In this document: positions 1 through 64,000 of the stretch, one piece after another | How the letters are laid out: each line of letters starts with the position of its first letter | Position numbering within the stretch: the first letter of the stretch is position 1 | Translations under genes and position numbers: made by a program | The notes under the pieces: model-generated | Seen by the model: only the letters and a program-made list of their open reading frames with translations | Database searches by the model: none | What the model was told of the DNA's origin: nothing | Source of the DNA: an uncultured Woeseia sp. | GTDB lineage: Bacteria; Pseudomonadota; Gammaproteobacteria; Steroidobacterales; Woeseiaceae | Reading direction: 5' to 3' | DNA length: 64,000 nucleotides | Assembly: GCA_913031125.1 (NCBI GenBank) | Contig: CAJWFK010000002.1 | Location: 62,001-126,000, forward strand

Positions 1-319
1 CGCTAGCCGGATGCTCAACAAATCTATCGGGCATCTTTTCTAATGACAGACGAATATCTTCTAAGCTGATTTCTTTACCTACTACGTAAAACGGAATCGT
101 AGGATGGCGACGGTGCATGGCCCGCATCAAATGTGTCAGTAAAGTCCCATCACCCATACCGGCATCAAACAGCCGAAACGCCGGTGGTTGGGGCTCAACA
201 TACTGTAATTCTTCAGCACAGCGTTCGGCTACTTTCCATTTTTCATCACAAGTATTAACAAACGCCAGATACTTCTGTCTATTATCGTAAAAACGAAAAG
301 GTCGTTTATCAACCACCAT
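1..319 (-). CDS. Class I SAM-dependent methyltransferase, 3' end cut by the window
   Basis: The frame begins with ATG at 319 and stays open to the window edge, so only about 106 N-terminal residues are visible. Residues 55-62 read LFDAGMGDG, the glycine-rich SAM-binding loop (motif I) of Rossmann-fold methyltransferases, followed by an acidic strand end near VVGKEIS. That is the basis for calling a methyltransferase. The substrate cannot be judged because the C-terminal part lies outside. It starts 3 bases downstream of the stop of the TRAP-binding protein gene on the same strand, so the two are probably co-transcribed. No functional link between them is known to me. Confidence 0.6.
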   Translation of the reverse strand, partial: MVVDKRPFRFYDNRQKYLAFVNTCDEKWKVAERCAEELQYVEPQPPAFRLFDAGMGDGTLLTHLMRAMHRRHPTIPFYVVGKEISLEDIRLSLEKMPDRFVEHPAS

Positions 320-322
320 CTA

Positions 323-1417
323 TTACACCTCTCGCGCTTGAAGTGCCGCTAATTCCGAAATATTCTGATACGGAGCTGATATGCGTTGAAATTCGTCGAA
401 AGATTTTTTAATCCTCGCAGCCCAATCATCAGTTACTGCCAGCTCCTCAATAACCTGTTCACTTAGTTCTTTTAAGAGTGCCAATACCTCATCCGGTAGC
501 CGCCTCACTTCAACCGTCGGATCCAAAGTAATCTGTTCGAGTGCCCTCGCGTTCCCGGCCGTATAATCGGCCATCATATCTAGGTTAATGGCCTGGCAAT
601 TAACCGAAACGATTTCTTGCAGATCAGGTGGAAGAGAATCCCATGCCTCCCTGTTGATCGTGCACTGTACCATTGGTCCTATCTCATGCCACCCGGGATA
701 ATAGTAATATCGAGCCACTTTATTTAATCCCAGTGCAATATCATTGTAGGGTCCAACCCATTCAGCGGCATCAATCGTACCTGTCTGCAGTGCGGTAAAA
801 ATTTCGCTGGCCGGCACTGTAATTTGGGACACACCGGCGCGTTGCATTACTTCTCCGCCTAATCCCGGGATGCGCATTTTTAAACCCTTCAGGTCGTTCG
901 CAGAATTGATTTCTTTATTGAACCACCCCGCCATCTGCATCCCGGTATTCCCAGCCGGAAAAGGAATCACATTGAAAGGTTTATATAGTTCTCTCCACAA
1001 CTGTAGGCCTCCACCATAGTACATCCAAGCATTTATCTCATGGACAGTTTGACCAAATGGGACAGTTGTAAAATATTGTGCTGCCGGCACCTTTCCCCGG
1101 TGGTAATAAGCCGAGTCATGACCCATTTGAACGGTACCCCGGCTTACTGCATCCAAAACTTCCAATGCTGGAACTAACTCCCCCCCAGCAAAAACCTTTA
1201 TTTTAAGCCTGCCGTTAGACGATTTTTCTATCCGTTCCGCTAAGCGCTCGACGCCGACCCCTAATCCGGGCAAACCAGCTGGCCATGCGGTTACGAGGTT
1301 CCATTCAAATCTCGATTCCTGCAAACCCTGGCTCCCTCCTGACACTGGGGCCTCCGTGGTACATGCCGTGACACCAGCAAGCGACGTTAAACCAGCGACA
1401 AAATCTCTTCTTTTCAT
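323..1417 (-). CDS. TRAP transporter solute-binding lipoprotein, DctP/TakP-like
   Basis: This is a periplasmic binding protein of the tripartite ATP-independent family. The C-terminal domain holds IDAAEWVGPYND, typical of the alpha-keto acid/mannitol-type DctP subgroup (COG4663). ATG 1417 is preferred over an in-frame TTG at 1447, because it places a twin-arginine motif (MKRRDF) at the N-terminus, followed by a hydrophobic stretch and a lipobox-like VTAC at residues 16-19. The protein would then be folded in the cytoplasm, exported by Tat and lipidated. The membrane subunits DctQ and DctM are not in the window, so it is an orphan here. TatABC is encoded less than 1 kb away on the other strand. 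Family assignment is firm; the ligand is unknown. Confidence 0.88.
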   Translation of the reverse strand: MKRRDFVAGLTSLAGVTACTTEAPVSGGSQGLQESRFEWNLVTAWPAGLPGLGVGVERLAERIEKSSNGRLKIKVFAGGELVPALEVLDAVSRGTVQMGHDSAYYHRGKVPAAQYFTTVPFGQTVHEINAWMYYGGGLQLWRELYKPFNVIPFPAGNTGMQMAGWFNKEINSANDLKGLKMRIPGLGGEVMQRAGVSQITVPASEIFTALQTGTIDAAEWVGPYNDIALGLNKVARYYYYPGWHEIGPMVQCTINREAWDSLPPDLQEIVSVNCQAINLDMMADYTAGNARALEQITLDPTVEVRRLPDEVLALLKELSEQVIEELAVTDDWAARIKKSFDEFQRISAPYQNISELAALQAREV

Positions 1418-1761
1418 TCCTAGGTAACGCTCATATCTGCTCAGCAAGGAACCACAGTGTAAATGTCACGCCATGAGTAGGAAACTGCTTTTTATAAGGC
1501 ATCAAAAAACCATATATTTAACTTTATAGGCATAATTTAACACTTGATATCCCACTTTTCTCATTTTCTATATATTGTGGACAATTGAATATCATAATCT
1601 AATTAATATAGATAGAATGTGGGATTTATTTATTAAAAAGGCCTGAAAAATCGAAATGAATCTTTTTATTCGACAGAGAATTCACGAAAAGTAACCTGCA
1701 GCACAACAATCCAGCTTATAATTAACCATACAAACATAATAAATATGCTAAAAGGACTTTT
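1418..1761. other. AT-rich divergent intergenic region
   Basis: This 344-base spacer separates the minus-strand TRAP-binding protein gene from dtd on the plus strand, so it must hold promoters for both. I see no convincing ORF or RNA gene. A 7-base inverted pair, ATCCCAC at 1549-1555 and GTGGGAT at 1619-1625, flanks a very AT-rich core. It could be an operator, but nothing else supports that. Confidence 0.4.
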
Positions 1762-2199
1762 GTGATATCCCTGCTACAAAGAGTTTCTGAAGCTAAAGTG
1801 ACCGTTGGCAATGTGATTAGTGGGGAAATTGGTCGCGGATTGTTAGTGTTTACGGCAATTCAGCCAGACGATGATATCAAGAAAGTAACCCGGATGGCTG
1901 CCCGGATTTTGACTTATCGGGTATTTCCAGACTCTGAGGATCGTATGAATCTTAGCTTGGTAGATAACAACCTAGGCCTACTTATTGTGCCACAATTCAC
2001 CTTGGCAGCAGACACAAGCAGAGGCGCTCGACCCAGTTTCGCGAAAGCGGCATCACCAAAACAGGGGAGAAAGCTATTCGACCAGTTTGTACTCAAATGC
2101 CGAGAGTCAAGTACTCAAGTTGAAACAGGGATATTTGGGGCCTCGATGCAGGTGGCATTAGTGAACGACGGGCCGGTGACCTTTTGGCTGGAAGTGTAA
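1762..2199 (+). CDS. dtd: D-aminoacyl-tRNA deacylase Dtd
   Basis: Dtd hydrolyses D-amino acids, and glycine mischarged on tRNA-Ala, from tRNAs in the cytoplasm. The 145-residue length is the family norm. Both signature motifs are present: PQFTLAAD near residue 77, where the family usually has SQFTLxAD, and NDGPVTF at residues 135-141, which carries the Gly-cisPro-like strand that rejects L-amino acids. Translation starts at GTG 1762, with AAAGGA six bases upstream. The gene stands alone ahead of tatABC; dtd near tat genes is a recurrent gammaproteobacterial arrangement. Confidence 0.95.
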   Translation: MISLLQRVSEAKVTVGNVISGEIGRGLLVFTAIQPDDDIKKVTRMAARILTYRVFPDSEDRMNLSLVDNNLGLLIVPQFTLAADTSRGARPSFAKAASPKQGRKLFDQFVLKCRESSTQVETGIFGASMQVALVNDGPVTFWLEV

Positions 2200-2309
2200 T
2201 CTTGGTGCGGCTTTATTGTGTCATCAGAGGTATCATAAACATAATTCACTCCCTGTAATGGGGTCTGAAATAAATAAACAGGGGCAAAGTACCCCGGGGA
2301 GAAAAAGAC

Positions 2310-2546
2310 ATGTTGTCCAATGTCAGTATTTGGCAGCTTTTGATCGTATTAGTGATCGTAATTGCTATTTTCGGTACAAAGCGGCTTAAAACACTTGGGT
2401 CCGATCTTGGTGGCGCTGTTAAAGGTTTTCGTTCGGCAATGAATGAAGCAGATAAAGAGACCGCGGAACAAATTGACGATCGATCACAAGACGCAAGTTT
2501 CGACAGCACGCCAACTGAAGAACCGACTAAAGAAAACGTCGGTTAA
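2310..2546 (+). CDS. tatA: Sec-independent translocase subunit TatA
   Basis: A 78-residue protein with one N-terminal membrane segment (about residues 8-21, [14 protein letters not shown]). It is followed by the FG hinge at 21-22 and an amphipathic helix ([19 protein letters not shown]), the standard TatA layout. The C-terminus is short and acidic. TatA oligomers form the passage through which folded proteins cross the inner membrane. A GGGGAGA ribosome-binding site lies just ahead of ATG 2310. tatB follows after 14 bases, so this is the first gene of a tatABC operon. The twin-arginine lipoprotein at 323-1417 is one likely client. Confidence 0.95.
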
Positions 2547-2560
2547 GAAGGTTTCAGATA

Positions 2561-3007
2561 ATGTTTGGTATCGGCGGACAAGAATTAATCCTGCTGATGC
2601 TTATCGGGCTTTTAGTTTTGGGTCCCGAGAAGCTGCCTCGCATCGCCAGTCAAATAGGAAACTGGCTAGGACAGGCGCGCCGTATGACGCGGGTTATGAA
2701 AAGACAGCTCGAGGAAGAATTAGACTTCAACGAAACAACAATAATAAAACCGCCGCCATCAGCGCGTGAGCCATCCCAGCAGACATTGGCACACAAAAAT
2801 AAAGATAATCATGCAGAAAAAATAGAAGGAGGGGGGGGTTCACCTGAACTTTCACCTCCAAACAAACAGACTATTAAGGAGAATCATCCGTCTGAGCCAA
2901 AGTTCCCACCCACAGAAGATAAGGCGGAGAAAGTACCTGAGGATAGTCCCGGGAAACTTCCACCTGAATCTACCGTGCAACCCAGCACCCAAAAAGACGA
3001 ATCGTGA
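2561..3007 (+). CDS. tatB: Sec-independent translocase subunit TatB
   Basis: The protein begins MFGIGGQELILLMLIGLLVLGPEKLP. The conserved Glu at residue 8 and the LGPEKLP hinge distinguish TatB from TatA. An amphipathic helix and a long Pro/Glu/Lys-rich, probably disordered tail follow (residues 65-148). TatB works with TatC in recognising twin-arginine signal peptides. The gene overlaps tatC by 4 bases (GTGA), indicating translational coupling. A run of eight G's at 2831-2838 lies in the low-complexity tail and is a possible slippage or sequencing-error spot, although the frame is intact. Confidence 0.93.
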   Translation: MFGIGGQELILLMLIGLLVLGPEKLPRIASQIGNWLGQARRMTRVMKRQLEEELDFNETTIIKPPPSAREPSQQTLAHKNKDNHAEKIEGGGGSPELSPPNKQTIKENHPSEPKFPPTEDKAEKVPEDSPGKLPPESTVQPSTQKDES

Positions 3008-3768
3008 GTGACCCAGAAAACACTAATTCAAGCGAAGAGCTTGAGGAAGGAACTCTGCTTTCTCATCTCGTTGAACTTCGTAGCCGCCTCTTAAGAATCG
3101 TTTCTGCAGTGCTCTTAGTATTCATCGGTCTTCTGCCATGGGCCGGCGATATTTTTGCCCTCGTTTCAACTCCCTTGAGAAACGTTTTGCCGGGCGGCCA
3201 GATGATTGCAACGCAGGTTGCATCACCCTTACTGACCCCGTTTAAATTGACATTTTTCACAGCTTTGTTCTTAGCTATGCCGGTCGTACTTTATCAATTG
3301 TGGGCTTTTGTGGCCCCAGGACTGTACAAAAAAGAAAGGCGTTTCGCACTGCCATTGCTGGCGTCAAGTATTCTTCTTTTTTATCTCGGGATCGCCTTTG
3401 CTTACTATGTCGTCTTTCCATTAATGTTTAATTTCTTCACGTCGATAGCTCCAGAAGGCGTAGAGGTTCAAACTGACATTTCGCAGTTTCTAGATTTTAT
3501 TACCACCATTTTCTTCGCTTTCGGCTTAGCGTTTGAGGTACCTATCGCGACGGTCCTAATAGTGTGGACCGGCCTGACTACTCCAAAAAAATTAGGTACT
3601 GCCCGACCTTATGTGTTTCTTGGTGCATTTGTCGTCGGCATGTTTCTGACACCGCCAGATATGATTAGCCAAACATTATTGGCCGTGCCAGTTTATCTAC
3701 TCTATGAATTAGGTATTGTCATGTCTAGAATTTTCGCAATCCGGGAAGAAGACGAAATCTCTGACTAG
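3004..3768 (+). CDS. tatC: Sec-independent translocase subunit TatC
   Basis: TatC is the multispanning receptor for twin-arginine signal peptides. This 254-residue protein shows the cytoplasmic N-terminal motif LVELRSRLLR and several hydrophobic segments consistent with the family's six helices. It also has the conserved FAFGLAFEVP region, whose Glu sits in the fifth membrane segment. The GTG start at 3004 overlaps the tatB stop. The tract ends with a short acidic tail. It is the last gene of tatABC; an 80-110 base gap separates it from the transporter downstream. Confidence 0.96.
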   Translation: MSDPENTNSSEELEEGTLLSHLVELRSRLLRIVSAVLLVFIGLLPWAGDIFALVSTPLRNVLPGGQMIATQVASPLLTPFKLTFFTALFLAMPVVLYQLWAFVAPGLYKKERRFALPLLASSILLFYLGIAFAYYVVFPLMFNFFTSIAPEGVEVQTDISQFLDFITTIFFAFGLAFEVPIATVLIVWTGLTTPKKLGTARPYVFLGAFVVGMFLTPPDMISQTLLAVPVYLLYELGIVMSRIFAIREEDEISD

Positions 3769-3877
3769 CACAGAAAACGCAGGCATTAACAATGGGCGGA
3801 AACCACCACAATCCCGAGCCCTGCTGAATTTCAGTTGATAGAATGCCCTATTGCCGACGAATTCTTATAGGAAAAAA

Positions 3878-5434
3878 ATGCCCCCCGAAACAGAGAAGCC
3901 TTACCGAGGCAACCCCAGTCGAATCACTAGACTACTCACCAATGTCGAGCACATAGGTAATAAATTACCAGACCCTACCCTTCTATTTGTTAGTTTGCTG
4001 TTCCTTGTATGGCTGCTTTCATGGCTCTTATCGTACGTCAATTTCAATGTTATCGATCCGCGCACCGGAGCACCTCTAGAAGTTATGAATCAGCTATCTG
4101 CCGCTGCTATAACCAAATTTATGACTTCTATGGTGAAGACCTTTACACACTTTCATCCACTCGGGGTCGTCCTTGTTGCGATGCTAGGAATCGGGGTAGC
4201 GGAACACACCGGATTCATCGGCGCAAGTCTGAGGAGAATGATGGCGGTTACAGCAAAAGGCCTCCTAACACCGATGTTGATTATGGTTGGAATTATCAGT
4301 CATTCAGCAGCAGACGCCGGATATGTTCTGGTTATCCCACTTGGCGGCGTTTTATTTTATGCCGCCGGTAGGCATCCTTTAGCTGGCATCGCAGCCGCTT
4401 TCGCAGGTGTCTCCGGTGGTTTTTCCGCAAATTTTGTGCCATCCGCTCTTGACCCCATGCTTCAGGGTATTTCGCAAGCCGGCGCTCAAATACTGGACCC
4501 CAACATAATATTAAACCCATTGAATAACTACTTTTTTACCGCTTCGTCTTCAATTCTAATTATCGGTTTGGGTTGGTATATCACAGATAAGGTAGTAGAA
4601 CCTCGCCTTCAGGCCCTTGCGCTTGATGGAGAGCTTGACGACCTCCCTACTATGGATCCGTTAACAACGAAGGAAAGAGCTGGCCTTAGAGCCGCGGTTA
4701 CAGCAATGACTATAAGCTTACTTGCTTTGATCATTACCAGTGTTCCGGAGGGCTCAGCTTGGCGTGACACGGTGGGAAGCCTTACGTCGGGGAGCGCACC
4801 CCTAATGCAGTCAATTGTGCCACTGATATTTCTTCTTTTCCTTATTCCTGGAATTGTCTACGGCTATTCAGCGGGTACTATATCAAGTGCAAAAGATATT
4901 ATTGAAGGCATGGTCAAAGCAATGGGAACCATGACTTATTACCTAGTAATAATGTTTTTTATTGCTCAATTTATTTACTCCTTCGGCGAATCAAATCTAG
5001 GGGTCCTATTAGCGGTACAAGGAGCTGCTGCACTAAAATCTTTGGCCATGCCGGCACCCCTCACGATTACTGGAATCATCTTGCTCACCGGCTTAGTTAA
5101 TTTATTTGTAGGATCTGCGTCAGCAAAATGGGCGTTACTTGCACCGATTTTCATACCTATGCTAATGACATTAGGAATCTCACCTGATCTTACCCAAGCA
5201 GCATATCGGGTAGGCGACTCAACAACCAATATAATTACACCGTTAATGCCTTATTTTCCATTAGTGGTTGTTTTCTGCCAACGATACGTCAAAACCAGCG
5301 GAATAGGGACCGTTACAGCGATGATGCTACCTTACTCAATAACGTTTTTAGTTTTCTGGACCCTGTATTTGCTGATTTATTACTTAATGGGAATTCCGCT
5401 GGGCCTACAGGCAAATTATGAATATATACCATGA
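3878..5434 (+). CDS. AbgT-family transporter
   Basis: A polytopic inner-membrane protein of about 518 residues, the usual AbgT length. It begins with the family's N-terminal helix region (NVEHIGNKLPDPTLLF) and contains the re-entrant hairpin motif region GDSTTNIITPLMPYFP near the C-terminus. AbgT proteins import p-aminobenzoyl-glutamate (E. coli AbgT) or export sulfonamides (MtrF, YdaH); the sequence alone does not separate these roles. ATG 3878 is chosen over an upstream in-frame TTG because AGGA lies six bases ahead of it. No abgAB hydrolase genes are nearby, so a folate-salvage role is unsupported. Confidence 0.9.
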   Translation: MPPETEKPYRGNPSRITRLLTNVEHIGNKLPDPTLLFVSLLFLVWLLSWLLSYVNFNVIDPRTGAPLEVMNQLSAAAITKFMTSMVKTFTHFHPLGVVLVAMLGIGVAEHTGFIGASLRRMMAVTAKGLLTPMLIMVGIISHSAADAGYVLVIPLGGVLFYAAGRHPLAGIAAAFAGVSGGFSANFVPSALDPMLQGISQAGAQILDPNIILNPLNNYFFTASSSILIIGLGWYITDKVVEPRLQALALDGELDDLPTMDPLTTKERAGLRAAVTAMTISLLALIITSVPEGSAWRDTVGSLTSGSAPLMQSIVPLIFLLFLIPGIVYGYSAGTISSAKDIIEGMVKAMGTMTYYLVIMFFIAQFIYSFGESNLGVLLAVQGAAALKSLAMPAPLTITGIILLTGLVNLFVGSASAKWALLAPIFIPMLMTLGISPDLTQAAYRVGDSTTNIITPLMPYFPLVVVFCQRYVKTSGIGTVTAMMLPYSITFLVFWTLYLLIYYLMGIPLGLQANYEYIP

Positions 5435-5482
5435 TTGACATGGATAGCCGGGTTGGGTGCCGACATAAGCGCACGATTGTGT

Positions 5483-6454
5483 CTACTGTCCAACACAAGC
5501 CCCAGCATAGGCTAACAGCTGACCTGCGTTTTCAAGCTGGCAATCGTTTTCGTAGGTAATTCCGTCTAATCCACAAACAGGCTGATATATACGTGGGCAA
5601 TTCCTTCCCTGTTCTTCACAGAGGCCCGCATGCAGGATACGCACGCCAGTCCTTTCAGCTAAACAAGCATTACCAAAAGTTTGCTCGTTTTCGCCACATA
5701 CTGGAATGTACATCGACGGGCACGGACGAGTATTGCAGGCGCCTTCAGTAACTACCTCTATATCGGCTGCTTGTGCTTCACAAGCGTTGTCATAGGTTAC
5801 TCCATCCGATGCACACACAGGCATGTATATGCTTGGGCAATTACTAATATCGCATGCGCCAGCCATTTGAATTGGGATTCGCTCATCTTCAGCGGCACAT
5901 CGATTACGATACGTACGACCGTTAACACCACAAACGGGAAGATAATCTTCCGGGCAAGCGTTACCGCTACAAGAACCAATGGCTAAGACATCGACACCGG
6001 CCGCACTAGCAAAACAGAGATTACTGTAAGTATTGCCATCACTCCCACACACTGGCTCCTGATCATCCGGACACGAGCTTACATCAACATCGCAAGTTCC
6101 AACTGTGGCCTCCTCAAGCCCTGCTGCCGCTGCTAAACAAGCGTTCGGATATGTTATGCCGTCCGGCCCACAAACCGGTTCATATATATCCACACAACCA
6201 TTAGGTACCTCTTTTGTCTCAAGAAAAAACTCATCGTCCGGCCCACAATCAGACGGTTCAGCAATTTCTGCGCCCGCAGCCTTCAGCACGCACTCGTTGC
6301 TATAGATCCGTCCATCAACTCCACACACAGGATTATATTCTCCGCTGCAGTTAGCTTCCTCCATTGCATGCGCCACGAATGGATACCCCCAAATAAAAAA
6401 TACTATCGTCGCACAGATCTTTATTTGTCGGTCCAGGATGCAGTTCATCATCAT
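5483..6454 (-). CDS. Secreted protein with seven Kazal-type domains
   Basis: After a probable signal peptide (residues 1-30, ending VAHA) the 323-residue protein is almost entirely seven tandem Kazal-like units at about 36-70, 87-121, 128-162, 167-201, 206-240, 245-279 and 286-320. Every unit has exactly four cysteines with spacing C-x7-C-x10-C-x14-C and the core pattern PVC-x-(D/N/E)-(G/E)-x-(T/I)-(Y/F)-x-N. Classical Kazal inhibitors have six cysteines; the pair missing here corresponds to C1 and C5, which bond to each other. Kazal proteins inhibit serine proteases by presenting a substrate-like loop. Residues at the expected P1 position are Gly, Asp, Asp, Glu, Ser, Ser and Arg, so several specificities are possible. 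The gene starts 25 bases after the ctpA stop on the same strand, suggesting co-transcription with that protease. Inhibitory activity is inferred. Confidence 0.88.
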   Translation of the reverse strand: MMMNCILDRQIKICATIVFFIWGYPFVAHAMEEANCSGEYNPVCGVDGRIYSNECVLKAAGAEIAEPSDCGPDDEFFLETKEVPNGCVDIYEPVCGPDGITYPNACLAAAAGLEEATVGTCDVDVSSCPDDQEPVCGSDGNTYSNLCFASAAGVDVLAIGSCSGNACPEDYLPVCGVNGRTYRNRCAAEDERIPIQMAGACDISNCPSIYMPVCASDGVTYDNACEAQAADIEVVTEGACNTRPCPSMYIPVCGENEQTFGNACLAERTGVRILHAGLCEEQGRNCPRIYQPVCGLDGITYENDCQLENAGQLLAYAGACVGQ

Positions 6455-6479
6455 TTAATTAAAACAAGATTGATTCACT

Positions 6480-7721
6480 TTACTCTGTTACTAGCGTGTG
6501 CATGATAGGACGTTTTTTTATAACCTCTACGGCTTCGCCGAGTTGAGAATCGTTTTTTAAATCGACATGCCCAACCATGCTTGCCCTATAAGAATTCGAC
6601 ACCATTGGTACGAAAACATCTGGGCTAATGCCTGCTTCGTCTATCGAATCGCCGGATGGTGTGAAATAGCGGGCTGTCGTCAACTTGACCGCGCGACCCC
6701 GCGATAGCGGCAATACAGTTTGCACTAGCCCCTTACCAAAAGTTTGTGTTCCCACAATTGTCGCACGACTATAATCTTGCAGTGATCCGGCAACTATTTC
6801 CGAGGCTGACGCCGAGCCGCCGTTGACTAAAACCACCATTGGAGCACCTCTGAGAATATCACCTGGTTCTGCCATTCTTTCGAAACGAGAGTCAGGTGTT
6901 CGGCCCACTGCAGAAACAATTACACCATGCTCAAGAAAAAGATCTGAAACATCAACCGCCGAATCTAGCGTGCCACCTGGATTATTCCGAAGGTCCAAAA
7001 TCAAGCCTGCAAGTTTACTGTTAGTTAACCCCCCTATTTCAATCCTTATTTGCCGAATTGCTGTTTTCGTTTCTTCTACTGTGGCCTCGTTGAACTGGCT
7101 TAATCGTAAATATCCAATAGACTCGTCAATCACCTCATGGCGTACACTTTTGACCGTAATGTTTTCCCGTGTTAGATGAAACGTCAAAGGATCATCATAA
7201 TCATCCCGGCGAACCCGGATTGTAATATTACTCCCCTTTAGCCCGCGGAATTTGCGGTACGATTTAGTGATCGTTTCACCAATAATAGGCTCTCCATCTA
7301 TCTCAATAATCTTATCACCTGCCTTAACTCCGGCACGTTCGGCTGGTGTGCCGTCAATAGGCGAAATGACTATTAGGCTATTGTTCTGCTCGCTAACCTC
7401 TAGACCCACTCCGGAATACTGGCCACGTGTACTCGCTCTTATCTTCCGATAATCAGCTGAATCGAGATAAGCTGAATGTGGATCGAGACCCCCAACCATA
7501 CCGCGGATTGCTTGGTCCAGAAGCTGAGCATCGCTAATATGTGCGACATAGTCATCTTTAACCAGCGCCATCACTTCGGCTAATAATCGGGATTGATCCC
7601 CGGTTAGGCTTGCTGGGGTACGAGTGTTTTTTTCCGACAAAATTGCACCGCCCAAAGAAAGGCTCACCCCCAGGATTGTGCCAATCGCCAAGACTAAGAT
7701 AGCCCGAATTTTTACAGACAT
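6480..7721 (-). CDS. ctpA: Carboxy-terminal processing protease, S41 family
   Basis: CtpA-type proteases are periplasmic Ser/Lys endopeptidases that trim or degrade envelope proteins, often peptidoglycan hydrolases. The 413-residue protein has an N-terminal signal/anchor (about 4-28), a PDZ domain (about 95-180, GVGLEVSEQNNSLIVISPI) and an S41 catalytic domain. The catalytic Ser is about residue 305 in GGSASASE and the general-base Lys about 330 in TFGKG, the normal 25-residue spacing. The gene lies 77 bases downstream of envC on the same strand, a common gammaproteobacterial pair, and is followed after 25 bases by the Kazal-repeat gene. Confidence 0.94.
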   Translation of the reverse strand: MSVKIRAILVLAIGTILGVSLSLGGAILSEKNTRTPASLTGDQSRLLAEVMALVKDDYVAHISDAQLLDQAIRGMVGGLDPHSAYLDSADYRKIRASTRGQYSGVGLEVSEQNNSLIVISPIDGTPAERAGVKAGDKIIEIDGEPIIGETITKSYRKFRGLKGSNITIRVRRDDYDDPLTFHLTRENITVKSVRHEVIDESIGYLRLSQFNEATVEETKTAIRQIRIEIGGLTNSKLAGLILDLRNNPGGTLDSAVDVSDLFLEHGVIVSAVGRTPDSRFERMAEPGDILRGAPMVVLVNGGSASASEIVAGSLQDYSRATIVGTQTFGKGLVQTVLPLSRGRAVKLTTARYFTPSGDSIDEAGISPDVFVPMVSNSYRASMVGHVDLKNDSQLGEAVEVIKKRPIMHTLVTE

Positions 7722-7798
7722 AAACGCTCCATCACCAGTCTAAAAATTCCCTTACTCAACCCCCTGCCGACAATACCATAGACAAACTCATGGTTTAC

Positions 7799-8962
7799 CT
7801 ACTCAGCCAGCAGCGGCCCCCCAAACCACCGTCTTGGGCTAAGCGGCTTTGTGTGATGCCTGATTTCAAAGTACAGACCTGTTTCTTGTTGGCCGCCAGT
7901 ATCGCCCACAGTCCCAATGACTTCACCGGTATCCACCCAATCACCAACAACTTTTATGGTCGTTTCGTTGTAACCATAGAGAGTCATGTAGCCTTCCCCA
8001 TGATCTATTATGATCAAAAGCCCCATTCCAACCAACCAATCAGCAAAAACAACGAGGCCTTGATGAGCGGCCCTTATCACCCGACCTCTTGAGGCTGAGA
8101 CGACTATCCCATTCCATTTAACATTTTTGCCAGCACGCGGTTGACCAAAATCATATTTCAATCGGCCACTGACCGGCCAAACCAAATGCCCACGCAAGTC
8201 ACTAAAGGCCGTATCCGTTCCGATTCCATAGTTGGAAGTGACAGTCGTTAATTCTTTAATAATCTCGACGATTTTCTTCTCTTGTTCGTTCAGCTTTCTA
8301 ATCTCAGATCCAGCCTCGGTAATATCTTGTTCAAGGGACACAAGCAGCCGCTCCCTGCTTTTTTGAGCAAACCCGAGCTTAGTTAAATGGTCCTTTTGAG
8401 ATTCCGTGAGGGCTGCTAGTCTAGACTCCACAATTGACTCAGCGCTTTTCAATTCAACCAGTTCCGCTATGTTTTGATTAACAACTTCGATTGAGCGGGT
8501 CCGAACCTCACTTATATAACGATAGTAGGTCAGTAAACGTCCAAGAGTCGCCGGGTCTTGTTCTGTTAGAAGCAGTTTTATTCGTTCTTGCGTTCCACCG
8601 GTATATAGCGACACCAAGTGACCCTCAAGCTCTTCTATACCTGCCTGAAGAATCTTCTCCTGTGCCACCAACCTTTGATTAATCTGTTCCTTGTTTTTCC
8701 TGTGTTGAGATCGCTGAGTCTCAAGATCCGCAATCAGCAAGCGCTGCTGTACGATCACCTCCTCAGCTTCTTCCAAATCGCCGACCAATTGATCGCGTTC
8801 CCTTGCTCTCTTGGCACGATTTCGTGTGAGTCGCGCAATCTGCTCTCTGATTTCCGCCAGATCCCGATTTCTCTCCTCGTTGACATCATCTTCCTGCGCA
8901 CCAGATAGATAGCCGACCCCAGAGATTGTTATGAAAAACAGAAGCCAAATCCTTACCATCAT
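7799..8962 (-). CDS. envC: Murein hydrolase activator EnvC
   Basis: EnvC is a periplasmic protein that switches on amidases AmiA/AmiB at the division septum. The product has a signal peptide, two long coiled-coil regions (about residues 25-110 and 165-250 from this start) and a C-terminal LytM/M23 domain (HLVWPVSGRLKYDFGQPRAG onward). The domain is degenerate: the first zinc-ligand position reads NGIVV rather than HxGID and the last reads YFEIR rather than HxHFE. That matches non-enzymatic activators rather than M23 peptidases. ATG 8962 is used because it gives a clean signal peptide; an in-frame GTG at 9010 would add 16 residues. ctpA follows in the same direction. Confidence 0.9.
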   Translation of the reverse strand: MMVRIWLLFFITISGVGYLSGAQEDDVNEERNRDLAEIREQIARLTRNRAKRARERDQLVGDLEEAEEVIVQQRLLIADLETQRSQHRKNKEQINQRLVAQEKILQAGIEELEGHLVSLYTGGTQERIKLLLTEQDPATLGRLLTYYRYISEVRTRSIEVVNQNIAELVELKSAESIVESRLAALTESQKDHLTKLGFAQKSRERLLVSLEQDITEAGSEIRKLNEQEKKIVEIIKELTTVTSNYGIGTDTAFSDLRGHLVWPVSGRLKYDFGQPRAGKNVKWNGIVVSASRGRVIRAAHQGLVVFADWLVGMGLLIIIDHGEGYMTLYGYNETTIKVVGDWVDTGEVIGTVGDTGGQQETGLYFEIRHHTKPLSPRRWFGGPLLAE

Positions 8963-9075
8963 AATTAAAAGTCTACGTATCTTGCAGCAATACACCAGTA
9001 TTTGCGGCACACTGCTATAATTGTTGGTCTACCTTCGTGCTCAAGCATCTCAGTATCAATTAATAAGCCAAAAAT

Positions 9076-9522
9076 ATGGAAACCTATCTCGAATTTGCCT
9101 CTAACCACCAATTTTTAGTGAGCGCACTATTATTCAGCTTTTTCTTCCTTATCTTTTTCGAGCTTCGGCGCAAGTCTCAAGAAGTCGCGCAAATCGAGCC
9201 ACAAGCAGCAGTACAGCTCATTAACGCGGAGGCTGTAGTAATCGACTTACGAAGTGCTGAAGCATTCTCAAGGGGCCATATAGTAAATGCTAAAAACATT
9301 CAGTTGGACGAACTGGAAATGGACAACAAAAAATTGGGTAAGCTTGCTAAAAAACCGATCCTAACAGTTTGTGAAGCAGGCATGAACTCTACTCGTACGG
9401 TAAATAAATTACGAAAATCTGGCATGGAACGAGTCTACGGTTTGAAAGGAGGTATGGCAGCTTGGACTCAAGCAAACCTGCCGCTTGTAACGGGAAAAAA
9501 AACAAAGCGAAAAAATAAATAG
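9076..9522 (+). CDS. Membrane-anchored rhodanese-domain protein (YibN-like)
   Basis: One N-terminal membrane segment (about residues 14-30) is followed by a single rhodanese domain (about 50-140). The persulfide-forming Cys lies in TVCEAGMNS, close to the usual active-site loop. The C-terminus is strongly basic (GKKTKRKNK). E. coli YibN has the same anchor-plus-rhodanese layout and also precedes secB and gpsA, with grxC between; no glutaredoxin gene is present here. The function is probably sulfur transfer or membrane-associated thiol chemistry; the substrate is not evident. Confidence 0.88.
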   Translation: METYLEFASNHQFLVSALLFSFFFLIFFELRRKSQEVAQIEPQAAVQLINAEAVVIDLRSAEAFSRGHIVNAKNIQLDELEMDNKKLGKLAKKPILTVCEAGMNSTRTVNKLRKSGMERVYGLKGGMAAWTQANLPLVTGKKTKRKNK

Positions 9523-9592
9523 CGTCAATTTAAAAAATCTATGAAAATCTTAGAGATATTAACCAATAATTTGAAAAAGCAGGACTATAAAA

Positions 9593-10090
9593 ATGGCAGA
9601 AAACGACGAAAAACAACTAGCAATTCAAAAGATTTATGTGAAAGATTTTTCATTTGAATCTCCAAAAACACCGCAAGTATTTAGCCAAACCGATTTGGCT
9701 CCTAAAACCGATTTGAATTTAAGAAGCACACACACGGCCGGATCTGAAAATAACCATGAAATCGTGTTAACCATTACGATTGAGGCTAAGGAGGAAGATA
9801 GCACTATTTTTCTCATCGAATTACACCAAGCAGGCCTTTTTCATATAGCCGGCTATACCGAGGATGAGTTCAAAGCAATCGTCGGGAGTTTTTGCCCAAA
9901 TATATTGTTCCCGTACGCGCGTGAATCAATCGCTAATATTGTCTCAAAAGGTGGTTTCCCCGAGTTTATCTTACAACCAATCAATTTTGACGCGCTCTAT
10001 GCCCAGGGGTTAGCTCAGGCTGCAGAGCAAGCTGAGGGTGGCGCACAAGAAAACACGAATGGAGACGGCGGCAGCGAGGCTACTCACTAG
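9593..10090 (+). CDS. secB: Protein-export chaperone SecB
   Basis: SecB is a tetrameric cytoplasmic chaperone that keeps preproteins unfolded and hands them to SecA. The 165-residue protein matches the family from KIYVKDFSFESP near the start through FPYARESIANIVSKGGFPE to LQPINFDALYAQ, the last being a very characteristic C-terminal motif. A Gly/Asn/Glu-rich tail replaces the usual short end. The gene lies between the rhodanese gene and gpsA, the common gammaproteobacterial order, and probably shares a transcript with gpsA, which starts 20 bases later. Confidence 0.97.
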   Translation: MAENDEKQLAIQKIYVKDFSFESPKTPQVFSQTDLAPKTDLNLRSTHTAGSENNHEIVLTITIEAKEEDSTIFLIELHQAGLFHIAGYTEDEFKAIVGSFCPNILFPYARESIANIVSKGGFPEFILQPINFDALYAQGLAQAAEQAEGGAQENTNGDGGSEATH

Positions 10091-10110
10091 CATTTTAGAC
10101 ATTACATTAC

Positions 10111-11115
10111 ATGTCAGCTCATAAATCACCGATCGCGGTTCTTGGGGCAGGCTCTTGGGGAACAGCTTTAGCTCTGCAATTAGCTAAAACCAATCGCCAG
10201 ATATGGTTATGGGGTAGGAACAAAGAACAAATTGCATCAATAAAAGACCATCAAATAAATTTACTTTACCTACCTGGCATCGAACTCCCAGAAAATGTGC
10301 GCCCGGAAACTGATTTAGCCAAGTGCCTCAATGGCGCGAATGACGTATTGATCTGTGTACCCAGTTATGCCTTAAGGGAAACACTAACTACGGTTGAACC
10401 TCTTATAGATCAAGATACCAGAGTGTGTTGGGCCACCAAGGGCTTCGAGCTTTCTACTGGACAGCTACCTCATCAAATTGCAAGCGAGATTTTAGGAGAT
10501 CAGCGACTGGTTGCTGTGCTCTCCGGACCTACCTTTGCAATGGAGGTTGGCAAGGGCTTGCCCACCGCTATCGCTGTTGCAGCAAGTAATAAACGATATG
10601 CGGAGGAAATAGCTACCCTGCTATCTAATAATAACTTCCGCGCATATACGTCGGGAGACATGATTGGTGTTGAGGTTGGTGGTGCCGTTAAAAACGTCCT
10701 CGCTATTGCTGCTGGCGTATCAGATGGCCTTGGTTTCGGAGCAAACTCAAGAATCGCGCTAATCACGCGCGGGTTGGCAGAAATGACTCGTCTCGGGGTC
10801 GCTATCGGGGCACAACCTGAAACATTTATGGGCCTTTCTGGGATCGGTGACTTGGTTCTCACATGCACTGATGACCAATCCAGAAATCGGCGCTTGGGCC
10901 TGCTTCTCGCCACAGGAAAAAGTATTGAAAGCGCACAGCTGGAAATTGGGCAGGTAGTTGAGGGCGTCCGAGCGGCAAAGGCCGTTAAGGAAGTTGCCAC
11001 ACGCCATAAAGTGGTTATGCCTATTTGCTTTGAAAGCTACCGCATTCTCTACAAGAACATACCCCCGAACGAGGCTGTTTACACTCTCATGGGAAGAACG
11101 TTAAAACCAGAATAA
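10111..11115 (+). CDS. gpsA: Glycerol-3-phosphate dehydrogenase [NAD(P)+]
   Basis: GpsA reduces dihydroxyacetone phosphate to sn-glycerol-3-phosphate, the backbone for phospholipids. The 334-residue protein opens with the Rossmann dinucleotide loop VLGAGSWGTALA (about residues 10-21) and carries SGPTFAMEV in the substrate-binding region. VGGAVKNVLAIAAG contains the conserved catalytic Lys, and ANSRIALITRGLAEM follows. It converges on trmL, which ends only 1 base beyond its stop on the opposite strand, so no room is left for a dedicated terminator. Confidence 0.97.
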   Translation: MSAHKSPIAVLGAGSWGTALALQLAKTNRQIWLWGRNKEQIASIKDHQINLLYLPGIELPENVRPETDLAKCLNGANDVLICVPSYALRETLTTVEPLIDQDTRVCWATKGFELSTGQLPHQIASEILGDQRLVAVLSGPTFAMEVGKGLPTAIAVAASNKRYAEEIATLLSNNNFRAYTSGDMIGVEVGGAVKNVLAIAAGVSDGLGFGANSRIALITRGLAEMTRLGVAIGAQPETFMGLSGIGDLVLTCTDDQSRNRRLGLLLATGKSIESAQLEIGQVVEGVRAAKAVKEVATRHKVVMPICFESYRILYKNIPPNEAVYTLMGRTLKPE

Positions 11116-11116
11116 T

Positions 11117-11581
11117 TCAAGCACAGCCACCAAAACCATTTTGACGCCATGCTTCATAATTAACAACTGCAACAGCATTCGACAGATTTAAACTCCGACT
11201 ATTATTTTGCATCGGTATCCTTACGCGCTGTCGTAGCGGAATTTTCCCGAGTACATCTGTGGGTAGTCCGCGTGTTTCGGGACCAAACAGAAAAGCATCT
11301 CCGGCCACAAATTGGACGGACGCGTAGCTTCTCGAGCCCTTTGTACTAAAAGCAAAAACCCTCGGTAACTGCAGTTTATCTAAGCAGCTATCAAGGTCCG
11401 GATATATAGTGATATTCGCAACTTCGGTATAGTCAAGGCCAGCCCTTCTAAGCTTAGGCTCATCGAGTGTGAACCCAAGTGGCTGAATTAAACTGAGAGT
11501 CGTGCCGGTATTTGCACAAAGGCGTATGATATTCCCAGTATTAGGGGGAATCTCCGGTTCGTACAAAATTATATTGAACAT
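11117..11581 (-). CDS. trmL: tRNA (cytidine(34)-2'-O)-methyltransferase TrmL
   Basis: TrmL is a SPOUT-class enzyme that methylates the ribose of the wobble base (C34 or cmnm5U34) in tRNA-Leu isoacceptors. The protein is about 154 residues. It begins MFNIILYEPEIPPNTGNIIR and contains the knot motifs FGPETRGLP and IPMQNNSRSLNLSNAVAVV, diagnostic of the family. ATG 11581 is preferred over ATG 11593 because GGAG precedes it at normal spacing and family members begin at this point. It lies convergent with gpsA and divergent from pyrD. Confidence 0.95.
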   Translation of the reverse strand: MFNIILYEPEIPPNTGNIIRLCANTGTTLSLIQPLGFTLDEPKLRRAGLDYTEVANITIYPDLDSCLDKLQLPRVFAFSTKGSRSYASVQFVAGDAFLFGPETRGLPTDVLGKIPLRQRVRIPMQNNSRSLNLSNAVAVVNYEAWRQNGFGGCA

Positions 11582-11641
11582 GACAGGCTCCATTTTGCAC
11601 CAACGACAAGTTAATATCCCAGTCTTGAAATATCATCAACT

Positions 11642-12589
11642 ATGAGCCTTTCCTCCCATCAAAATCCAAACCTACTCCAGCTAGAGTTTTGTGGCTTAAC
11701 TTTCAGCTCACCAATCACTTTGTTGTCCGGTTGCGTTGGATTCGGCGAGGAGTATACGCGTATCGATGGCTTTTCAAATTCCGAGGTCGGTGCCATTGTG
11801 CTTAAAGGGACCACCAAGGATTCGAGACTTGGAAATTCACCCCACCGTGTTTACGAAACCCCCCAGGGCATGCTTAACGCCATAGGCCTCCAAAACCCCG
11901 GGGTAACCGTCGTTGTAGATGACATTTTGCCAACCTTAGATTTTAGTGAAACACATTTTATCGCCAATGTCTGTGGATCGACGATCAAGGAATATGAAAC
12001 TGTGACCGAGCATTTCGATAATTCGGCGATCGATGCCATTGAAGTAAATATATCCTGTCCTAACATCAAGGAGGGTGGAGTATCTTTCGGCAACTACCCC
12101 GAAATGTCAGCCAAGGTTATAAACGCATGCCGAAAGTGCACAAGCAAACCACTAATCGCTAAACTTTCACCCAACCAAACAGATATTCAAGAGAATGCAC
12201 GTCTTTGTATCGAAGCAGGCGCTGACGCCCTGGCGGTGATTAACACTATTACCGGAATGGCGATAAACGTGGAAGAGCGTGTTCCAGTGATTGGAAATAT
12301 CCGGGGTGGCCTATCAGGCCCAGCAATTAAACCAATTGCATTGCTAAAGGTTCATCAAGTCTATGAGATTGCTGGTCCGCAGAATATTCCGATTATAGGT
12401 CAGGGAGGTATAACAACCGCAGAGGATGCACTGGAATTTATCATCGCTGGATCTTCATCTATCGGTTTGGGAACTGGGCTATTCTACGACCCACTTCTAT
12501 GTAAAAAGATAAACGCTGGAATCCGTGATTACCTTGAGCGACATGAAATCAACTCTATTACGAAGCTAGTTGGGACCCTCGACTACTAA
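11642..12589 (+). CDS. pyrD: Dihydroorotate dehydrogenase, class 1-like
   Basis: This FMN TIM-barrel enzyme converts dihydroorotate to orotate in pyrimidine synthesis. The catalytic base is the Cys in NISCPNIKEGG (about residues 139-149), which marks class 1 cytosolic enzymes; class 2 membrane enzymes use Ser. Length (315) and overall pattern suggest class 1B, which normally pairs with the iron-sulfur/FAD subunit PyrK. No pyrK is in the window. Most gammaproteobacteria carry the quinone-linked class 2 enzyme, so this is slightly unusual. A related TIM-barrel dehydrogenase cannot be excluded, but the motif set favours PyrD. Confidence 0.85.
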   Translation: MSLSSHQNPNLLQLEFCGLTFSSPITLLSGCVGFGEEYTRIDGFSNSEVGAIVLKGTTKDSRLGNSPHRVYETPQGMLNAIGLQNPGVTVVVDDILPTLDFSETHFIANVCGSTIKEYETVTEHFDNSAIDAIEVNISCPNIKEGGVSFGNYPEMSAKVINACRKCTSKPLIAKLSPNQTDIQENARLCIEAGADALAVINTITGMAINVEERVPVIGNIRGGLSGPAIKPIALLKVHQVYEIAGPQNIPIIGQGGITTAEDALEFIIAGSSSIGLGTGLFYDPLLCKKINAGIRDYLERHEINSITKLVGTLDY

Positions 12590-12677
12590 CCTATCTAGAT
12601 AGCGAAATCAAACCATTCGGTACGTGGCTATAGTAAACATAGCCAATATGGCGTTGACTGCGGTACATCTGTGTCGC

Positions 12678-13217
12678 TTATCTGGGTGGCACCACAATCC
12701 TGTTCTGTTGCACGTAAAATCGACTTGGCGGGCTCCGTGTGATCATTCTTCCGGTCGCGTCGATGATCTCCACCTGGATATTGTGTGTACCACGCCAAAC
12801 CTCGTGAACCTCGAAACTCAAGCTGCTTGTCGTTAGCTCCTCCTCACCATCAAAATACACTCGAATCCGATCCTGTTTTTGAAGGGTTGGTGTCACAAAT
12901 AGGGCTACGTGGAGCACACCTTCTAGATTCCACAAAGTTTCCTCTGGTGATGGGGAAACAATCTCAATGCTCTCATACCACCGTGTCGCTGGTTGTACCT
13001 TAGTGGATATTTGCTCCAGGTTTTCGTCCAGCCTGGTCGATTCAACCCCAGACGTTGTTTGTGGCGACGTCTTATCTAAATATATGATTTCTGCGTTTGT
13101 ATGGGGCTTGTCCGAAAAATGGATTACCCCATGTTCGTCGACCCATTTATATGCTTGCGCCATCGCCATCTGAGCCGATATAACCACGACGCTGGCTACA
13201 TATATAATATTACGCAT
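12678..13217 (-). CDS. DUF4124-domain periplasmic protein
   Basis: A 179-residue protein with a signal peptide (about 1-20, ending AMAQA) followed at once by YKWVDEHGVIHFSDKP. That is the hallmark of the DUF4124 domain, common in gammaproteobacterial secreted proteins and of unknown function. The C-terminal half reads as a beta-sandwich-like segment (VALFVTPTLQKQDRIRVYFD ... VWRGTHNIQVEIID). It lies immediately downstream of glnA on the same strand, about 110 bases after it. DUF4124 genes next to glnA recur in gammaproteobacteria, but no role in nitrogen metabolism has been shown to my knowledge. Confidence 0.85.
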   Translation of the reverse strand: MRNIIYVASVVVISAQMAMAQAYKWVDEHGVIHFSDKPHTNAEIIYLDKTSPQTTSGVESTRLDENLEQISTKVQPATRWYESIEIVSPSPEETLWNLEGVLHVALFVTPTLQKQDRIRVYFDGEEELTTSSLSFEVHEVWRGTHNIQVEIIDATGRMITRSPPSRFYVQQNRIVVPPR

Positions 13218-13329
13218 ACTGCTAGCATATCAGCGCTACTTTCAAAATGACCAATAATCCAGCTATGGAACTACGATTACCAGCCTTGTTGGTTACCCCA
13301 ATACACTAACCCCTAACAAGTGGAGCGCC

Positions 13330-14739
13330 TTATAGGCTATAGTACATATCAAATTCGACTGGGTGAGTCGTCATCCTAATACGCGTTACATTTTCTTCTT
13401 TAAGTTCAATATAGGCATCGATTAAATCATCACCGAAAACGTCCCCAGCTTTAAGGAATGCACGATCCTGATCTAATGCTGCAAGCGCTTCTTCAAGAGA
13501 AAAAGCAACTAACTGAAGATTTTTTTCTTCCTCTGGAGGCAAATCGTATAAGTCCTTATCCATAGCATCGCCCGGATGAGTTTTATTTTGAATTCCATCT
13601 AACCCCGCCATCATCATCGCGGAAAATGCTAGGTAAGGATTCGCCATTGAATCGGGAAATCGCACCTCAACACGTCTGCCCTTCGGGTTCGCAATATATG
13701 GTATTCGGATAGACGCCGAACGATTACGAGCAGAGTAAGCTAGAATAGTTGGCGCTTCGAACCCCGGCACCAGGCGTTTATAGCTGTTAGTTGAAGGATT
13801 GGTAAAAGCATTTAATGCTTTAGCATGCTTAATGATGCCGCCGATATAGAAAAGTGCGGTTTCAGACAAACCCCCATAGCCATCGCCAGTAAAAAGATTC
13901 TTCCCTTTCTTGAATAGTGATTGATGAACGTGCGCTCCATTGCCATTGTCGTTGACTAGCGGTTTAGGCATAAACGTAGCTGTCTTGCCGTAGCTATGAG
14001 CCACGTTGTGGACCACGTATTTGAGAATTTGCACCTCGTCCGCTTTCCGCACTAATGTATTAAACCTTACGCCGATTTCGCATTGCCCAGCCGTTGCAAC
14101 TTCGTGATGGTGAACCTCAGTCTCAAGACCCATCTCTTCGAGGGCCAGGCACATTGCGGACCTAATATCATGAAGTGAATCTACTGGTGGAACTGGGAAA
14201 TAACCACCCTTAACGGTTGGCCGATGACCAGTGTTCGAATCTTCATATTCACGACTAGTGTTCCAAGCGGCTTCACTTGAATCTATCGAATAAAATGCAC
14301 CTTTCATCGAATCATCCCACCGAACATCATCAAATACGAAGAATTCATTTTCTGGCCCAAAATAAGCCTCGTCGGCAATATCCGTCGACCTCATGTACGC
14401 TTCAGCCCGTTTCGCAAGGGACCGGGGACAGCGCTCATAACCTTGCATAGTCGACGGCTCAACAACATTACAACGTAGATTTAATGTAAGGTCTTCCGAA
14501 AAAACATCGATTACAGCCGACTCCGCCTCCGGCATTAAAATCATGTCCGATTCGTTGATTCCCTTCCATCCAGAAATCGATGAGCCATCAAACATCTTCC
14601 CCTCTTCAAAAATGTCCTCATCGATAACCCGCCCAGGGACAGTCACATGATGCTCCTTACCTTTACTATCGGTAAATCTTAGATCGACAAATTTAATAGC
14701 TTTTTCTTTGATTAAATTTATAACTTTAGCGGCGCTCAT
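13330..14739 (-). CDS. glnA: Glutamine synthetase type I
   Basis: GlnA ligates ammonia to glutamate with ATP and forms a dodecamer. The 469-residue protein carries [13 protein letters not shown] near residues 49-61, [10 protein letters not shown], the ATP/ammonium-site stretch [13 protein letters not shown], and [10 protein letters not shown]. Tyr398 in LYDLPPEE is the position adenylylated by GlnE in the GSI-beta subtype, so post-translational control is expected. GGAG lies about eight bases ahead of ATG 14739. ntrBC do not follow; the next gene on the strand encodes the DUF4124 protein. I could not find a clear sigma-54 promoter upstream. Confidence 0.98.
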
Positions 14740-15054
14740 CGTGCATATCTCCAGTCTTTATAAAGGTGTGACTCTCCGGCCTGCTTATGGCGGATTACTA
14801 TCGATTCTAACTCATCAGTCGCGCCATGGTGATTGAAAAATAACTTGGGTTCACAAGTTTGGCCTGTACATGGTCGTCCGGCAGCGCTTTCAAAAAAAAT
14901 ATCAATAAATTTATAACGGTGTCAACCAAATTATAACAAGATGCTTTTTAGATTGATTAACCTACACACAGGAGTTCCGGTTATACTTCGCGCCTCTAGT
15001 TAATGAAGCAAATGAAGCGACTAAACAGCGGAGTCGAGGTAACATAAACCTCTA
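14740..15054. other. glnA-glyQ divergent intergenic region
   Basis: These 315 bases separate glnA (minus) from glyQ (plus) and must carry promoters for both. I looked for a sigma-54 -24/-12 element and paired NtrC half-sites on the glnA side and found none that was convincing. The segment 14888-14945 is AT-rich. No tRNA, small ORF or riboswitch-like fold stood out. Confidence 0.4.
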
Positions 15055-15990
15055 ATGTATAAGGATCTCTCCTCGGACACGCAGACATTTCAGGATCTAA
15101 TTCTTGAGCTTCAGAAATTCTGGGCTGAGAAGGGTTGTCTGATCGCGCAACCATACGATATGGAGATGGGCGCGGGAACCTTCCACCCAGCAACGTTTTT
15201 GCGGGCAGTCGGTCCAGAGCCTTGGAGTTCAGCGTACGTCCAGCCCTGCCGTCGCCCTACTGATGGACGTTATGGAAGTAATCCTTTCCGCTTGCAGCAT
15301 TACTATCAATACCAAGTTGTCATAAAGCCGTCCCCACGGGATTTTCAGCGTCTATATCTTGACTCACTACAAGCAATAGGGATTGACCCTTCCATCCACG
15401 ATATACGTTTTGTTGAAGATAATTGGGAGTCACCGACGCTCGGCGCATGGGGCCTTGGTTGGGAGGTATGGCTAAATGGTATGGAAATATCCCAATTTAC
15501 ATATTTCCAACAAGTTGGGGGACTAGAGTGCCGCCCAATTACCGGTGAAATAACTTATGGGCTCGAAAGATTAGCGATGTACCTCCAGGATGTGGAAAAT
15601 ATTTTTGATATCACCTGGACAGATGGGCCACTCGGCCGAATTACTTATGGCGACGTATATCACCAAAACGAAGTAGAACAGTCTACGTATAATTTTGAGG
15701 AAGCCAATGTAGATTCCATATTCAAAGTATTCGATCAAGCCGAAAAAGAATGCCAACACCTAATTGACTCAGATCTGCCGCTACCAGCTTACGAACAAAT
15801 GTTAACGGCCTCCCATCATTTCAATCTCCTCGATGCCCGCCAAGCAATTTCTGTAAGCGAGCGCCAACGGTTCATCCTCCGCGTCCGAGAAATGGCTCGG
15901 AAAGTTACAGAAGGTTACTACGCGACCCGAGAAAACCTTGGATTCCCAATGCTTAACTCTGACGAGACAAAGGCGCAAAAAAATGAGTAA
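15055..15990 (+). CDS. glyQ: Glycyl-tRNA synthetase alpha subunit
   Basis: The alpha chain of the bacterial heterotetrameric (alpha2beta2) GlyRS carries the class II catalytic core for glycine activation. The 311-residue protein shows the family's opening [17 protein letters not shown] and the motif-2-like stretch [20 protein letters not shown]. Later it has [21 protein letters not shown] with the class II motif 3 Arg. It overlaps glyS by 8 bases, so the two are translationally coupled. Confidence 0.98.
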
Positions 15991-18079
15991 GGCAAAAGAT
16001 TTTCTTGTCGAAATTGGGACAGAGGAATTACCCCCGAAGGCTCTACAAAACCTTGCCTCTGCTTTCCTAGAGAGCATGAGGAATAACCTAGAAAAAGAGT
16101 TGCTTGACTACGAGAGTATGAAGTCCTTCGCAACTCCTAGGCGCCTTGCAATAGTCGTTCGCTCGCTTGAAACCAAGCAAAGGTCATGTGAAACCCAACA
16201 AAAAGGCCCGCCAGTATCCATAGCGTTCAACAAGGAGGGTGAACCGACCAAAGCGGCTTTAGCTTTTGCCGAGAAATGTGGCGTCACCCTAGATGAAATT
16301 GGGAGAAAGAAAACTAAGGATGGTGAATGGCTGTTTTTTTCAAAACCAGAGGTTGGAAAAAGCGCTGAAATGCTAGTTCCTAGAATTGTGGAAAAAGCTT
16401 TAGCGAGTTTACCCATACCACGTAGGATGCGTTGGGGTAACTGTGGGGAAGAATTTGTCAGGCCCGTACAATGGATAATTATGCTCCATGGCAAACAAGT
16501 GATTCCTACCAAGATGTTCGAAGTTATCTCCGGCCAGAAAACTCAGGGGCATCGTGTTCATAGCGTCGGCGCCATCAAAATTGCTTCGCCTAATGCCTAT
16601 GAAAAAACACTAAAGAGCAAAGGTTTTGTAATCGCTGATTTCACTGAAAGAAAAAATCAGATTATCAATGCGGTAAACCAAGCAGCGAAAAAAGTGGGTG
16701 GTAAACCGATCGCTGACGACACCTTATTCGAAGAAGTAACTGGTTTAACGGAGTGGCCCGTTCCCGTAACAGGATCATTCGACCAAGGGTTTCTGACACT
16801 ACCAAAGGAAGTGATCATTGCAACTTTGACTAGTCACCAACGCTACTTCCCTATTGCTGACTCCGTTGGCAAATTATTACCGAGATTTATAACGCTCGCG
16901 AATTTAAACAGTCCGGAGCCAGACCGAATTCGGTACGGAAATGAAAGAGTAATTCATGCTCGTCTTGCCGACGCTAAATTTTTTTGGGAGATGGACCAAA
17001 AAAAACCCTTGGAAAAGTACAGTGAAACTCTAAAGAAAATTGTGTACCAGCAGGATCTCGGCACAGTGCATGACCAGACGAATAGGCTTGTCGCCATTGC
17101 GGAAAGTCTAGCTCGTCAACAAGAAATTAACCCCGATAATATAATACGAGCGGCTCGTCTATCTAAGTGTGACCTAGTAACTGGGCTTGTAGGCGAGTTC
17201 CCAGAATTGCAAGGAACGATGGGATCCTATTATGCAAAAATCTCTGGGGAAGAGGCGGACGTTGCGATAGCGATCGGCGAGCAATACCTTCCGAGATTTT
17301 CCGGTGATGCCTTACCTCTTTCAGTTACGGGGAAAATAATTGCGGTAGCAGATAAATTAAACACCCTAGCTGGAATATTTTCGTTGGGCAAAATTCCCAC
17401 AGGAAATAAGGATCCTTTCGGATTACGTCGTGCAGCATTAGGTATTGTTCGAATTCTGATCGAGGGAAACCTTGAGTTGGATGTAAATAACGCTATCAAT
17501 GACGCTATGGCTCAGCAGCCATGCGCAGCCAACGATGGGAAATTGGATACCGCTCCCCTGTTCAATTTTATTATGGAACGCTCTAAAACATACTTTTTAG
17601 AAACTCACCCTAATTTTCGCTCAGACATATTTGACGCTGTCCGATCGTGTCAACCAACATCTCTTTTGGATTTCCAAGCGCGTCTTGAAGCGGTCGAAAA
17701 ATTCACAAAACTCAAAGAAGCACCCCACTTAGCGGCTGCCACCAAAAGAACTGTAAATATTCTGCATAAAACGGAATATAGCCACTCTAACAATGAGGTT
17801 GATAGAAAGCTTTTTGATAACGAATCGGAAATTACGCTATACGAGAACTTACAAGCAGCGCAACAGGATATTGAGCCATTGATTCAACAAAGAGCTTATT
17901 CAGACTCATTACTAAGACTCGCAGCATTACAAACATCAATTGATCAATTCTTTGATAGTGTTTTGGTTATGGTAGAAGACAAAACTATCCGAGATAATCG
18001 ATTAGCACTACTGTCCCAATTAAGTATTGTTTTCCGCACTGTTGCTGATATATCACTCCTCAGAGATATTAAAGGCTGA
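15983..18079 (+). CDS. glyS: Glycyl-tRNA synthetase beta subunit
   Basis: The beta chain binds tRNA-Gly and completes the alpha2beta2 synthetase. ATG 15983 gives [20 protein letters not shown], the canonical N-terminus. An earlier in-frame TTG at 15938 lies inside glyQ and is rejected. The 698-residue product contains SHQRYFP in the N-terminal domain, an HD-like region around residues 390-430 and a C-terminal DALR-type anticodon-binding region, a normal length for the family. It begins within the last codons of glyQ and is followed after 3 bases by gmhB. Confidence 0.98.
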
Positions 18080-18082
18080 AAT

Positions 18083-18643
18083 ATGTCCCGCTGCTTGGTT
18101 ATTATCGATCGAGACGGCGTAATCAACCAAGACTCTAAGGGGTTTATCAAATCGCCAGCCGAGTGGTTACCTATAGCAGGGAGCCTTGAGGCTATTGGTA
18201 TTCTCTCTCGTGCTGAATTTGATATCGCTGTTGTCACCAATCAATCTGGTATTGGCCGCAATCTGTTTACGCCAGAAACGCTTGAGCATATCCATCAAAA
18301 GATGTTGAACGCGGCCGGGGTTTTCAATGGAAAAATTGGGATGATTGCTTCATGCCCACATCACCCTAGCGATGGGTGTGCCTGTCGAAAGCCAAAGACT
18401 GGTTTAATGGATAAAGTAGCGGAATATTATCTCTGTCCGCTTGAAGGTGTTCCAATGATTGGTGATTCATTGAGAGATATTGATGCAGCAATCGCTGTTG
18501 GTGGCAGGCCAATTCTAGTACTGACGGGAAACGGCTTAAAAACAATGGCTGTATTAAAGGATCGCGGTTGCAATGTTGAAAGTTATCCAGATCTTTTGGG
18601 CGCAGCAACAGCTTTAGTTAAAGAAAGGAAAAACCAATTGTGA
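18083..18643 (+). CDS. gmhB: D-glycero-beta-D-manno-heptose 1,7-bisphosphate 7-phosphatase
   Basis: GmhB removes the 7-phosphate during synthesis of ADP-heptose for the LPS inner core. The 186-residue HAD-superfamily protein has the nucleophile motif DRDGVIN (about residues 8-14), TNQSGIG, and the zinc-binding loop CPHHPSDGCACRKPK with conserved Cys/His. It ends with GDSLRDIDAA carrying the acidic Mg ligands. The glyQS-gmhB-plsC order is seen in pseudomonads and relatives. The stop overlaps the next start by 4 bases. Confidence 0.94.
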   Translation: MSRCLVIIDRDGVINQDSKGFIKSPAEWLPIAGSLEAIGILSRAEFDIAVVTNQSGIGRNLFTPETLEHIHQKMLNAAGVFNGKIGMIASCPHHPSDGCACRKPKTGLMDKVAEYYLCPLEGVPMIGDSLRDIDAAIAVGGRPILVLTGNGLKTMAVLKDRGCNVESYPDLLGAATALVKERKNQL

Positions 18644-19365
18644 TTTGGGTTCGTTCATTGATTTTCCAGTTATATTTTTTTATCTCGGTAACATTTACCG
18701 CGATACTTGTGTGTATCGGCATACTATTACCATACTCAGTGAGATTTAGTATTGCTGCTAACTGGGCACAGAGTATGCTCTTTGTGGGCCGATACCTATG
18801 TGGATTGGATTATGTAGTTGAAGGTCGCGAAAACATCCCAACTGGTCCCGCCATCATAATGATCAAGCACACCACAGTCTTTGAAACCTACGCTCAGCTG
18901 GCGATCTTTCCACCCCAGACCTGGGTTTTGAAACGAGAGCTCCTATGGATTCCGATCATTGGTTGGGCCCTCTCCGGCTTGAAATGTATTGCGATTAATC
19001 GAAATGATGGTCGCCGCGCAGTTGTGCAAGTCATCGAGCAAGGTAAACAACGCCTACGCGAAGGAACCTCAGTAACAATCTTTCCAGAGGGTACACGCAT
19101 GCCATTAGGGCAAACTAGGCGCTACGGTATAAGTGGTGCAGCACTGGCGTCGGAGACGCAATTACCAATCGTCCCCGTGGCTCACAATGCTGGTGATTTT
19201 TGGGCACGTCGTGGTCTGAAGAAAAAACCCGGAACAATACATTTTTGTATAGGACCCACTATCTCACCAGGTACATTAGCGCCAAAAGAATTAAATATTC
19301 GTGTTCAAACATGGATTGAATCACAAATGGGGAAAATCAGCGTGGGTTATAAAAAACCGTTATAA
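18640..19365 (+). CDS. PlsC-family 1-acyl-glycerol-3-phosphate acyltransferase
   Basis: A 241-residue protein with an N-terminal membrane segment (about 8-30) and a PlsC domain. The catalytic motif reads KHTTVFET, that is HX4E rather than the textbook HX4D. Block III is FPEGTRMPLG and block IV IVPVAHNAG. Acyltransferases in the glyQS-gmhB neighbourhood of other gammaproteobacteria also tend to carry HX4E, so this is probably the subgroup norm. The reaction is expected to be acylation of lysophosphatidate in phospholipid synthesis, but another acyl acceptor is possible. Start is GTG 18640, overlapping gmhB. It converges on gyrB. Confidence 0.88.
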   Translation: MIWVRSLIFQLYFFISVTFTAILVCIGILLPYSVRFSIAANWAQSMLFVGRYLCGLDYVVEGRENIPTGPAIIMIKHTTVFETYAQLAIFPPQTWVLKRELLWIPIIGWALSGLKCIAINRNDGRRAVVQVIEQGKQRLREGTSVTIFPEGTRMPLGQTRRYGISGAALASETQLPIVPVAHNAGDFWARRGLKKKPGTIHFCIGPTISPGTLAPKELNIRVQTWIESQMGKISVGYKKPL

Positions 19366-19383
19366 AACAAACACTTATATTAT

Positions 19384-21804
<2,421 letters not shown>

Positions 21805-21915
21805 CTAGCACCCCTTCTTTAACCACCGGTTATTGTATCATTTTGGCCCTGATAAGGGACCCTAATACCACCCTTAATAAGAGATAATTAAGGATGAATA
21901 TTTTTTTTTGCAGAG

Positions 21916-22977
21916 TCACGGTACCAATGAACCATGTTCCACGTGAAACATTTTTGGTGGAGATGAAAATATCTGTGGCTCACTATCGAGTGCCGTTGCA
22001 ATAACCTGACATCCAATGTGTTCAATACAAACCATCAAACGAGCTACCGAATAGATATCTAGCTCAGCAGCTGGGTCATCCACCAATAAAAGGACCGGCC
22101 GTTCGAGGTGAGTCTGAACCATCTCAGTTGCCGCGATTACCAGTGAACAGGACACAAGTTTTTGTTGCCCGCGAGAAACTAATTTCCTCGCCTTTCTTGA
22201 CTTAAAAAGGACATCAACATCGCCACGGTGCGGGCCTACCTGGGTGCTTCCTAGCAGCAAATCCCTTTCTGTTGCCGCCGCGAGTGCCTCCTCTAAACTT
22301 TTATTGCCCTGCCAACCTGGGAGATATTGAAGCTCTATGGGCTCCTCTAAAAGCAAGTCGGCCAGCTCCTCCAACGAGGAATTGATAATGTCTACTATAT
22401 TCCGACGAATTAAATCCACCTGTTCAGAAACACCAATAAACTCACGATCCCAAGTTTTTAGCGCATCAGGGCTTTTACCCTCTTTGATGGCAGCGTTCCT
22501 CTGCTTTAAAACCCTTCTAAACTTTTTCCATATGCTCGCATATCCATGTTCCACGTGAAACGCGATCCAATCAATGAAGCGTCGTCGCCCTTCCGGCCCC
22601 CCAGCCACTAGTTCATGAACATCTGGGTCAATGATTTGTAGCGGTAAAATCTCAGCTAAGGCCGAAGCTGAGTAGCATTTTTCACCACCTGCACGAACCT
22701 CAAGTCCTTTTTTTCCGTTTCTTACCCCCAAGGGAGTTGTAGTGTTTTCCCTTTCAACGCTACCTACTAGAACAAACTCCTCTGCACCATGCCGTATCAA
22801 CTCTTTATTGCCCGCACCCCTAAAAGACCGCCCCCTGCCTAGGTATCCTATTGCTTCCAGCACGCTGGTTTTACCGGCAGCGTTCTTCCCATAAATTAAA
22901 TTAACCTTTGAATCTAAATCAATCTCAAAGGACTCAAGACACCGGAAATCGGTACATTTTAAGTGCGCCAGGGGCAA
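21916..22977 (-). CDS. recF: DNA replication and repair protein RecF
   Basis: RecF is an SMC/ABC-like ATPase that helps load RecA at gapped DNA. The 353-residue protein has the Walker A loop YGKNAAGKTSV (about residues 29-39), an ABC signature-like VSRGQQKL and a Walker B region LLLVDDPAAELD. It starts 8 bases after the dnaN stop in the same direction. The coding sequence also carries two parS-like palindromes (21935-21950 and 22547-22562), so it doubles as a centromere-like segment. Confidence 0.97.
   Translation of the reverse strand: MPLAHLKCTDFRCLESFEIDLDSKVNLIYGKNAAGKTSVLEAIGYLGRGRSFRGAGNKELIRHGAEEFVLVGSVERENTTTPLGVRNGKKGLEVRAGGEKCYSASALAEILPLQIIDPDVHELVAGGPEGRRRFIDWIAFHVEHGYASIWKKFRRVLKQRNAAIKEGKSPDALKTWDREFIGVSEQVDLIRRNIVDIINSSLEELADLLLEEPIELQYLPGWQGNKSLEEALAAATERDLLLGSTQVGPHRGDVDVLFKSRKARKLVSRGQQKLVSCSLVIAATEMVQTHLERPVLLLVDDPAAELDIYSVARLMVCIEHIGCQVIATALDSEPQIFSSPPKMFHVEHGSLVP
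21935..21950. promoter_or_regulatory. parS: parS centromere site 1
   Basis: The 16 bases TGTTCCACGTGAAACA match the B. subtilis-type parS sequence and the broad bacterial consensus TGTTtCACGTGAAACA, with the CACGTG core intact. The site lies in the extreme 3' end of recF. It should bind the ParB encoded at 39838-40731, about 18 kb away, and nucleate the partition complex. Identity is by consensus match only. Confidence 0.85.
22547..22562. promoter_or_regulatory. parS: parS centromere site 2
   Basis: TGTTCCACGTGAAACG differs from site 1 only at the last base, leaving the CACGTG palindromic core and both GTT/AAC arms. It lies about 600 bases from site 1 inside the recF coding sequence. Two sites this close, in a gene next to dnaN and the origin candidate, fit the usual clustering of parS near oriC. 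Confidence 0.8.
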
Positions 22978-22985
22978 ATATTTAT

Positions 22986-24083
22986 TTAGAGCCTCATTGG
23001 CATGACAACGTATTTACAATCGTCTTTACCAGGCTCCCTCAGGAGACAACTAGAATTACTATCAACAACACAAAAATTAATTTGTTCTGACTCAATCGCA
23101 GCGAGTGCATCTAGTAAATAGTTAACATTAAACCCTATTTCGATATCGTCGCCAGTATAATCCACCTCCACCTGCTCTTCGGCTTCTTCCTGCTCTGGAT
23201 TATGAGCCTGGAGCATCAAACCACCTTTAGAGATGATTAGCCTAATACCCCTATATTTTTCGTTTGATAAAATAGCTGTCCGTTGCAGGGCGCTCCTCAA
23301 CGTTATTCGATCAGCTAAAAATGAATTCTCCGTATCGGTTGGTATTACTCTTTCATAGTCCGGAAACCGTCCATCTATCAGCTTTGATGTGAAACGTATA
23401 CCGCCGAGCTCAACCCTAATGTGGTTATCTCCGAGTTCAATAGTTAGCTCACCCTTACCACCCAACAGCCTTTGTAGTTCCAGAACCCCTTTCCGCGGCA
23501 CAATAACTTGCTTTTGCGGTAGGTCAGTATTTTCTAACTCGACTTCGCACATCGACAGCCGATGCCCATCAGTAGCTACCGCACGAACCAGCCCCCCTCT
23601 AGTTTCTATTAAAACTCCATTCAAGTAATAACGAACATCCTGTTGAGCCATCGAAAAATGCGTCTTATCCAGTAATAATCCTAAATCTTCTTGCGACAGA
23701 GCTACGGCCTGATTTGTTGTCATATCTTCCACAACCGGAAATTCTTCTGCTGGTAACGTCATTAATGAGAAACGACTCCGACCAGCACTCACCAACAATT
23801 TTTCTCCACTTTGCTGCATTGAAACTTTAGTGTTTTCGGGCAGAGCTCGACAGATATCTAATAACTTCCGTGCCGGCACAGTAATTTCTCCTGGCACGTC
23901 CACGTCAACCTCCGTCCTACCCACTAATTCAACTTCCAAATCAGTAGCTGTCATTGCTATTTGTTCATCTTTCGCGATCACTAGTACATTAGCTAGTATA
24001 GGCATTGTTTGACGACGCTCTACAACACCTATTACCGCTTGTAAAAGTTTTAAAAGGCCCTCACGACCTGCAGTTAATTTCAT
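22986..24083 (-). CDS. dnaN: DNA polymerase III beta sliding clamp
   Basis: The beta clamp encircles DNA and tethers polymerase III. ATG 24083 gives a 365-residue protein beginning MKLTAGREGLLKLLQAV. An in-frame GTG at 24092 lies inside the ribosome-binding sequence AGGTGG and is rejected. The end CKYVVMPMRL is the conserved clamp C-terminus, and FLADRITLRSALQRTAILSNEKYRG holds the third-domain core. It lies between dnaA and recF on the same strand, preceded by the AT-rich origin-candidate spacer. Confidence 0.98.
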   Translation of the reverse strand: MKLTAGREGLLKLLQAVIGVVERRQTMPILANVLVIAKDEQIAMTATDLEVELVGRTEVDVDVPGEITVPARKLLDICRALPENTKVSMQQSGEKLLVSAGRSRFSLMTLPAEEFPVVEDMTTNQAVALSQEDLGLLLDKTHFSMAQQDVRYYLNGVLIETRGGLVRAVATDGHRLSMCEVELENTDLPQKQVIVPRKGVLELQRLLGGKGELTIELGDNHIRVELGGIRFTSKLIDGRFPDYERVIPTDTENSFLADRITLRSALQRTAILSNEKYRGIRLIISKGGLMLQAHNPEQEEAEEQVEVDYTGDDIEIGFNVNYLLDALAAIESEQINFCVVDSNSSCLLREPGKDDCKYVVMPMRL

Positions 24084-24149
24084 TATTTCCACCTGTTAAT
24101 AAATATTGGAAATTATTCATTTATTATTATTATTAGCTAGACATCATCC

Positions 24150-24158
24150 TGTGTATAA
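24150..24158 (-). promoter_or_regulatory. DnaA box, one mismatch
   Basis: On the minus strand this reads TTATACACA, one substitution from TTATCCACA. It is the box closest to the TAA-triplet run and would be the one positioning DnaA for strand opening if the trio interpretation is right. Confidence 0.55.
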
Positions 24159-24246
24159 CTTAAATTATAACAATAAAATCAGTTACTTATGTTTAATTTA
24201 TAGTTTCAGTACCTTTGTATGATACTCCATTATTCTGTGTATTTCC

Positions 24247-24255
24247 TGTGGATAA
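24247..24255 (-). promoter_or_regulatory. DnaA box, exact consensus
   Basis: TGTGGATAA on the plus strand, TTATCCACA on the minus strand, is the strict consensus high-affinity DnaA box. A weaker box (AAATACACA, 24236-24244) lies 2 bases away in the same orientation. It lies 36 bases beyond the dnaA stop codon. Confidence 0.75.
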
Positions 24256-24290
24256 AAATAAATTTGTTAGTTTTCCACTAGATATCCCCA

Positions 24291-25616
24291 TTATCCTGTT
24301 AGGGTTCTCAACAGATTAACAAAATCTTCGTCCACCCGTTTCTCAGTTTCTCGAAGACTGGCTATTCGCCGACAGGCATGGAGCACAGTTGTGTGGTCAC
24401 GACCGCCAAAAGCGTCTCCAATTTCCGGTAAGCTGTGATTGGTTAATTCTTTAGCTAAAGCCATTGCGACTTGTCGAGGGCGTGCAATAGAGCGTGTTCG
24501 CCGTTTTGATAATAAGTCAGCTACTCGTAATTTAAAGTATTCAGCAACTGTTTTTTGAATGTTCTCAATTGATACTAAACGGTCTTGCAATGCTAACAGG
24601 TCGCGCAAGGCCTCTTTGGCAAACTCTAGGCTTATTGGGCGGCCAGTAAAAGTTGAATTCGCGATCACACGGCGCAACGCACCCTCGAGTTCTCGGACAT
24701 TGGATCTTATCCTCTTGGCTATAAAGAAGGCGACCTCTTCTGGGAGCGCCGCGCCCTCAGTAGCTGCTTTACTCATAAGAATTGCGACTGATGTCTCAAG
24801 TTCTGGGGGTTCAATTGCTACTGTTAAACCCCATCCGAAACGTGATTTTAGACGTTCCTCTAGTCCATTGACCTCTTTTGGATATCTGTCACATGTCAGC
24901 ACGATTTGTTTTTGACCCTCAAGCAGAGCATTAAAGGTATGGAAAAACTCTTCTTGGGAGCGCTCTTTACCAGCAAAAAATTGTATATCATCTATTAACA
25001 GGGCATCCAGTGAGCGGTAGGATTTTTTAAATTCAGAAATCGTATTGTGTTGTAACCCCTTAACCATATCACCGACGAAACGCTCAGAGTGCACATAACT
25101 AACACGAGCGTTTGGATTGTTTATCAACATTGAGTTGCCGATTGCTTGCATCAGATGTGTTTTTCCGAGGCCAACACCGCCGTAAATAAAAAGGGGGTTG
25201 TAGGAGTTTCCGGGGTTTTCGCCAACCTGGAATGCAGCAGCACGCGCAAGTTGGTTGCTCTTTCCCTCGACAAATTTATCGAATATGAATTGTGGGTTTA
25301 AACGACTTGCTAACAGTGGTGGACTGATCTTTCGGGCGACATTCGTCGAACGCGGTTTTGAATTACCCTTGTTGGGCGTCTTAATAGAACCAACCTCTAA
25401 AATCAATTGATGAGAATCGCCGACCAGATGGGATATACGATTCAAATAGTGTTGCCTCAACCAATCAACAACAAAGCGATTGGGGGCGAGTAATCTTAAT
25501 ACCGTCCCGTCCTGGATTACCTGTAATGGCCGGATCCAAGTATTGAATTCCTGCTCAGGTAATTCTGTTTGAAGGCTGCGGATACAGCGATTCCATAGTG
25601 TTTTATCAGACTGCAA
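24291..25616 (-). CDS. dnaA: Chromosomal replication initiator DnaA
   Basis: DnaA binds DnaA boxes and melts the origin. The 441-residue protein has domain I ([27 protein letters not shown]), the AAA+ Walker [11 protein letters not shown] (about 145-154), Walker B LLIDDIQF, and the DNA-binding signature near the C-terminus ([16 protein letters not shown]). Start is TTG 25616, five bases after GGGGA on the coding strand. The frame closes upstream at a TAG without any ATG or GTG, so TTG is the only reasonable start. A weak start fits tight control of DnaA level. Confidence 0.98.
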
Positions 25617-25912
25617 AAAAGTCCCCGGCTTTTGAGGTGTTTTCTAATGTTTTTATAAAGCGGATGACAACAACTAGTCTATAACGTAACTGATGATGGT
25701 GCCACAGCGATCCTATTTAAGGAACTAGGTAATTGAGTTTTCGAACTCCAAAATAGGAGATTAGAGAAACCTTTATATGATTCCCCATTCTATTGACAGA
25801 GCACTACCTCCCACGTACCCTTGCCGGCCTCGTTGGGGATAGCATGGATGTGCAACCCAGTTGTTTGAAATACCCTCAACTGGTGATTAATTTAGGCTTA
25901 GGCGGCAGCTAA
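25617..25912. other. dnaA-rpmH divergent intergenic region
   Basis: This 296-base spacer separates dnaA (minus) from rpmH (plus). In pseudomonads this position holds an origin, but I find no TTATCCACA-type box here. It must contain the dnaA promoter and the rpmH promoter. No ORF is apparent. Confidence 0.5.
25793..25821 (+). promoter_or_regulatory. Possible sigma-70 promoter for rpmH operon
   Basis: TTGACA at 25793-25798 is a perfect -35 hexamer, followed after 17 bases by TACCCT at 25816-25821, a weak -10. It lies about 90 bases upstream of rpmH in the right direction. The poor -10 makes this tentative. Confidence 0.4.
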
Positions 25913-26047
25913 ATGAAACGAACATATCAACCAAGCAAGATAAAGCGGGCTCGCACCCATGGATTTCGAGCGAGAATGGCGACAAAGAGTGGTCGTCTTA
26001 TCGTAAAACGACGCCGAGCTAAAGGTAGAGCCAGACTCACACCATAA
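25913..26047 (+). CDS. rpmH: Ribosomal protein bL34
   Basis: A 44-residue, very basic protein beginning [20 protein letters not shown] and ending GRARLTP, the canonical bL34 sequence and length. It is a structural protein of the large ribosomal subunit. It heads the conserved rpmH-rnpA-yidC-mnmE-mnmG series, transcribed divergently from dnaA. Confidence 0.98.
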
Positions 26048-26058
26048 GTGTTGATCAC

Positions 26059-26472
26059 CTGAATATATCCACTACGGAAACAAATAGAAAAACCAGGCAA
26101 ACTAAAGGCGCGGGGTTCCAACGGTCCGACAGGCTGTGCGATGCGCAGTCCTATACTAATGTGTTCAAAAAACGGCAACGCAGCCGGGACAAAATGTTTA
26201 TAGTTCTCTATCAACAAAATAATCGTGATCTACCACGGCTTGGTATGGCTATAAGCAAGCGAAAGTGTTCAACAGCGGCTGGAAGGAATCGTTTGAAACG
26301 CGTCATCAGGGAATCTTTTCGTTTAAACAGAGACAAAATTGGTGGTCTGGATATCGTTGTATTAAATAGATCTGCTGCCGCAAGTACAAATAATAAGGCT
26401 CTATATGAGAGTTTGGGGCGGCATTGGTTAAAATGTCAGAGCGAATCAGTTAAGAACGAGAGACAAGAGTAA
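26059..26472 (+). CDS. rnpA: Ribonuclease P protein component
   Basis: RnpA is the protein cofactor of RNase P, which removes tRNA 5' leaders. The RNR core GRNRLKRVIRESFRLN and the LGMAISKR strand are clear. The first standard start codon in frame is GTG 26161, but conserved N-terminal sequence runs upstream of it: FQRSDRLCDAQSYTNVFKKR is readable from 26116 and matches the usual FxRxxRLxxxxxYxxVF of the family. The frame upstream to a stop at 26026 has no ATG, GTG or TTG. CTG 26059 is used here as the least unlikely start; AUA codons at 26044 or 26065 are alternatives. Gene identity is firm, the start is not. The stop abuts the yidC ATG directly; the yidD gene usually found between them is absent. 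Confidence 0.85.
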   Translation: MNISTTETNRKTRQTKGAGFQRSDRLCDAQSYTNVFKKRQRSRDKMFIVLYQQNNRDLPRLGMAISKRKCSTAAGRNRLKRVIRESFRLNRDKIGGLDIVVLNRSAAASTNNKALYESLGRHWLKCQSESVKNERQE

Positions 26473-28164
26473 ATGGATAATCAACGGTTGTTGGTCTGGG
26501 CGACGTTCGGTTTCTTGCTATATCTGAATTACCAAGCTTGGCTTCAAGATTATCGGTTGACCCCAGAGTCACAAGGGATAGCCATCGTAGAGGAAACCTC
26601 ACAGGGGGTTGATGAGTTAGGCCCACCAGAATTACCCTCAGAAAGAGAGAGCCCCCGGGAAACAGATATATCCTCGCCAACCCTCGACGAGTTTTCGTCG
26701 GTGCGGGAGGTTAGAGGCGCTAAAACTATTTATGTCACCACAGATGTTTTGGATTTGGAGATCAATACCAAGGGTGGAACTCTGGAACGAGCCCAGCTTT
26801 TGGGTTATCCAGTCGCAAAGGATCAACCGAATGTGCTTGTGGAGTTGCTAAGCAGTGCACCCAGCGAACTCGGTCTTATCCAAACAGGTTTAAATTCAGC
26901 TGGATCTGCACCTAAAGCGAACCATACAGCTGAATATGACGCGCAGATAACGCGATTTGAACTGGGAAATTTTGATCGCGTGGTTGTCCCAATGACTTGG
27001 ACCGACGGTTTGGGTATTACCGTGGAAAAGACGCTAACTTTTACTCGGGGGAGTTATCGAATAGATATTGACCACCGGGTTATTAATCAAAGTGATAGTG
27101 ATTGGCGAGGTGCGGAATATGCCCAAATCATCCGGCGCCTGCGCCAACAAGAGCGCTCCATGTTTGATGTAGATTCGTATTCCTTCGATGGTCCCCTTGT
27201 TTATGATGGGCAAAAATCGGAGAAATTTGATGAGGATGATCTTGCTTCAGATTCACCGAAATTCAGAGCGATTAATGGATGGTTGGCGTCAATAGAGCAT
27301 CATTTTCTCAGTGCAATCGTCCCACCGAAAGATATTGAATATGTCTATGATTTGTCTCTACGGAGAGATTCAACATTGGCAAGTTTTATTCGGACACCAT
27401 CAATCGTTGTTCGTCCTGGGGAAGATTACCTATTTGAAACCACGGTATTTGTAGGTCCTAAACTTCAGCTACAGTTAGAGGAGATCACAGAAAAATTAAA
27501 ATTGACGGTTGACTATGGTTGGCTAACGATCTTATCTCAACCCCTTTTCTGGCTTTTGAGTCTTGCTTATTCAATTTTGAAGAATTGGGGCGCTGCCATT
27601 ATTGCAGTAACCATTTTGATCAAGATTGTTTTCTATAAGTTAACTGAGGCTAGTGGCCGATCAATGGCCAAAATGCGAGAGATCCAACCCCGCATGAAGT
27701 CCTTGCAGGATCGTTATAAAGATGATCGTCAAGCGCTAAGTCAAGCGATGATGGAGCTATATAAACGTGAGAAAGTTAACCCTGCTGCCGGGTGTTTGCC
27801 AATACTGATCCAGATGCCATTTTTTCTTGCTTTCTACTGGGTACTTCTAGAAAGCGTTGAGATGAGGCAAGCACCTTTCGCGCTGTGGATAACGGACCTA
27901 TCCTCAAGGGATCCGTTTTTTATTTTACCAATCATCATGGGTGCTGCGATGTTGTTTCAACAGAAACTGAATCCGACACCCGGAGACCCAATACAAGCTC
28001 GTGTAATGCAAATTATGCCAATCATGTTTACAGGGTTTTTTGCGTTTTTTCCTTCAGGACTCGTACTGTATTGGGTTACCAACACCCTACTATCTATTGC
28101 CCAGCAATGGTATATCAACAAGGTTGTCCATGAAGAAGCATTGGCGAAGAAAGGTCGAAAATAA
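26473..28164 (+). CDS. yidC: Membrane protein insertase YidC
   Basis: YidC inserts and folds inner-membrane proteins, alone or with Sec. The 563-residue protein has the gammaproteobacterial layout: an N-terminal anchor (about 5-17), a large periplasmic beta-sandwich domain (about 85-340) and the five-helix insertase core. In the core, NWGAAIIAVTILIKIVFY contains the region with the conserved hydrophilic-groove Arg/Lys, and AGCLPILIQMPFFLAFYWVL follows. It starts at the base after the rnpA stop, so translation is probably coupled. Confidence 0.98.
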   Translation: MDNQRLLVWATFGFLLYLNYQAWLQDYRLTPESQGIAIVEETSQGVDELGPPELPSERESPRETDISSPTLDEFSSVREVRGAKTIYVTTDVLDLEINTKGGTLERAQLLGYPVAKDQPNVLVELLSSAPSELGLIQTGLNSAGSAPKANHTAEYDAQITRFELGNFDRVVVPMTWTDGLGITVEKTLTFTRGSYRIDIDHRVINQSDSDWRGAEYAQIIRRLRQQERSMFDVDSYSFDGPLVYDGQKSEKFDEDDLASDSPKFRAINGWLASIEHHFLSAIVPPKDIEYVYDLSLRRDSTLASFIRTPSIVVRPGEDYLFETTVFVGPKLQLQLEEITEKLKLTVDYGWLTILSQPLFWLLSLAYSILKNWGAAIIAVTILIKIVFYKLTEASGRSMAKMREIQPRMKSLQDRYKDDRQALSQAMMELYKREKVNPAAGCLPILIQMPFFLAFYWVLLESVEMRQAPFALWITDLSSRDPFFILPIIMGAAMLFQQKLNPTPGDPIQARVMQIMPIMFTGFFAFFPSGLVLYWVTNTLLSIAQQWYINKVVHEEALAKKGRK

Positions 28165-28204
28165 AAGAAAGGTAAGGATGCGTCCTAAGCAAAGTTAGGT
28201 CTAT

Positions 28205-29557
28205 ATGACCGATACGCTCGATTATATTGAAGACACGATTGTTGCGATCGCAACACCCGCTGGAACAGGGGGTGTTGGGGTGGTGAGAATCTCTGGGTCT
28301 AAAACAGAACAGATTGCTCGCGCCATTCTTGGGTGCGTACCAAAAGCGAGATACGCAACGCTCAAAAAGTTTATTGACCCTGAGGGTAATGCAATAGATT
28401 CTGGAATTGCAATCTGGTTTCCTGCTCCGGATTCTTTTACGGGTGAGGCTGTACTAGAGTTGCATGGGCATGGAGGTCCAGAAGTTATGTCTTTATTGGT
28501 AACCACGGCCGTTGAGCTTGGAGCCAGAAGGGCGATTGCTGGCGAGTTTTCTAAACGAGCATTCTTAAACGGAAAGCTTGATCTCGCGCAAGCTGAAAGT
28601 ATCGTTGACTTAATAAATAGTGGTTCTGCTCAGGGAGTCCGCGCTGCACATAGAACACTTACCGGCGTGTTTTCTACCGCTATACATGATTTAGCTAAAC
28701 GGCTTACCGAGTTGCGGTTGCATGTGGAGGCCGCCATTGATTTTCCGGAAGAGGAGATAGACTTTTTAGCAGATTCGTACCTGCTAGAGAAAATAGAGGA
28801 TTGTGTAATACGCTTTAAAGAGCTTAAACGGAAGATGCGGCTAGGGCGATTATTTACAAATGGTGTGGAAATAGTGATTGTGGGTAGCCCCAACACTGGT
28901 AAATCTAGTCTACTAAATGCCCTATCTGGTGAAGATTCTGCCATAGTGACTGAATTCGCTGGAACTACACGTGACATTCTTCGTGAACAGCTAAATATTG
29001 ATGGTCTGATAGTAGAGCTCGTAGATACTGCGGGGCTAAGGGAAAGCGCAGGGCCTATAGAGGCTGAAGGCATCCGTCGAGCGACCATAGCTTTGCAGGA
29101 TGCAGATATTGTCCTTTGGATGCAGGATGCTACATGTCAGGATGAACAAGATCTTAATGAGTCACTACCAGATGGTATCCCAGTTGTGGTTCTGCGGAAC
29201 AAGGTTGATTTAACTGGGGACAATTCAGGGCAGGTGAGCACAGAGCCAGTGGTGTTGAACATCTCGGCAAAAACAGGCGCTGGCATAGATGATCTTCGAA
29301 ATGTCATAGTCACTCTTGCTGGATATACAGATCAAGGCGAAGGAGCATTTACAGCAAGACAAAGGCACCTAGATGCGCTAACTGAAAGTGCGGAGCATTT
29401 TACGCATGGCTATGAGGTTTTAAAAAAAGAAAAAGCCGGTGAATTGATGGCAGAGGAGCTGAGGCTATCTCACCAGGCACTGGGTAAAATTACTGGGGAA
29501 TGTACAAGTGAGGATTTGCTGGGAGAGATATTTAGTCAGTTCTGTATCGGCAAATAA
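28205..29557 (+). CDS. mnmE: tRNA uridine-5-carboxymethylaminomethyl modification GTPase MnmE
   Basis: MnmE with MnmG installs the cmnm5 group on wobble uridine 34, using a folate carrier, FAD and GTP hydrolysis. The 450-residue protein has the N-terminal folate-binding domain (DTIVAIATPAGTGGVGVVRISG), a helical domain and a G domain. The G domain has P-loop GSPNTGKSSLLN (about 222-233), DTAGLRES and NKVD. It ends in the catalytic FCIGK. It is the partner of mnmG, which follows. Confidence 0.98.
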   Translation: MTDTLDYIEDTIVAIATPAGTGGVGVVRISGSKTEQIARAILGCVPKARYATLKKFIDPEGNAIDSGIAIWFPAPDSFTGEAVLELHGHGGPEVMSLLVTTAVELGARRAIAGEFSKRAFLNGKLDLAQAESIVDLINSGSAQGVRAAHRTLTGVFSTAIHDLAKRLTELRLHVEAAIDFPEEEIDFLADSYLLEKIEDCVIRFKELKRKMRLGRLFTNGVEIVIVGSPNTGKSSLLNALSGEDSAIVTEFAGTTRDILREQLNIDGLIVELVDTAGLRESAGPIEAEGIRRATIALQDADIVLWMQDATCQDEQDLNESLPDGIPVVVLRNKVDLTGDNSGQVSTEPVVLNISAKTGAGIDDLRNVIVTLAGYTDQGEGAFTARQRHLDALTESAEHFTHGYEVLKKEKAGELMAEELRLSHQALGKITGECTSEDLLGEIFSQFCIGK

Positions 29558-29585
29558 TTAGGCTCACCTGATTTCGGGTGCCTAA
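29558..29585 (+). other. Stem-loop between mnmE and mnmG
   Basis: TTAGG (29558-29562) pairs with CCTAA (29581-29585) and CACC (29565-29568) with GGTG (29577-29580), giving a nine-pair hairpin with a two-base bulge and an eight-base loop. There is no T-run after it, so it is not a standard terminator. It may stabilise or process the transcript between the two genes. Confidence 0.4.
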
Positions 29586-29656
29586 GTAATATCGGTGGTA
29601 TCAAGTGCCTGAGGGAATTAGAATGTCCCACCGAAAAAATGATCACCTTTTGAACA

Positions 29657-31564
29657 ATGCCTACAAACTCTACATTCGACGTTCTAGTTATTGGTGGCGG
29701 CCATGCTGGTACAGAGGCATGCTTGGCTGCTGCTCGAGCGGGTGCTAAAACGCTACTTATTACGCAAAGCATAGCCACAGTAGGTGCGATGAGTTGCAAT
29801 CCAGCGATAGGTGGTATCGGTAAAGGGCACCTCACAAAAGAGATTGATGCATTAGGTGGGGTAATGGCGCAGGCTATCGATCATGCTGGAATCCAATTTC
29901 GGACGTTGAATGCCAGTAAGGGGCCGGCGGTTCGCGCTACACGAGCACAAGCTGATCGGGGCCTCTATGGTCAGGCTATTCGCTCTGCGATCACGCAACA
30001 ATCTGGATTATTCATAGTTGAGGGGTCGGTCGAAGATCTTATAATTAAAGGGGACCGCGCGGTAGGCATCATTACGGATGCTGGGACAAGGCTTTTTGCA
30101 AAGACTGTCGTGTTAACGGTGGGTACCTTTCTGGGTGGTCGGATCCTGACAGGTAAACAGGTAATAGAAGGCGGTCGGCGAGATGATCCGCCCTCAATAA
30201 AACTTGCAAATAGGTTGCGGGAATTACCGTTTCGAGTTGGGCGACTGAAAACAGGGACCCCGCCGCGTTTAAATGGCAGTTCACTCGATTATACGGCGAT
30301 GGTGGAACAACCAGGCGACCAACCCACTCCGATTTTTTCCTTTATCGGTCAGCGATCTGATCATCCTGACCAGGTAAGTTGCTACATTACACATACCACG
30401 GAAGAAACACATGACATTATTCGTGATGCACTTCATCAGTCGCCGATGTACTCAGGGCTTATAGAGGGGGTTGGACCGCGTTACTGTCCATCAATTGAAG
30501 ATAAGGTCGTGCGATTTGCAGATCGAGAAGCTCACCAGGTTTTTGTGGAGCCTGAGGGGCTCAATACAGATGAAGTCTATCCAAATGGGATTTCTACTAG
30601 CCTTCCGCGAGAGGTCCAGATACGTTTCGTGCGGTCGATAGTCGGGTTCGAGAAGGCAGAGATTAAACATCCGGGGTATGCAATCGAGTACGATTATTTT
30701 GATCCACGGGATCTCAAAAGTACTTTGGAAACGAAGGTTATTGATGGTTTATTTTTTGCTGGGCAGATAAATGGCACAACCGGTTACGAAGAAGCTGCTG
30801 CCCAAGGATTGTTAGCTGGAATTAATGCGGCAAACATTGCTGCTGAAAAAGATACGTGGTGTCCGAAAAGAGACGAGGCCTATATTGGTGTCCTCATTGA
30901 TGATCTTGTTACAAGGGGTGTTAGTGAGCCGTATAGGATGTTTACGAGTCGTGCTGAATATCGGTTATTGTTACGAGAAGATAATGCGGACCTTAGGTTG
31001 ACCCCGATAGGTAGAGAGCTTGGGTTGGTAAACGATAGGCGCTGGAGAGTATTTAGGGAAAAGAGAAAGGCAATCTCTGAAGAGCAGGAGCGGTTAGGCA
31101 ATATCATAGTTCGTCAAGAGACACTTACAGAGGACGATAAGAGAATCCTGAATAATTCATTACAGCGAGAGTGCCGAGCGGTCGAGTTATTGAGGCGTCC
31201 GGAACTTCGGTATTCGGATGTAACCGCGCTATCTTCCGTTGGAAACGGTCAGTGGAAAATACCAATGAGTTCAGCGCAAGTTTCCCAAGTTGAATTGCAA
31301 GTAGAGGTTCAAGCACGGTATTCGGGCTACATTAAACGACAACAGCGAGAAATCGAAAAATACAGAAAGCAAGAGAATCTGAATATCCCTGCTAATATCG
31401 ATTATGCTTCGGTCAAGGGCTTATCCACTGAGGCTTTTGAGAGGTTGGAGGCGGTTCGTCCAGAAACGTTAGGACAGGCATCAAGGTTGGAGGGTGTAAC
31501 CCCAGCTGTTTTGTCTTTGTTACTAATTCATCTTAAGAAACGACAATTAAAAATTGCGAGTTAA
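29657..31564 (+). CDS. mnmG: tRNA uridine-5-carboxymethylaminomethyl modification enzyme MnmG
   Basis: MnmG (GidA) is the FAD- and NADH-dependent partner of MnmE. The 635-residue protein starts with the FAD Rossmann loop [14 protein letters not shown] (about residues 9-22). It contains [23 protein letters not shown] with the conserved Cys, and [16 protein letters not shown], all family signatures. The C-terminal tRNA-binding helical domain is complete. In E. coli oriC lies just before this gene; the short spacer after mnmG here shows no DnaA boxes. Confidence 0.99.
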
Positions 31565-31643
31565 CTTAGATAAGTTATTTTTCCTATGAGTTTGTTCTGT
31601 GTTTCCTTGGTTGTTTTGGAACAAATGATGTCCATAGAAAACT

Positions 31644-32576
31644 ATGAAAAATGATCATGGTGATGGAATCCGGACTATTGACACCGGATTAATTCGACCA
31701 GGCTTTGATGCCAGCCATTTAGTGATAGATGGCGGCAGAGCGGCCTTTGTAGATTGTGGTGTTAATGATAGCGTACCCATTTTACTCTCAGCGTTGGAAG
31801 AAAATGACCTTGATATTGGGGTGGTTGATTATCTGTTTCTTACTCATGTTCATTTAGATCATGCTGGGGGCGCTGGAAAGTTGATAAAGGCGCTGCCAAA
31901 TGCGAAAGCAGTGCTTCACCCAAGGGGTGCCCCACATATGATTGATCCAACCAAACTTATCAAAGGGTCGGTTGGTGTTTATGGAGAAAAAGGTTACAAG
32001 GACTTATACGGAGATATCCTCCCTATTTCGCCCCAACGGGTAATTGTCGCTGACGATAGACAAGAATTTTTGCTTGGTGGACGAGTACTGGAAAGTATTT
32101 ATACGGAAGGACATGCAAGACATCACCATTGTTTTTATGATCCTCAATCTGGATCAATCTTCACCGGTGACAGTTTCGGTGTGTCGTTCCGGGAGCTCGA
32201 CACAAGTATTGGCGAGTTTATCTACCCAACAACAACCCCAATACATTTTGATCCGGCGGAAGCGCATAGGGCAATAGATACAATTCTTGATTTCAATCCG
32301 AAGCAATTGTTTCTTACCCACTACAGCTTGGTGGAGGATATTCAGCGACTGGCAGGTGATTTGCATAAACGTATAGATGATTTTGTCGCTATAGCAAAAA
32401 AACATGCCAATGATGAGAATCGGACTGACGCTATGATAAAAAGCATGTTTCGGTATTTCGAAAGGGAACTGGAAGAGCATCAGTTTTATAAAGGGGCAGC
32501 TGTAGCTCGAGAGATCGTTGGAAAAGATGTCATACTAAACACGATGGGCCTTGAATTTTGGCTCGACCACACCTAA
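31644..32576 (+). CDS. MBL-fold metallo-hydrolase
   Basis: A 310-residue cytoplasmic protein with the metallo-beta-lactamase metal motif THVHLDHAGG (HxHxDH, about residues 67-76), a downstream EGHARHHH and FTGDSFG with the bridging Asp. It resembles glyoxalase II-like thioesterases and oxidoreductase-associated hydrolases, but I cannot name a substrate. Next come a quinone-oxidoreductase-type reductase and the prp genes, so hydrolysis of an acyl-CoA or related thioester is conceivable. That is inference from context only. Confidence 0.85.
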   Translation: MKNDHGDGIRTIDTGLIRPGFDASHLVIDGGRAAFVDCGVNDSVPILLSALEENDLDIGVVDYLFLTHVHLDHAGGAGKLIKALPNAKAVLHPRGAPHMIDPTKLIKGSVGVYGEKGYKDLYGDILPISPQRVIVADDRQEFLLGGRVLESIYTEGHARHHHCFYDPQSGSIFTGDSFGVSFRELDTSIGEFIYPTTTPIHFDPAEAHRAIDTILDFNPKQLFLTHYSLVEDIQRLAGDLHKRIDDFVAIAKKHANDENRTDAMIKSMFRYFERELEEHQFYKGAAVAREIVGKDVILNTMGLEFWLDHT

Positions 32577-32591
32577 TAACGAGGAAACTTC

Positions 32592-33581
32592 ATGACCGAT
32601 TTTCGTGCTTATCGTATTAATCAAGAAGATGGAAAAATAACTGCTGGCTTTACACAGTTGTCATTAGATGACCTGACCGATGGCGAAGTAGTCATTCGAG
32701 TTAGTCATTCGACTGTTAATTACAAAGATGCGTTGGCGGCAACAGGGGCCGGCCGCATCTTAAGGAAATTTCCACTCAATGGGGGAATTGACTTGGCCGG
32801 TACGGTGGTAAGTTCTGAATCACAGGATGTTGAGGTTGGCCAGAAAGTGGTCGTCACAGGATGTGGTCTTAGTGAGACGAGAGATGGCGGTTATTCTGAA
32901 TATGCCCGTGTCCCAAGTGAGGCCATCGTTCCTATTCCTGATGGAATGACTGCTGCTCAAACTATGCAAATAGGGACGGCTGGTTTCACCGCCGCCCTCG
33001 CAATTCATCGTATGGAGCAAAACGGCCAACTGCCAGCAAATGGACCGGTGGTAGTCACCGGGGCTACCGGCGGCGTTGGTGGAATTGCAATCGACATGCT
33101 GAATAGCAGGGGTTATGAAGCTGTGGCAGTGACCGGTAAATCCGAACAGAAACAATATCTGCAAAGCATTGGTGCTAGTGATGTCTTGGTGAGGGGCGAC
33201 CTCGATTTTGGTAAACGGCCAATGGAAAAAGCGCAGTGGGCCGGTGCTATCGATAACCTTGGTGGCGAAACGCTTACCTGGTTGACGAGAACTGTTGGCT
33301 ACCAGGGTAATATAGCAAGCATAGGGTTGGCTGCAAGCCACGAACTAAACACGACGGTTTTGCCTTTTATTCTGCGGGGCGTCTGTTTGTTGGGGATAAA
33401 TTCATCTGAATGCCCGCGGCCTCTGCGGATGGCCGCTTGGAGCCGTATCGGTACTGATTTAAAGCCACAGAAACTAGACACGATAGCAGCAAATACCGTC
33501 ATGTTTGAAGATCTTCCCAACACATTTAAAGCATTTATCGACGGAAAGGTTGTCGGAAGAGTCGTAGTTGAGATTAGCTAG
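32592..33581 (+). CDS. acuI: Acrylyl-CoA reductase-like MDR protein (YhdH/AcuI family)
   Basis: A 329-residue medium-chain dehydrogenase/reductase without the structural zinc site. The nucleotide-binding loop is VVTGATGGVGGIAID (about residues 154-168). NYKDALAATGAGRI near residue 40 and the C-terminal GINSSECPRPLR pattern mark the YhdH/YhfP/AcuI group. AcuI reduces toxic acrylyl-CoA to propionyl-CoA with NADPH. Methylcitrate-cycle genes that would consume propionyl-CoA begin about 1.3 kb downstream on the same strand, which supports this role. The closely related YhdH of E. coli has the same activity, so the symbol is a family-level choice. Confidence 0.82.
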   Translation: MTDFRAYRINQEDGKITAGFTQLSLDDLTDGEVVIRVSHSTVNYKDALAATGAGRILRKFPLNGGIDLAGTVVSSESQDVEVGQKVVVTGCGLSETRDGGYSEYARVPSEAIVPIPDGMTAAQTMQIGTAGFTAALAIHRMEQNGQLPANGPVVVTGATGGVGGIAIDMLNSRGYEAVAVTGKSEQKQYLQSIGASDVLVRGDLDFGKRPMEKAQWAGAIDNLGGETLTWLTRTVGYQGNIASIGLAASHELNTTVLPFILRGVCLLGINSSECPRPLRMAAWSRIGTDLKPQKLDTIAANTVMFEDLPNTFKAFIDGKVVGRVVVEIS

Positions 33582-33609
33582 ATCGTTTTTTAATGGGTAG
33601 GAGGACTTA

Positions 33610-34866
33610 TTGGTGTTAGCTAGATTGAACCCTCTGTTAATGTTGATTGTTCTTGTAACAACCACTGTTATTGCTGAGAGTGAGAGCTCTGATGGGTTCA
33701 ATGCATCCCGGCTGAGCCGGATTGATGGTGCTATCAATAGGGAAATTGCAGCCGGAAAAATTGCAGGGGCGGTTGCATTGGTTTCAAAAGATGGTGAAAT
33801 CGCTTATCACAAAGCGTTCGGCTATGCTGATATTGCCTCGCAAACATCCATGAAGATTGATGCGATCTTCAGGATCGCATCAATGACTAAAGCTATTACC
33901 AGTGTCGGCGCCATGATTTTATATGAGCGCGGTCACTTCCAACTCAACGATCCCATTTCTAAATTTTTACCGGGATTTAAAAACCCGGAAGTGGTGATCG
34001 ATTTCAATGAGGCTGGTGAAGTGATCGAAACGCGACCCGCGGCCAGAGAAATAAGCATTTCTGACCTACTGACACACTCCTCTGGTATTTCCTATAAGTT
34101 TATGCCCCAGCCACTACAGCGGTCCTATCAGTTGGGTGGTGTGATTGATGGGTTAACTGCGGGCGACGTCGAATTGAAAGAAGGTATAGATCGCCTAGCG
34201 GAACAGCCACTTCTTTTTGATCCAGGTGATCAGTTTGCCTATGGTCTCAATACGGATGTATTAGGGTACTTAGTCGAAGTAATTTCAGGAAAGTCGCTGG
34301 ACCAATTTTTTCAGGATGAAATTTTTGAGCCACTCGGAATGAACGATACATATTTCTATCTTCCCATGGATAAGGCAAAGCGATTGGTTACCTTATATGC
34401 AGAAGTAGATGGTCTTCAGGTGTCTGATGGGACGGAGGCTGACATAGAACTCGATAACCCGAGGTATCCGATTGAGGGAGCGCGAAAGTATTTTTCGGGA
34501 GGTGCTGGGTTGTCATCCACTGCGTATGATTATTTTCGGTTTTTAGAAATGCTCAGAGCTGACGGGCACTTGGATGGTGTGCGAGTGATTAGTAGAAAGT
34601 CGGTTGAGTTGATGCGGACGGCAAAAGTTGGATTTGATTGGTTTCCGGGTGCTAGCTTCGGTTTGGGTTTCGCTATAATTGAAGACCTAGGAACACGTGG
34701 TGAAATTGGATCAGTGGGTTCATACAGTTGGGGTGGGGCTTTTAACACCGCTTTCTGGGTAGATCCTTCAGAACGCTTAGTAGGTATCTTCATGGCACAA
34801 GTTCGGCCGTATACCAGCGACATAAGTTACCGCTTCCAAACTGCTGTCTATCAGGCTTTAGAATGA
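33610..34866 (+). CDS. Exported serine hydrolase, class C beta-lactamase family
   Basis: A signal peptide (about residues 1-22) is followed by a beta-lactamase-fold domain. The catalytic Ser-x-x-Lys is SMTK in FRIASMTKAIT (about residue 94), the YxN-type motif is YGLN (about 213-216), and a late GSYSWGGAFNT replaces the KTG box. Such proteins are usually esterases or D-amino peptidases rather than antibiotic-resistance enzymes. The TTG 33610 start is preceded by AGGAGG; GTG 33613 is equally spaced and cannot be excluded. The stop overlaps the prpB start by 4 bases, so it is translated as part of the prp transcript. A propionate-related role is not obvious. Confidence 0.85.
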   Translation: MVLARLNPLLMLIVLVTTTVIAESESSDGFNASRLSRIDGAINREIAAGKIAGAVALVSKDGEIAYHKAFGYADIASQTSMKIDAIFRIASMTKAITSVGAMILYERGHFQLNDPISKFLPGFKNPEVVIDFNEAGEVIETRPAAREISISDLLTHSSGISYKFMPQPLQRSYQLGGVIDGLTAGDVELKEGIDRLAEQPLLFDPGDQFAYGLNTDVLGYLVEVISGKSLDQFFQDEIFEPLGMNDTYFYLPMDKAKRLVTLYAEVDGLQVSDGTEADIELDNPRYPIEGARKYFSGGAGLSSTAYDYFRFLEMLRADGHLDGVRVISRKSVELMRTAKVGFDWFPGASFGLGFAIIEDLGTRGEIGSVGSYSWGGAFNTAFWVDPSERLVGIFMAQVRPYTSDISYRFQTAVYQALE

Positions 34867-35756
34867 GTAGTCCAGGGGAAAGGTTGCGTGAAGCGCTCGA
34901 TTCAGAGCGGCCGTTGCAGGTCGTAGGGACTATAAACGCTTTCACTGCCTTGCTGGCGGAGCAAGCAAGTTTTAAGGCTATTTACTTATCCGGGGCTGGT
35001 GTCGCGAATGCGTCGTTTGGTCTACCAGATCTGGCTATGACAACTGTTGGCGACGTTTGCGAGGATATCCGGCGAATTACCTATGCCACAGATGTTCCAT
35101 TACTGGTCGATGCAGATACTGGTTGGGGCGGTGCATTTATGGTTAATCGTGCAATTGGTGAAATTGAACGGGCGGGCGCGGCAGGCTGCCATTTGGAGGA
35201 TCAGGTTGCTGATAAGCGGTGTGGCCATCGGCCAGGTAAAGTACTCGTTCAGAAGGCGGAGATGGTCGATCGGATAAAGGCTGCTACGGATGGCAAAACT
35301 GATAGTCAGTTCATCATTATGGCAAGGACTGATGCACATGCGGTAGAAGGTCAGCAGGCAGCTCTTGATCGAGCCAGCGCCTACGTTGAGGCTGGTGCGG
35401 ACATTATTTTTGCTGAGGCACTGACCACCTTAGAGGAGTATTCTGAGTTTGCGGGGGAGGTGGAGGTGCCAGTGCTGGCCAATCTTACGGAATTTGGTAA
35501 AACACCGATGTTTACAGCAACCCAGCTCGGGGAAGTCGGAATCAGGCTTATTTTATATCCCTTATCCGCATTTCGAGCTATGTCAAAGGCTGCTGAAGAG
35601 GTTTATAAGACAATCCGTGAAGAGGGAACTGCAAGACATATTATTGAGAAAATGCAGACTCGTGAGCAGCTTTATAAAGTCCTCGGTTATAAAGAGTATG
35701 AGAGTAAACTCGACCAACTATTTTTTAGCCAACGGGTAACTACAAACAAAGATTAG
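34863..35756 (+). CDS. prpB: 2-methylisocitrate lyase
   Basis: PrpB cleaves 2-methylisocitrate to pyruvate and succinate, the last step of the methylcitrate cycle for propionyl-CoA. The 297-residue protein of the isocitrate-lyase/PEP-mutase fold has the Mg site DADTGWGG (about residues 82-89) and the catalytic-Cys loop KRCGHRPGK (about 118-126), the PrpB signature. It overlaps the upstream hydrolase by 4 bases and is followed by prpC and prpD. Confidence 0.94.
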   Translation: MSSPGERLREALDSERPLQVVGTINAFTALLAEQASFKAIYLSGAGVANASFGLPDLAMTTVGDVCEDIRRITYATDVPLLVDADTGWGGAFMVNRAIGEIERAGAAGCHLEDQVADKRCGHRPGKVLVQKAEMVDRIKAATDGKTDSQFIIMARTDAHAVEGQQAALDRASAYVEAGADIIFAEALTTLEEYSEFAGEVEVPVLANLTEFGKTPMFTATQLGEVGIRLILYPLSAFRAMSKAAEEVYKTIREEGTARHIIEKMQTREQLYKVLGYKEYESKLDQLFFSQRVTTNKD

Positions 35757-35775
35757 AGTGGCAGGGAGATATTAA

Positions 35776-36897
35776 TTGAGTAATCAAAAGAAAACTGAAG
35801 GCCTTGCTGGTGTAACCGCAGGTAAGACTGAACTATGCACAGTCGGCAAGGAGGGTGCCGGGCTCACTTACCGTGGTTACGATATTTATGATCTTGTTGA
35901 AAAGGCAAGTTTTGAGGAGGTTGCTCATTTGCTTCTGCATGGGAGACTGCCGACGGCTGTGGAGTTAGAGGCTTATGTAGAAAAACTACAATCATTAAGG
36001 GGTCTTCCCACTAAACTGAAAACAGTTCTCGAACTTATTCCTCCTGATGCTCATCCAATGGATGTGCAAAGAACGGGAGTCTCTTTTTTGGGCAATATAG
36101 AACCCGAAATGGATTTCTCATGTCAATTTTATACGGCCGATCGATTGCTTGCCTGTTTACCCTCGATACTTTTGTATTGGCACCGCTTTCATAAAGATGG
36201 TGTCCGCATAGAAACAGAAACCGAAGACAATAGTATTGCAGGACATTTTCTTACTATGCTCCATGATCAAGCGCCAAGTGAGCAGCATCGAAAGTGTCTG
36301 GATACAACACTTATTCTCTATGCTGAACATGAATTCAATGCGTCAACATTTGCTGGTCGAGTTATTACGGGTACCTTGTCCGATATGCATTCGGCCGTCG
36401 CTGGAGCTATCGGCGCGCTCAGAGGTCCATTGCATGGTGGGGCGAATGAAGCGGCTATGGACTTAATCAGTCAATATACGAATGTTGATAATGCGATCCA
36501 GGGGATCCGCGAGAAGCTTGAAAAAAAGGAATTAATTATGGGCTTCGGGCATCGTGTTTACACGACTTCCGATCCTCGAAATTCGGTTAATAAAAGAATG
36601 TCTAAAATGCTCGCTTCAGAGCAGGGAAATACATTGCTTTACGATATTTCAGAGGCGATTGAAGATGTTCTTTGGACAGAAAAGAAATTATTTGCTAATG
36701 CGGATTTTTATGCAGCAAGCGTTTACCATTTTATGGGAATACCGACATACTTATTTACCCCGATTTTCGTCTGTTCAAGAGTCACAGGCTGGGCGGCACA
36801 TATCATGGAACAGAGGGCTAACAATAAACTCATTCGGCCGGCGGCTGAGTATGTTGGCCCAGAACTACAAGAATTCATTTCTTTAGAAGAACGTTAA
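35776..36897 (+). CDS. prpC: 2-methylcitrate synthase
   Basis: PrpC condenses propionyl-CoA with oxaloacetate. The 373-residue citrate-synthase-fold protein has [15 protein letters not shown] at the N-terminus, typical of PrpC. Catalytic His residues lie in [10 protein letters not shown] and GFGHRVY, and the catalytic Asp region is [11 protein letters not shown]. Start is TTG 35776, preceded by AGGGAGA. Its position between prpB and prpD makes methylcitrate rather than citrate synthase the better call. Confidence 0.94.
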
Positions 36898-36899
36898 AT

Positions 36900-38348
36900 A
36901 TGACTAGCGAGGACATTCGCTCAGCTGCCCGGCCAGAGCCTGACCAAATACTTATTGATATTGCTGATTATATCTGCGAGGGGAATATCAATTCAGATCT
37001 TGCGTACCAAACAGCTCATTACTGTCTTATGGACACGCTGGCTTGTGGGTTTCAGGCACTAGATTATCCAGCCTGCACAAGGTTGCTTGGTCCAACTGTG
37101 CCAGGGGCAACACTGCCGGGTGGTGCTAGAGTTCCGGGCACGTCCTATGAGCTCGATCCCGTTATGGCGGCATTTAATATCGGGGCGATGATCCGGTGGT
37201 TAGATTTTAACGATACATGGCTGGCAGCTGAATGGGGGCATCCATCGGATAACTTGGGCGGTATATTGGCAACGGCGGACTACCTAAGTCGGATTGCATC
37301 CGCCCAAGGTAAAAAGCCGCTTCTGGTGGGAGATGTTTTAACTGCGATGATCAAGGCCCATGAAATTCAGGGGGTTTTAGCTCTAGAGAATAGCTATAAC
37401 CGGGTTGGATTAGATCATGTGTTATTGGTGCGTGTTGCAACTACAGCAGTGGTTACCCGGATGCTGGGTGGTGATCATACTCAGGTAGTCAATGCTGTTT
37501 CAAATGCGTGGATCGATGGGTGCGCTCTGCGGACATATCGACATGCACCTAACACCGGTTCACGTAAAAGTTGGGCTGCCGGCGATGCTACCAGTCGTGG
37601 TGTGCGTTTAGCGCTCATCGCAATGGCTGGGGAAATGGGGTATCCATCAGCCCTGACTGCTCGAACATGGGGGTTCTATGATGTTTTGTTTGATACAAAG
37701 CCATTCTCTATAACGAAACCGTTCGGCAGCTATGTGATGGAGAATGTATTGTTCAAAATCTCATATCCAGCAGAGTTCCATGCACAAACGGCGGTGGAAG
37801 CTGCAATGATCCTCCATGAAGTTGTCAAGGACCGCCTTGACCAAATTGATAAAGTGGTAATTGAAACACAAGAACCAGGTGTTCGGATAATAGATAAAAC
37901 GGGGCCATTAAATAACCCGGCCGATAGAGATCACTGTATACAGTATATGGTTGCAATTCCTATGATTTTTGGTCGTTTAACTGCAAAGGACTATGAGGAT
38001 GAGGTTGCCGCTGATGCGCGCATTGATGAACTGCGTCGAAAAATGGTTGTAAGAGAAAACGAGAACTTTACTAAGGACTACTTTGATCCAGATAAGCGTT
38101 ATATTGGTAATGCAATAGAGGTTTGTTTTAAGGACGGTAGTCGGACGGAAAGGATCGCGGTTGATTATCCTATTGGCCATAAGCAACGACGTCACGAAGG
38201 AATTCCCACCCTTGTATGCAAATTTGACTCGAGCATATCGGGCAAATTAAAAGAAAAGCAGTGGCGGGGACTAAAAGAGGCAAGCAATGATCCGGAAATC
38301 ATGAGGAATATGTCGGTTGACGACTTTATGGCATTACTTGTGGTTTGA
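36900..38348 (+). CDS. prpD: 2-methylcitrate dehydratase PrpD
   Basis: PrpD dehydrates 2-methylcitrate to 2-methyl-cis-aconitate. The 482-residue MmgE/PrpD-family protein matches E. coli PrpD in length and in motifs [20 protein letters not shown] and [10 protein letters not shown]. It starts 2 bases after the prpC stop. The operon is thus prpB-prpC-prpD, without the AcnD/PrpF alternative and without a prpR activator in the window. Hydration to methylisocitrate would be left to a general aconitase encoded elsewhere. Confidence 0.94.
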
Positions 38349-38401
38349 AAGATGGCGTAATAAAAGCCTGTAGCGGTGAAGCGGTGCAAGTGGGATAGTT
38401 C

Positions 38402-39040
38402 ATGATTGAAGAAAGTATCGCGGCTGGTGCTGCGGCCCAGGGCCAGCGGTTATCGGATGATATCGTTACAAAATTAGCTGCGCTGCTTTCGAGTCTTGAG
38501 CGCTGGAACGACCGGGTAAATTTGACGGCAGTGCGGAATATTCAAGATATGATTAAGCTACATATCCTTGATAGTTTGAGCGTGCGTCCATTTATTCAAG
38601 GGCCCAAAGTGATTGACATTGGCACAGGTGCAGGCTTTCCAGGCTTACCCTTGGCGATTGTTGAGCCGGACGTGGATTTTGTCCTGCTGGACTCTCATGG
38701 CAAGAAGATTAGTTTTGTTACTCAAATGATAGTTGATTTGCAGTTGGATAATGTAAAAGCTGTGAAAGAACGCGCAGAACACTATGAACCAGCTTTCGGC
38801 TTTGATACGGTGATGGCTAGGGCGGTAACGTCAATACCACGATTGCTGACGTTGGCAGGGCACCTCATTGGGGATACCGGTCATATGTTGGTACTTAAGG
38901 GGAGATATCCGGTCGAAGAACTGGAAACGATTAGGTCCAAAGGCCAGTGGCAAGCGAGCGTTTCTAAGCTCGTTGTAGCGGGGCTTGACTCGCATGCGCG
39001 CCATGTTATTAGCCTTAAAAGAAAAAGTTCTGTGAGCTGA
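38402..39040 (+). CDS. rsmG: 16S rRNA (guanine(527)-N7)-methyltransferase RsmG
   Basis: RsmG (GidB) methylates G527 in the 530 loop of 16S rRNA. The 212-residue Rossmann-fold protein has the SAM loop VIDIGTGAGFPGLPLAI (about 70-86), preceded by the family motif NLTAVRNIQDMIKLHILDSL. It normally follows mnmG directly; here 6.8 kb of metabolic genes separate them. The stop overlaps the parA start by one base. Confidence 0.97.
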   Translation: MIEESIAAGAAAQGQRLSDDIVTKLAALLSSLERWNDRVNLTAVRNIQDMIKLHILDSLSVRPFIQGPKVIDIGTGAGFPGLPLAIVEPDVDFVLLDSHGKKISFVTQMIVDLQLDNVKAVKERAEHYEPAFGFDTVMARAVTSIPRLLTLAGHLIGDTGHMLVLKGRYPVEELETIRSKGQWQASVSKLVVAGLDSHARHVISLKRKSSVS

Positions 39041-39825
39041 TGGCGAGGATCATTGCAATTGCGAACCAGAAAGGGGGCGTGGGAAAGACAACAACCTGCG
39101 TTAATCTCGCGGCATCCCTAGCCGCTACCCAGCGTAGAGTGCTCTTAATTGACATTGATCCTCAAGGTAATGCAACTACGGGATGTGGTATTGACAAAAA
39201 GACGTTGGAGCTTTCAACGTGTGATGTTCTTCTGGGAGACGCTGTTGCGGCAGATACAATCGTATCGGCAACTGAAGGTGGTTTCGCATTATTACCTGGT
39301 AATGAGGATCTCACTTTGGCAGAAGTCAGACTTCTTGAGCAGGCTGGTCGGGAGACCCGTTTGCGACGAGCACTAAGGCCTGTTGTTGGACTGTACGATT
39401 TTATTCTTATCGATTGCCCCCCATCAATAAATATGCTGACGGTTAACGCCTTAGCCGCTGCAGATGGTGTGCTTATTCCGATGCAATGCGAGTATTATGC
39501 TCTTGAGGGACTCAGCGCATTGATCAATACGGTGGAACAGGTTCGTGATTCAGTGAATGCAAATCTCGAGATATATGGCTTGCTACGCACTATGGTTGAC
39601 AGTCGAATTAACCTATCGCAGGAAGTATCAGAGCAGCTTGTTAGCCATTTTGATGATAAGGTTTTCCGCACCGTTGTCCCGCGCAATGTGCGACTGGCCG
39701 AAGCACCTAGCTTTGGTAAACCTGTTCTTTTCCATGATCGGAAGTCGCGTGGTGCACTTGCCTATTTGGCGTTAGCTGGAGAGGTTATACGTCGGGAAGA
39801 GGAACGTGCCATGGGTGGGCAGTAG
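39040..39825 (+). CDS. parA: Chromosome partitioning ATPase ParA (Soj)
   Basis: ParA is the Walker-type ATPase that moves ParB-parS complexes. The 261-residue protein opens with the deviant Walker A NQKGGVGKTTT (about residues 9-19), then DIDPQGNATTG and DFILIDCPPS, as in chromosomal Soj proteins. There is no N-terminal HTH, so this is the chromosomal rather than the large plasmid type. It is coupled to rsmG and followed by parB after 12 bases. Confidence 0.97.
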   Translation: MARIIAIANQKGGVGKTTTCVNLAASLAATQRRVLLIDIDPQGNATTGCGIDKKTLELSTCDVLLGDAVAADTIVSATEGGFALLPGNEDLTLAEVRLLEQAGRETRLRRALRPVVGLYDFILIDCPPSINMLTVNALAAADGVLIPMQCEYYALEGLSALINTVEQVRDSVNANLEIYGLLRTMVDSRINLSQEVSEQLVSHFDDKVFRTVVPRNVRLAEAPSFGKPVLFHDRKSRGALAYLALAGEVIRREEERAMGGQ

Positions 39826-39837
39826 TGGAATGATAAA

Positions 39838-40731
39838 ATGACAAAAGAGAAGAGACTTGGACGGGGGCTTGATGCCCTTCTATCAAAACCCGTTTCGGAA
39901 ACTAGTGCAATTATGGGCGCACCGGACGACGCGGATGCCCTTCGACACATAGCGATCGATTTGTTGCAGAGAGGCAAATATCAGCCGCGCCTCGATATGA
40001 GGACAGATAAATTGCAAAATTTGGCAGAGTCGATCAAGTCGCAGGGTGTGGTTCAACCGATAGTAGTGCGGCCGACTCGGGAAGGCCTCGGTGCTACCCA
40101 GCGTTACGAGATAATAGCTGGCGAGCGACGCTGGCGAGCGGCACAGATGGCTGGTCTCCAGAAAATACCCGCTGTAGTAAAAAATGTTTCTGACAAAGCT
40201 GCTATTGCGATGTCGCTGATTGAGAATATCCAACGGGAGAATCTAAATCCGTTGGAAGAAGCGCGAGCGCTGAATCGGCTCATTGAGGAATTTGGACTCA
40301 CTCATAAAGAAGGTGCGGAGGCAGTGGGTAGATCCCGCGCGTCGGTTAGTAATTTGTTGCGACTTTTGGAGTTGTCAGACAAGGTAAAAGTATTGGTGGA
40401 GTCTCGGGAAATTGAAATGGGTCATGCGCGGGCTTTACTAGGGATCGCAGATAAGTCGGCACAATATGAATTAGCCCGCCAAATTATCAGCAAGGGATTA
40501 TCTGTTCGTCAGACGGAACGGCTAGTCCGACAGATTTTAGCGAAAGAAGGGAGTCACGCACCAGCTTCAGCTGCAACACAAGATAGAGATATAGAGCGGC
40601 TTGAAAAGGATATCACCGGCAGGCTGGGCGCGAAGGTGAAAATCAATCATACCCAAAAAGGTAGGGGCAAGTTGATTATTAGCTATAACAATCTCGATGA
40701 ATTAGATGGCATTTTAAAGCACATTAAATAA
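39838..40731 (+). CDS. parB: Chromosome partitioning protein ParB (Spo0J)
   Basis: ParB binds parS and spreads as a CTP-dependent clamp. The 297-residue protein begins with the ParA-stimulating basic segment KRLGRGLDALL. It has the CTP-binding GERRWRAAQMAG (about 98-109) and a central helix-turn-helix (HKEGAEAVGRSRASVSNLLR) for parS recognition. A C-terminal dimerisation domain completes it. Likely targets in this window are the two parS sites in recF. Confidence 0.97.
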   Translation: MTKEKRLGRGLDALLSKPVSETSAIMGAPDDADALRHIAIDLLQRGKYQPRLDMRTDKLQNLAESIKSQGVVQPIVVRPTREGLGATQRYEIIAGERRWRAAQMAGLQKIPAVVKNVSDKAAIAMSLIENIQRENLNPLEEARALNRLIEEFGLTHKEGAEAVGRSRASVSNLLRLLELSDKVKVLVESREIEMGHARALLGIADKSAQYELARQIISKGLSVRQTERLVRQILAKEGSHAPASAATQDRDIERLEKDITGRLGAKVKINHTQKGRGKLIISYNNLDELDGILKHIK

Positions 40732-40875
40732 GTAACTAGTCATTGAAATTAAGGTTTGATCTATCTGCCCTTGATTCGTCGCATTATGCTCTTGGAGGTT
40801 TGTTGCGATGACCCATTGTCATCACTATAATGCGCGGCCAAAGCAGGACCTGATACGGACTTATCAAATATGCAG

Positions 40876-40915
40876 CGCCACAACCCACCGGTTAGCCGAT
40901 GGAGGTGGCGTTTTT
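40876..40915 (+). terminator. Possible rho-independent terminator after parB
   Basis: CGCCAC (40876-40881) pairs perfectly with GTGGCG (40905-40910), followed at once by TTTTT (40911-40915). The 23-base loop is long, although part of it (CCACC ... GGAGG) can pair further. It lies between parB and atpI and would separate the par and atp transcription units. A 6-bp hairpin, GATGAC/GTCATC at 40807-40823, lies upstream. Confidence 0.5.
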
Positions 40916-40939
40916 AGTGCCGAAGGTTGGTTATAAAAG

Positions 40940-42159
<1,220 letters not shown>

Positions 42160-42181
42160 GAACTTTGGACAAAATCCTTAA

Positions 42182-42463
<282 letters not shown>

Positions 42464-42523
42464 CCCCCCACAGATAATTTATATGTTGACCGTAAGATGC
42501 TCAGTAAACGCTAGGAGAATACG

Positions 42524-42994
42524 TTGGATATAAATATGACTTTGCTTGGGCAGACGATTGCTATGATCATATTCGTCTGGTTTTGCATGAAGTTCATCTG
42601 GCCTCCAATCATGGTCGCTATTGAAGAACGACAAAAGGAAATAGCAGATGGTCTTGCTGCTGCTGAGCGCGGACAACAAAGCCTAGATAAAGCACAAGCG
42701 GAGGCAAGCGATTTAGTTGGGGATGCTCGTAAGCAAGCAACTTCGATTCTTGACCAGGCGCAGGCTAGGGCGAATGAAATTATTGCTGATGGGAAAGCTG
42801 AAGGGGTTAAGGAGCGAGAGCGTCAACTAGCTGCTGCGACAGCTGAAGTTGAGCAGGAAACTAATCGAGCGCGAGAAGAACTGCGTGGACAGGTTTCAGC
42901 AATTGCTGTAGCGAGCGCAGAAAAAATTTTGGAGCGTGAGATTGATGCAAAGGCGCACGACGATATATTAAGTAAGCTAGCCGCAGAACTCTAA
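42524..42994 (+). CDS. atpF: F0F1 ATP synthase subunit b
   Basis: Subunit b is the peripheral stalk: an N-terminal membrane helix (about 5-25) and a long charged coiled coil. The TTG start at 42524 gives MDINMTLLGQTIAMIIFVWF, which aligns with the E. coli N-terminus MNLNATILGQ. AGGAG lies six bases upstream. The first in-frame ATG (42536) would remove conserved residues. EERQKEIADGLAAAERG is the family hallmark. 156 residues is the normal length. Confidence 0.96.
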   Translation: MDINMTLLGQTIAMIIFVWFCMKFIWPPIMVAIEERQKEIADGLAAAERGQQSLDKAQAEASDLVGDARKQATSILDQAQARANEIIADGKAEGVKERERQLAAATAEVEQETNRAREELRGQVSAIAVASAEKILEREIDAKAHDDILSKLAAEL

Positions 42995-43010
42995 AAGAAG
43001 ACTAACGATA

Positions 43011-43574
43011 ATGGCAGACAATAACACCATCGCACGACCATATGCCCAGGCAATCTTTGAGTTTGCGCAGGAAACCGATGCGTTGGATGAGCTCTCCATT
43101 TCACTAACTGCAGCAAAAGATATATTAGCAGACGGTCGGGTTATTAAAGCTCTTAATAACCCTGCTCTGGAGCGTGCGGAAAAACTGAACTTCTTAACAG
43201 ATCTTTTTATAGCGGCAATTGGGCCCGAGTCGTTTTTTTCAGGAACAAATGACCACGGAACAAACTTTCTAAAATTGCTATTGGAATATAGCCGGTTAGA
43301 TGTCTTACCAGAAATAAGAGATCGGGTAGAGGTTCTCAAGTCGGACGCAGAAAATAGAATTGAAGTAAATATAAAGTCTGCAACGGAACTTAGCGATTCT
43401 CAAATTCGGGAAATTCAGTCGGCCTTAAAAACGAGGTTAGGCCGAGAAATCAATCTGTCTACAGAAATGGACAAGAACTTACTCGGTGGCGCGGTTATTC
43501 GTGCTGGCGATATTGTAATTGATGGATCAGTGCGAGCGAAGCTAGAGAGCTTGGCAAACACTTTGATCTCTTAA
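43011..43574 (+). CDS. atpH: F0F1 ATP synthase subunit delta
   Basis: Delta joins the peripheral stalk to the top of the alpha/beta hexamer. The 187-residue protein starts with [13 protein letters not shown], the conserved N-terminal helix. It ends with [28 protein letters not shown], the C-terminal signature. It lies 16 bases after atpF and 13 before atpA. Confidence 0.97.
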
Positions 43575-43587
43575 AGAGGAAAATAAC

Positions 43588-45129
43588 ATGGCACTCAAGG
43601 CTTCTGAAATCAGCAATCTGATTAAAGAGCGAATCGAGAAATTCGAGTCTACGGCGGAAGCTCGTGACGTCGGAACTGTCATCGGTGTAACCGATGGCAT
43701 CGTCCGCATTCATGGGCTAGCAGATGCCAAATATGGTGAGATGCTCGAATTCCCGGAAAACACTTTTGGTATGGCTTTAAACCTTGAACAGGATTCTGTT
43801 GGTGCTGTTGTCCTTGGTGATTACAAGCACATTTCCGAAGGCGACACTGTGAAGACAACGGGACGGATACTTGAAGTGCCAGTCGGAGAAGCTTTGTTAG
43901 GCCGCGTTGTCGATGCATTGGGCAATCCAATAGATGGGAAAGGCCCGATCGAAGCTGAATCAATGTCTCCTATCGAGAAAGTAGCGCCGGGCGTGATAGA
44001 ACGTAAATCTGTCGATCAGCCAGTGCAAACTGGTCTTAAATCAATCGATTCGATGGTGCCGATTGGGCGTGGTCAACGAGAATTGATTATTGGGGACCGG
44101 CAGACTGGGAAAACGGCGGTGGCAGTGGACACCATCATCAACCAGCGGGGCACAGGGATTAAATGTATCTATGTTGCCATCGGACAAAAAGCATCCTCGA
44201 TCGCTGGTATTGTTCGTAAACTTGAAGAAACAGGTGCTATGGAGCACACCATCGTAGTTGCGGCGGCAGCGGCGGACAGCCCGGCGCTTCAGTATATTTC
44301 ACCGTATTCCGGGGCTTCAATGGGCGAATATTTCCTTGATAAAGGTGAAGATGCGCTAATTATTTTTGATGATCTTACAAAGCAAGCATGGGCGTATCGC
44401 CAAGTGAGTTTATTACTCCGCCGACCGCCTGGACGTGAAGCATATCCGGGAGATGTTTTCTATTTGCATTCACGTTTGCTTGAGCGGGCATCACGCGTCA
44501 GTGAGGCTTATGTAGAAGAAAAATCTAGCGGCAAAGTTAAAGGAAAGACGGGGTCCTTGACGGCGCTTCCTATTATCGAAACCCAAGCAGGCGATGTATC
44601 AGCTTTTGTGCCAACGAATGTCATTTCAATTACGGATGGGCAGATCTTCCTCGAAACTGATCTCTTTAATGCTGGCATCCGACCGGCGATAAACGCAGGC
44701 TTATCAGTGTCACGTGTTGGTGGTGCAGCGCAGACACAAGTGATTAAGAAACTAGGCGGTGGTATACGCTTAGCACTTGCTCAATACCGTGAGTTGGCAG
44801 CATTCGCACAATTCGCATCCGATTTGGACGCGGCGACGCGACAGCAACTAGAAAGAGGTGAGCGTGTAACGGAGTTGATGAAACAGAAACAATACTCTCC
44901 CCTATCCGTGGCGGAGATGGCTTTATCATTGTTTGCTGCAAACGAAGGCTTCATTGATCCTGTACCGGTAAATAAAGTTGTTGATTACGAAGAGGCGCTG
45001 CATGATTTTGCCCGCACGAACAACTCAGAAATACTTGAAAAAATAAATGAGTCTGGCGATTACGATGACGACATTGCGGAAAGTTTAAAGGGTGTCTGTG
45101 AAGCATTTGCTGAGCAGGGAGCGTATTAG
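43588..45129 (+). CDS. atpA: F0F1 ATP synthase subunit alpha
   Basis: Alpha is the regulatory nucleotide-binding subunit of F1. The 513-residue length equals E. coli AtpA. The P-loop GDRQTGKTA is at about residues 169-177, and the signature [17 protein letters not shown] follows near 365-380. It has strong ribosome-binding sequence (AAAGAGGAAAA) ahead of ATG 43588. Confidence 0.99.
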
Positions 45130-45138
45130 GATAGATGT

Positions 45139-46011
45139 ATGGCAGGTGAAAAAGAAATTCGTTCGAAAATTGCGTCTGTAAAGAATATGCAGAAGATCAC
45201 GAGCGCAATGGAGAAGGTCGCTGCAAGCAAAATTCGAAAGGCCCAACAACAGATGAAAGCTTCCAGGCCCTACGCTGAAAGAATTCGTAGGGTTATCAGC
45301 CATTTGGCACATGCAAATCCGGATTATAAGCATCCCTTTTTGACTGAGCGGGAAGTCAGCCGAGTTGGTTACATCATCATTTCTACAGACCGTGGGCTGT
45401 GTGGTGGCCTCAATGCTAATTTATTCAAAACGGTTGTTGGTGAGTTACAGAGGTGTCAACAAGAGAACGTAGAAGTCGATCTAGCGCTTGTTGGTGCGAA
45501 AGCTGTCGCTTTCTTTCGCAGAATGGGCGGAAATGTTGTCGGAACGGCAACTCATCTTGGCGATAAGCCCAGCATAAACGACTTGGTTGGCTCTATTAAA
45601 ATTATGCTTGACGCTTATACCGAAGGGAAGATTGACCGGTTATATCTGGTTAGCAATGAATTTGTTAGTGCGATGAGCCAAACACCAACAGTAACCCAGC
45701 TTCTGCCTGCTAGTGGGATAGGCGAATCTGAGGAAGATTTACAGGAACATTGGGATTATATTTACGAGCCAGCGGCCAGTGAATTGCTGGAGGATGTTTT
45801 AATGCGGTATATAGAGTCTCAGGTATATCGAGGGGCAGTCGAAAATTTCGCGTGTGAAATGGCAGCAAAAATGGTCGCGATGAAATCGGCAACTGATAAC
45901 GCTGGCGAGATGATCGACAAGCTGCAGCTTGACTACAATAAGGCGCGTCAGGCTGCTATTACACAAGAAATTTCCGAAATTGTTGGTGGCGCAGCCGCCG
46001 TTAGTGGTTAG
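45139..46011 (+). CDS. atpG: F0F1 ATP synthase subunit gamma
   Basis: Gamma is the central rotating shaft. The 290-residue protein shows both conserved ends: [27 protein letters not shown] at the start and NYKARQ-type sequence ([21 protein letters not shown]) at the end. The middle holds [15 protein letters not shown]. It starts 9 bases after atpA. Confidence 0.98.
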
Positions 46012-46019
46012 AGGGTTAA

Positions 46020-47402
<1,383 letters not shown>

Positions 47403-47411
47403 GAACTTTTT

Positions 47412-47828
47412 ATGGCAACTATTCAGGTAGATATAGTATCGGCGGAAGGAGAAATTTATTCTGGCGAAGCCACTATGGTGTTCGCTCCAGCTAGTATGGG
47501 CGAGGTTGGCATTACTCCACGACATGCACCATTGCTAACCACCCTAAAGCCTGGGGAGGTTCGTGTGGAGGATACAGATGGAAAAGAAAATTTCTTTTAC
47601 ATTACTGGTGGTATGTTGGAAATACAGCCGCACCTGGTTACTGTCCTGGCAGACACAGCACTTCGAGGGGATCAACTGGATGAGGCGGCAGCGCTTGCAG
47701 CTAGGGATGAGGCCCGGAATGCTCTGGATGGTGTATCTGAGGAAACAGATCTTGTCCGCGCTCAAGCTGAATTGGCTGAGGCTGAAGCTCGCTACCGGGC
47801 GTCGCAGAAATTAAAGGGAACACGTTAA
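47412..47828 (+). CDS. atpC: F0F1 ATP synthase subunit epsilon
   Basis: Epsilon is a rotor subunit and intrinsic inhibitor of ATP hydrolysis. The 138-residue protein begins with the beta-sandwich (DIVSAEGEIYSGEATMVFAPASMGEVGITPRHAPLLT) and ends in two helices rich in Ala/Glu (ARAELAEAEARYRASQKL-like). It is the last gene of atpIBEFHAGDC. No clear terminator follows. Confidence 0.97.
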   Translation: MATIQVDIVSAEGEIYSGEATMVFAPASMGEVGITPRHAPLLTTLKPGEVRVEDTDGKENFFYITGGMLEIQPHLVTVLADTALRGDQLDEAAALAARDEARNALDGVSEETDLVRAQAELAEAEARYRASQKLKGTR

Positions 47829-47893
47829 AAGTTAGCCCTTTAATCCCTGCGCCTATGATGGCGGTTAAGGAATATCGACAAATGAGGATTCCA

Positions 47894-49369
47894 ATGACCA
47901 TGCTGCGCACTTATATTCTTGCACTGTTCTGTATGTCTGTTTTTTTAGCTTGTTCACCATCAGCTAAGGAAAATTTAGTTGAGCGGGGTAAGAGACTAGA
48001 GCTCGACACGAAATATTCTCCGCCCCCAGGTGATATCAACTCTCACTACACAATGGGCTTTGCTCGAACCCTGTGTTCAGGGATTTTTGTGAGCGGTCTT
48101 GACGAGGAGTTTGCGGCGGAAAATATTGGCTATTTTACATCGCCATATGAAACGCGGAACGTTGTCGTGAACAGGGAGGTGGATGCTGTAAATAAGGCCG
48201 TGCACCTGACGATGGATAGTGGTCTTGTGCGCTCCTCTAAATATATCGGTGACTTGGGTTGCGTTCCACTGCCGGTTGGAGAAACTGAACCCTACTTTGA
48301 CCCACCGGAAATCCGGTCGGCGCTTCCTGACCGGGAAAAAACGTTGTGGCCAATGGGCGATGTTGTGTCTGGGGGCCCATTTCCTCAACAGATTAATCAG
48401 CGTCTCGTTACGGATGCGATAGACCGGTTTTTTGTTGATGGGGCGATGACAGCTGCCGTCGTGGTCACGCAGAAAGGGAAAATTATTGCTGAACGGTATG
48501 GAGATGGGATAGCGTTAGATACGCCGCTTGAAAGCTGGTCAATGGGCAAAAGTCTTTCCGCCACCCTGCTCGGTGTTTTAATAGAGCAGGGTGTTTATGA
48601 TCTTGATCAGCCGGCACCGATTCCTGAATGGCAATCATCTGGCGATCCTCGGCAAGCCATCAGGATTAAAGACATCCTGCGTATGTCGAGTGGTCTTAGA
48701 TGCAGAGCACCACAAGATCCTGATGCTGATCCAGCATTAGGTTATTACGACCATCTTTACCTTTATACTGGGACCATCGACTCTTTTAAATGGGCGGCCA
48801 CACGGCCACAACAATGGCAACCAAATACGGTGGGCCGCTATCGGAATTGTGATCCGGTACTGACTAACTATTTAGTGAGATTAGGTGTAGAAGAAAGAGG
48901 CGATGAATATCATCAGTTTCCCCAGCAATATCTATTCGACAAAATTGGAGTCCGGGATCTTATTTTTCAAACGGACCCATACGGGAATATTTTGCTACAG
49001 GGATCAGACCTCGGTGCTGCTCGTGATTGGGCCAGGATTGGCAACTTATATTTGAATGACGGCATTGCTAATGGCTCGCGTATTTTCCCAGAAGGGTGGT
49101 CCGATTTTATTAGTACGGTGGCGCCAGCGTGGCAAGCTGACGGAAGGCCCATCTACGGTGCCTTTTTCTGGCTAGATGGAGCTGACTATGATCTTGAACC
49201 AGGGGCAGTTTATTCGATGCGTGGAGCTGGTGGACAGATGACGGTTATTGTCCCCTCAAAACAAATGGTTGTTGTTCGATTGGGGCACTATGCTGGCGCA
49301 CCGGTTTGGCGTGATGTCGTTAGCAGCGGCATGGAACTCTTGATGGAAGCGGTTCCAACGAGCTATTGA
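47894..49369 (+). CDS. Serine hydrolase, beta-lactamase fold, probable lipoprotein
   Basis: ATG 47894 is chosen because GAGGA lies five bases upstream; in-frame ATGs at 47855, 47858, 47882 and 47900 also exist. The N-terminus has a hydrophobic segment ending SVFLACS, a plausible though non-canonical lipobox. An extra region of about 140 residues precedes the hydrolase domain. In the domain the nucleophile is SMGK (WSMGKSLSATLLG, about 215-227), YRN is the second motif (GRYRNCD), and RGAGGQ takes the place of the KTG box. The layout resembles 6-aminohexanoate-dimer hydrolase-type (NylB-like) proteins. The substrate is unknown. It sits between atpC and glmU with other exported hydrolases. Confidence 0.83.
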   Translation: MTMLRTYILALFCMSVFLACSPSAKENLVERGKRLELDTKYSPPPGDINSHYTMGFARTLCSGIFVSGLDEEFAAENIGYFTSPYETRNVVVNREVDAVNKAVHLTMDSGLVRSSKYIGDLGCVPLPVGETEPYFDPPEIRSALPDREKTLWPMGDVVSGGPFPQQINQRLVTDAIDRFFVDGAMTAAVVVTQKGKIIAERYGDGIALDTPLESWSMGKSLSATLLGVLIEQGVYDLDQPAPIPEWQSSGDPRQAIRIKDILRMSSGLRCRAPQDPDADPALGYYDHLYLYTGTIDSFKWAATRPQQWQPNTVGRYRNCDPVLTNYLVRLGVEERGDEYHQFPQQYLFDKIGVRDLIFQTDPYGNILLQGSDLGAARDWARIGNLYLNDGIANGSRIFPEGWSDFISTVAPAWQADGRPIYGAFFWLDGADYDLEPGAVYSMRGAGGQMTVIVPSKQMVVVRLGHYAGAPVWRDVVSSGMELLMEAVPTSY

Positions 49370-49373
49370 AGCT

Positions 49374-50645
49374 CTATTTCAACAGCTGCAGAAGTTTGGC
49401 TGGGTCGCCGTCGATAGGGGAGGTGATTTGCAAGCCGAGAACCTCCATCATAAGTGGGTAGACATCAGTAGCGTTTATAGCTTCTATTTGAATTCCACTA
49501 GGCAGGCGTGGGCCGCTTGCGATGAAGGTCGCATGCATCGAATCCACTTCCTGATCCCAGCCATGGTGGCCCTTCAGGTTGGAAGGAAAGCGATCTGCTG
49601 TGGAAGAGACAATATAACCAGGATCTGCCTGAACAATTAGTTCGGCGAAACCAGCTGCTGCAGTGACGTGCCAGCGTGCTGGTGTTTCATTCCGGAGGAG
49701 TGCTTTTCCGTGTTTCCAGACACTATTAATAGCATCACGAATCTTAACCAAGCGTTGTGGGTCCGGTGTTGGGAAGTAAATATGCGCGGCAGAGCCGTGA
49801 TCGATGACAGCAAGTCCGTCCAGGCTTATGTGCTCGTCGATGATGAAGGGGGCTGTATCTGGTAGTACTTGGAGCAGACCGTGATCCGAGAGCACTACGA
49901 TATACAACTGGTCGGCAATAGACATTTTTTCTAGGCCACGAAAAAGCGTATCAAGGTAGCCATCCACTTGCTCTATAGCTGCTACAGTTTGTGTAGAATC
50001 CGGCCCAAACCTGTGGGCTGCCGTGTCGACGTCTTCAAAGTAGAGGGTAATGAAGTGGGGTCGTTTGTCCACCGGCATTGCTAGCCAGTCAAGTACCTGA
50101 GTAACTCTTTTTATACCTGGAACGGAAGCGTCATACTCGTTCCAATAAGCCATTTCGATATTTTGGATTTTAGCTTCTGTACCGACGTAGTAATAAGCAG
50201 CGGTGACCATGCCGGCTTTCTCTGCCGCAACCCACACTGGCACCCCCGAGTACCACTCACCATTTTGGACAGCTTCGCGATCTTGCATTCGGTACCATTT
50301 TGTTTGGTCTTTATTTGGAAATGTATTTCCAATGAGCCTATGGTTTTTCGGATAAAGGCCGGTTGCAATTGTGTAATGATTAGGAAAGGTCAGGGTTGGG
50401 AACACAGGAACCATTCGTTCGGCGCGCACACCGTTTGTTGCGAGCCTGTCTAAAGCAGGGGTGTTGTATCGATTTTGGTAATCCCAACGGAAACCGTCTA
50501 TAGAGACGAGTATCAGGTAAGGCTTATTACGTTGCTCGGGTAAATTAATGCCGCCGGACCCATCGGCAAAAGCAGTCGCGCTTGCCAGATATAGAATTAC
50601 CTGAAGGATTATCTTCAGGTAGTTGTCAGGTTTGAGCATTATCAT
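49374..50645 (-). CDS. Exported nucleotide pyrophosphatase/phosphodiesterase-like protein
   Basis: An alkaline-phosphatase-superfamily protein of the NPP group, with a signal peptide ending near SATAFADG. The metal and nucleophile motifs are visible: LVSIDGFRWDY (first Asp), PVFPTLTFPNHYT with the nucleophilic Thr, LYFEDVDTAAHRFGP (Asp/His), LSDHG (Asp/His) and KGHHGWD (last His). Bacterial NPPs hydrolyse phosphodiesters such as nucleotides or glycerophosphodiesters. ATG 50645 is used; TTG 50654 and ATG 50639 are alternatives and none has a strong ribosome-binding site. It is antisense to its neighbours and converges on the serine hydrolase, ending 4 bases from it. Confidence 0.88.
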   Translation of the reverse strand: MIMLKPDNYLKIILQVILYLASATAFADGSGGINLPEQRNKPYLILVSIDGFRWDYQNRYNTPALDRLATNGVRAERMVPVFPTLTFPNHYTIATGLYPKNHRLIGNTFPNKDQTKWYRMQDREAVQNGEWYSGVPVWVAAEKAGMVTAAYYYVGTEAKIQNIEMAYWNEYDASVPGIKRVTQVLDWLAMPVDKRPHFITLYFEDVDTAAHRFGPDSTQTVAAIEQVDGYLDTLFRGLEKMSIADQLYIVVLSDHGLLQVLPDTAPFIIDEHISLDGLAVIDHGSAAHIYFPTPDPQRLVKIRDAINSVWKHGKALLRNETPARWHVTAAAGFAELIVQADPGYIVSSTADRFPSNLKGHHGWDQEVDSMHATFIASGPRLPSGIQIEAINATDVYPLMMEVLGLQITSPIDGDPAKLLQLLK

Positions 50646-50695
50646 AAGATACAATCGACTGGCTGGTTTAATAAAATTTTCAAGAGGGGCGCAGC

Positions 50696-51637
50696 ATGTT
50701 GAAGCGTTATCGATCCATCAAAAAACACTCAATAGCTTTACGACATCTAGCAACATTTATGACTATGTTATCACTTGTGTTGCCTATTACGGGATGGACA
50801 CAGGAAGATGGTCTACGTATCTATATTTCGGCTGATATGGAGGGCGTAGTTGGCGCGGTAACTGCGGAACAGCTTGCACCTGGCGGATTTGAATATCAGC
50901 GCTTTCGTGAGTTTATGACTGAAGAAGTGAAAGTGGCAATTGATGCAGGCAGGGCTGCCGGCGCCACAGAGTTTTTGGTCAGTGATTCCCATGGGAATGG
51001 CCAAAACCTTTTGATTGAGAGATTGCCAGATGACGTTATGGTAGTCCGTTCATGGCCACGGCCCCTTGGAATGATGGAAGGAATTGATGAAACTTTCGAC
51101 GGAGTGATTTTTCTCGGTTATCACTCAAGCACAACTAATATGCGTGGTGTGCGTGCTCACACCATGTCGAGTGCGACTATTACTGCGATAAGGCTTAATG
51201 GTGTGGAGATGACAGAAGGCAGTATCAACGCTGCTATTGCTGGCCACTTCGGGGTTCCTGTGATCATGGTTTCTGGAGATGATGTGGCGGTAGCGGAAAA
51301 TCAGGTCTTGATAGGGGATATAGAGGGTGCTGTTGTGAAATGGGCGAAAGGCTTCCATTCTGCTCAGACCCTTACTCCGGAGGCTGCATACGAGGTGATT
51401 CGGACCCGTACCATGGCAGCTATTAGCCGGATAGATGATTTTGAGGCTTACACAATGAAAAAACCTATAGAGTTGGAATTGAGCCTGAAGCATTATCGGC
51501 CAGTTGAGTTACTCGATTATTTGCCGAATGTAGAGAAAGTCAACTCCCACACCATAAGATTTGTCGCGGAAGATATGCTCGAAATCTCTAGATTTTTAGC
51601 AGTGGTCACCGGCTATCGGATCGATTTGCAGCCCTAA
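50696..51637 (+). CDS. M55-family D-aminopeptidase with signal peptide
   Basis: The catalytic region matches DppA of B. subtilis: ISADMEGVVG (metal-binding Asp/Glu, about residues 43-52), LVSDSHGNGQN, LGYHSSTTNMRGVRAHT and SGDD. DppA is a zinc D-aminopeptidase that splits D-Ala-D-Ala and similar peptides. DppA is cytoplasmic, but this 313-residue protein has about 40 extra N-terminal residues with a hydrophobic stretch (FMTMLSLVLPITGWTQ), so it is probably periplasmic. An RGAG-type ribosome-binding site (AAGAGGGG) precedes ATG 50696. An amidohydrolase gene follows after 11 bases. Confidence 0.87.
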   Translation: MLKRYRSIKKHSIALRHLATFMTMLSLVLPITGWTQEDGLRIYISADMEGVVGAVTAEQLAPGGFEYQRFREFMTEEVKVAIDAGRAAGATEFLVSDSHGNGQNLLIERLPDDVMVVRSWPRPLGMMEGIDETFDGVIFLGYHSSTTNMRGVRAHTMSSATITAIRLNGVEMTEGSINAAIAGHFGVPVIMVSGDDVAVAENQVLIGDIEGAVVKWAKGFHSAQTLTPEAAYEVIRTRTMAAISRIDDFEAYTMKKPIELELSLKHYRPVELLDYLPNVEKVNSHTIRFVAEDMLEISRFLAVVTGYRIDLQP

Positions 51638-51648
51638 AGAGAATAGTG

Positions 51649-53070
51649 ATGCGGAATCTATCATTATGGATTTTATTTTTATGCATAGTCGGTTGTGAGT
51701 CAGGCCCATCCGGTACCGCGATTACAAATGTAACCGTAATCGATGCGGTTAACGGTATCAGACATAATCAAACAGTCGTTTTTGATGGCGATGTAATTAC
51801 CGCAATAGATTCGGCGAATGTTACCGTTTCGGCGGCTCGGCACGTGGATGGTAGCGGTAAGTACTTAATCCCTGGACTCTGGGATTTCCATGTACACCTA
51901 ACCTATGATGATAGGTTCACTGAAACCATGCCATCCATGTTTCTCTATCATGGTATTACGAGCGTTAGAGATACGGGTGGGTTGATGCATAAGATGGTCC
52001 CGCTTATTGACAAGCTGCGTAATGACCATGCGATTGCGCCCCGTGTATTTTTCTCCGGGCCACTGCTTGATGGCGACTTTGTAGTCTACGACGGTAAATC
52101 ACGACCAGAGATTGGAGTTCAAAATGCTACTGTCGAGCAAGCCCGGGCCAAGATTACAGAACTAAAAGAACAGGGCATAGATTTTATAAAAATATATGAA
52201 TTAGTGAACCCGGAGGTCTTTGAATCCATGGTAGAGGTTGCCAATGAACTCGGACTTCCCATAGATTCACATGTACCACTTTCTATGCGAGCTGGAGTTG
52301 CTGGTCCCGTGGTGGATTCAATAGAACATCTTCGTAACATAGAGATGGACTGTGCTGAAAATTCACCAGAGTTGCACGAAATACGGCTTGAGAAATTGAA
52401 AAACTCAGAACGGCTGTCTGGTTTTGAGCTCCGTTCGTCGCTGCACAATTTGCAACGTCTGCCGGCAATTTATAACTATGATGAGGAGCGCTGTGACCTT
52501 ACGCTCGCAACTCTAAAAGACACCATACAAGTTCCGACTTTACGCCTGTTATCGATGACTCTGATGCCGCCATATAGGAGAAATGATTGGGCGGACTCGC
52601 TTTCTTTGTTGCCGGATGAGGTGAAACTCCAATGGCAAGAAGGCGCTGAGGAGCAGTTGAATAAGAGTGGTCCTGAGCCGGATACAACGTACGCTGAGTG
52701 GGGAATTTTTCTAACCGGTCGTGCGCATGCGTTGGGTGTACCCATTGGAGCTGGCACTGATACGCCAATTGGGCTTGCTATCCCTGGCTACAGCCTACAT
52801 ACAGAAATGGAGTTTCTTGTTCGAGCTGGCTTATCACCCATTGAGACTCTGTATGCTGCGACCATGCGGCCAGCTGAGTTTTTCTCGCTGCAGAGTGATA
52901 TGGGCACAATTGATGTAGGAAAAAAAGCAGACTTAGTATTATTGGATGCTAATCCATTAGAGGATATTGCGCATATCCGCTCTGTCCATGCTGTCGTAAC
53001 AAAGGGCCGATTTATCGACAGGGCGGGCCTTTCTAAACTTGTTAGTGAGGCTCACGGTCAAACACAGTAA
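51649..53070 (+). CDS. Amidohydrolase-superfamily lipoprotein
   Basis: The N-terminus is a lipoprotein signal with lipobox IVGC (LFLCIVGCESG), placing it in the envelope. The domain is an amidohydrolase/imidazolonepropionase-like metal hydrolase: DFHVHL (HxH), IDFIKIYE with the bridging Lys, DSHVPLS, SIEHLRN and GTDTPIG with the catalytic Asp. A C-terminal beta segment (GKKADLVLLDANPLEDI) completes the composite sheet. Relatives include prolidases and cyclic-amide hydrolases; the substrate is unknown. ATG 51649 is chosen over GTG 51646 by spacing from AAAGAGA. Tight spacing suggests co-transcription with the M55 aminopeptidase. Confidence 0.86.
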   Translation: MRNLSLWILFLCIVGCESGPSGTAITNVTVIDAVNGIRHNQTVVFDGDVITAIDSANVTVSAARHVDGSGKYLIPGLWDFHVHLTYDDRFTETMPSMFLYHGITSVRDTGGLMHKMVPLIDKLRNDHAIAPRVFFSGPLLDGDFVVYDGKSRPEIGVQNATVEQARAKITELKEQGIDFIKIYELVNPEVFESMVEVANELGLPIDSHVPLSMRAGVAGPVVDSIEHLRNIEMDCAENSPELHEIRLEKLKNSERLSGFELRSSLHNLQRLPAIYNYDEERCDLTLATLKDTIQVPTLRLLSMTLMPPYRRNDWADSLSLLPDEVKLQWQEGAEEQLNKSGPEPDTTYAEWGIFLTGRAHALGVPIGAGTDTPIGLAIPGYSLHTEMEFLVRAGLSPIETLYAATMRPAEFFSLQSDMGTIDVGKKADLVLLDANPLEDIAHIRSVHAVVTKGRFIDRAGLSKLVSEAHGQTQ

Positions 53071-53164
53071 CGCCTAATCCTCAGCGAATAGTATGCGGTG
53101 CTCATGCAAGATACTGCTTTAGTTATGGGGTATCATCCGGCATCACAAACAGAGTAAGGGACGA

Positions 53165-54541
53165 GTGACCACAAGTATCATCATTCTCGCCGCTGGCCAG
53201 GGAAAAAGAATGAATTCGGCCATGCCAAAGGTTCTCCAGCCGCTCGCTGGTCAGCCACTATTGCAGTATGTTCTTGATTGTGCGACTCGGCTCGCAGCCG
53301 ATGATGTTTGCGTTGTCTATGGACACCGCGGTTCTAAAGTAAGGGAACGATTTTCCGGGAATAGAGCAATCAGATGGGTCTTGCAAGACCAACAATTGGG
53401 AACCGGACATGCGGTTAATCAGGCTATGCCGGGAACGCCTAATGAAAACAGGGCTGTGGTCCTCTACGGTGATGTTCCTCTATTACAATCAAACACGTTA
53501 AAAATGTTTTTGGATCATTGTGGAGCAGAAGAAATCGGTGTGCTCACAGTAGACGTAGATAATCCTCATGGTTATGGCAGAATTATTCGAGAAAATGGCG
53601 CTGTTGTGGGGATGGTGGAGGAAAGTGAAGCAACTGAAGCGCAAAAGAGAATTACGGAAATTAATACCGGTGTACTCTGTTGCCCGGCGAGGAATTTGAA
53701 AAAATGGCTGGGTGAGCTAACTAACAATAATACGAAGGGTGAATATTATCTTACGGACGTTTTGGGTAGCGCCACGCAAGAAGGAATTCCGGTTCGCGGC
53801 TTTAAGGTAGATAACCAGGTAGAAGTCATGGGAATAAACGATAAAAAGCAGTTAGCTGAAGCAGAACGAGCATTGCAGGCTAGACGAGCTGAGGAATTAT
53901 TAGGGGCTGGTGTGACGTTAGCGGATCCGGCAAGGCTCGATATTAGAGGGGAGCTAACTTGCGGCAAGGACGTCTTCATAGATATTAACGTTATTGTCGA
54001 AGGTAAAGTCTTGCTTGGAGACAATGTGCGGGTTGGAGCGAATACAGTCGTTCGAAATAGCGAAATTGGAGATGGGACTGTAATTCGGTCGAACTCTCAT
54101 ATTGAAGGAGCAGTGGCCGGGGCGAGATGTATCGTAGGACCGTTTGCGCGACTCCGCCCAGGTTCAGAAATTGCAGATGACGTTAGGATCGGCAATTTCG
54201 TCGAGGTGAAGAAAAGTACTATTGGTGAGGGTAGCAAGGTTAATCATTTGAGCTATGTTGGGGACGCTTCGGTTGGTTCTAAAGTCAACATTGGTGCTGG
54301 CACCATAACTTGTAATTACGATGGTGCGAATAAGCATCACACCATCATTGGTGACGGGGCTTTTATTGGGTCCGGTGTAGAACTGGTAGCACCTGTTAAA
54401 ATTGGCGAAGGCGCTACGATAGGAGCTGGCTCGAGTATTTCCAAGGATGCGGAGCCCGGTCAATTAACTGTGGAAAGAACTAGACAGAAAACGGTCCAGG
54501 GCTGGAATAGGCCTGTAAAAAAAGAAATAAACGTTCGATAG
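53165..54541 (+). CDS. glmU: Bifunctional GlcNAc-1-P uridyltransferase / GlcN-1-P acetyltransferase
   Basis: GlmU makes UDP-GlcNAc for peptidoglycan and LPS. The 458-residue protein has the N-terminal pyrophosphorylase motif LAAGQGKRMNSAMPKVL (about 8-24) and a C-terminal left-handed beta-helix. The helix contains the acetyltransferase residues in RLRPGSEIADDVRIGNFVEVKK and AGTITCNYDGANKH. Start is GTG 53165 preceded by AAGGGACGA. Usually glmU follows atpC directly; here a 5-kb block intervenes. Confidence 0.98.
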   Translation: MTTSIIILAAGQGKRMNSAMPKVLQPLAGQPLLQYVLDCATRLAADDVCVVYGHRGSKVRERFSGNRAIRWVLQDQQLGTGHAVNQAMPGTPNENRAVVLYGDVPLLQSNTLKMFLDHCGAEEIGVLTVDVDNPHGYGRIIRENGAVVGMVEESEATEAQKRITEINTGVLCCPARNLKKWLGELTNNNTKGEYYLTDVLGSATQEGIPVRGFKVDNQVEVMGINDKKQLAEAERALQARRAEELLGAGVTLADPARLDIRGELTCGKDVFIDINVIVEGKVLLGDNVRVGANTVVRNSEIGDGTVIRSNSHIEGAVAGARCIVGPFARLRPGSEIADDVRIGNFVEVKKSTIGEGSKVNHLSYVGDASVGSKVNIGAGTITCNYDGANKHHTIIGDGAFIGSGVELVAPVKIGEGATIGAGSSISKDAEPGQLTVERTRQKTVQGWNRPVKKEINVR

Positions 54542-54568
54542 AAATATGAATTAACGGAGCATTTTCCC

Positions 54569-56401
54569 ATGTGCGGAATCGTCGGCGCTGTAGCCGAAAG
54601 AAACGTTGTACCGACATTAATGGAGGGCTTACGCCGTCTTGAATATCGGGGCTATGATTCTGCTGGGATCGCTGTTAGCGACGGCAAGGATATCAGGCGT
54701 TTGCGGCGAGCTGGAAAAGTTCAAGAGCTTCAACAGGCAATCGATGAGAATCCATTGTCGGCGGTTTGTGGTATTTCCCATACCCGCTGGGCTACCCATG
54801 GCGTGCCTAATGAAGCTAACGCCCATCCCCATGTATCTGAAAACCATATCGCTGTTGTTCACAATGGAATTATTGAGAACTTTGATAGCTTGCGCGGTGA
54901 GCTTAGAGAGTCAGGTTACGAGTTTGATTCAGAAACCGACACAGAAGCAATCGCGCATTGCATCCATAAACATTTTACTGCGACTGGCGATTTTTTAGCC
55001 GCTGTACAGAAGGCTGTGCAAGTTCTAGAAGGTGCGTATGCGATTGCGGTTATGAATGTGAGTGACCCGAATCGCTTAGTAATTGCTCGGCAAGGGGCAC
55101 CAGCGATTGTTGGTATTGGTGAGGGAGAAAATTTTGTCGCGAGTGACGTCGCCGCACTTTTACCAGTAACACGAAACTACATAATCCTGGAGGATGGTGA
55201 TGTAGCGGTTGTGGATTCGGAGTCTGTAGAAATATATGACAGAGATGGGAAGAAAGCGGATAGGCCCACTACCGAAAGCGAATTAACCGCCGATTCTGCT
55301 GAAAGGGGCGACTTTACCCATTACATGCAGAAAGAAATTCATGAGCAAGCACAAGCGGTGGCAAGTACTCTAGAGGAGCGAATAGCAAAAGGTAAAGTAC
55401 TTGATGCAGCATTTGGACCAGGGGCAGCTGGTATATTGAACCGCATTAAAGGGGTGCATATTGTCGCTTGCGGAACCAGTTATCATGCCGGACTGATTGC
55501 GCGCTATTGGATCGAAGACCTATGTTCTTTGCCGTGTTCGGTGGAGATTGCTAGTGAATATCGTTATCGGTCGCCAGCTGTGCCGAAAAATACTTTGTTT
55601 GTCTCCATCAGCCAGTCCGGAGAGACGGCTGATACCCTAGCGGCATTGCGAGCGGCTAACGAAAGGAAATATGTATCAACTTTGGCTATTTGTAACGTAG
55701 CCGAGAGTTCTTTAGTTCGCGAATCGGATCTGATCATGATGACACGAGCTGGTCAAGAGATTGGCGTTGCGTCGACCAAGGCCTTCACTACCCAGTTAGC
55801 TGCGTTAGCACTTTTGACCATTTCTTTGGCACGGCGCAATGGACTAAGCGCTCACGATGAAAGCGTACTTGTAGAGCAGCTTAATGAGCTCCCTAACCTT
55901 ATCAAAGCTGTTCTAACACTTGACCCGGCAATTGAGGCTTTAGCCGCCCACTTTTCCAATAAGAATCATGCCTTATTTCTTGGGCGTGGAGTACAAAATC
56001 CTGTAGCGATGGAAGGTGCTCTGAAATTGAAGGAGATTTCTTATATTCATGCTGAAGCTTATGCGGCGGGAGAGTTGAAGCACGGACCTCTTGCATTGGT
56101 AGATGATGACATGCCGGTGGTTGCCGTTGCACCAGATGACGATCTGCTTGAGAAACTTAAAAGTAACCTGCACGAAGTTGATGCGCGAGGCGGCAAGCTT
56201 TTTGTATTTGCTGATCCAAGGGTTCAGTTTGGAGATCGAGTAGGCATCCAGACAATGCATATGCCGGCTGCTATTGAGGATTTCCAAGCCCCCATTCTTT
56301 ACACTATTCCATTGCAACTTCTGGCCTACCATGTCGCAGTTCAAAAAGGTACTGACGTAGATCAGCCGAGAAATCTGGCTAAGTCAGTCACAGTGGAGTG
56401 A
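54569..56401 (+). CDS. glmS: Glutamine-fructose-6-phosphate aminotransferase
   Basis: GlmS makes glucosamine-6-phosphate from fructose-6-P and glutamine. The 610-residue protein starts with the catalytic Cys2 (MCGIVGAV), carries the glutaminase loop HTRWATHG and two SIS domains (CGTSYHAG and SISQSGETADT). It ends PRNLAKSVTVE, the conserved C-terminus whose DNA forms the TnsD target attTn7 in many bacteria. It lies 27 bases after glmU. The accessory island begins right behind it. Confidence 0.99.
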   Translation: MCGIVGAVAERNVVPTLMEGLRRLEYRGYDSAGIAVSDGKDIRRLRRAGKVQELQQAIDENPLSAVCGISHTRWATHGVPNEANAHPHVSENHIAVVHNGIIENFDSLRGELRESGYEFDSETDTEAIAHCIHKHFTATGDFLAAVQKAVQVLEGAYAIAVMNVSDPNRLVIARQGAPAIVGIGEGENFVASDVAALLPVTRNYIILEDGDVAVVDSESVEIYDRDGKKADRPTTESELTADSAERGDFTHYMQKEIHEQAQAVASTLEERIAKGKVLDAAFGPGAAGILNRIKGVHIVACGTSYHAGLIARYWIEDLCSLPCSVEIASEYRYRSPAVPKNTLFVSISQSGETADTLAALRAANERKYVSTLAICNVAESSLVRESDLIMMTRAGQEIGVASTKAFTTQLAALALLTISLARRNGLSAHDESVLVEQLNELPNLIKAVLTLDPAIEALAAHFSNKNHALFLGRGVQNPVAMEGALKLKEISYIHAEAYAAGELKHGPLALVDDDMPVVAVAPDDDLLEKLKSNLHEVDARGGKLFVFADPRVQFGDRVGIQTMHMPAAIEDFQAPILYTIPLQLLAYHVAVQKGTDVDQPRNLAKSVTVE

Positions 56402-56548
56402 TTTTGGGTAGTAGGGTTTTACATCTAACTCTCAAAAAAGAATGTTTCACATATGTCGATTTCAAGGATCAAAAAAGAGCATATTTCAAACTTTAACTTG
56501 TCTAGTATCTGACCCGGCGATAGAATGATATTTATTTGATTCTAAGAG

Positions 56549-57838
56549 ATGGAAACTATGAGTAAAGCAGTCTTGGATTATCGAAGGTTAGTAAAAAGTA
56601 AAAGAGAGAACCTTGGACTTACTCAGAAAGAATTTGCTGAACTCTTAGGATTAAAGGACACAAGTGAAAGAACAATCAGTGGGTGGGAGAGAGGTGAACA
56701 CTCACCAACGAAACGAAAGTTAGAAGATATAAAAAACCTTTCAACAGACATTCCTTTCAAAGATAAAACTCGGAAACACGCTTTTACATTTATTGACTTA
56801 TTTGCAGGTATTGGAGGTATAAGACTTCCTTTCCAAGAATTAAAAGGAAAGTGTGTTTTAACTTCCGAGTGGGATAAGTTCTCCAAGAAAACATATGCTG
56901 CCAATTTTGGAGAATTGCCACGCGGAGATATAACAAAAATATCGTGTTCAGAGATTCCTGAACATGATGTCTTGTTAGCAGGTTTCCCATGCCAAGCATT
57001 TTCACAAGCAGGCCTTAAAAAAGGGTTCATGGACACAAGGGGAACCATGTTCTTTGAAATACAGCGTATTCTTACAAGTAGAAGACCAAAAGCGTTTCTA
57101 TTAGAAAATGTAAAACAGTTAAAAGGTCATGACAAAGGAAGAACTCTAGAAAGCATTCTTGCGATTCTTAAAGGTGAAAACACGAAAGAGATTCCTGATG
57201 TCATACCTATGTCTGAAGAGGCGAGAAACAGTTTAAGGTCTCAACTGAATTATGCAGTGGGGTATCGAATCTTAAAGGCAACAGATTTTGGTGTTCCTCA
57301 AAAAAGAGAAAGAATTTATATAGTAGGTTTCGACAGAGATCAGTTCCCAGGGGTCGATTTGGATAAGAAACTGGATGAGTTATTCAATGATTTAGATTCA
57401 CGCTCTGCTTATACATCAATGAAAGATGTCTTAATTAAAAATACGGATGTAGACCCTAAATATACTATTTCAGATAAATTGCTCGCAGGTCATCAAAGAA
57501 GACTCAAAGAACATAAGCAGAAAGGAAATGGGTTTGGGTTCAGTGTATTCAATAAAGATAGTGAGTACTGTAATACAATAAGTGCACGCTATTACAAAGA
57601 TGGCAGTGAGGTTTTGATAGACCAAATTGATATTGGGAAAAATCCGAGAAAACTTACACCTAGAGAATGCGCAAGAATACAGGGTTTCCCAGAAGAGTTT
57701 AATGTAAACGCAGTATCAGATGTTCAGATTTATAAACAGTTTGGTAATTCAGTCTCTGTGCCTGTAATCAGGGAAATTGCCAAGTTGATGATCAATGTTC
57801 TGAACACATCGAAGTTGGTTTCGATGATACAAGAGTAA
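56549..57838 (+). CDS. DNA cytosine-5 methyltransferase with N-terminal HTH (Dcm/EcoRII-like)
   Basis: The 429-residue protein has an XRE-type HTH at about residues 14-60 (RENLGLTQKEFAELLGL), then a C5 methyltransferase: motif I FIDLFAGIGG (81-90), catalytic GFPCQAFSQAG (Cys148), ENV (186-188), VPQKRERIYIVGF and motif X YKQFGNSVSVPV. The target-recognition region KQKGNGFGFSVF ... ISARYYKDGSEVLID closely parallels Dcm and M.EcoRII, so CCWGG or CCNGG is a likely target. In M.EcoRII/M.SsoII the HTH represses the methyltransferase's own promoter. The probable endonuclease follows after 38 bases. The region is AT-rich with frequent AGA arginine codons, unlike the core genes. ATG 56558 is an alternative start. 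Confidence 0.92.
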   Translation: METMSKAVLDYRRLVKSKRENLGLTQKEFAELLGLKDTSERTISGWERGEHSPTKRKLEDIKNLSTDIPFKDKTRKHAFTFIDLFAGIGGIRLPFQELKGKCVLTSEWDKFSKKTYAANFGELPRGDITKISCSEIPEHDVLLAGFPCQAFSQAGLKKGFMDTRGTMFFEIQRILTSRRPKAFLLENVKQLKGHDKGRTLESILAILKGENTKEIPDVIPMSEEARNSLRSQLNYAVGYRILKATDFGVPQKRERIYIVGFDRDQFPGVDLDKKLDELFNDLDSRSAYTSMKDVLIKNTDVDPKYTISDKLLAGHQRRLKEHKQKGNGFGFSVFNKDSEYCNTISARYYKDGSEVLIDQIDIGKNPRKLTPRECARIQGFPEEFNVNAVSDVQIYKQFGNSVSVPVIREIAKLMINVLNTSKLVSMIQE

Positions 57839-57876
57839 TCATGTAAGATATTTTCCAGTATATAGGAAGTATCATC

Positions 57877-58866
57877 ATGAAAAGATTAGATTTTAGAGGG
57901 TGTCAAATAGAGATTGATGACCCTGCTAACGTACAGTTTGATAATGATTTTGATAGAGAGTTTTATACTTTTTGTTATCAACATATTACAGATGGACGTG
58001 CATATTCACCTGTAATTAATAGTGATCTTTTCTATGACCAACCCAAGTACAATTTTGACCTTTCACAAAAGTACTTAGGATCCTTTCCTGCGTTGCCTAG
58101 ACTGTCTGCAAAGGCGACAAATAAAGATAGATTAACTCTTAAGGTAATAATTCGAGAGTTCTATGAGAGATTTCCGATTTTTGTTGGACTAGTAAAAAAC
58201 AATACAGTCCTAGCAAATCAGTCTATAAAGAATGCTGAACTTCTATTTGGTGATACTGTTAAATCAGCAAACTTTATTAATATCAAAGGTGTAATTGATG
58301 AAGTTAATAGGTCTGCATGGGATAGAGATAAAGATACCAGTGAATCTCAATCTGGAGTATCCACATTAGGAACAATATCAGAAAAATTGTTAGAAATAGT
58401 TTTTGATAATTTAGTGGATAATGAAAAGTTCTTCCCCATAAACCAAAGAGAAGTTCAGTCGTATGGGGACTTCGTGTTGATGTGTTTGCCTAATAATTTA
58501 TGGTTGTCTGTAAAATCAAATTTTGTAAAAGAAAGATTATTAGCATCGGGGTACACGAATGATATTTTAGGTGTAGGTTTTTTTCAGGATTCTAGTGAAT
58601 TCACAAGCAGTGTTCGTATTAGAAACTTTCAAAAAGCAGGGTTTCTCGCCATTTATTGCCCTGACGTACCTGTTAGTGAAAAACAATTGGATAATCATAC
58701 GAATACACATGATGAAATAATCGATTATTTTCAAAATGAAGGAATCGAACTTCCATCTAACATTAATGGTAAACCGTTCATTAGACGATTGAGTGACCTG
58801 CATACAGACCTAACTGCTATTCTAAATGAGCAGGATGTAAGAAAGCGTTTAGTCGTTGATTTTTAA
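57877..58866 (+). CDS. Probable type II restriction endonuclease, unrecognised family
   Basis: I do not recognise this 329-residue protein by sequence. Its place 38 bases behind a cytosine-5 methyltransferase, same strand and same AT-rich composition (only 15 G/C in bases 58381-58440), makes the cognate endonuclease the natural reading. A possible PD-(D/E)xK-type core is visible at about residues 165-215. SEKLLEIVFDNL supplies a helix Glu, QSYGDFVLMCL supplies the Asp, and LWLSVKSNF supplies Lys in an S-V-K arrangement instead of E-x-K. The order Glu-Asp-xxK resembles the EcoRII/SsoII/PspGI group, which cut CCWGG/CCNGG. This is inference from motif layout, not homology. Confidence 0.6.
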   Translation: MKRLDFRGCQIEIDDPANVQFDNDFDREFYTFCYQHITDGRAYSPVINSDLFYDQPKYNFDLSQKYLGSFPALPRLSAKATNKDRLTLKVIIREFYERFPIFVGLVKNNTVLANQSIKNAELLFGDTVKSANFINIKGVIDEVNRSAWDRDKDTSESQSGVSTLGTISEKLLEIVFDNLVDNEKFFPINQREVQSYGDFVLMCLPNNLWLSVKSNFVKERLLASGYTNDILGVGFFQDSSEFTSSVRIRNFQKAGFLAIYCPDVPVSEKQLDNHTNTHDEIIDYFQNEGIELPSNINGKPFIRRLSDLHTDLTAILNEQDVRKRLVVDF

Positions 58867-58967
58867 ATCATGTCTAAAAACAATTAAACGCAAAAAAAGC
58901 GTGAAATTTTTTCTACCAACTAGTAAACAGTCAAACTGTTGTCCCTCAAAGGCGGATTCGATGTTTT

Positions 58968-59435
58968 ATGGTCTGCGTCTGGCAGGATTTAGTTGACACC
59001 CATGGTGATTTCGATTTTCCCGATTTTTCAGGGGAAGCGCTTGCGCTGAGAACAGTTTTAGACAAATCTGTTGATGAGATGTACACGATTAGTGATAAGT
59101 TATGGTTAGGGCACCAAAATCGCAGCAAGCGAAACTCCGAGCGGGGCACATGTTTCACCACCAAAACTGCTGACCTTGAAAGACCCTCCAACACCATCGT
59201 TGCAAGATACGGTAAAGATGGCAAAGAGTGTCTAATTCCACAGAAGAACAAAAATCCTCGAATGCTCTCTATTGAGGAGTGCAAACGTCTGTTCGGTCTT
59301 CCCGAAAATTTTCAACTCCCCGCTAAGAGAACTCCTGCCTACAAACTTTTAGGAAACTCCGTGGTTCTTCCTGTTGTAGTGAAGATTTCAAAAGCAATAG
59401 TTAGTCAATACCTCTCGCCTTCCAGTATTCACTGA
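58968..59435 (+). pseudogene. C-terminal fragment of a second Dcm-like cytosine-5 methyltransferase
   Basis: The 155 codons encode only the target-recognition region and motifs IX-X of a C5 methyltransferase: YTISDKLWLGHQNRSKRN, SNTIVARYGKDGKECLIP, NPRMLSIEECKRLFGLPENF and AYKLLGNSVVLPV. The SAM-binding motif I, the catalytic PCQ and ENV motifs are missing. It resembles but is not a recent copy of the methyltransferase at 56549; the shared TISDKLxxGHQ stretch shows common ancestry. Its 3' end overlaps the convergent vsr gene by 35 bases. The likely history is a dcm-vsr pair whose dcm lost its 5' two-thirds. ATG 58968 may not be a used start. Confidence 0.85.
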
Positions 59436-59826
59436 TAAACTCATCTAACTTCTCAAGGTCGCCCCTTTCTATCTCGCACTGCCAAATCTCAAAGTAACGA
59501 AATCCCGCCTCTTCTAAATCTAGGCGATTAGAGGTATCCCGTTCACGATTTCGGGTTATTTTCTCCCGCCAAAATCTGACGTTGGATTTCGGCAATCGGA
59601 AATTTTTGCAATTTTTGTGCCCGTGCCAAAAACACCCATGCACGTTGACCGCCAGTTTCCACTTTTTTACCGAAACGTCAGGTTTACCTGGTAATGACTT
59701 CGAATTACAACGATAACGCACTCCCGCTTGCGTCAGATATTTACGCATTAAAATTTCAGGTTTCGTCCCGCTGTTTTTGATAGCGGACATATTCTTCGAG
59801 CGCCTGTCTTTTGAAATTCTATCCAT
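59401..59826 (-). CDS. vsr: Very short patch repair endonuclease Vsr
   Basis: Vsr nicks 5' to the T of T:G mismatches left by deamination of 5-methylcytosine in methyltransferase target sites. The protein from ATG 59826 is 141 residues (MDRISKDRRSKNMSAIKNSG). It shows the family core: SGTKPEILMRKYL, LPGKPDVSV with the catalytic Asp, and VNVHGCFWHGH with zinc-site Cys/His. FWREKITRNRERD and FEIWQCE follow. AGGTG lies six bases before the start; a GTG at 59835 is rejected. Vsr genes normally accompany dcm-like methyltransferases; its neighbour is now a fragment, but the intact methyltransferase 2.5 kb away could supply its substrate. Confidence 0.94.
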   Translation of the reverse strand: MDRISKDRRSKNMSAIKNSGTKPEILMRKYLTQAGVRYRCNSKSLPGKPDVSVKKWKLAVNVHGCFWHGHKNCKNFRLPKSNVRFWREKITRNRERDTSNRLDLEEAGFRYFEIWQCEIERGDLEKLDEFISEYWKARGID

Positions 59827-59872
59827 GCACTGCACCTAGCGACTCAATTACAAACACGCTAATCTTGTATAT

Positions 59873-60233
59873 ATGCCTGATTTCACTCCTAACCAACATT
59901 CTTATTTTAGCGCTAGTAAGGGAGCAGGTTCGGTAGTAACTGAAAGAGAGAATTTTGATTCTCAAATTACCCTCGATGCAGTAGAACGAAGAGTATTGTT
60001 GAGCATTATCCCTGAAAAGAATATCCCAAGAGGCAGCGTAAGACAAAATGGTGCTGCAAAAATTACGTTCGACACTTTTAGGAATAGGGGAAAAAGTTGA
60101 TTTGAACTTGAATTATCCGAAACCCGAAAAATCAGAATTGCGCCTTTATATATCTGAGAGCGGCGACGAAAACCCCCATGATTGCATTGTTCTGTTTTCG
60201 CATAGAAATGCGTTCGCCACAAAGGTCTTGTAG
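59873..60233 (+). pseudogene. Frameshifted ORF of unknown function upstream of vsr
   Basis: Two short overlapping frames join into one. The first starts at ATG 59873 (MPDFTPNQHSYFSASKG...) and ends at TGA 60098-60100. Deleting a single A from the AAAAA run at 60091-60095 would continue it in the second frame (VDLNLNYPKPEKSELRLYIS...) to the TAG ending at 60233, giving about 119 residues. The reading across the junction, NRGKVDLNLNYP, looks natural. It is divergent from vsr and might be a remnant of a restriction endonuclease of the older dcm-vsr system. I recognise no domain. A sequencing error in the homopolymer, or translational slippage, would be an alternative to mutation. Confidence 0.45.
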
Positions 60234-60518
60234 ACCATCCTGAATTAACCTCAGGTGTTCGCCATCAGTAGCATCCAGAGTTGAACCTTTTTTCTGACCG
60301 CGTAAACATCAACATCAAGTTTACGAAGGACAAGAATAAGATTTGTGACCTCAAGAATGGTAAAGTCGAAACTGTCCAAAACGAATGTTAAGGGCATAAC
60401 CATGACCAAGGGTCGGAAAAAAAAGCGGGATAAAGCGTGGAAACACTAGGTTTACAGAAAAGCACCACTCAATTCCACTCAATGACGGTGGAGTAGTGTT
60501 AAACAGTGAATTATTAGT
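60234..60518. other. Non-coding or degenerate accessory segment
   Basis: No convincing gene. It has a perfect inverted repeat CGTAAAC (60301-60307) / GTTTACG (60319-60325) with an 11-base loop, a 30-codon basic ORF at 60357-60449 that I do not trust, and the first of two related stem-loops near its end. It looks like decayed mobile or restriction-system DNA. Confidence 0.4.
60463..60504 (+). repeat. Imperfect stem-loop, copy A
   Basis: CACCACT (60463-60469) can pair with AGTAGTG (60492-60498) with one mismatch. Inside it, CCACTCAATGACGGTGG forms a smaller CCAC/GTGG stem. The right arm CACTCAATGACGGTGGAGT is closely related to the right arm of the stem-loop at 60641-60679. The two elements flank the 34-codon ORF at 60519-60623. 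The role is unknown. Confidence 0.45.
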
Positions 60519-60623
60519 ATGAGAAAAGAGAAAAAGAGCCCACCTAAAAATAGTAATTTTATGTTGTGGTTTTTGATATATGGCTTTATGTTTTGGTTGA
60601 TGTGGGAGTGGCTTAATCGATGA
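60519..60623 (+). CDS. Possible 34-residue Trp/Met-rich membrane peptide
   Basis: ATG 60519 opens a 34-codon frame: a basic N-terminus (MRKEKKSPPKNSN) and then a very hydrophobic stretch with four Trp and four Phe (FMLWFLIYGFMFWLMWEWL) ending NR. This is the layout of a single-span small membrane protein with positive residues inside, such as type I toxin peptides or regulators of membrane complexes. No good ribosome-binding site is visible. It sits between two related stem-loops. Without conservation data it may be chance. Confidence 0.35.
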   Translation: MRKEKKSPPKNSNFMLWFLIYGFMFWLMWEWLNR

Positions 60624-60640
60624 GAGACCAAGGGAAAAAT

Positions 60641-60679
60641 CTACTCACTGTGCTAGAACACTCAGTAACAGTTGAGTAG
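60641..60679 (+). repeat. Stem-loop, copy B
   Basis: CTACTCA-CTGT (60641-60651) pairs with ACAGTTGAGTAG (60668-60679): eleven base pairs with a one-base bulge. Its right half aligns with copy A at 60475-60497 (CACTCAATGACGGTGGAGTAG versus CACTCAGTAACAGTTGAGTAG, five differences in 21). It lies 32 bases upstream of the next gene. There is no T-run, so it is not a plain terminator. Confidence 0.5.
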
Positions 60680-60710
60680 TTTAGAAAGCCGAATCAAATA
60701 AGGAATAAAA

Positions 60711-61037
60711 ATGGCACATCGACACACGAGAGGCGGAATAATTACTGCTTTCACTGGAATAGGATTGATCCTTTTGGGGTTTAATTTGACACCAGTGCTC
60801 ACAGGTATGGGTTTGCTGGTTACTTGTATTGGAGCGGGGATATTTGTTGCGGACTATTGGTTGCCACAACCTTTGGCTCCGCAAGAAATCGCAGGAATAG
60901 TTAGTGCTTTCGCTGGCGCAGGATTGACGCTTCTTGGCTTGTATTTAACACCCGTGCTTGCCGGCGTAGGTTTATTGGTGACAGCAATTGGTTCGGGCAT
61001 TTTTATTGCTTTTCATTTTTTCCCGTCGAAAAAGTGA
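60711..61037 (+). CDS. Small membrane protein made of two tandem copies of a two-helix unit
   Basis: The 108-residue protein consists of two repeats, residues 9-52 and 62-105, identical at about 28 of 44 aligned positions. Each contains LTPVL(T/A)G(M/V)GLLVT(C/A)IG(A/S)GIF. Each repeat appears to hold two hydrophobic helices, giving four membrane spans. Gly, Leu and Ile dominate, as in tightly packed helices. I do not recognise the family. The N-terminus is basic (MAHRHTRGG). An AAGGA ribosome-binding site lies about nine bases ahead of ATG 60711. It borders the restriction-modification island. Confidence 0.75.
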   Translation: MAHRHTRGGIITAFTGIGLILLGFNLTPVLTGMGLLVTCIGAGIFVADYWLPQPLAPQEIAGIVSAFAGAGLTLLGLYLTPVLAGVGLLVTAIGSGIFIAFHFFPSKK

Positions 61038-61081
61038 CCCATCAATTCGAGACTCGATGTGTTTTCATAACAGGTGAATAG

Positions 61082-61441
61082 ATGAGCATCGATGTCGTGC
61101 TAAAACGCTTTGATCAACCGGATGAAGTGCGAACTTTTACTAAAGGAAAGTTTGAGTTGGTTGATATTGGCGGTATGACTATTGGAAAAGCAACCTACGA
61201 GCCTGGATGGAAGTGGTCGGAAGATGTTGGCCTTGACTTAAACCAAGATTATTGTGATGTAGAACACCTTGGCATGGTAATTTCGGGTACCGCAACAGTG
61301 GTATCTTCAGCCGGTGATATCACAGAAATGCAGCCGGGAGATATTTTTTACGTTCCAGCGGAACCTCATGATAGCTGGGTTGTTGGTGATGAGCCTTATG
61401 TGTCGTTACATTTTTTAGGGGCATCGGGTTACGCGAAGTAA
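61082..61441 (+). CDS. Cupin-domain protein
   Basis: A 119-residue single-domain cupin. The second cupin motif reads MQPGDIFYVPAEPHDSW (about 81-97) with the PGDxxxxPxxxxH pattern. The first motif region is EHLGMVISGTATVV, where one His and a downstream pattern could bind metal. The N-terminal PGWKWSEDVG is seen in a family of small cupins annotated only by fold. Function, if enzymatic, is unknown. It lies 44 bases after the duplicated membrane protein. Confidence 0.8.
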   Translation: MSIDVVLKRFDQPDEVRTFTKGKFELVDIGGMTIGKATYEPGWKWSEDVGLDLNQDYCDVEHLGMVISGTATVVSSAGDITEMQPGDIFYVPAEPHDSWVVGDEPYVSLHFLGASGYAK

Positions 61442-61478
61442 TTAACGATACGTGTTCTACACGAATCGATGTGCTGAC

Positions 61479-62012
61479 ATGTTCCGACTCAAACAAAAAC
61501 ATGCCCCAAACAAAAGAGACTCCAGTCTTCCACTAATAGATGGTCAAAAACTTTTGGCTGAGCAGTCCTTGCTTCGTGGATTGGTGGGCAGTAGTGGGTG
61601 CGCCTTATTGTTTTGTTGGGTATGGGCGTTAATTTCAATGGTAACCGGTAAAGTATTTCCGTGGTTCTCTATTGTCATCGGTATGGTTATAGGGATGTCT
61701 ATGCAGCGATGTGGATGCGGATTGGATTGGAGGTTCCCGTCAGCGGCCATGCTAATAGCATTAACTAGTTCCTACCTTGGCAATTTGTTAATTGGGGTTC
61801 TGGAAACGGGTCGTTATATTGACGCTGAATTTACTAGTGTCATCGCCGGTTTATCTGGGGATACGATAAGTAACTTTTTTCGTTACATCATTAGTCCGAT
61901 TGATCATATTTATGCTTTTTCTGCCGCCGCTCTCGCTGCTTTTTTTGCTAATAGGCGCTTGAAACGCAACGAAGTCCTAGGGGTTCGTAAAGCCCGGAGA
62001 AATGCTGACTGA
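61479..62012 (+). CDS. Hypothetical four-span membrane protein
   Basis: From ATG 61479 the product is about 177 residues; a GTG at 61452 would add nine. Hydrophobic segments lie at about 40-58, 62-80, 90-110 and 140-165, with a CGCGLDWRFP loop between the second and third. The C-terminus is basic (RRLKRNEVLGVRKARR). Proteins with this pattern are often described only as membrane proteins; I cannot suggest a function. No strong ribosome-binding site is visible for either start. Confidence 0.65.
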   Translation: MFRLKQKHAPNKRDSSLPLIDGQKLLAEQSLLRGLVGSSGCALLFCWVWALISMVTGKVFPWFSIVIGMVIGMSMQRCGCGLDWRFPSAAMLIALTSSYLGNLLIGVLETGRYIDAEFTSVIAGLSGDTISNFFRYIISPIDHIYAFSAAALAAFFANRRLKRNEVLGVRKARRNAD

Positions 62013-62069
62013 TTTCTGGTCCGGGGAAAGCGTCAATGCTCATTATGCAGGCAGTTAATCAATGAATTG

Positions 62070-63179
62070 CTACATAGGCATAACGTCTGGATCAAGCTGG
62101 GAATGCTCTTTGGGGATTTCCGATAGCAATCTGTATGCCGCTGTATCCATCATTTCCTCGGCACCTTCTATGCCAACGAAACATGGCGGTTCCCGCCGCA
62201 GTAAATCCCATCTACCTTCCTTTAAAACCTTAGTTAGGTGGGTCAGATTGCTGCGAATGGCACTAACGTAGGGATTCTGTCCGTCGAACAGTACCTCGGC
62301 ATAGCGGTATGAGCGATTGAATTTTTTCTGTAACCGGTCTTTCGTCGCTGTTTGATAGAAGGTTGGAGTTTTTCGTAGAAGATCGTTACCTGATTCGTAG
62401 CGAACTCTGTATTCACCAGGTGCCGCATGATCTACTGCAACACCGCCAACAACAAACTCCTTATATAATCGGTCACGGCATTTTTCCAGATAGCAACGAT
62501 CCGCCATTTGCGCGATTAAGTCGGCTGTTCCAAGTAGATGTCCGCAGACAGAATCACGGGGGTCTTCCAGTTCTATGGTGTCGATATCTACCTCATATCC
62601 GGTGTAATGAACGATCATACTAGCCACGCCAACATCTTTGGCTAGGCCAACTTCAGGTAGATAGCGGCGAAGGAAGTCAGCGCTTCTAGAAACATGATAG
62701 AGGGTGAATTCAGCGCCGTTTGAAAAGTCTTTATCGCGTTGACTGTGGCGGATATATCCAGAGTCATGAAGAAGTGCTGTGATAATGGTTAATTGTGCAC
62801 GATGAGCCCCAAGTCGTTCGCCGGGTTCTACTGTTCGCTCATATCCGGTAACCAGTCGTGCGAGGGCGAGAGTCATATCCAGCGTGTGTTGCATGTCATG
62901 GTATGTCGTATCACAGCCGAGGTATCCGGGATATTGTCCGCTAAATAATCGGGAAAAATCGTAAAATGCGAGCCATAATTTGTCGAAAGATGCTCCTGGA
63001 AATGTTTTTGCAAACAAACTGGCAACAGCATTCCTGACCGCAACAGGATTACTTACCTGCACGGTGTTAGTTACATCGTAATCATTACGGCGGTCCTGGG
63101 TGTTAAGCATGCGGTTTTTGTTTTTTATCGCTTCCGACGATCCAAGTTCTGAATCAATGACTTCCAACTGGTCGCTCAC
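62070..63179 (-). CDS. HD-domain phosphohydrolase
   Basis: A 369-residue protein with an HD metal-hydrolase domain at about residues 90-220: TYHDMQHTLDM supplies the first His, ITALLHDSGYI the His-Asp pair, and IVHYTGYEV a further His. The fold resembles PDEase-like HD proteins. The C-terminal third (LFDGQNPYVSAIRSNLTHL) has no domain I recognise. The substrate could be a nucleotide or cyclic nucleotide; nothing in the sequence decides. GTG 63179 is used as start, with only a weak ribosome-binding site; an ATG at 63110 would remove 23 residues. Confidence 0.8.
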   Translation of the reverse strand: MSDQLEVIDSELGSSEAIKNKNRMLNTQDRRNDYDVTNTVQVSNPVAVRNAVASLFAKTFPGASFDKLWLAFYDFSRLFSGQYPGYLGCDTTYHDMQHTLDMTLALARLVTGYERTVEPGERLGAHRAQLTIITALLHDSGYIRHSQRDKDFSNGAEFTLYHVSRSADFLRRYLPEVGLAKDVGVASMIVHYTGYEVDIDTIELEDPRDSVCGHLLGTADLIAQMADRCYLEKCRDRLYKEFVVGGVAVDHAAPGEYRVRYESGNDLLRKTPTFYQTATKDRLQKKFNRSYRYAEVLFDGQNPYVSAIRSNLTHLTKVLKEGRWDLLRREPPCFVGIEGAEEMMDTAAYRLLSEIPKEHSQLDPDVMPM

Positions 63180-63305
63180 GTATTTACCGAATTGCCATAG
63201 CTTATCGAAAAAATAAGGGGGTTTTGGACGTTTGCTGGCCTAGTTGTAAAAATTGGTACACCGCCCGCGAACAAATAAGTGACGTGGTTCCGATAATATG
63301 TCATA

Positions 63306-64000
63306 TCAGGCTGAGAACTCGGCAAGCACGGGCGTATGGTCTGAGGGACGTTCCCAGGAGCGGGGCTCTCGATCGATATAGCTTGCTTCACAAATGGTAG
63401 CCAGATTGTTGCTAGCGAGGATAAGGTCAATACGCAGGCCAGCGTTCCGTCGAAAACCGGCTGCGCGGTAGTCCCACCAACTATACGTCTTTTCCGGCTG
63501 TTCAAACTGCCGGAAAACATCAACGAATCCCAAGTCGATGATTTTTTTTAAAGCTGCTCGCTCTGCCGGACTGCATAAAACGTCTTCACGCCATTTTTCA
63601 GGGTCATATACATCACGGTCATCGGGCGCAATGTTGAAATCACCCAGGACTACCAAGTTTTTATGTGTTTTTATCTCGGATCCAAGAAAGTTTTGCAGGG
63701 CTTGTAACCAGTTGAGTTTGTATTCGTATTTTTCAGATTCAAGGCTTTGGCCGTTCGGCACGTATAGGTTCACCACCCGAATACCATCTATGGTGCACGC
63801 TAGGATTCTCCGCTGTGGATCCTCAAAGCCAGGGAAGTCCATGACATAGTCCGTAGATTGACTTCGGGAAATAACAGCGACCCCATTGTATGTTTTCTGG
63901 CCGCTCGCTATAGATACATACCCTGCTTCTGTAAATGCGTCTTCAGGAAAGGCCTCTGTGACTTGTTTGATCTCTTGTAGAACTAAAATGTCAGGATTAG
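63306..64000 (-). CDS. xthA: Exonuclease III (5' end outside the window)
   Basis: The frame runs from the window edge to the stop at 63306-63308, giving about 230 C-terminal residues of an exonuclease III-type AP endonuclease. Motifs are NPDILVLQEIKQ (metal-binding Glu), YNGVAVISR, YVPNGQ, LGDFNIAPDDRDVYDP (Asp/Asn active site), RIDLIL and SDHTPV with the catalytic His. The internal ATG at 63842 is not the real start because conserved sequence continues upstream. The enzyme nicks abasic sites and degrades DNA from 3' ends in base-excision repair. Confidence 0.95.
   Translation of the reverse strand, partial: NPDILVLQEIKQVTEAFPEDAFTEAGYVSIASGQKTYNGVAVISRSQSTDYVMDFPGFEDPQRRILACTIDGIRVVNLYVPNGQSLESEKYEYKLNWLQALQNFLGSEIKTHKNLVVLGDFNIAPDDRDVYDPEKWREDVLCSPAERAALKKIIDLGFVDVFRQFEQPEKTYSWWDYRAAGFRRNAGLRIDLILASNNLATICEASYIDREPRSWERPSDHTPVLAEFSA

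Follow-up and report, generated by a model that had tools for sequence, protein, structure and literature searches.

We describe here a gene for a protein of repeated Kazal domains that stands behind envC and ctpA on the minus strand of the window, by which we mean the whole 64,000-nucleotide stretch of an uncultured Woeseia sp. that was analysed (Table 1). The initial annotation had placed a seven-Kazal gene 25 bases past the ctpA stop, with envC upstream; its coordinates are exact and Pfam agrees with it. The Kazal protein matches Kazal_1 (E 1.2e-55) and Kazal_2 (E 6.7e-48) over seven stretches each and, with a Kazal_1 score of 185.7 bits against a curated cut-off of 21, belongs to the Kazal_1/Kazal_2 family, while the ctpA product matches Peptidase_S41 (E 3.6e-52) together with PDZ, and the envC product matches Peptidase_M23 (E 2.3e-23). 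Ser305 and Lys330, which we take to be the catalytic Ser/Lys residues, lie within GGSASASE and GKG motifs of the ctpA product, which by its S41 and PDZ matches and these motifs is a CtpA. The initial annotation had also taken ctpA and the Kazal gene to be apparently co-transcribed, and neither of the signals that would set them apart, a promoter-like or a terminator-like site, was found in the 25-bp gap by a simple scan. Two minus-strand terminator-like sites were found in such a scan, one within the Kazal gene (5951-5937) and one past its stop (5443-5429), against a mean of 2.9 in shuffled sequence, and they are thus no commoner than chance. The gap, the shared strand and the family-wide conservation described below suggest that the two genes are co-transcribed.

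Table 1. Coordinates of the genes, the intergenic gap and the Kazal domains in the window
Feature	Position	Strand	Description
Kazal gene	5483..6454	-	323 aa; intact ORF; Pfam Kazal
ctpA	6480..7721	-	413 aa; S41 carboxyl-terminal processing protease with PDZ
envC	7799..9010	-	403 aa; M23/LytM amidase-activator homologue, fast-changing in the window lineage
ctpA-Kazal gap	6455..6479	-	25 bp, ctpA stop to Kazal ATG; occupied in relatives by yibQ, a methyltransferase gene or both
Kazal domain 1	6245..6349	-	residues 36-70; P1 = Gly
Kazal domain 2	6092..6196	-	residues 87-121; P1 = Asp
Kazal domain 3	5969..6073	-	residues 128-162; P1 = Asp
Kazal domain 4	5852..5956	-	residues 167-201; P1 = Glu
Kazal domain 5	5735..5839	-	residues 206-240; P1 = Ser
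Kazal domain 6	5618..5722	-	residues 245-279; P1 = Ser
Kazal domain 7	5495..5599	-	residues 286-320; P1 = Arg

It seems that the Kazal protein is exported. Its N-terminus is hydrophobic and signal-like, with a peak at residues 11-21, and inspection shows a cleavage-like AHA-M site close to residue 30 and no lipobox; these features suggest a secreted product. The disulfides of its domains are predicted ones. The mature protein is strongly acidic (net -34). The seven domains of the window protein share the spacing C-x7-C-x10-C-x14-C over residues 36-320, and this build is common to its relatives. Among 33 full-length proteins (the window's own included; L031, L043, L064 and L065, being cut or fragments, were left out beforehand), 12 have six domains, 13 have seven and 8 have eight, 227 domains in total, of which 222 place their cysteines at 0/8/19/34 and the other 5 are one residue shorter. 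The count of four cysteines per domain follows in part from the four-cysteine search pattern, and the independent test is whether cysteines are left over: none lies outside the domains past the start of the first domain in any of the 33. The classical Kazal arrangement has six cysteines (pairs 1-5/2-4/3-6), and because these domains have only four, with none left over for the pair 1-5, only the non-classical branch of the family fits. Moreover, the Asn that corresponds to the loop-bracing one of CrSPI-1 is present in 222/227 domains (4 have Ser and 1 is unread), a Tyr or Phe stands two residues ahead of it in all 227, and the PVC motif is found in 224. The domain 1 row of L027 in alignment A3, in which GTG was rendered as M, was omitted from alignment A4.

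Domain 7 modelled alone (residues 284-323, from a 20-row domain alignment) reached a pLDDT of 92.8, and its best Foldseek match was 4hgu (GmSPI-2; TM 0.88, E 1.4e-3, probability 1.00), followed by the leech tryptase inhibitor; for this 40-residue model there were zero matches at E <= 0.001, and all top rows were by title Kazal or follistatin-type chains. VIA-align gave a Z of 7.8 to both 4hgu and the leech tryptase inhibitor (LDTI) 1an1, values below 8 being middling according to the tool, and its rows comprised, by title, Kazal inhibitors, follistatin-like chains and other Kazal-bearing chains, with Fstl1 at Z 6.6. The full-length model was poor (pLDDT 59.3, pTM 0.21, three sequences) and was excluded from fold matching. 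A sequence profile of 27 relatives matched agrin, ovomucoid, RECK, CrSPI-1 and GmSPI-2, with agrin as the best solved-structure match. By cysteine spacing (222/227 domains) and by the modelled fold of domain 7, for which 4hgu comes first, the domains are of the GmSPI-2 kind, that is, predicted minimal four-cysteine, two-disulfide, non-classical Kazal domains with a putative inhibitory activity against serine proteases. GmSPI-2 (Galleria mellonella silk protease inhibitor 2; PDB 4hgu, 2m5x) is reported to inhibit subtilisin and proteinase K and to hold two disulfides, its cysteines being Cys5, 13, 24 and 39 (PMC4169406); it shares the cysteine spacing and fold, and 35 residues align by sequence, but it is a single 36-residue domain from insect silk whereas the Woeseiaceae protein is a bacterial one of six to eight tandem domains. 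Another two-disulfide Kazal protein, lacking Cys 3 and 6, has been reported (PMC1236909). Like CrSPI-1 and other invertebrate multi-headed non-classical Kazal proteins, the Woeseiaceae array combines tandem heads with differing P1 residues; domain 1 of CrSPI-1, as reported, has two disulfides and a P2 Pro, binds subtilisin and has its loop braced by Asn18 (PMC3082530). However, CrSPI-1 has two domains, the second with three disulfides, and belongs to an animal immune setting.

The Kazal gene is a family trait. It was found in 34/37 Woeseiaceae genomes and in 0/23 from other families of the order (60 related genomes, the window's own included), in 99/107 Woeseiaceae genomes of a larger set, and in 43/45 of those with a completeness of 90% or more and a contamination of 5% or less. 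Regarding the three genomes of the first set that lack it, the contig of G006 stops just past the methyltransferase gene, G035 is 65% complete and G027 is 99% complete. The latter genome has no match for ctpA (E <= 1e-30), yibQ or the Kazal gene, and its envC matches are weak only. In a sample of 369 genomes of the class, Kazal_1 exceeded its cut-off in 16, with seven matches in Woeseiaceae G000, six in Woeseiaceae G021 and one in each of the other 14, whose Kazal frames span 37-195 aa apart from one of 574 aa. These single-domain proteins of other Gammaproteobacteria share Kazal_1 with the Woeseiaceae array but differ from it in setting as well as in number, since within their loci (2.3-3.1 kb each) no match to ctpA, envC or yibQ was obtained at 1e-3, two control loci being positive. 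The Woeseiaceae Kazal query itself stayed above 1e-3 in all 14 loci, which indicates that the Kazal domains there are distant. A mobile origin was considered and dropped, as a viral-contig scan with alignment A1 (27 of the 33 full-length proteins) returned 13 pattern matches and no relative. A Kazal-type gene of the sponge-associated archaeon 'Ca. N. detritiferus' has been read as a defence trait (PMC6697440). Among the papers listed by Kazal searches of the open-licence PMC literature, none describes such a Kazal protein in its title or the start of its abstract, nor did we find in that literature a paper that brings Woeseiaceae and Kazal together.

Neighbourhoods were compared in the 34 Kazal-bearing genomes and in 19 more stretches, of which 18 belong to other families of the order. 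The linkage suspected in the initial annotation holds in relatives: ctpA lies upstream of the Kazal gene on the same strand in 33/34 genomes (the window's own included), the 34th case being G012, whose contig begins inside the methyltransferase gene, and an outcome of no linkage was not met with. Direct contact of the two genes, in contrast, is peculiar to the window, where 25 bp separate the ctpA stop from the Kazal start as against 516-2462 bp in the other 32 genomes (distances that take the first possible codon as the ORF start). The interval holds yibQ in 27/33 genomes and a methyltransferase gene in 19/33, with at least one of the two in all 32 genomes other than that of the window; their products were identified as a Polysacc_deac_2 deacetylase YibQ/SddA (E 1e-69 in L030) and a class I methyltransferase. 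In the window genome no match was obtained for yibQ (E <= 1e-5) or for the methyltransferase (E <= 1e-20), so that yibQ is absent from its envC-ctpA order and, since the other 32 hold intervening genes, the direct contact is by parsimony a deletion state of the window lineage. Among the 18 stretches of other families, the gene after ctpA is yibQ in 13 and a Kazal gene in none, two stretches ending inside yibQ, and the whole genomes of those families gave no match for the Kazal gene. The five Kazal-bearing genomes of genus g5 in the first set (L044, L054, L057, L059, L061; 1.3-2.0 Mb) are without yibQ and keep the order ctpA-methyltransferase-Kazal; envC is not next to ctpA in the four stretches of this genus that can be judged, in which there is no room for a gene between rhodanese and ctpA.

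This order recalls a described one. In P. aeruginosa, envC, ctpA and PA5135 (yibQ/sddA) are reported to form an operon with an extra promoter within envC (PMC12569750), and in E. coli sddA is reported to be co-expressed with envC (PMC11870482). Many of the relatives studied here have the same first three genes in the same order as P. aeruginosa, whose operon, as the excerpted text of its report presents it, consists of three genes and thus has no methyltransferase or Kazal tail; the window itself is without yibQ. The unit is therefore the known envC-ctpA-yibQ operon plus a (methyltransferase)-Kazal tail. The initial annotation knew of no described envC-ctpA-Kazal unit; envC-ctpA-yibQ is a described operon (PMC12569750). 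All parts are of known kinds, and what is new is the Kazal tail, whether or not the methyltransferase precedes it.

The P1 residues follow a positional pattern. From domain 1 to domain 7 the P1 residues of the window protein are G, D, D, E, S, S and R. In the first domain P1 is Met in 22/33 proteins, namely 20/21 of those with seven or eight domains (12 others with seven and 8 with eight) and 2/12 of those with six; the window, with Gly, is the sole seven- or eight-domain protein without it. The fifth domain from the end has Asp or Glu at P1 in 29/33 proteins, and the last domain a basic residue in 21/33. In the three positions between these two P1 is of mixed kind and comes second in variability among 35 columns, 5/33 domains of the third-from-last position, 34 residues long, being left out of this count, while it ranks 10th, 14th and 8th in variability in the first, fifth-from-end and last domains. 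This looks, from the sequences, like a multi-headed inhibitor of mixed specificity, and the pattern names no target. P1 Asp, Gly and Ser fit few known serine proteases. A Glu at P1 reportedly favours subtilisin (PMC3082530). The initial annotation had confined Kazal domains to chymotrypsin-like targets, which is too narrow, as they are reported to inhibit subtilisins (S8) too (PMC3082530, PMC4169406). Matches to S8 occur in 31/37 Woeseiaceae genomes and to Pfam Trypsin in 37/37. No S8 match and just two S1-type (Pfam Trypsin) matches, with open frames of 466 and 935 aa, were found in the window genome, which hence has no obvious target of its own. The largest number of S8 matches among the 37, 11, belongs to G027, which lacks the Kazal gene; this weakens the idea that the inhibitor is needed against the subtilases of the cell itself, with foreign proteases or a periplasmic partner left as candidates. 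A link between loss of S8 and loss of the first-domain P1 Met was not supported when genomes were compared one by one: the S8-less G000, G002, G010, G025, G031 and G033 have first-domain P1 G, M (cut gene), M, K, D and D, and S8-rich genomes also lack the Met (G018 with 9 S8 matches; G021, G032 and G034 with 5 each).

The Kazal gene is under purifying selection like ctpA, and is maintained, not decaying. Over nine pairs dN/dS was 0.05-0.25 for the Kazal gene and 0.06-0.21 for ctpA in the same pairs; dS exceeded 2, and so was near saturation, in four of the Kazal pairs and two of the ctpA pairs. Measured against congeners picked for usable frames (six others for Kazal and CtpA, five for EnvC), the window departs from congener-invariant positions at 32/179 in the Kazal protein and 35/214 in CtpA; this similarity rules out a decay specific to the Kazal gene in the window lineage and points to an overall divergence of the species. 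The exception is EnvC, which departs at 97/246 positions, in a lineage without yibQ/sddA.

We put forward, as a reading with an even chance of being right, that the protein is an exported multi-headed inhibitor which guards the envelope against S1/S8 proteases in the manner of ecotin. The product would be a standard-mechanism (canonical) serine-protease inhibitor made of two-disulfide Kazal modules. Its gene would come last in a wall-remodelling operon, after envC, ctpA, usually yibQ/sddA and often the methyltransferase, a place from which steady expression of housekeeping kind would be expected. Whether periplasmic or on the cell surface, each module would present its reactive loop to proteases of S1 (trypsin/chymotrypsin/elastase-like) or S8 (subtilisin-like) type, be they those of neighbours or the secreted enzymes of Woeseiaceae themselves, and envelope proteins would be shielded, as is thought for ecotin in E. 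coli. Ecotin is reported as a periplasmic inhibitor thought to target foreign serine proteases and not those of E. coli itself (PMC9904509); it is a dimer from a different protein family, and the likeness is one of role by analogy. Among the readings considered, this one is best supported by anatomy. The analysis shows the intact gene, the domain type, the modelled one-domain fold, the conserved loop brace, the conserved linkage and the purifying selection, whereas export, disulfides, co-transcription, inhibition and targets are inferred.

It is possible, though on balance unlikely, that the array serves CtpA or EnvC as an accessory of the wall module, be it as a CtpA substrate, adaptor or brake or as a scaffold of wall enzymes, and is not an S1/S8 inhibitor. 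E. coli SddA (YibQ) has been reported as a substrate of Prc (PMC11870482). The presence of ctpA upstream in 33/34 Kazal-bearing genomes, the persistence of the ctpA-Kazal linkage where yibQ was lost (the window genome and five g5 genomes, in two genera), the lack of both ctpA and Kazal in G027, and the similar change of the Kazal protein and CtpA would all agree with such a partnership, but linkage can last through inertia, and a conserved Asn brace with variable P1 residues is what a reactive loop would have. S41 proteases draw C-termini into a tunnel with the Ser/Lys dyad, and we know of no Kazal inhibitor of S41 proteases; both points count against a partnership with CtpA.

Some proteins with Kazal folds are not known to be inhibitors, agrin and follistatin among the sequence matches being examples, and this speaks against a guarding inhibitor, as do the lack of an obvious own target in the window genome and the Asp, Gly and Ser residues at P1. 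We also weighed whether the domains have turned into non-inhibitory binding or structural modules (cf. agrin, follistatin), for instance in surface adhesion, which we regard as unlikely. The six to eight tandem copies, agrin as the best solved-structure match by sequence, the Asp, Gly or Ser at P1 of several loops and the acidity of the mature protein would suit it. However, the closest folds are those of the inhibitors GmSPI-2 and LDTI (though the Z of Fstl1 is also high), the loop-bracing Asn is almost invariant, and the class of P1 residue is conserved in the first, fifth-from-end and last domains.

A further proposal, speculative and rather improbable, is that the array was recruited into the wall operon as an envelope regulator of CtpA or of another periplasmic protease (e.g. 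of HtrA type), where it would set the turnover of wall hydrolases, the pair outlasting the loss of yibQ/sddA. That the two genes adjoin by neutral accident, the Kazal gene being unrelated, with a promoter of its own, and parked past the operon, is very improbable, because the gaps of about 40-120 bp that precede the Kazal ORF in some genomes and the often rearranged convergent side of the locus are offset by overlaps or gaps below 10 bp in other genomes, by linkage throughout the family and by a window gap without a promoter-like site.

Kazal inhibitors have been studied mostly in animals and oomycetes. In this family of marine-sediment bacteria a Kazal protein of six to eight heads is retained in almost all genomes, fixed behind a peptidoglycan operon. 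The locus offers a candidate bacterial protease inhibitor in a housekeeping position that lends itself to testing, together with a natural set of more than 200 four-cysteine Kazal domains whose P1 residues depend on position; it also raises the question of which protease a free-living bacterium must restrain.

The convergent neighbour of the locus (3851-5434 in the window, with the matching flank in L030-L065) alternates among the peptide-type transporters OPT, POT and AbgT, and in many genomes a HerA/FtsK-like ATPase of about 800 aa comes first at this flank. Near an OPT transporter gene, L064 has a second Kazal-like frame (2490-2933; G019:C2) of 147 aa that is 69% identical to query residues 274-315 and may be a remnant copy.
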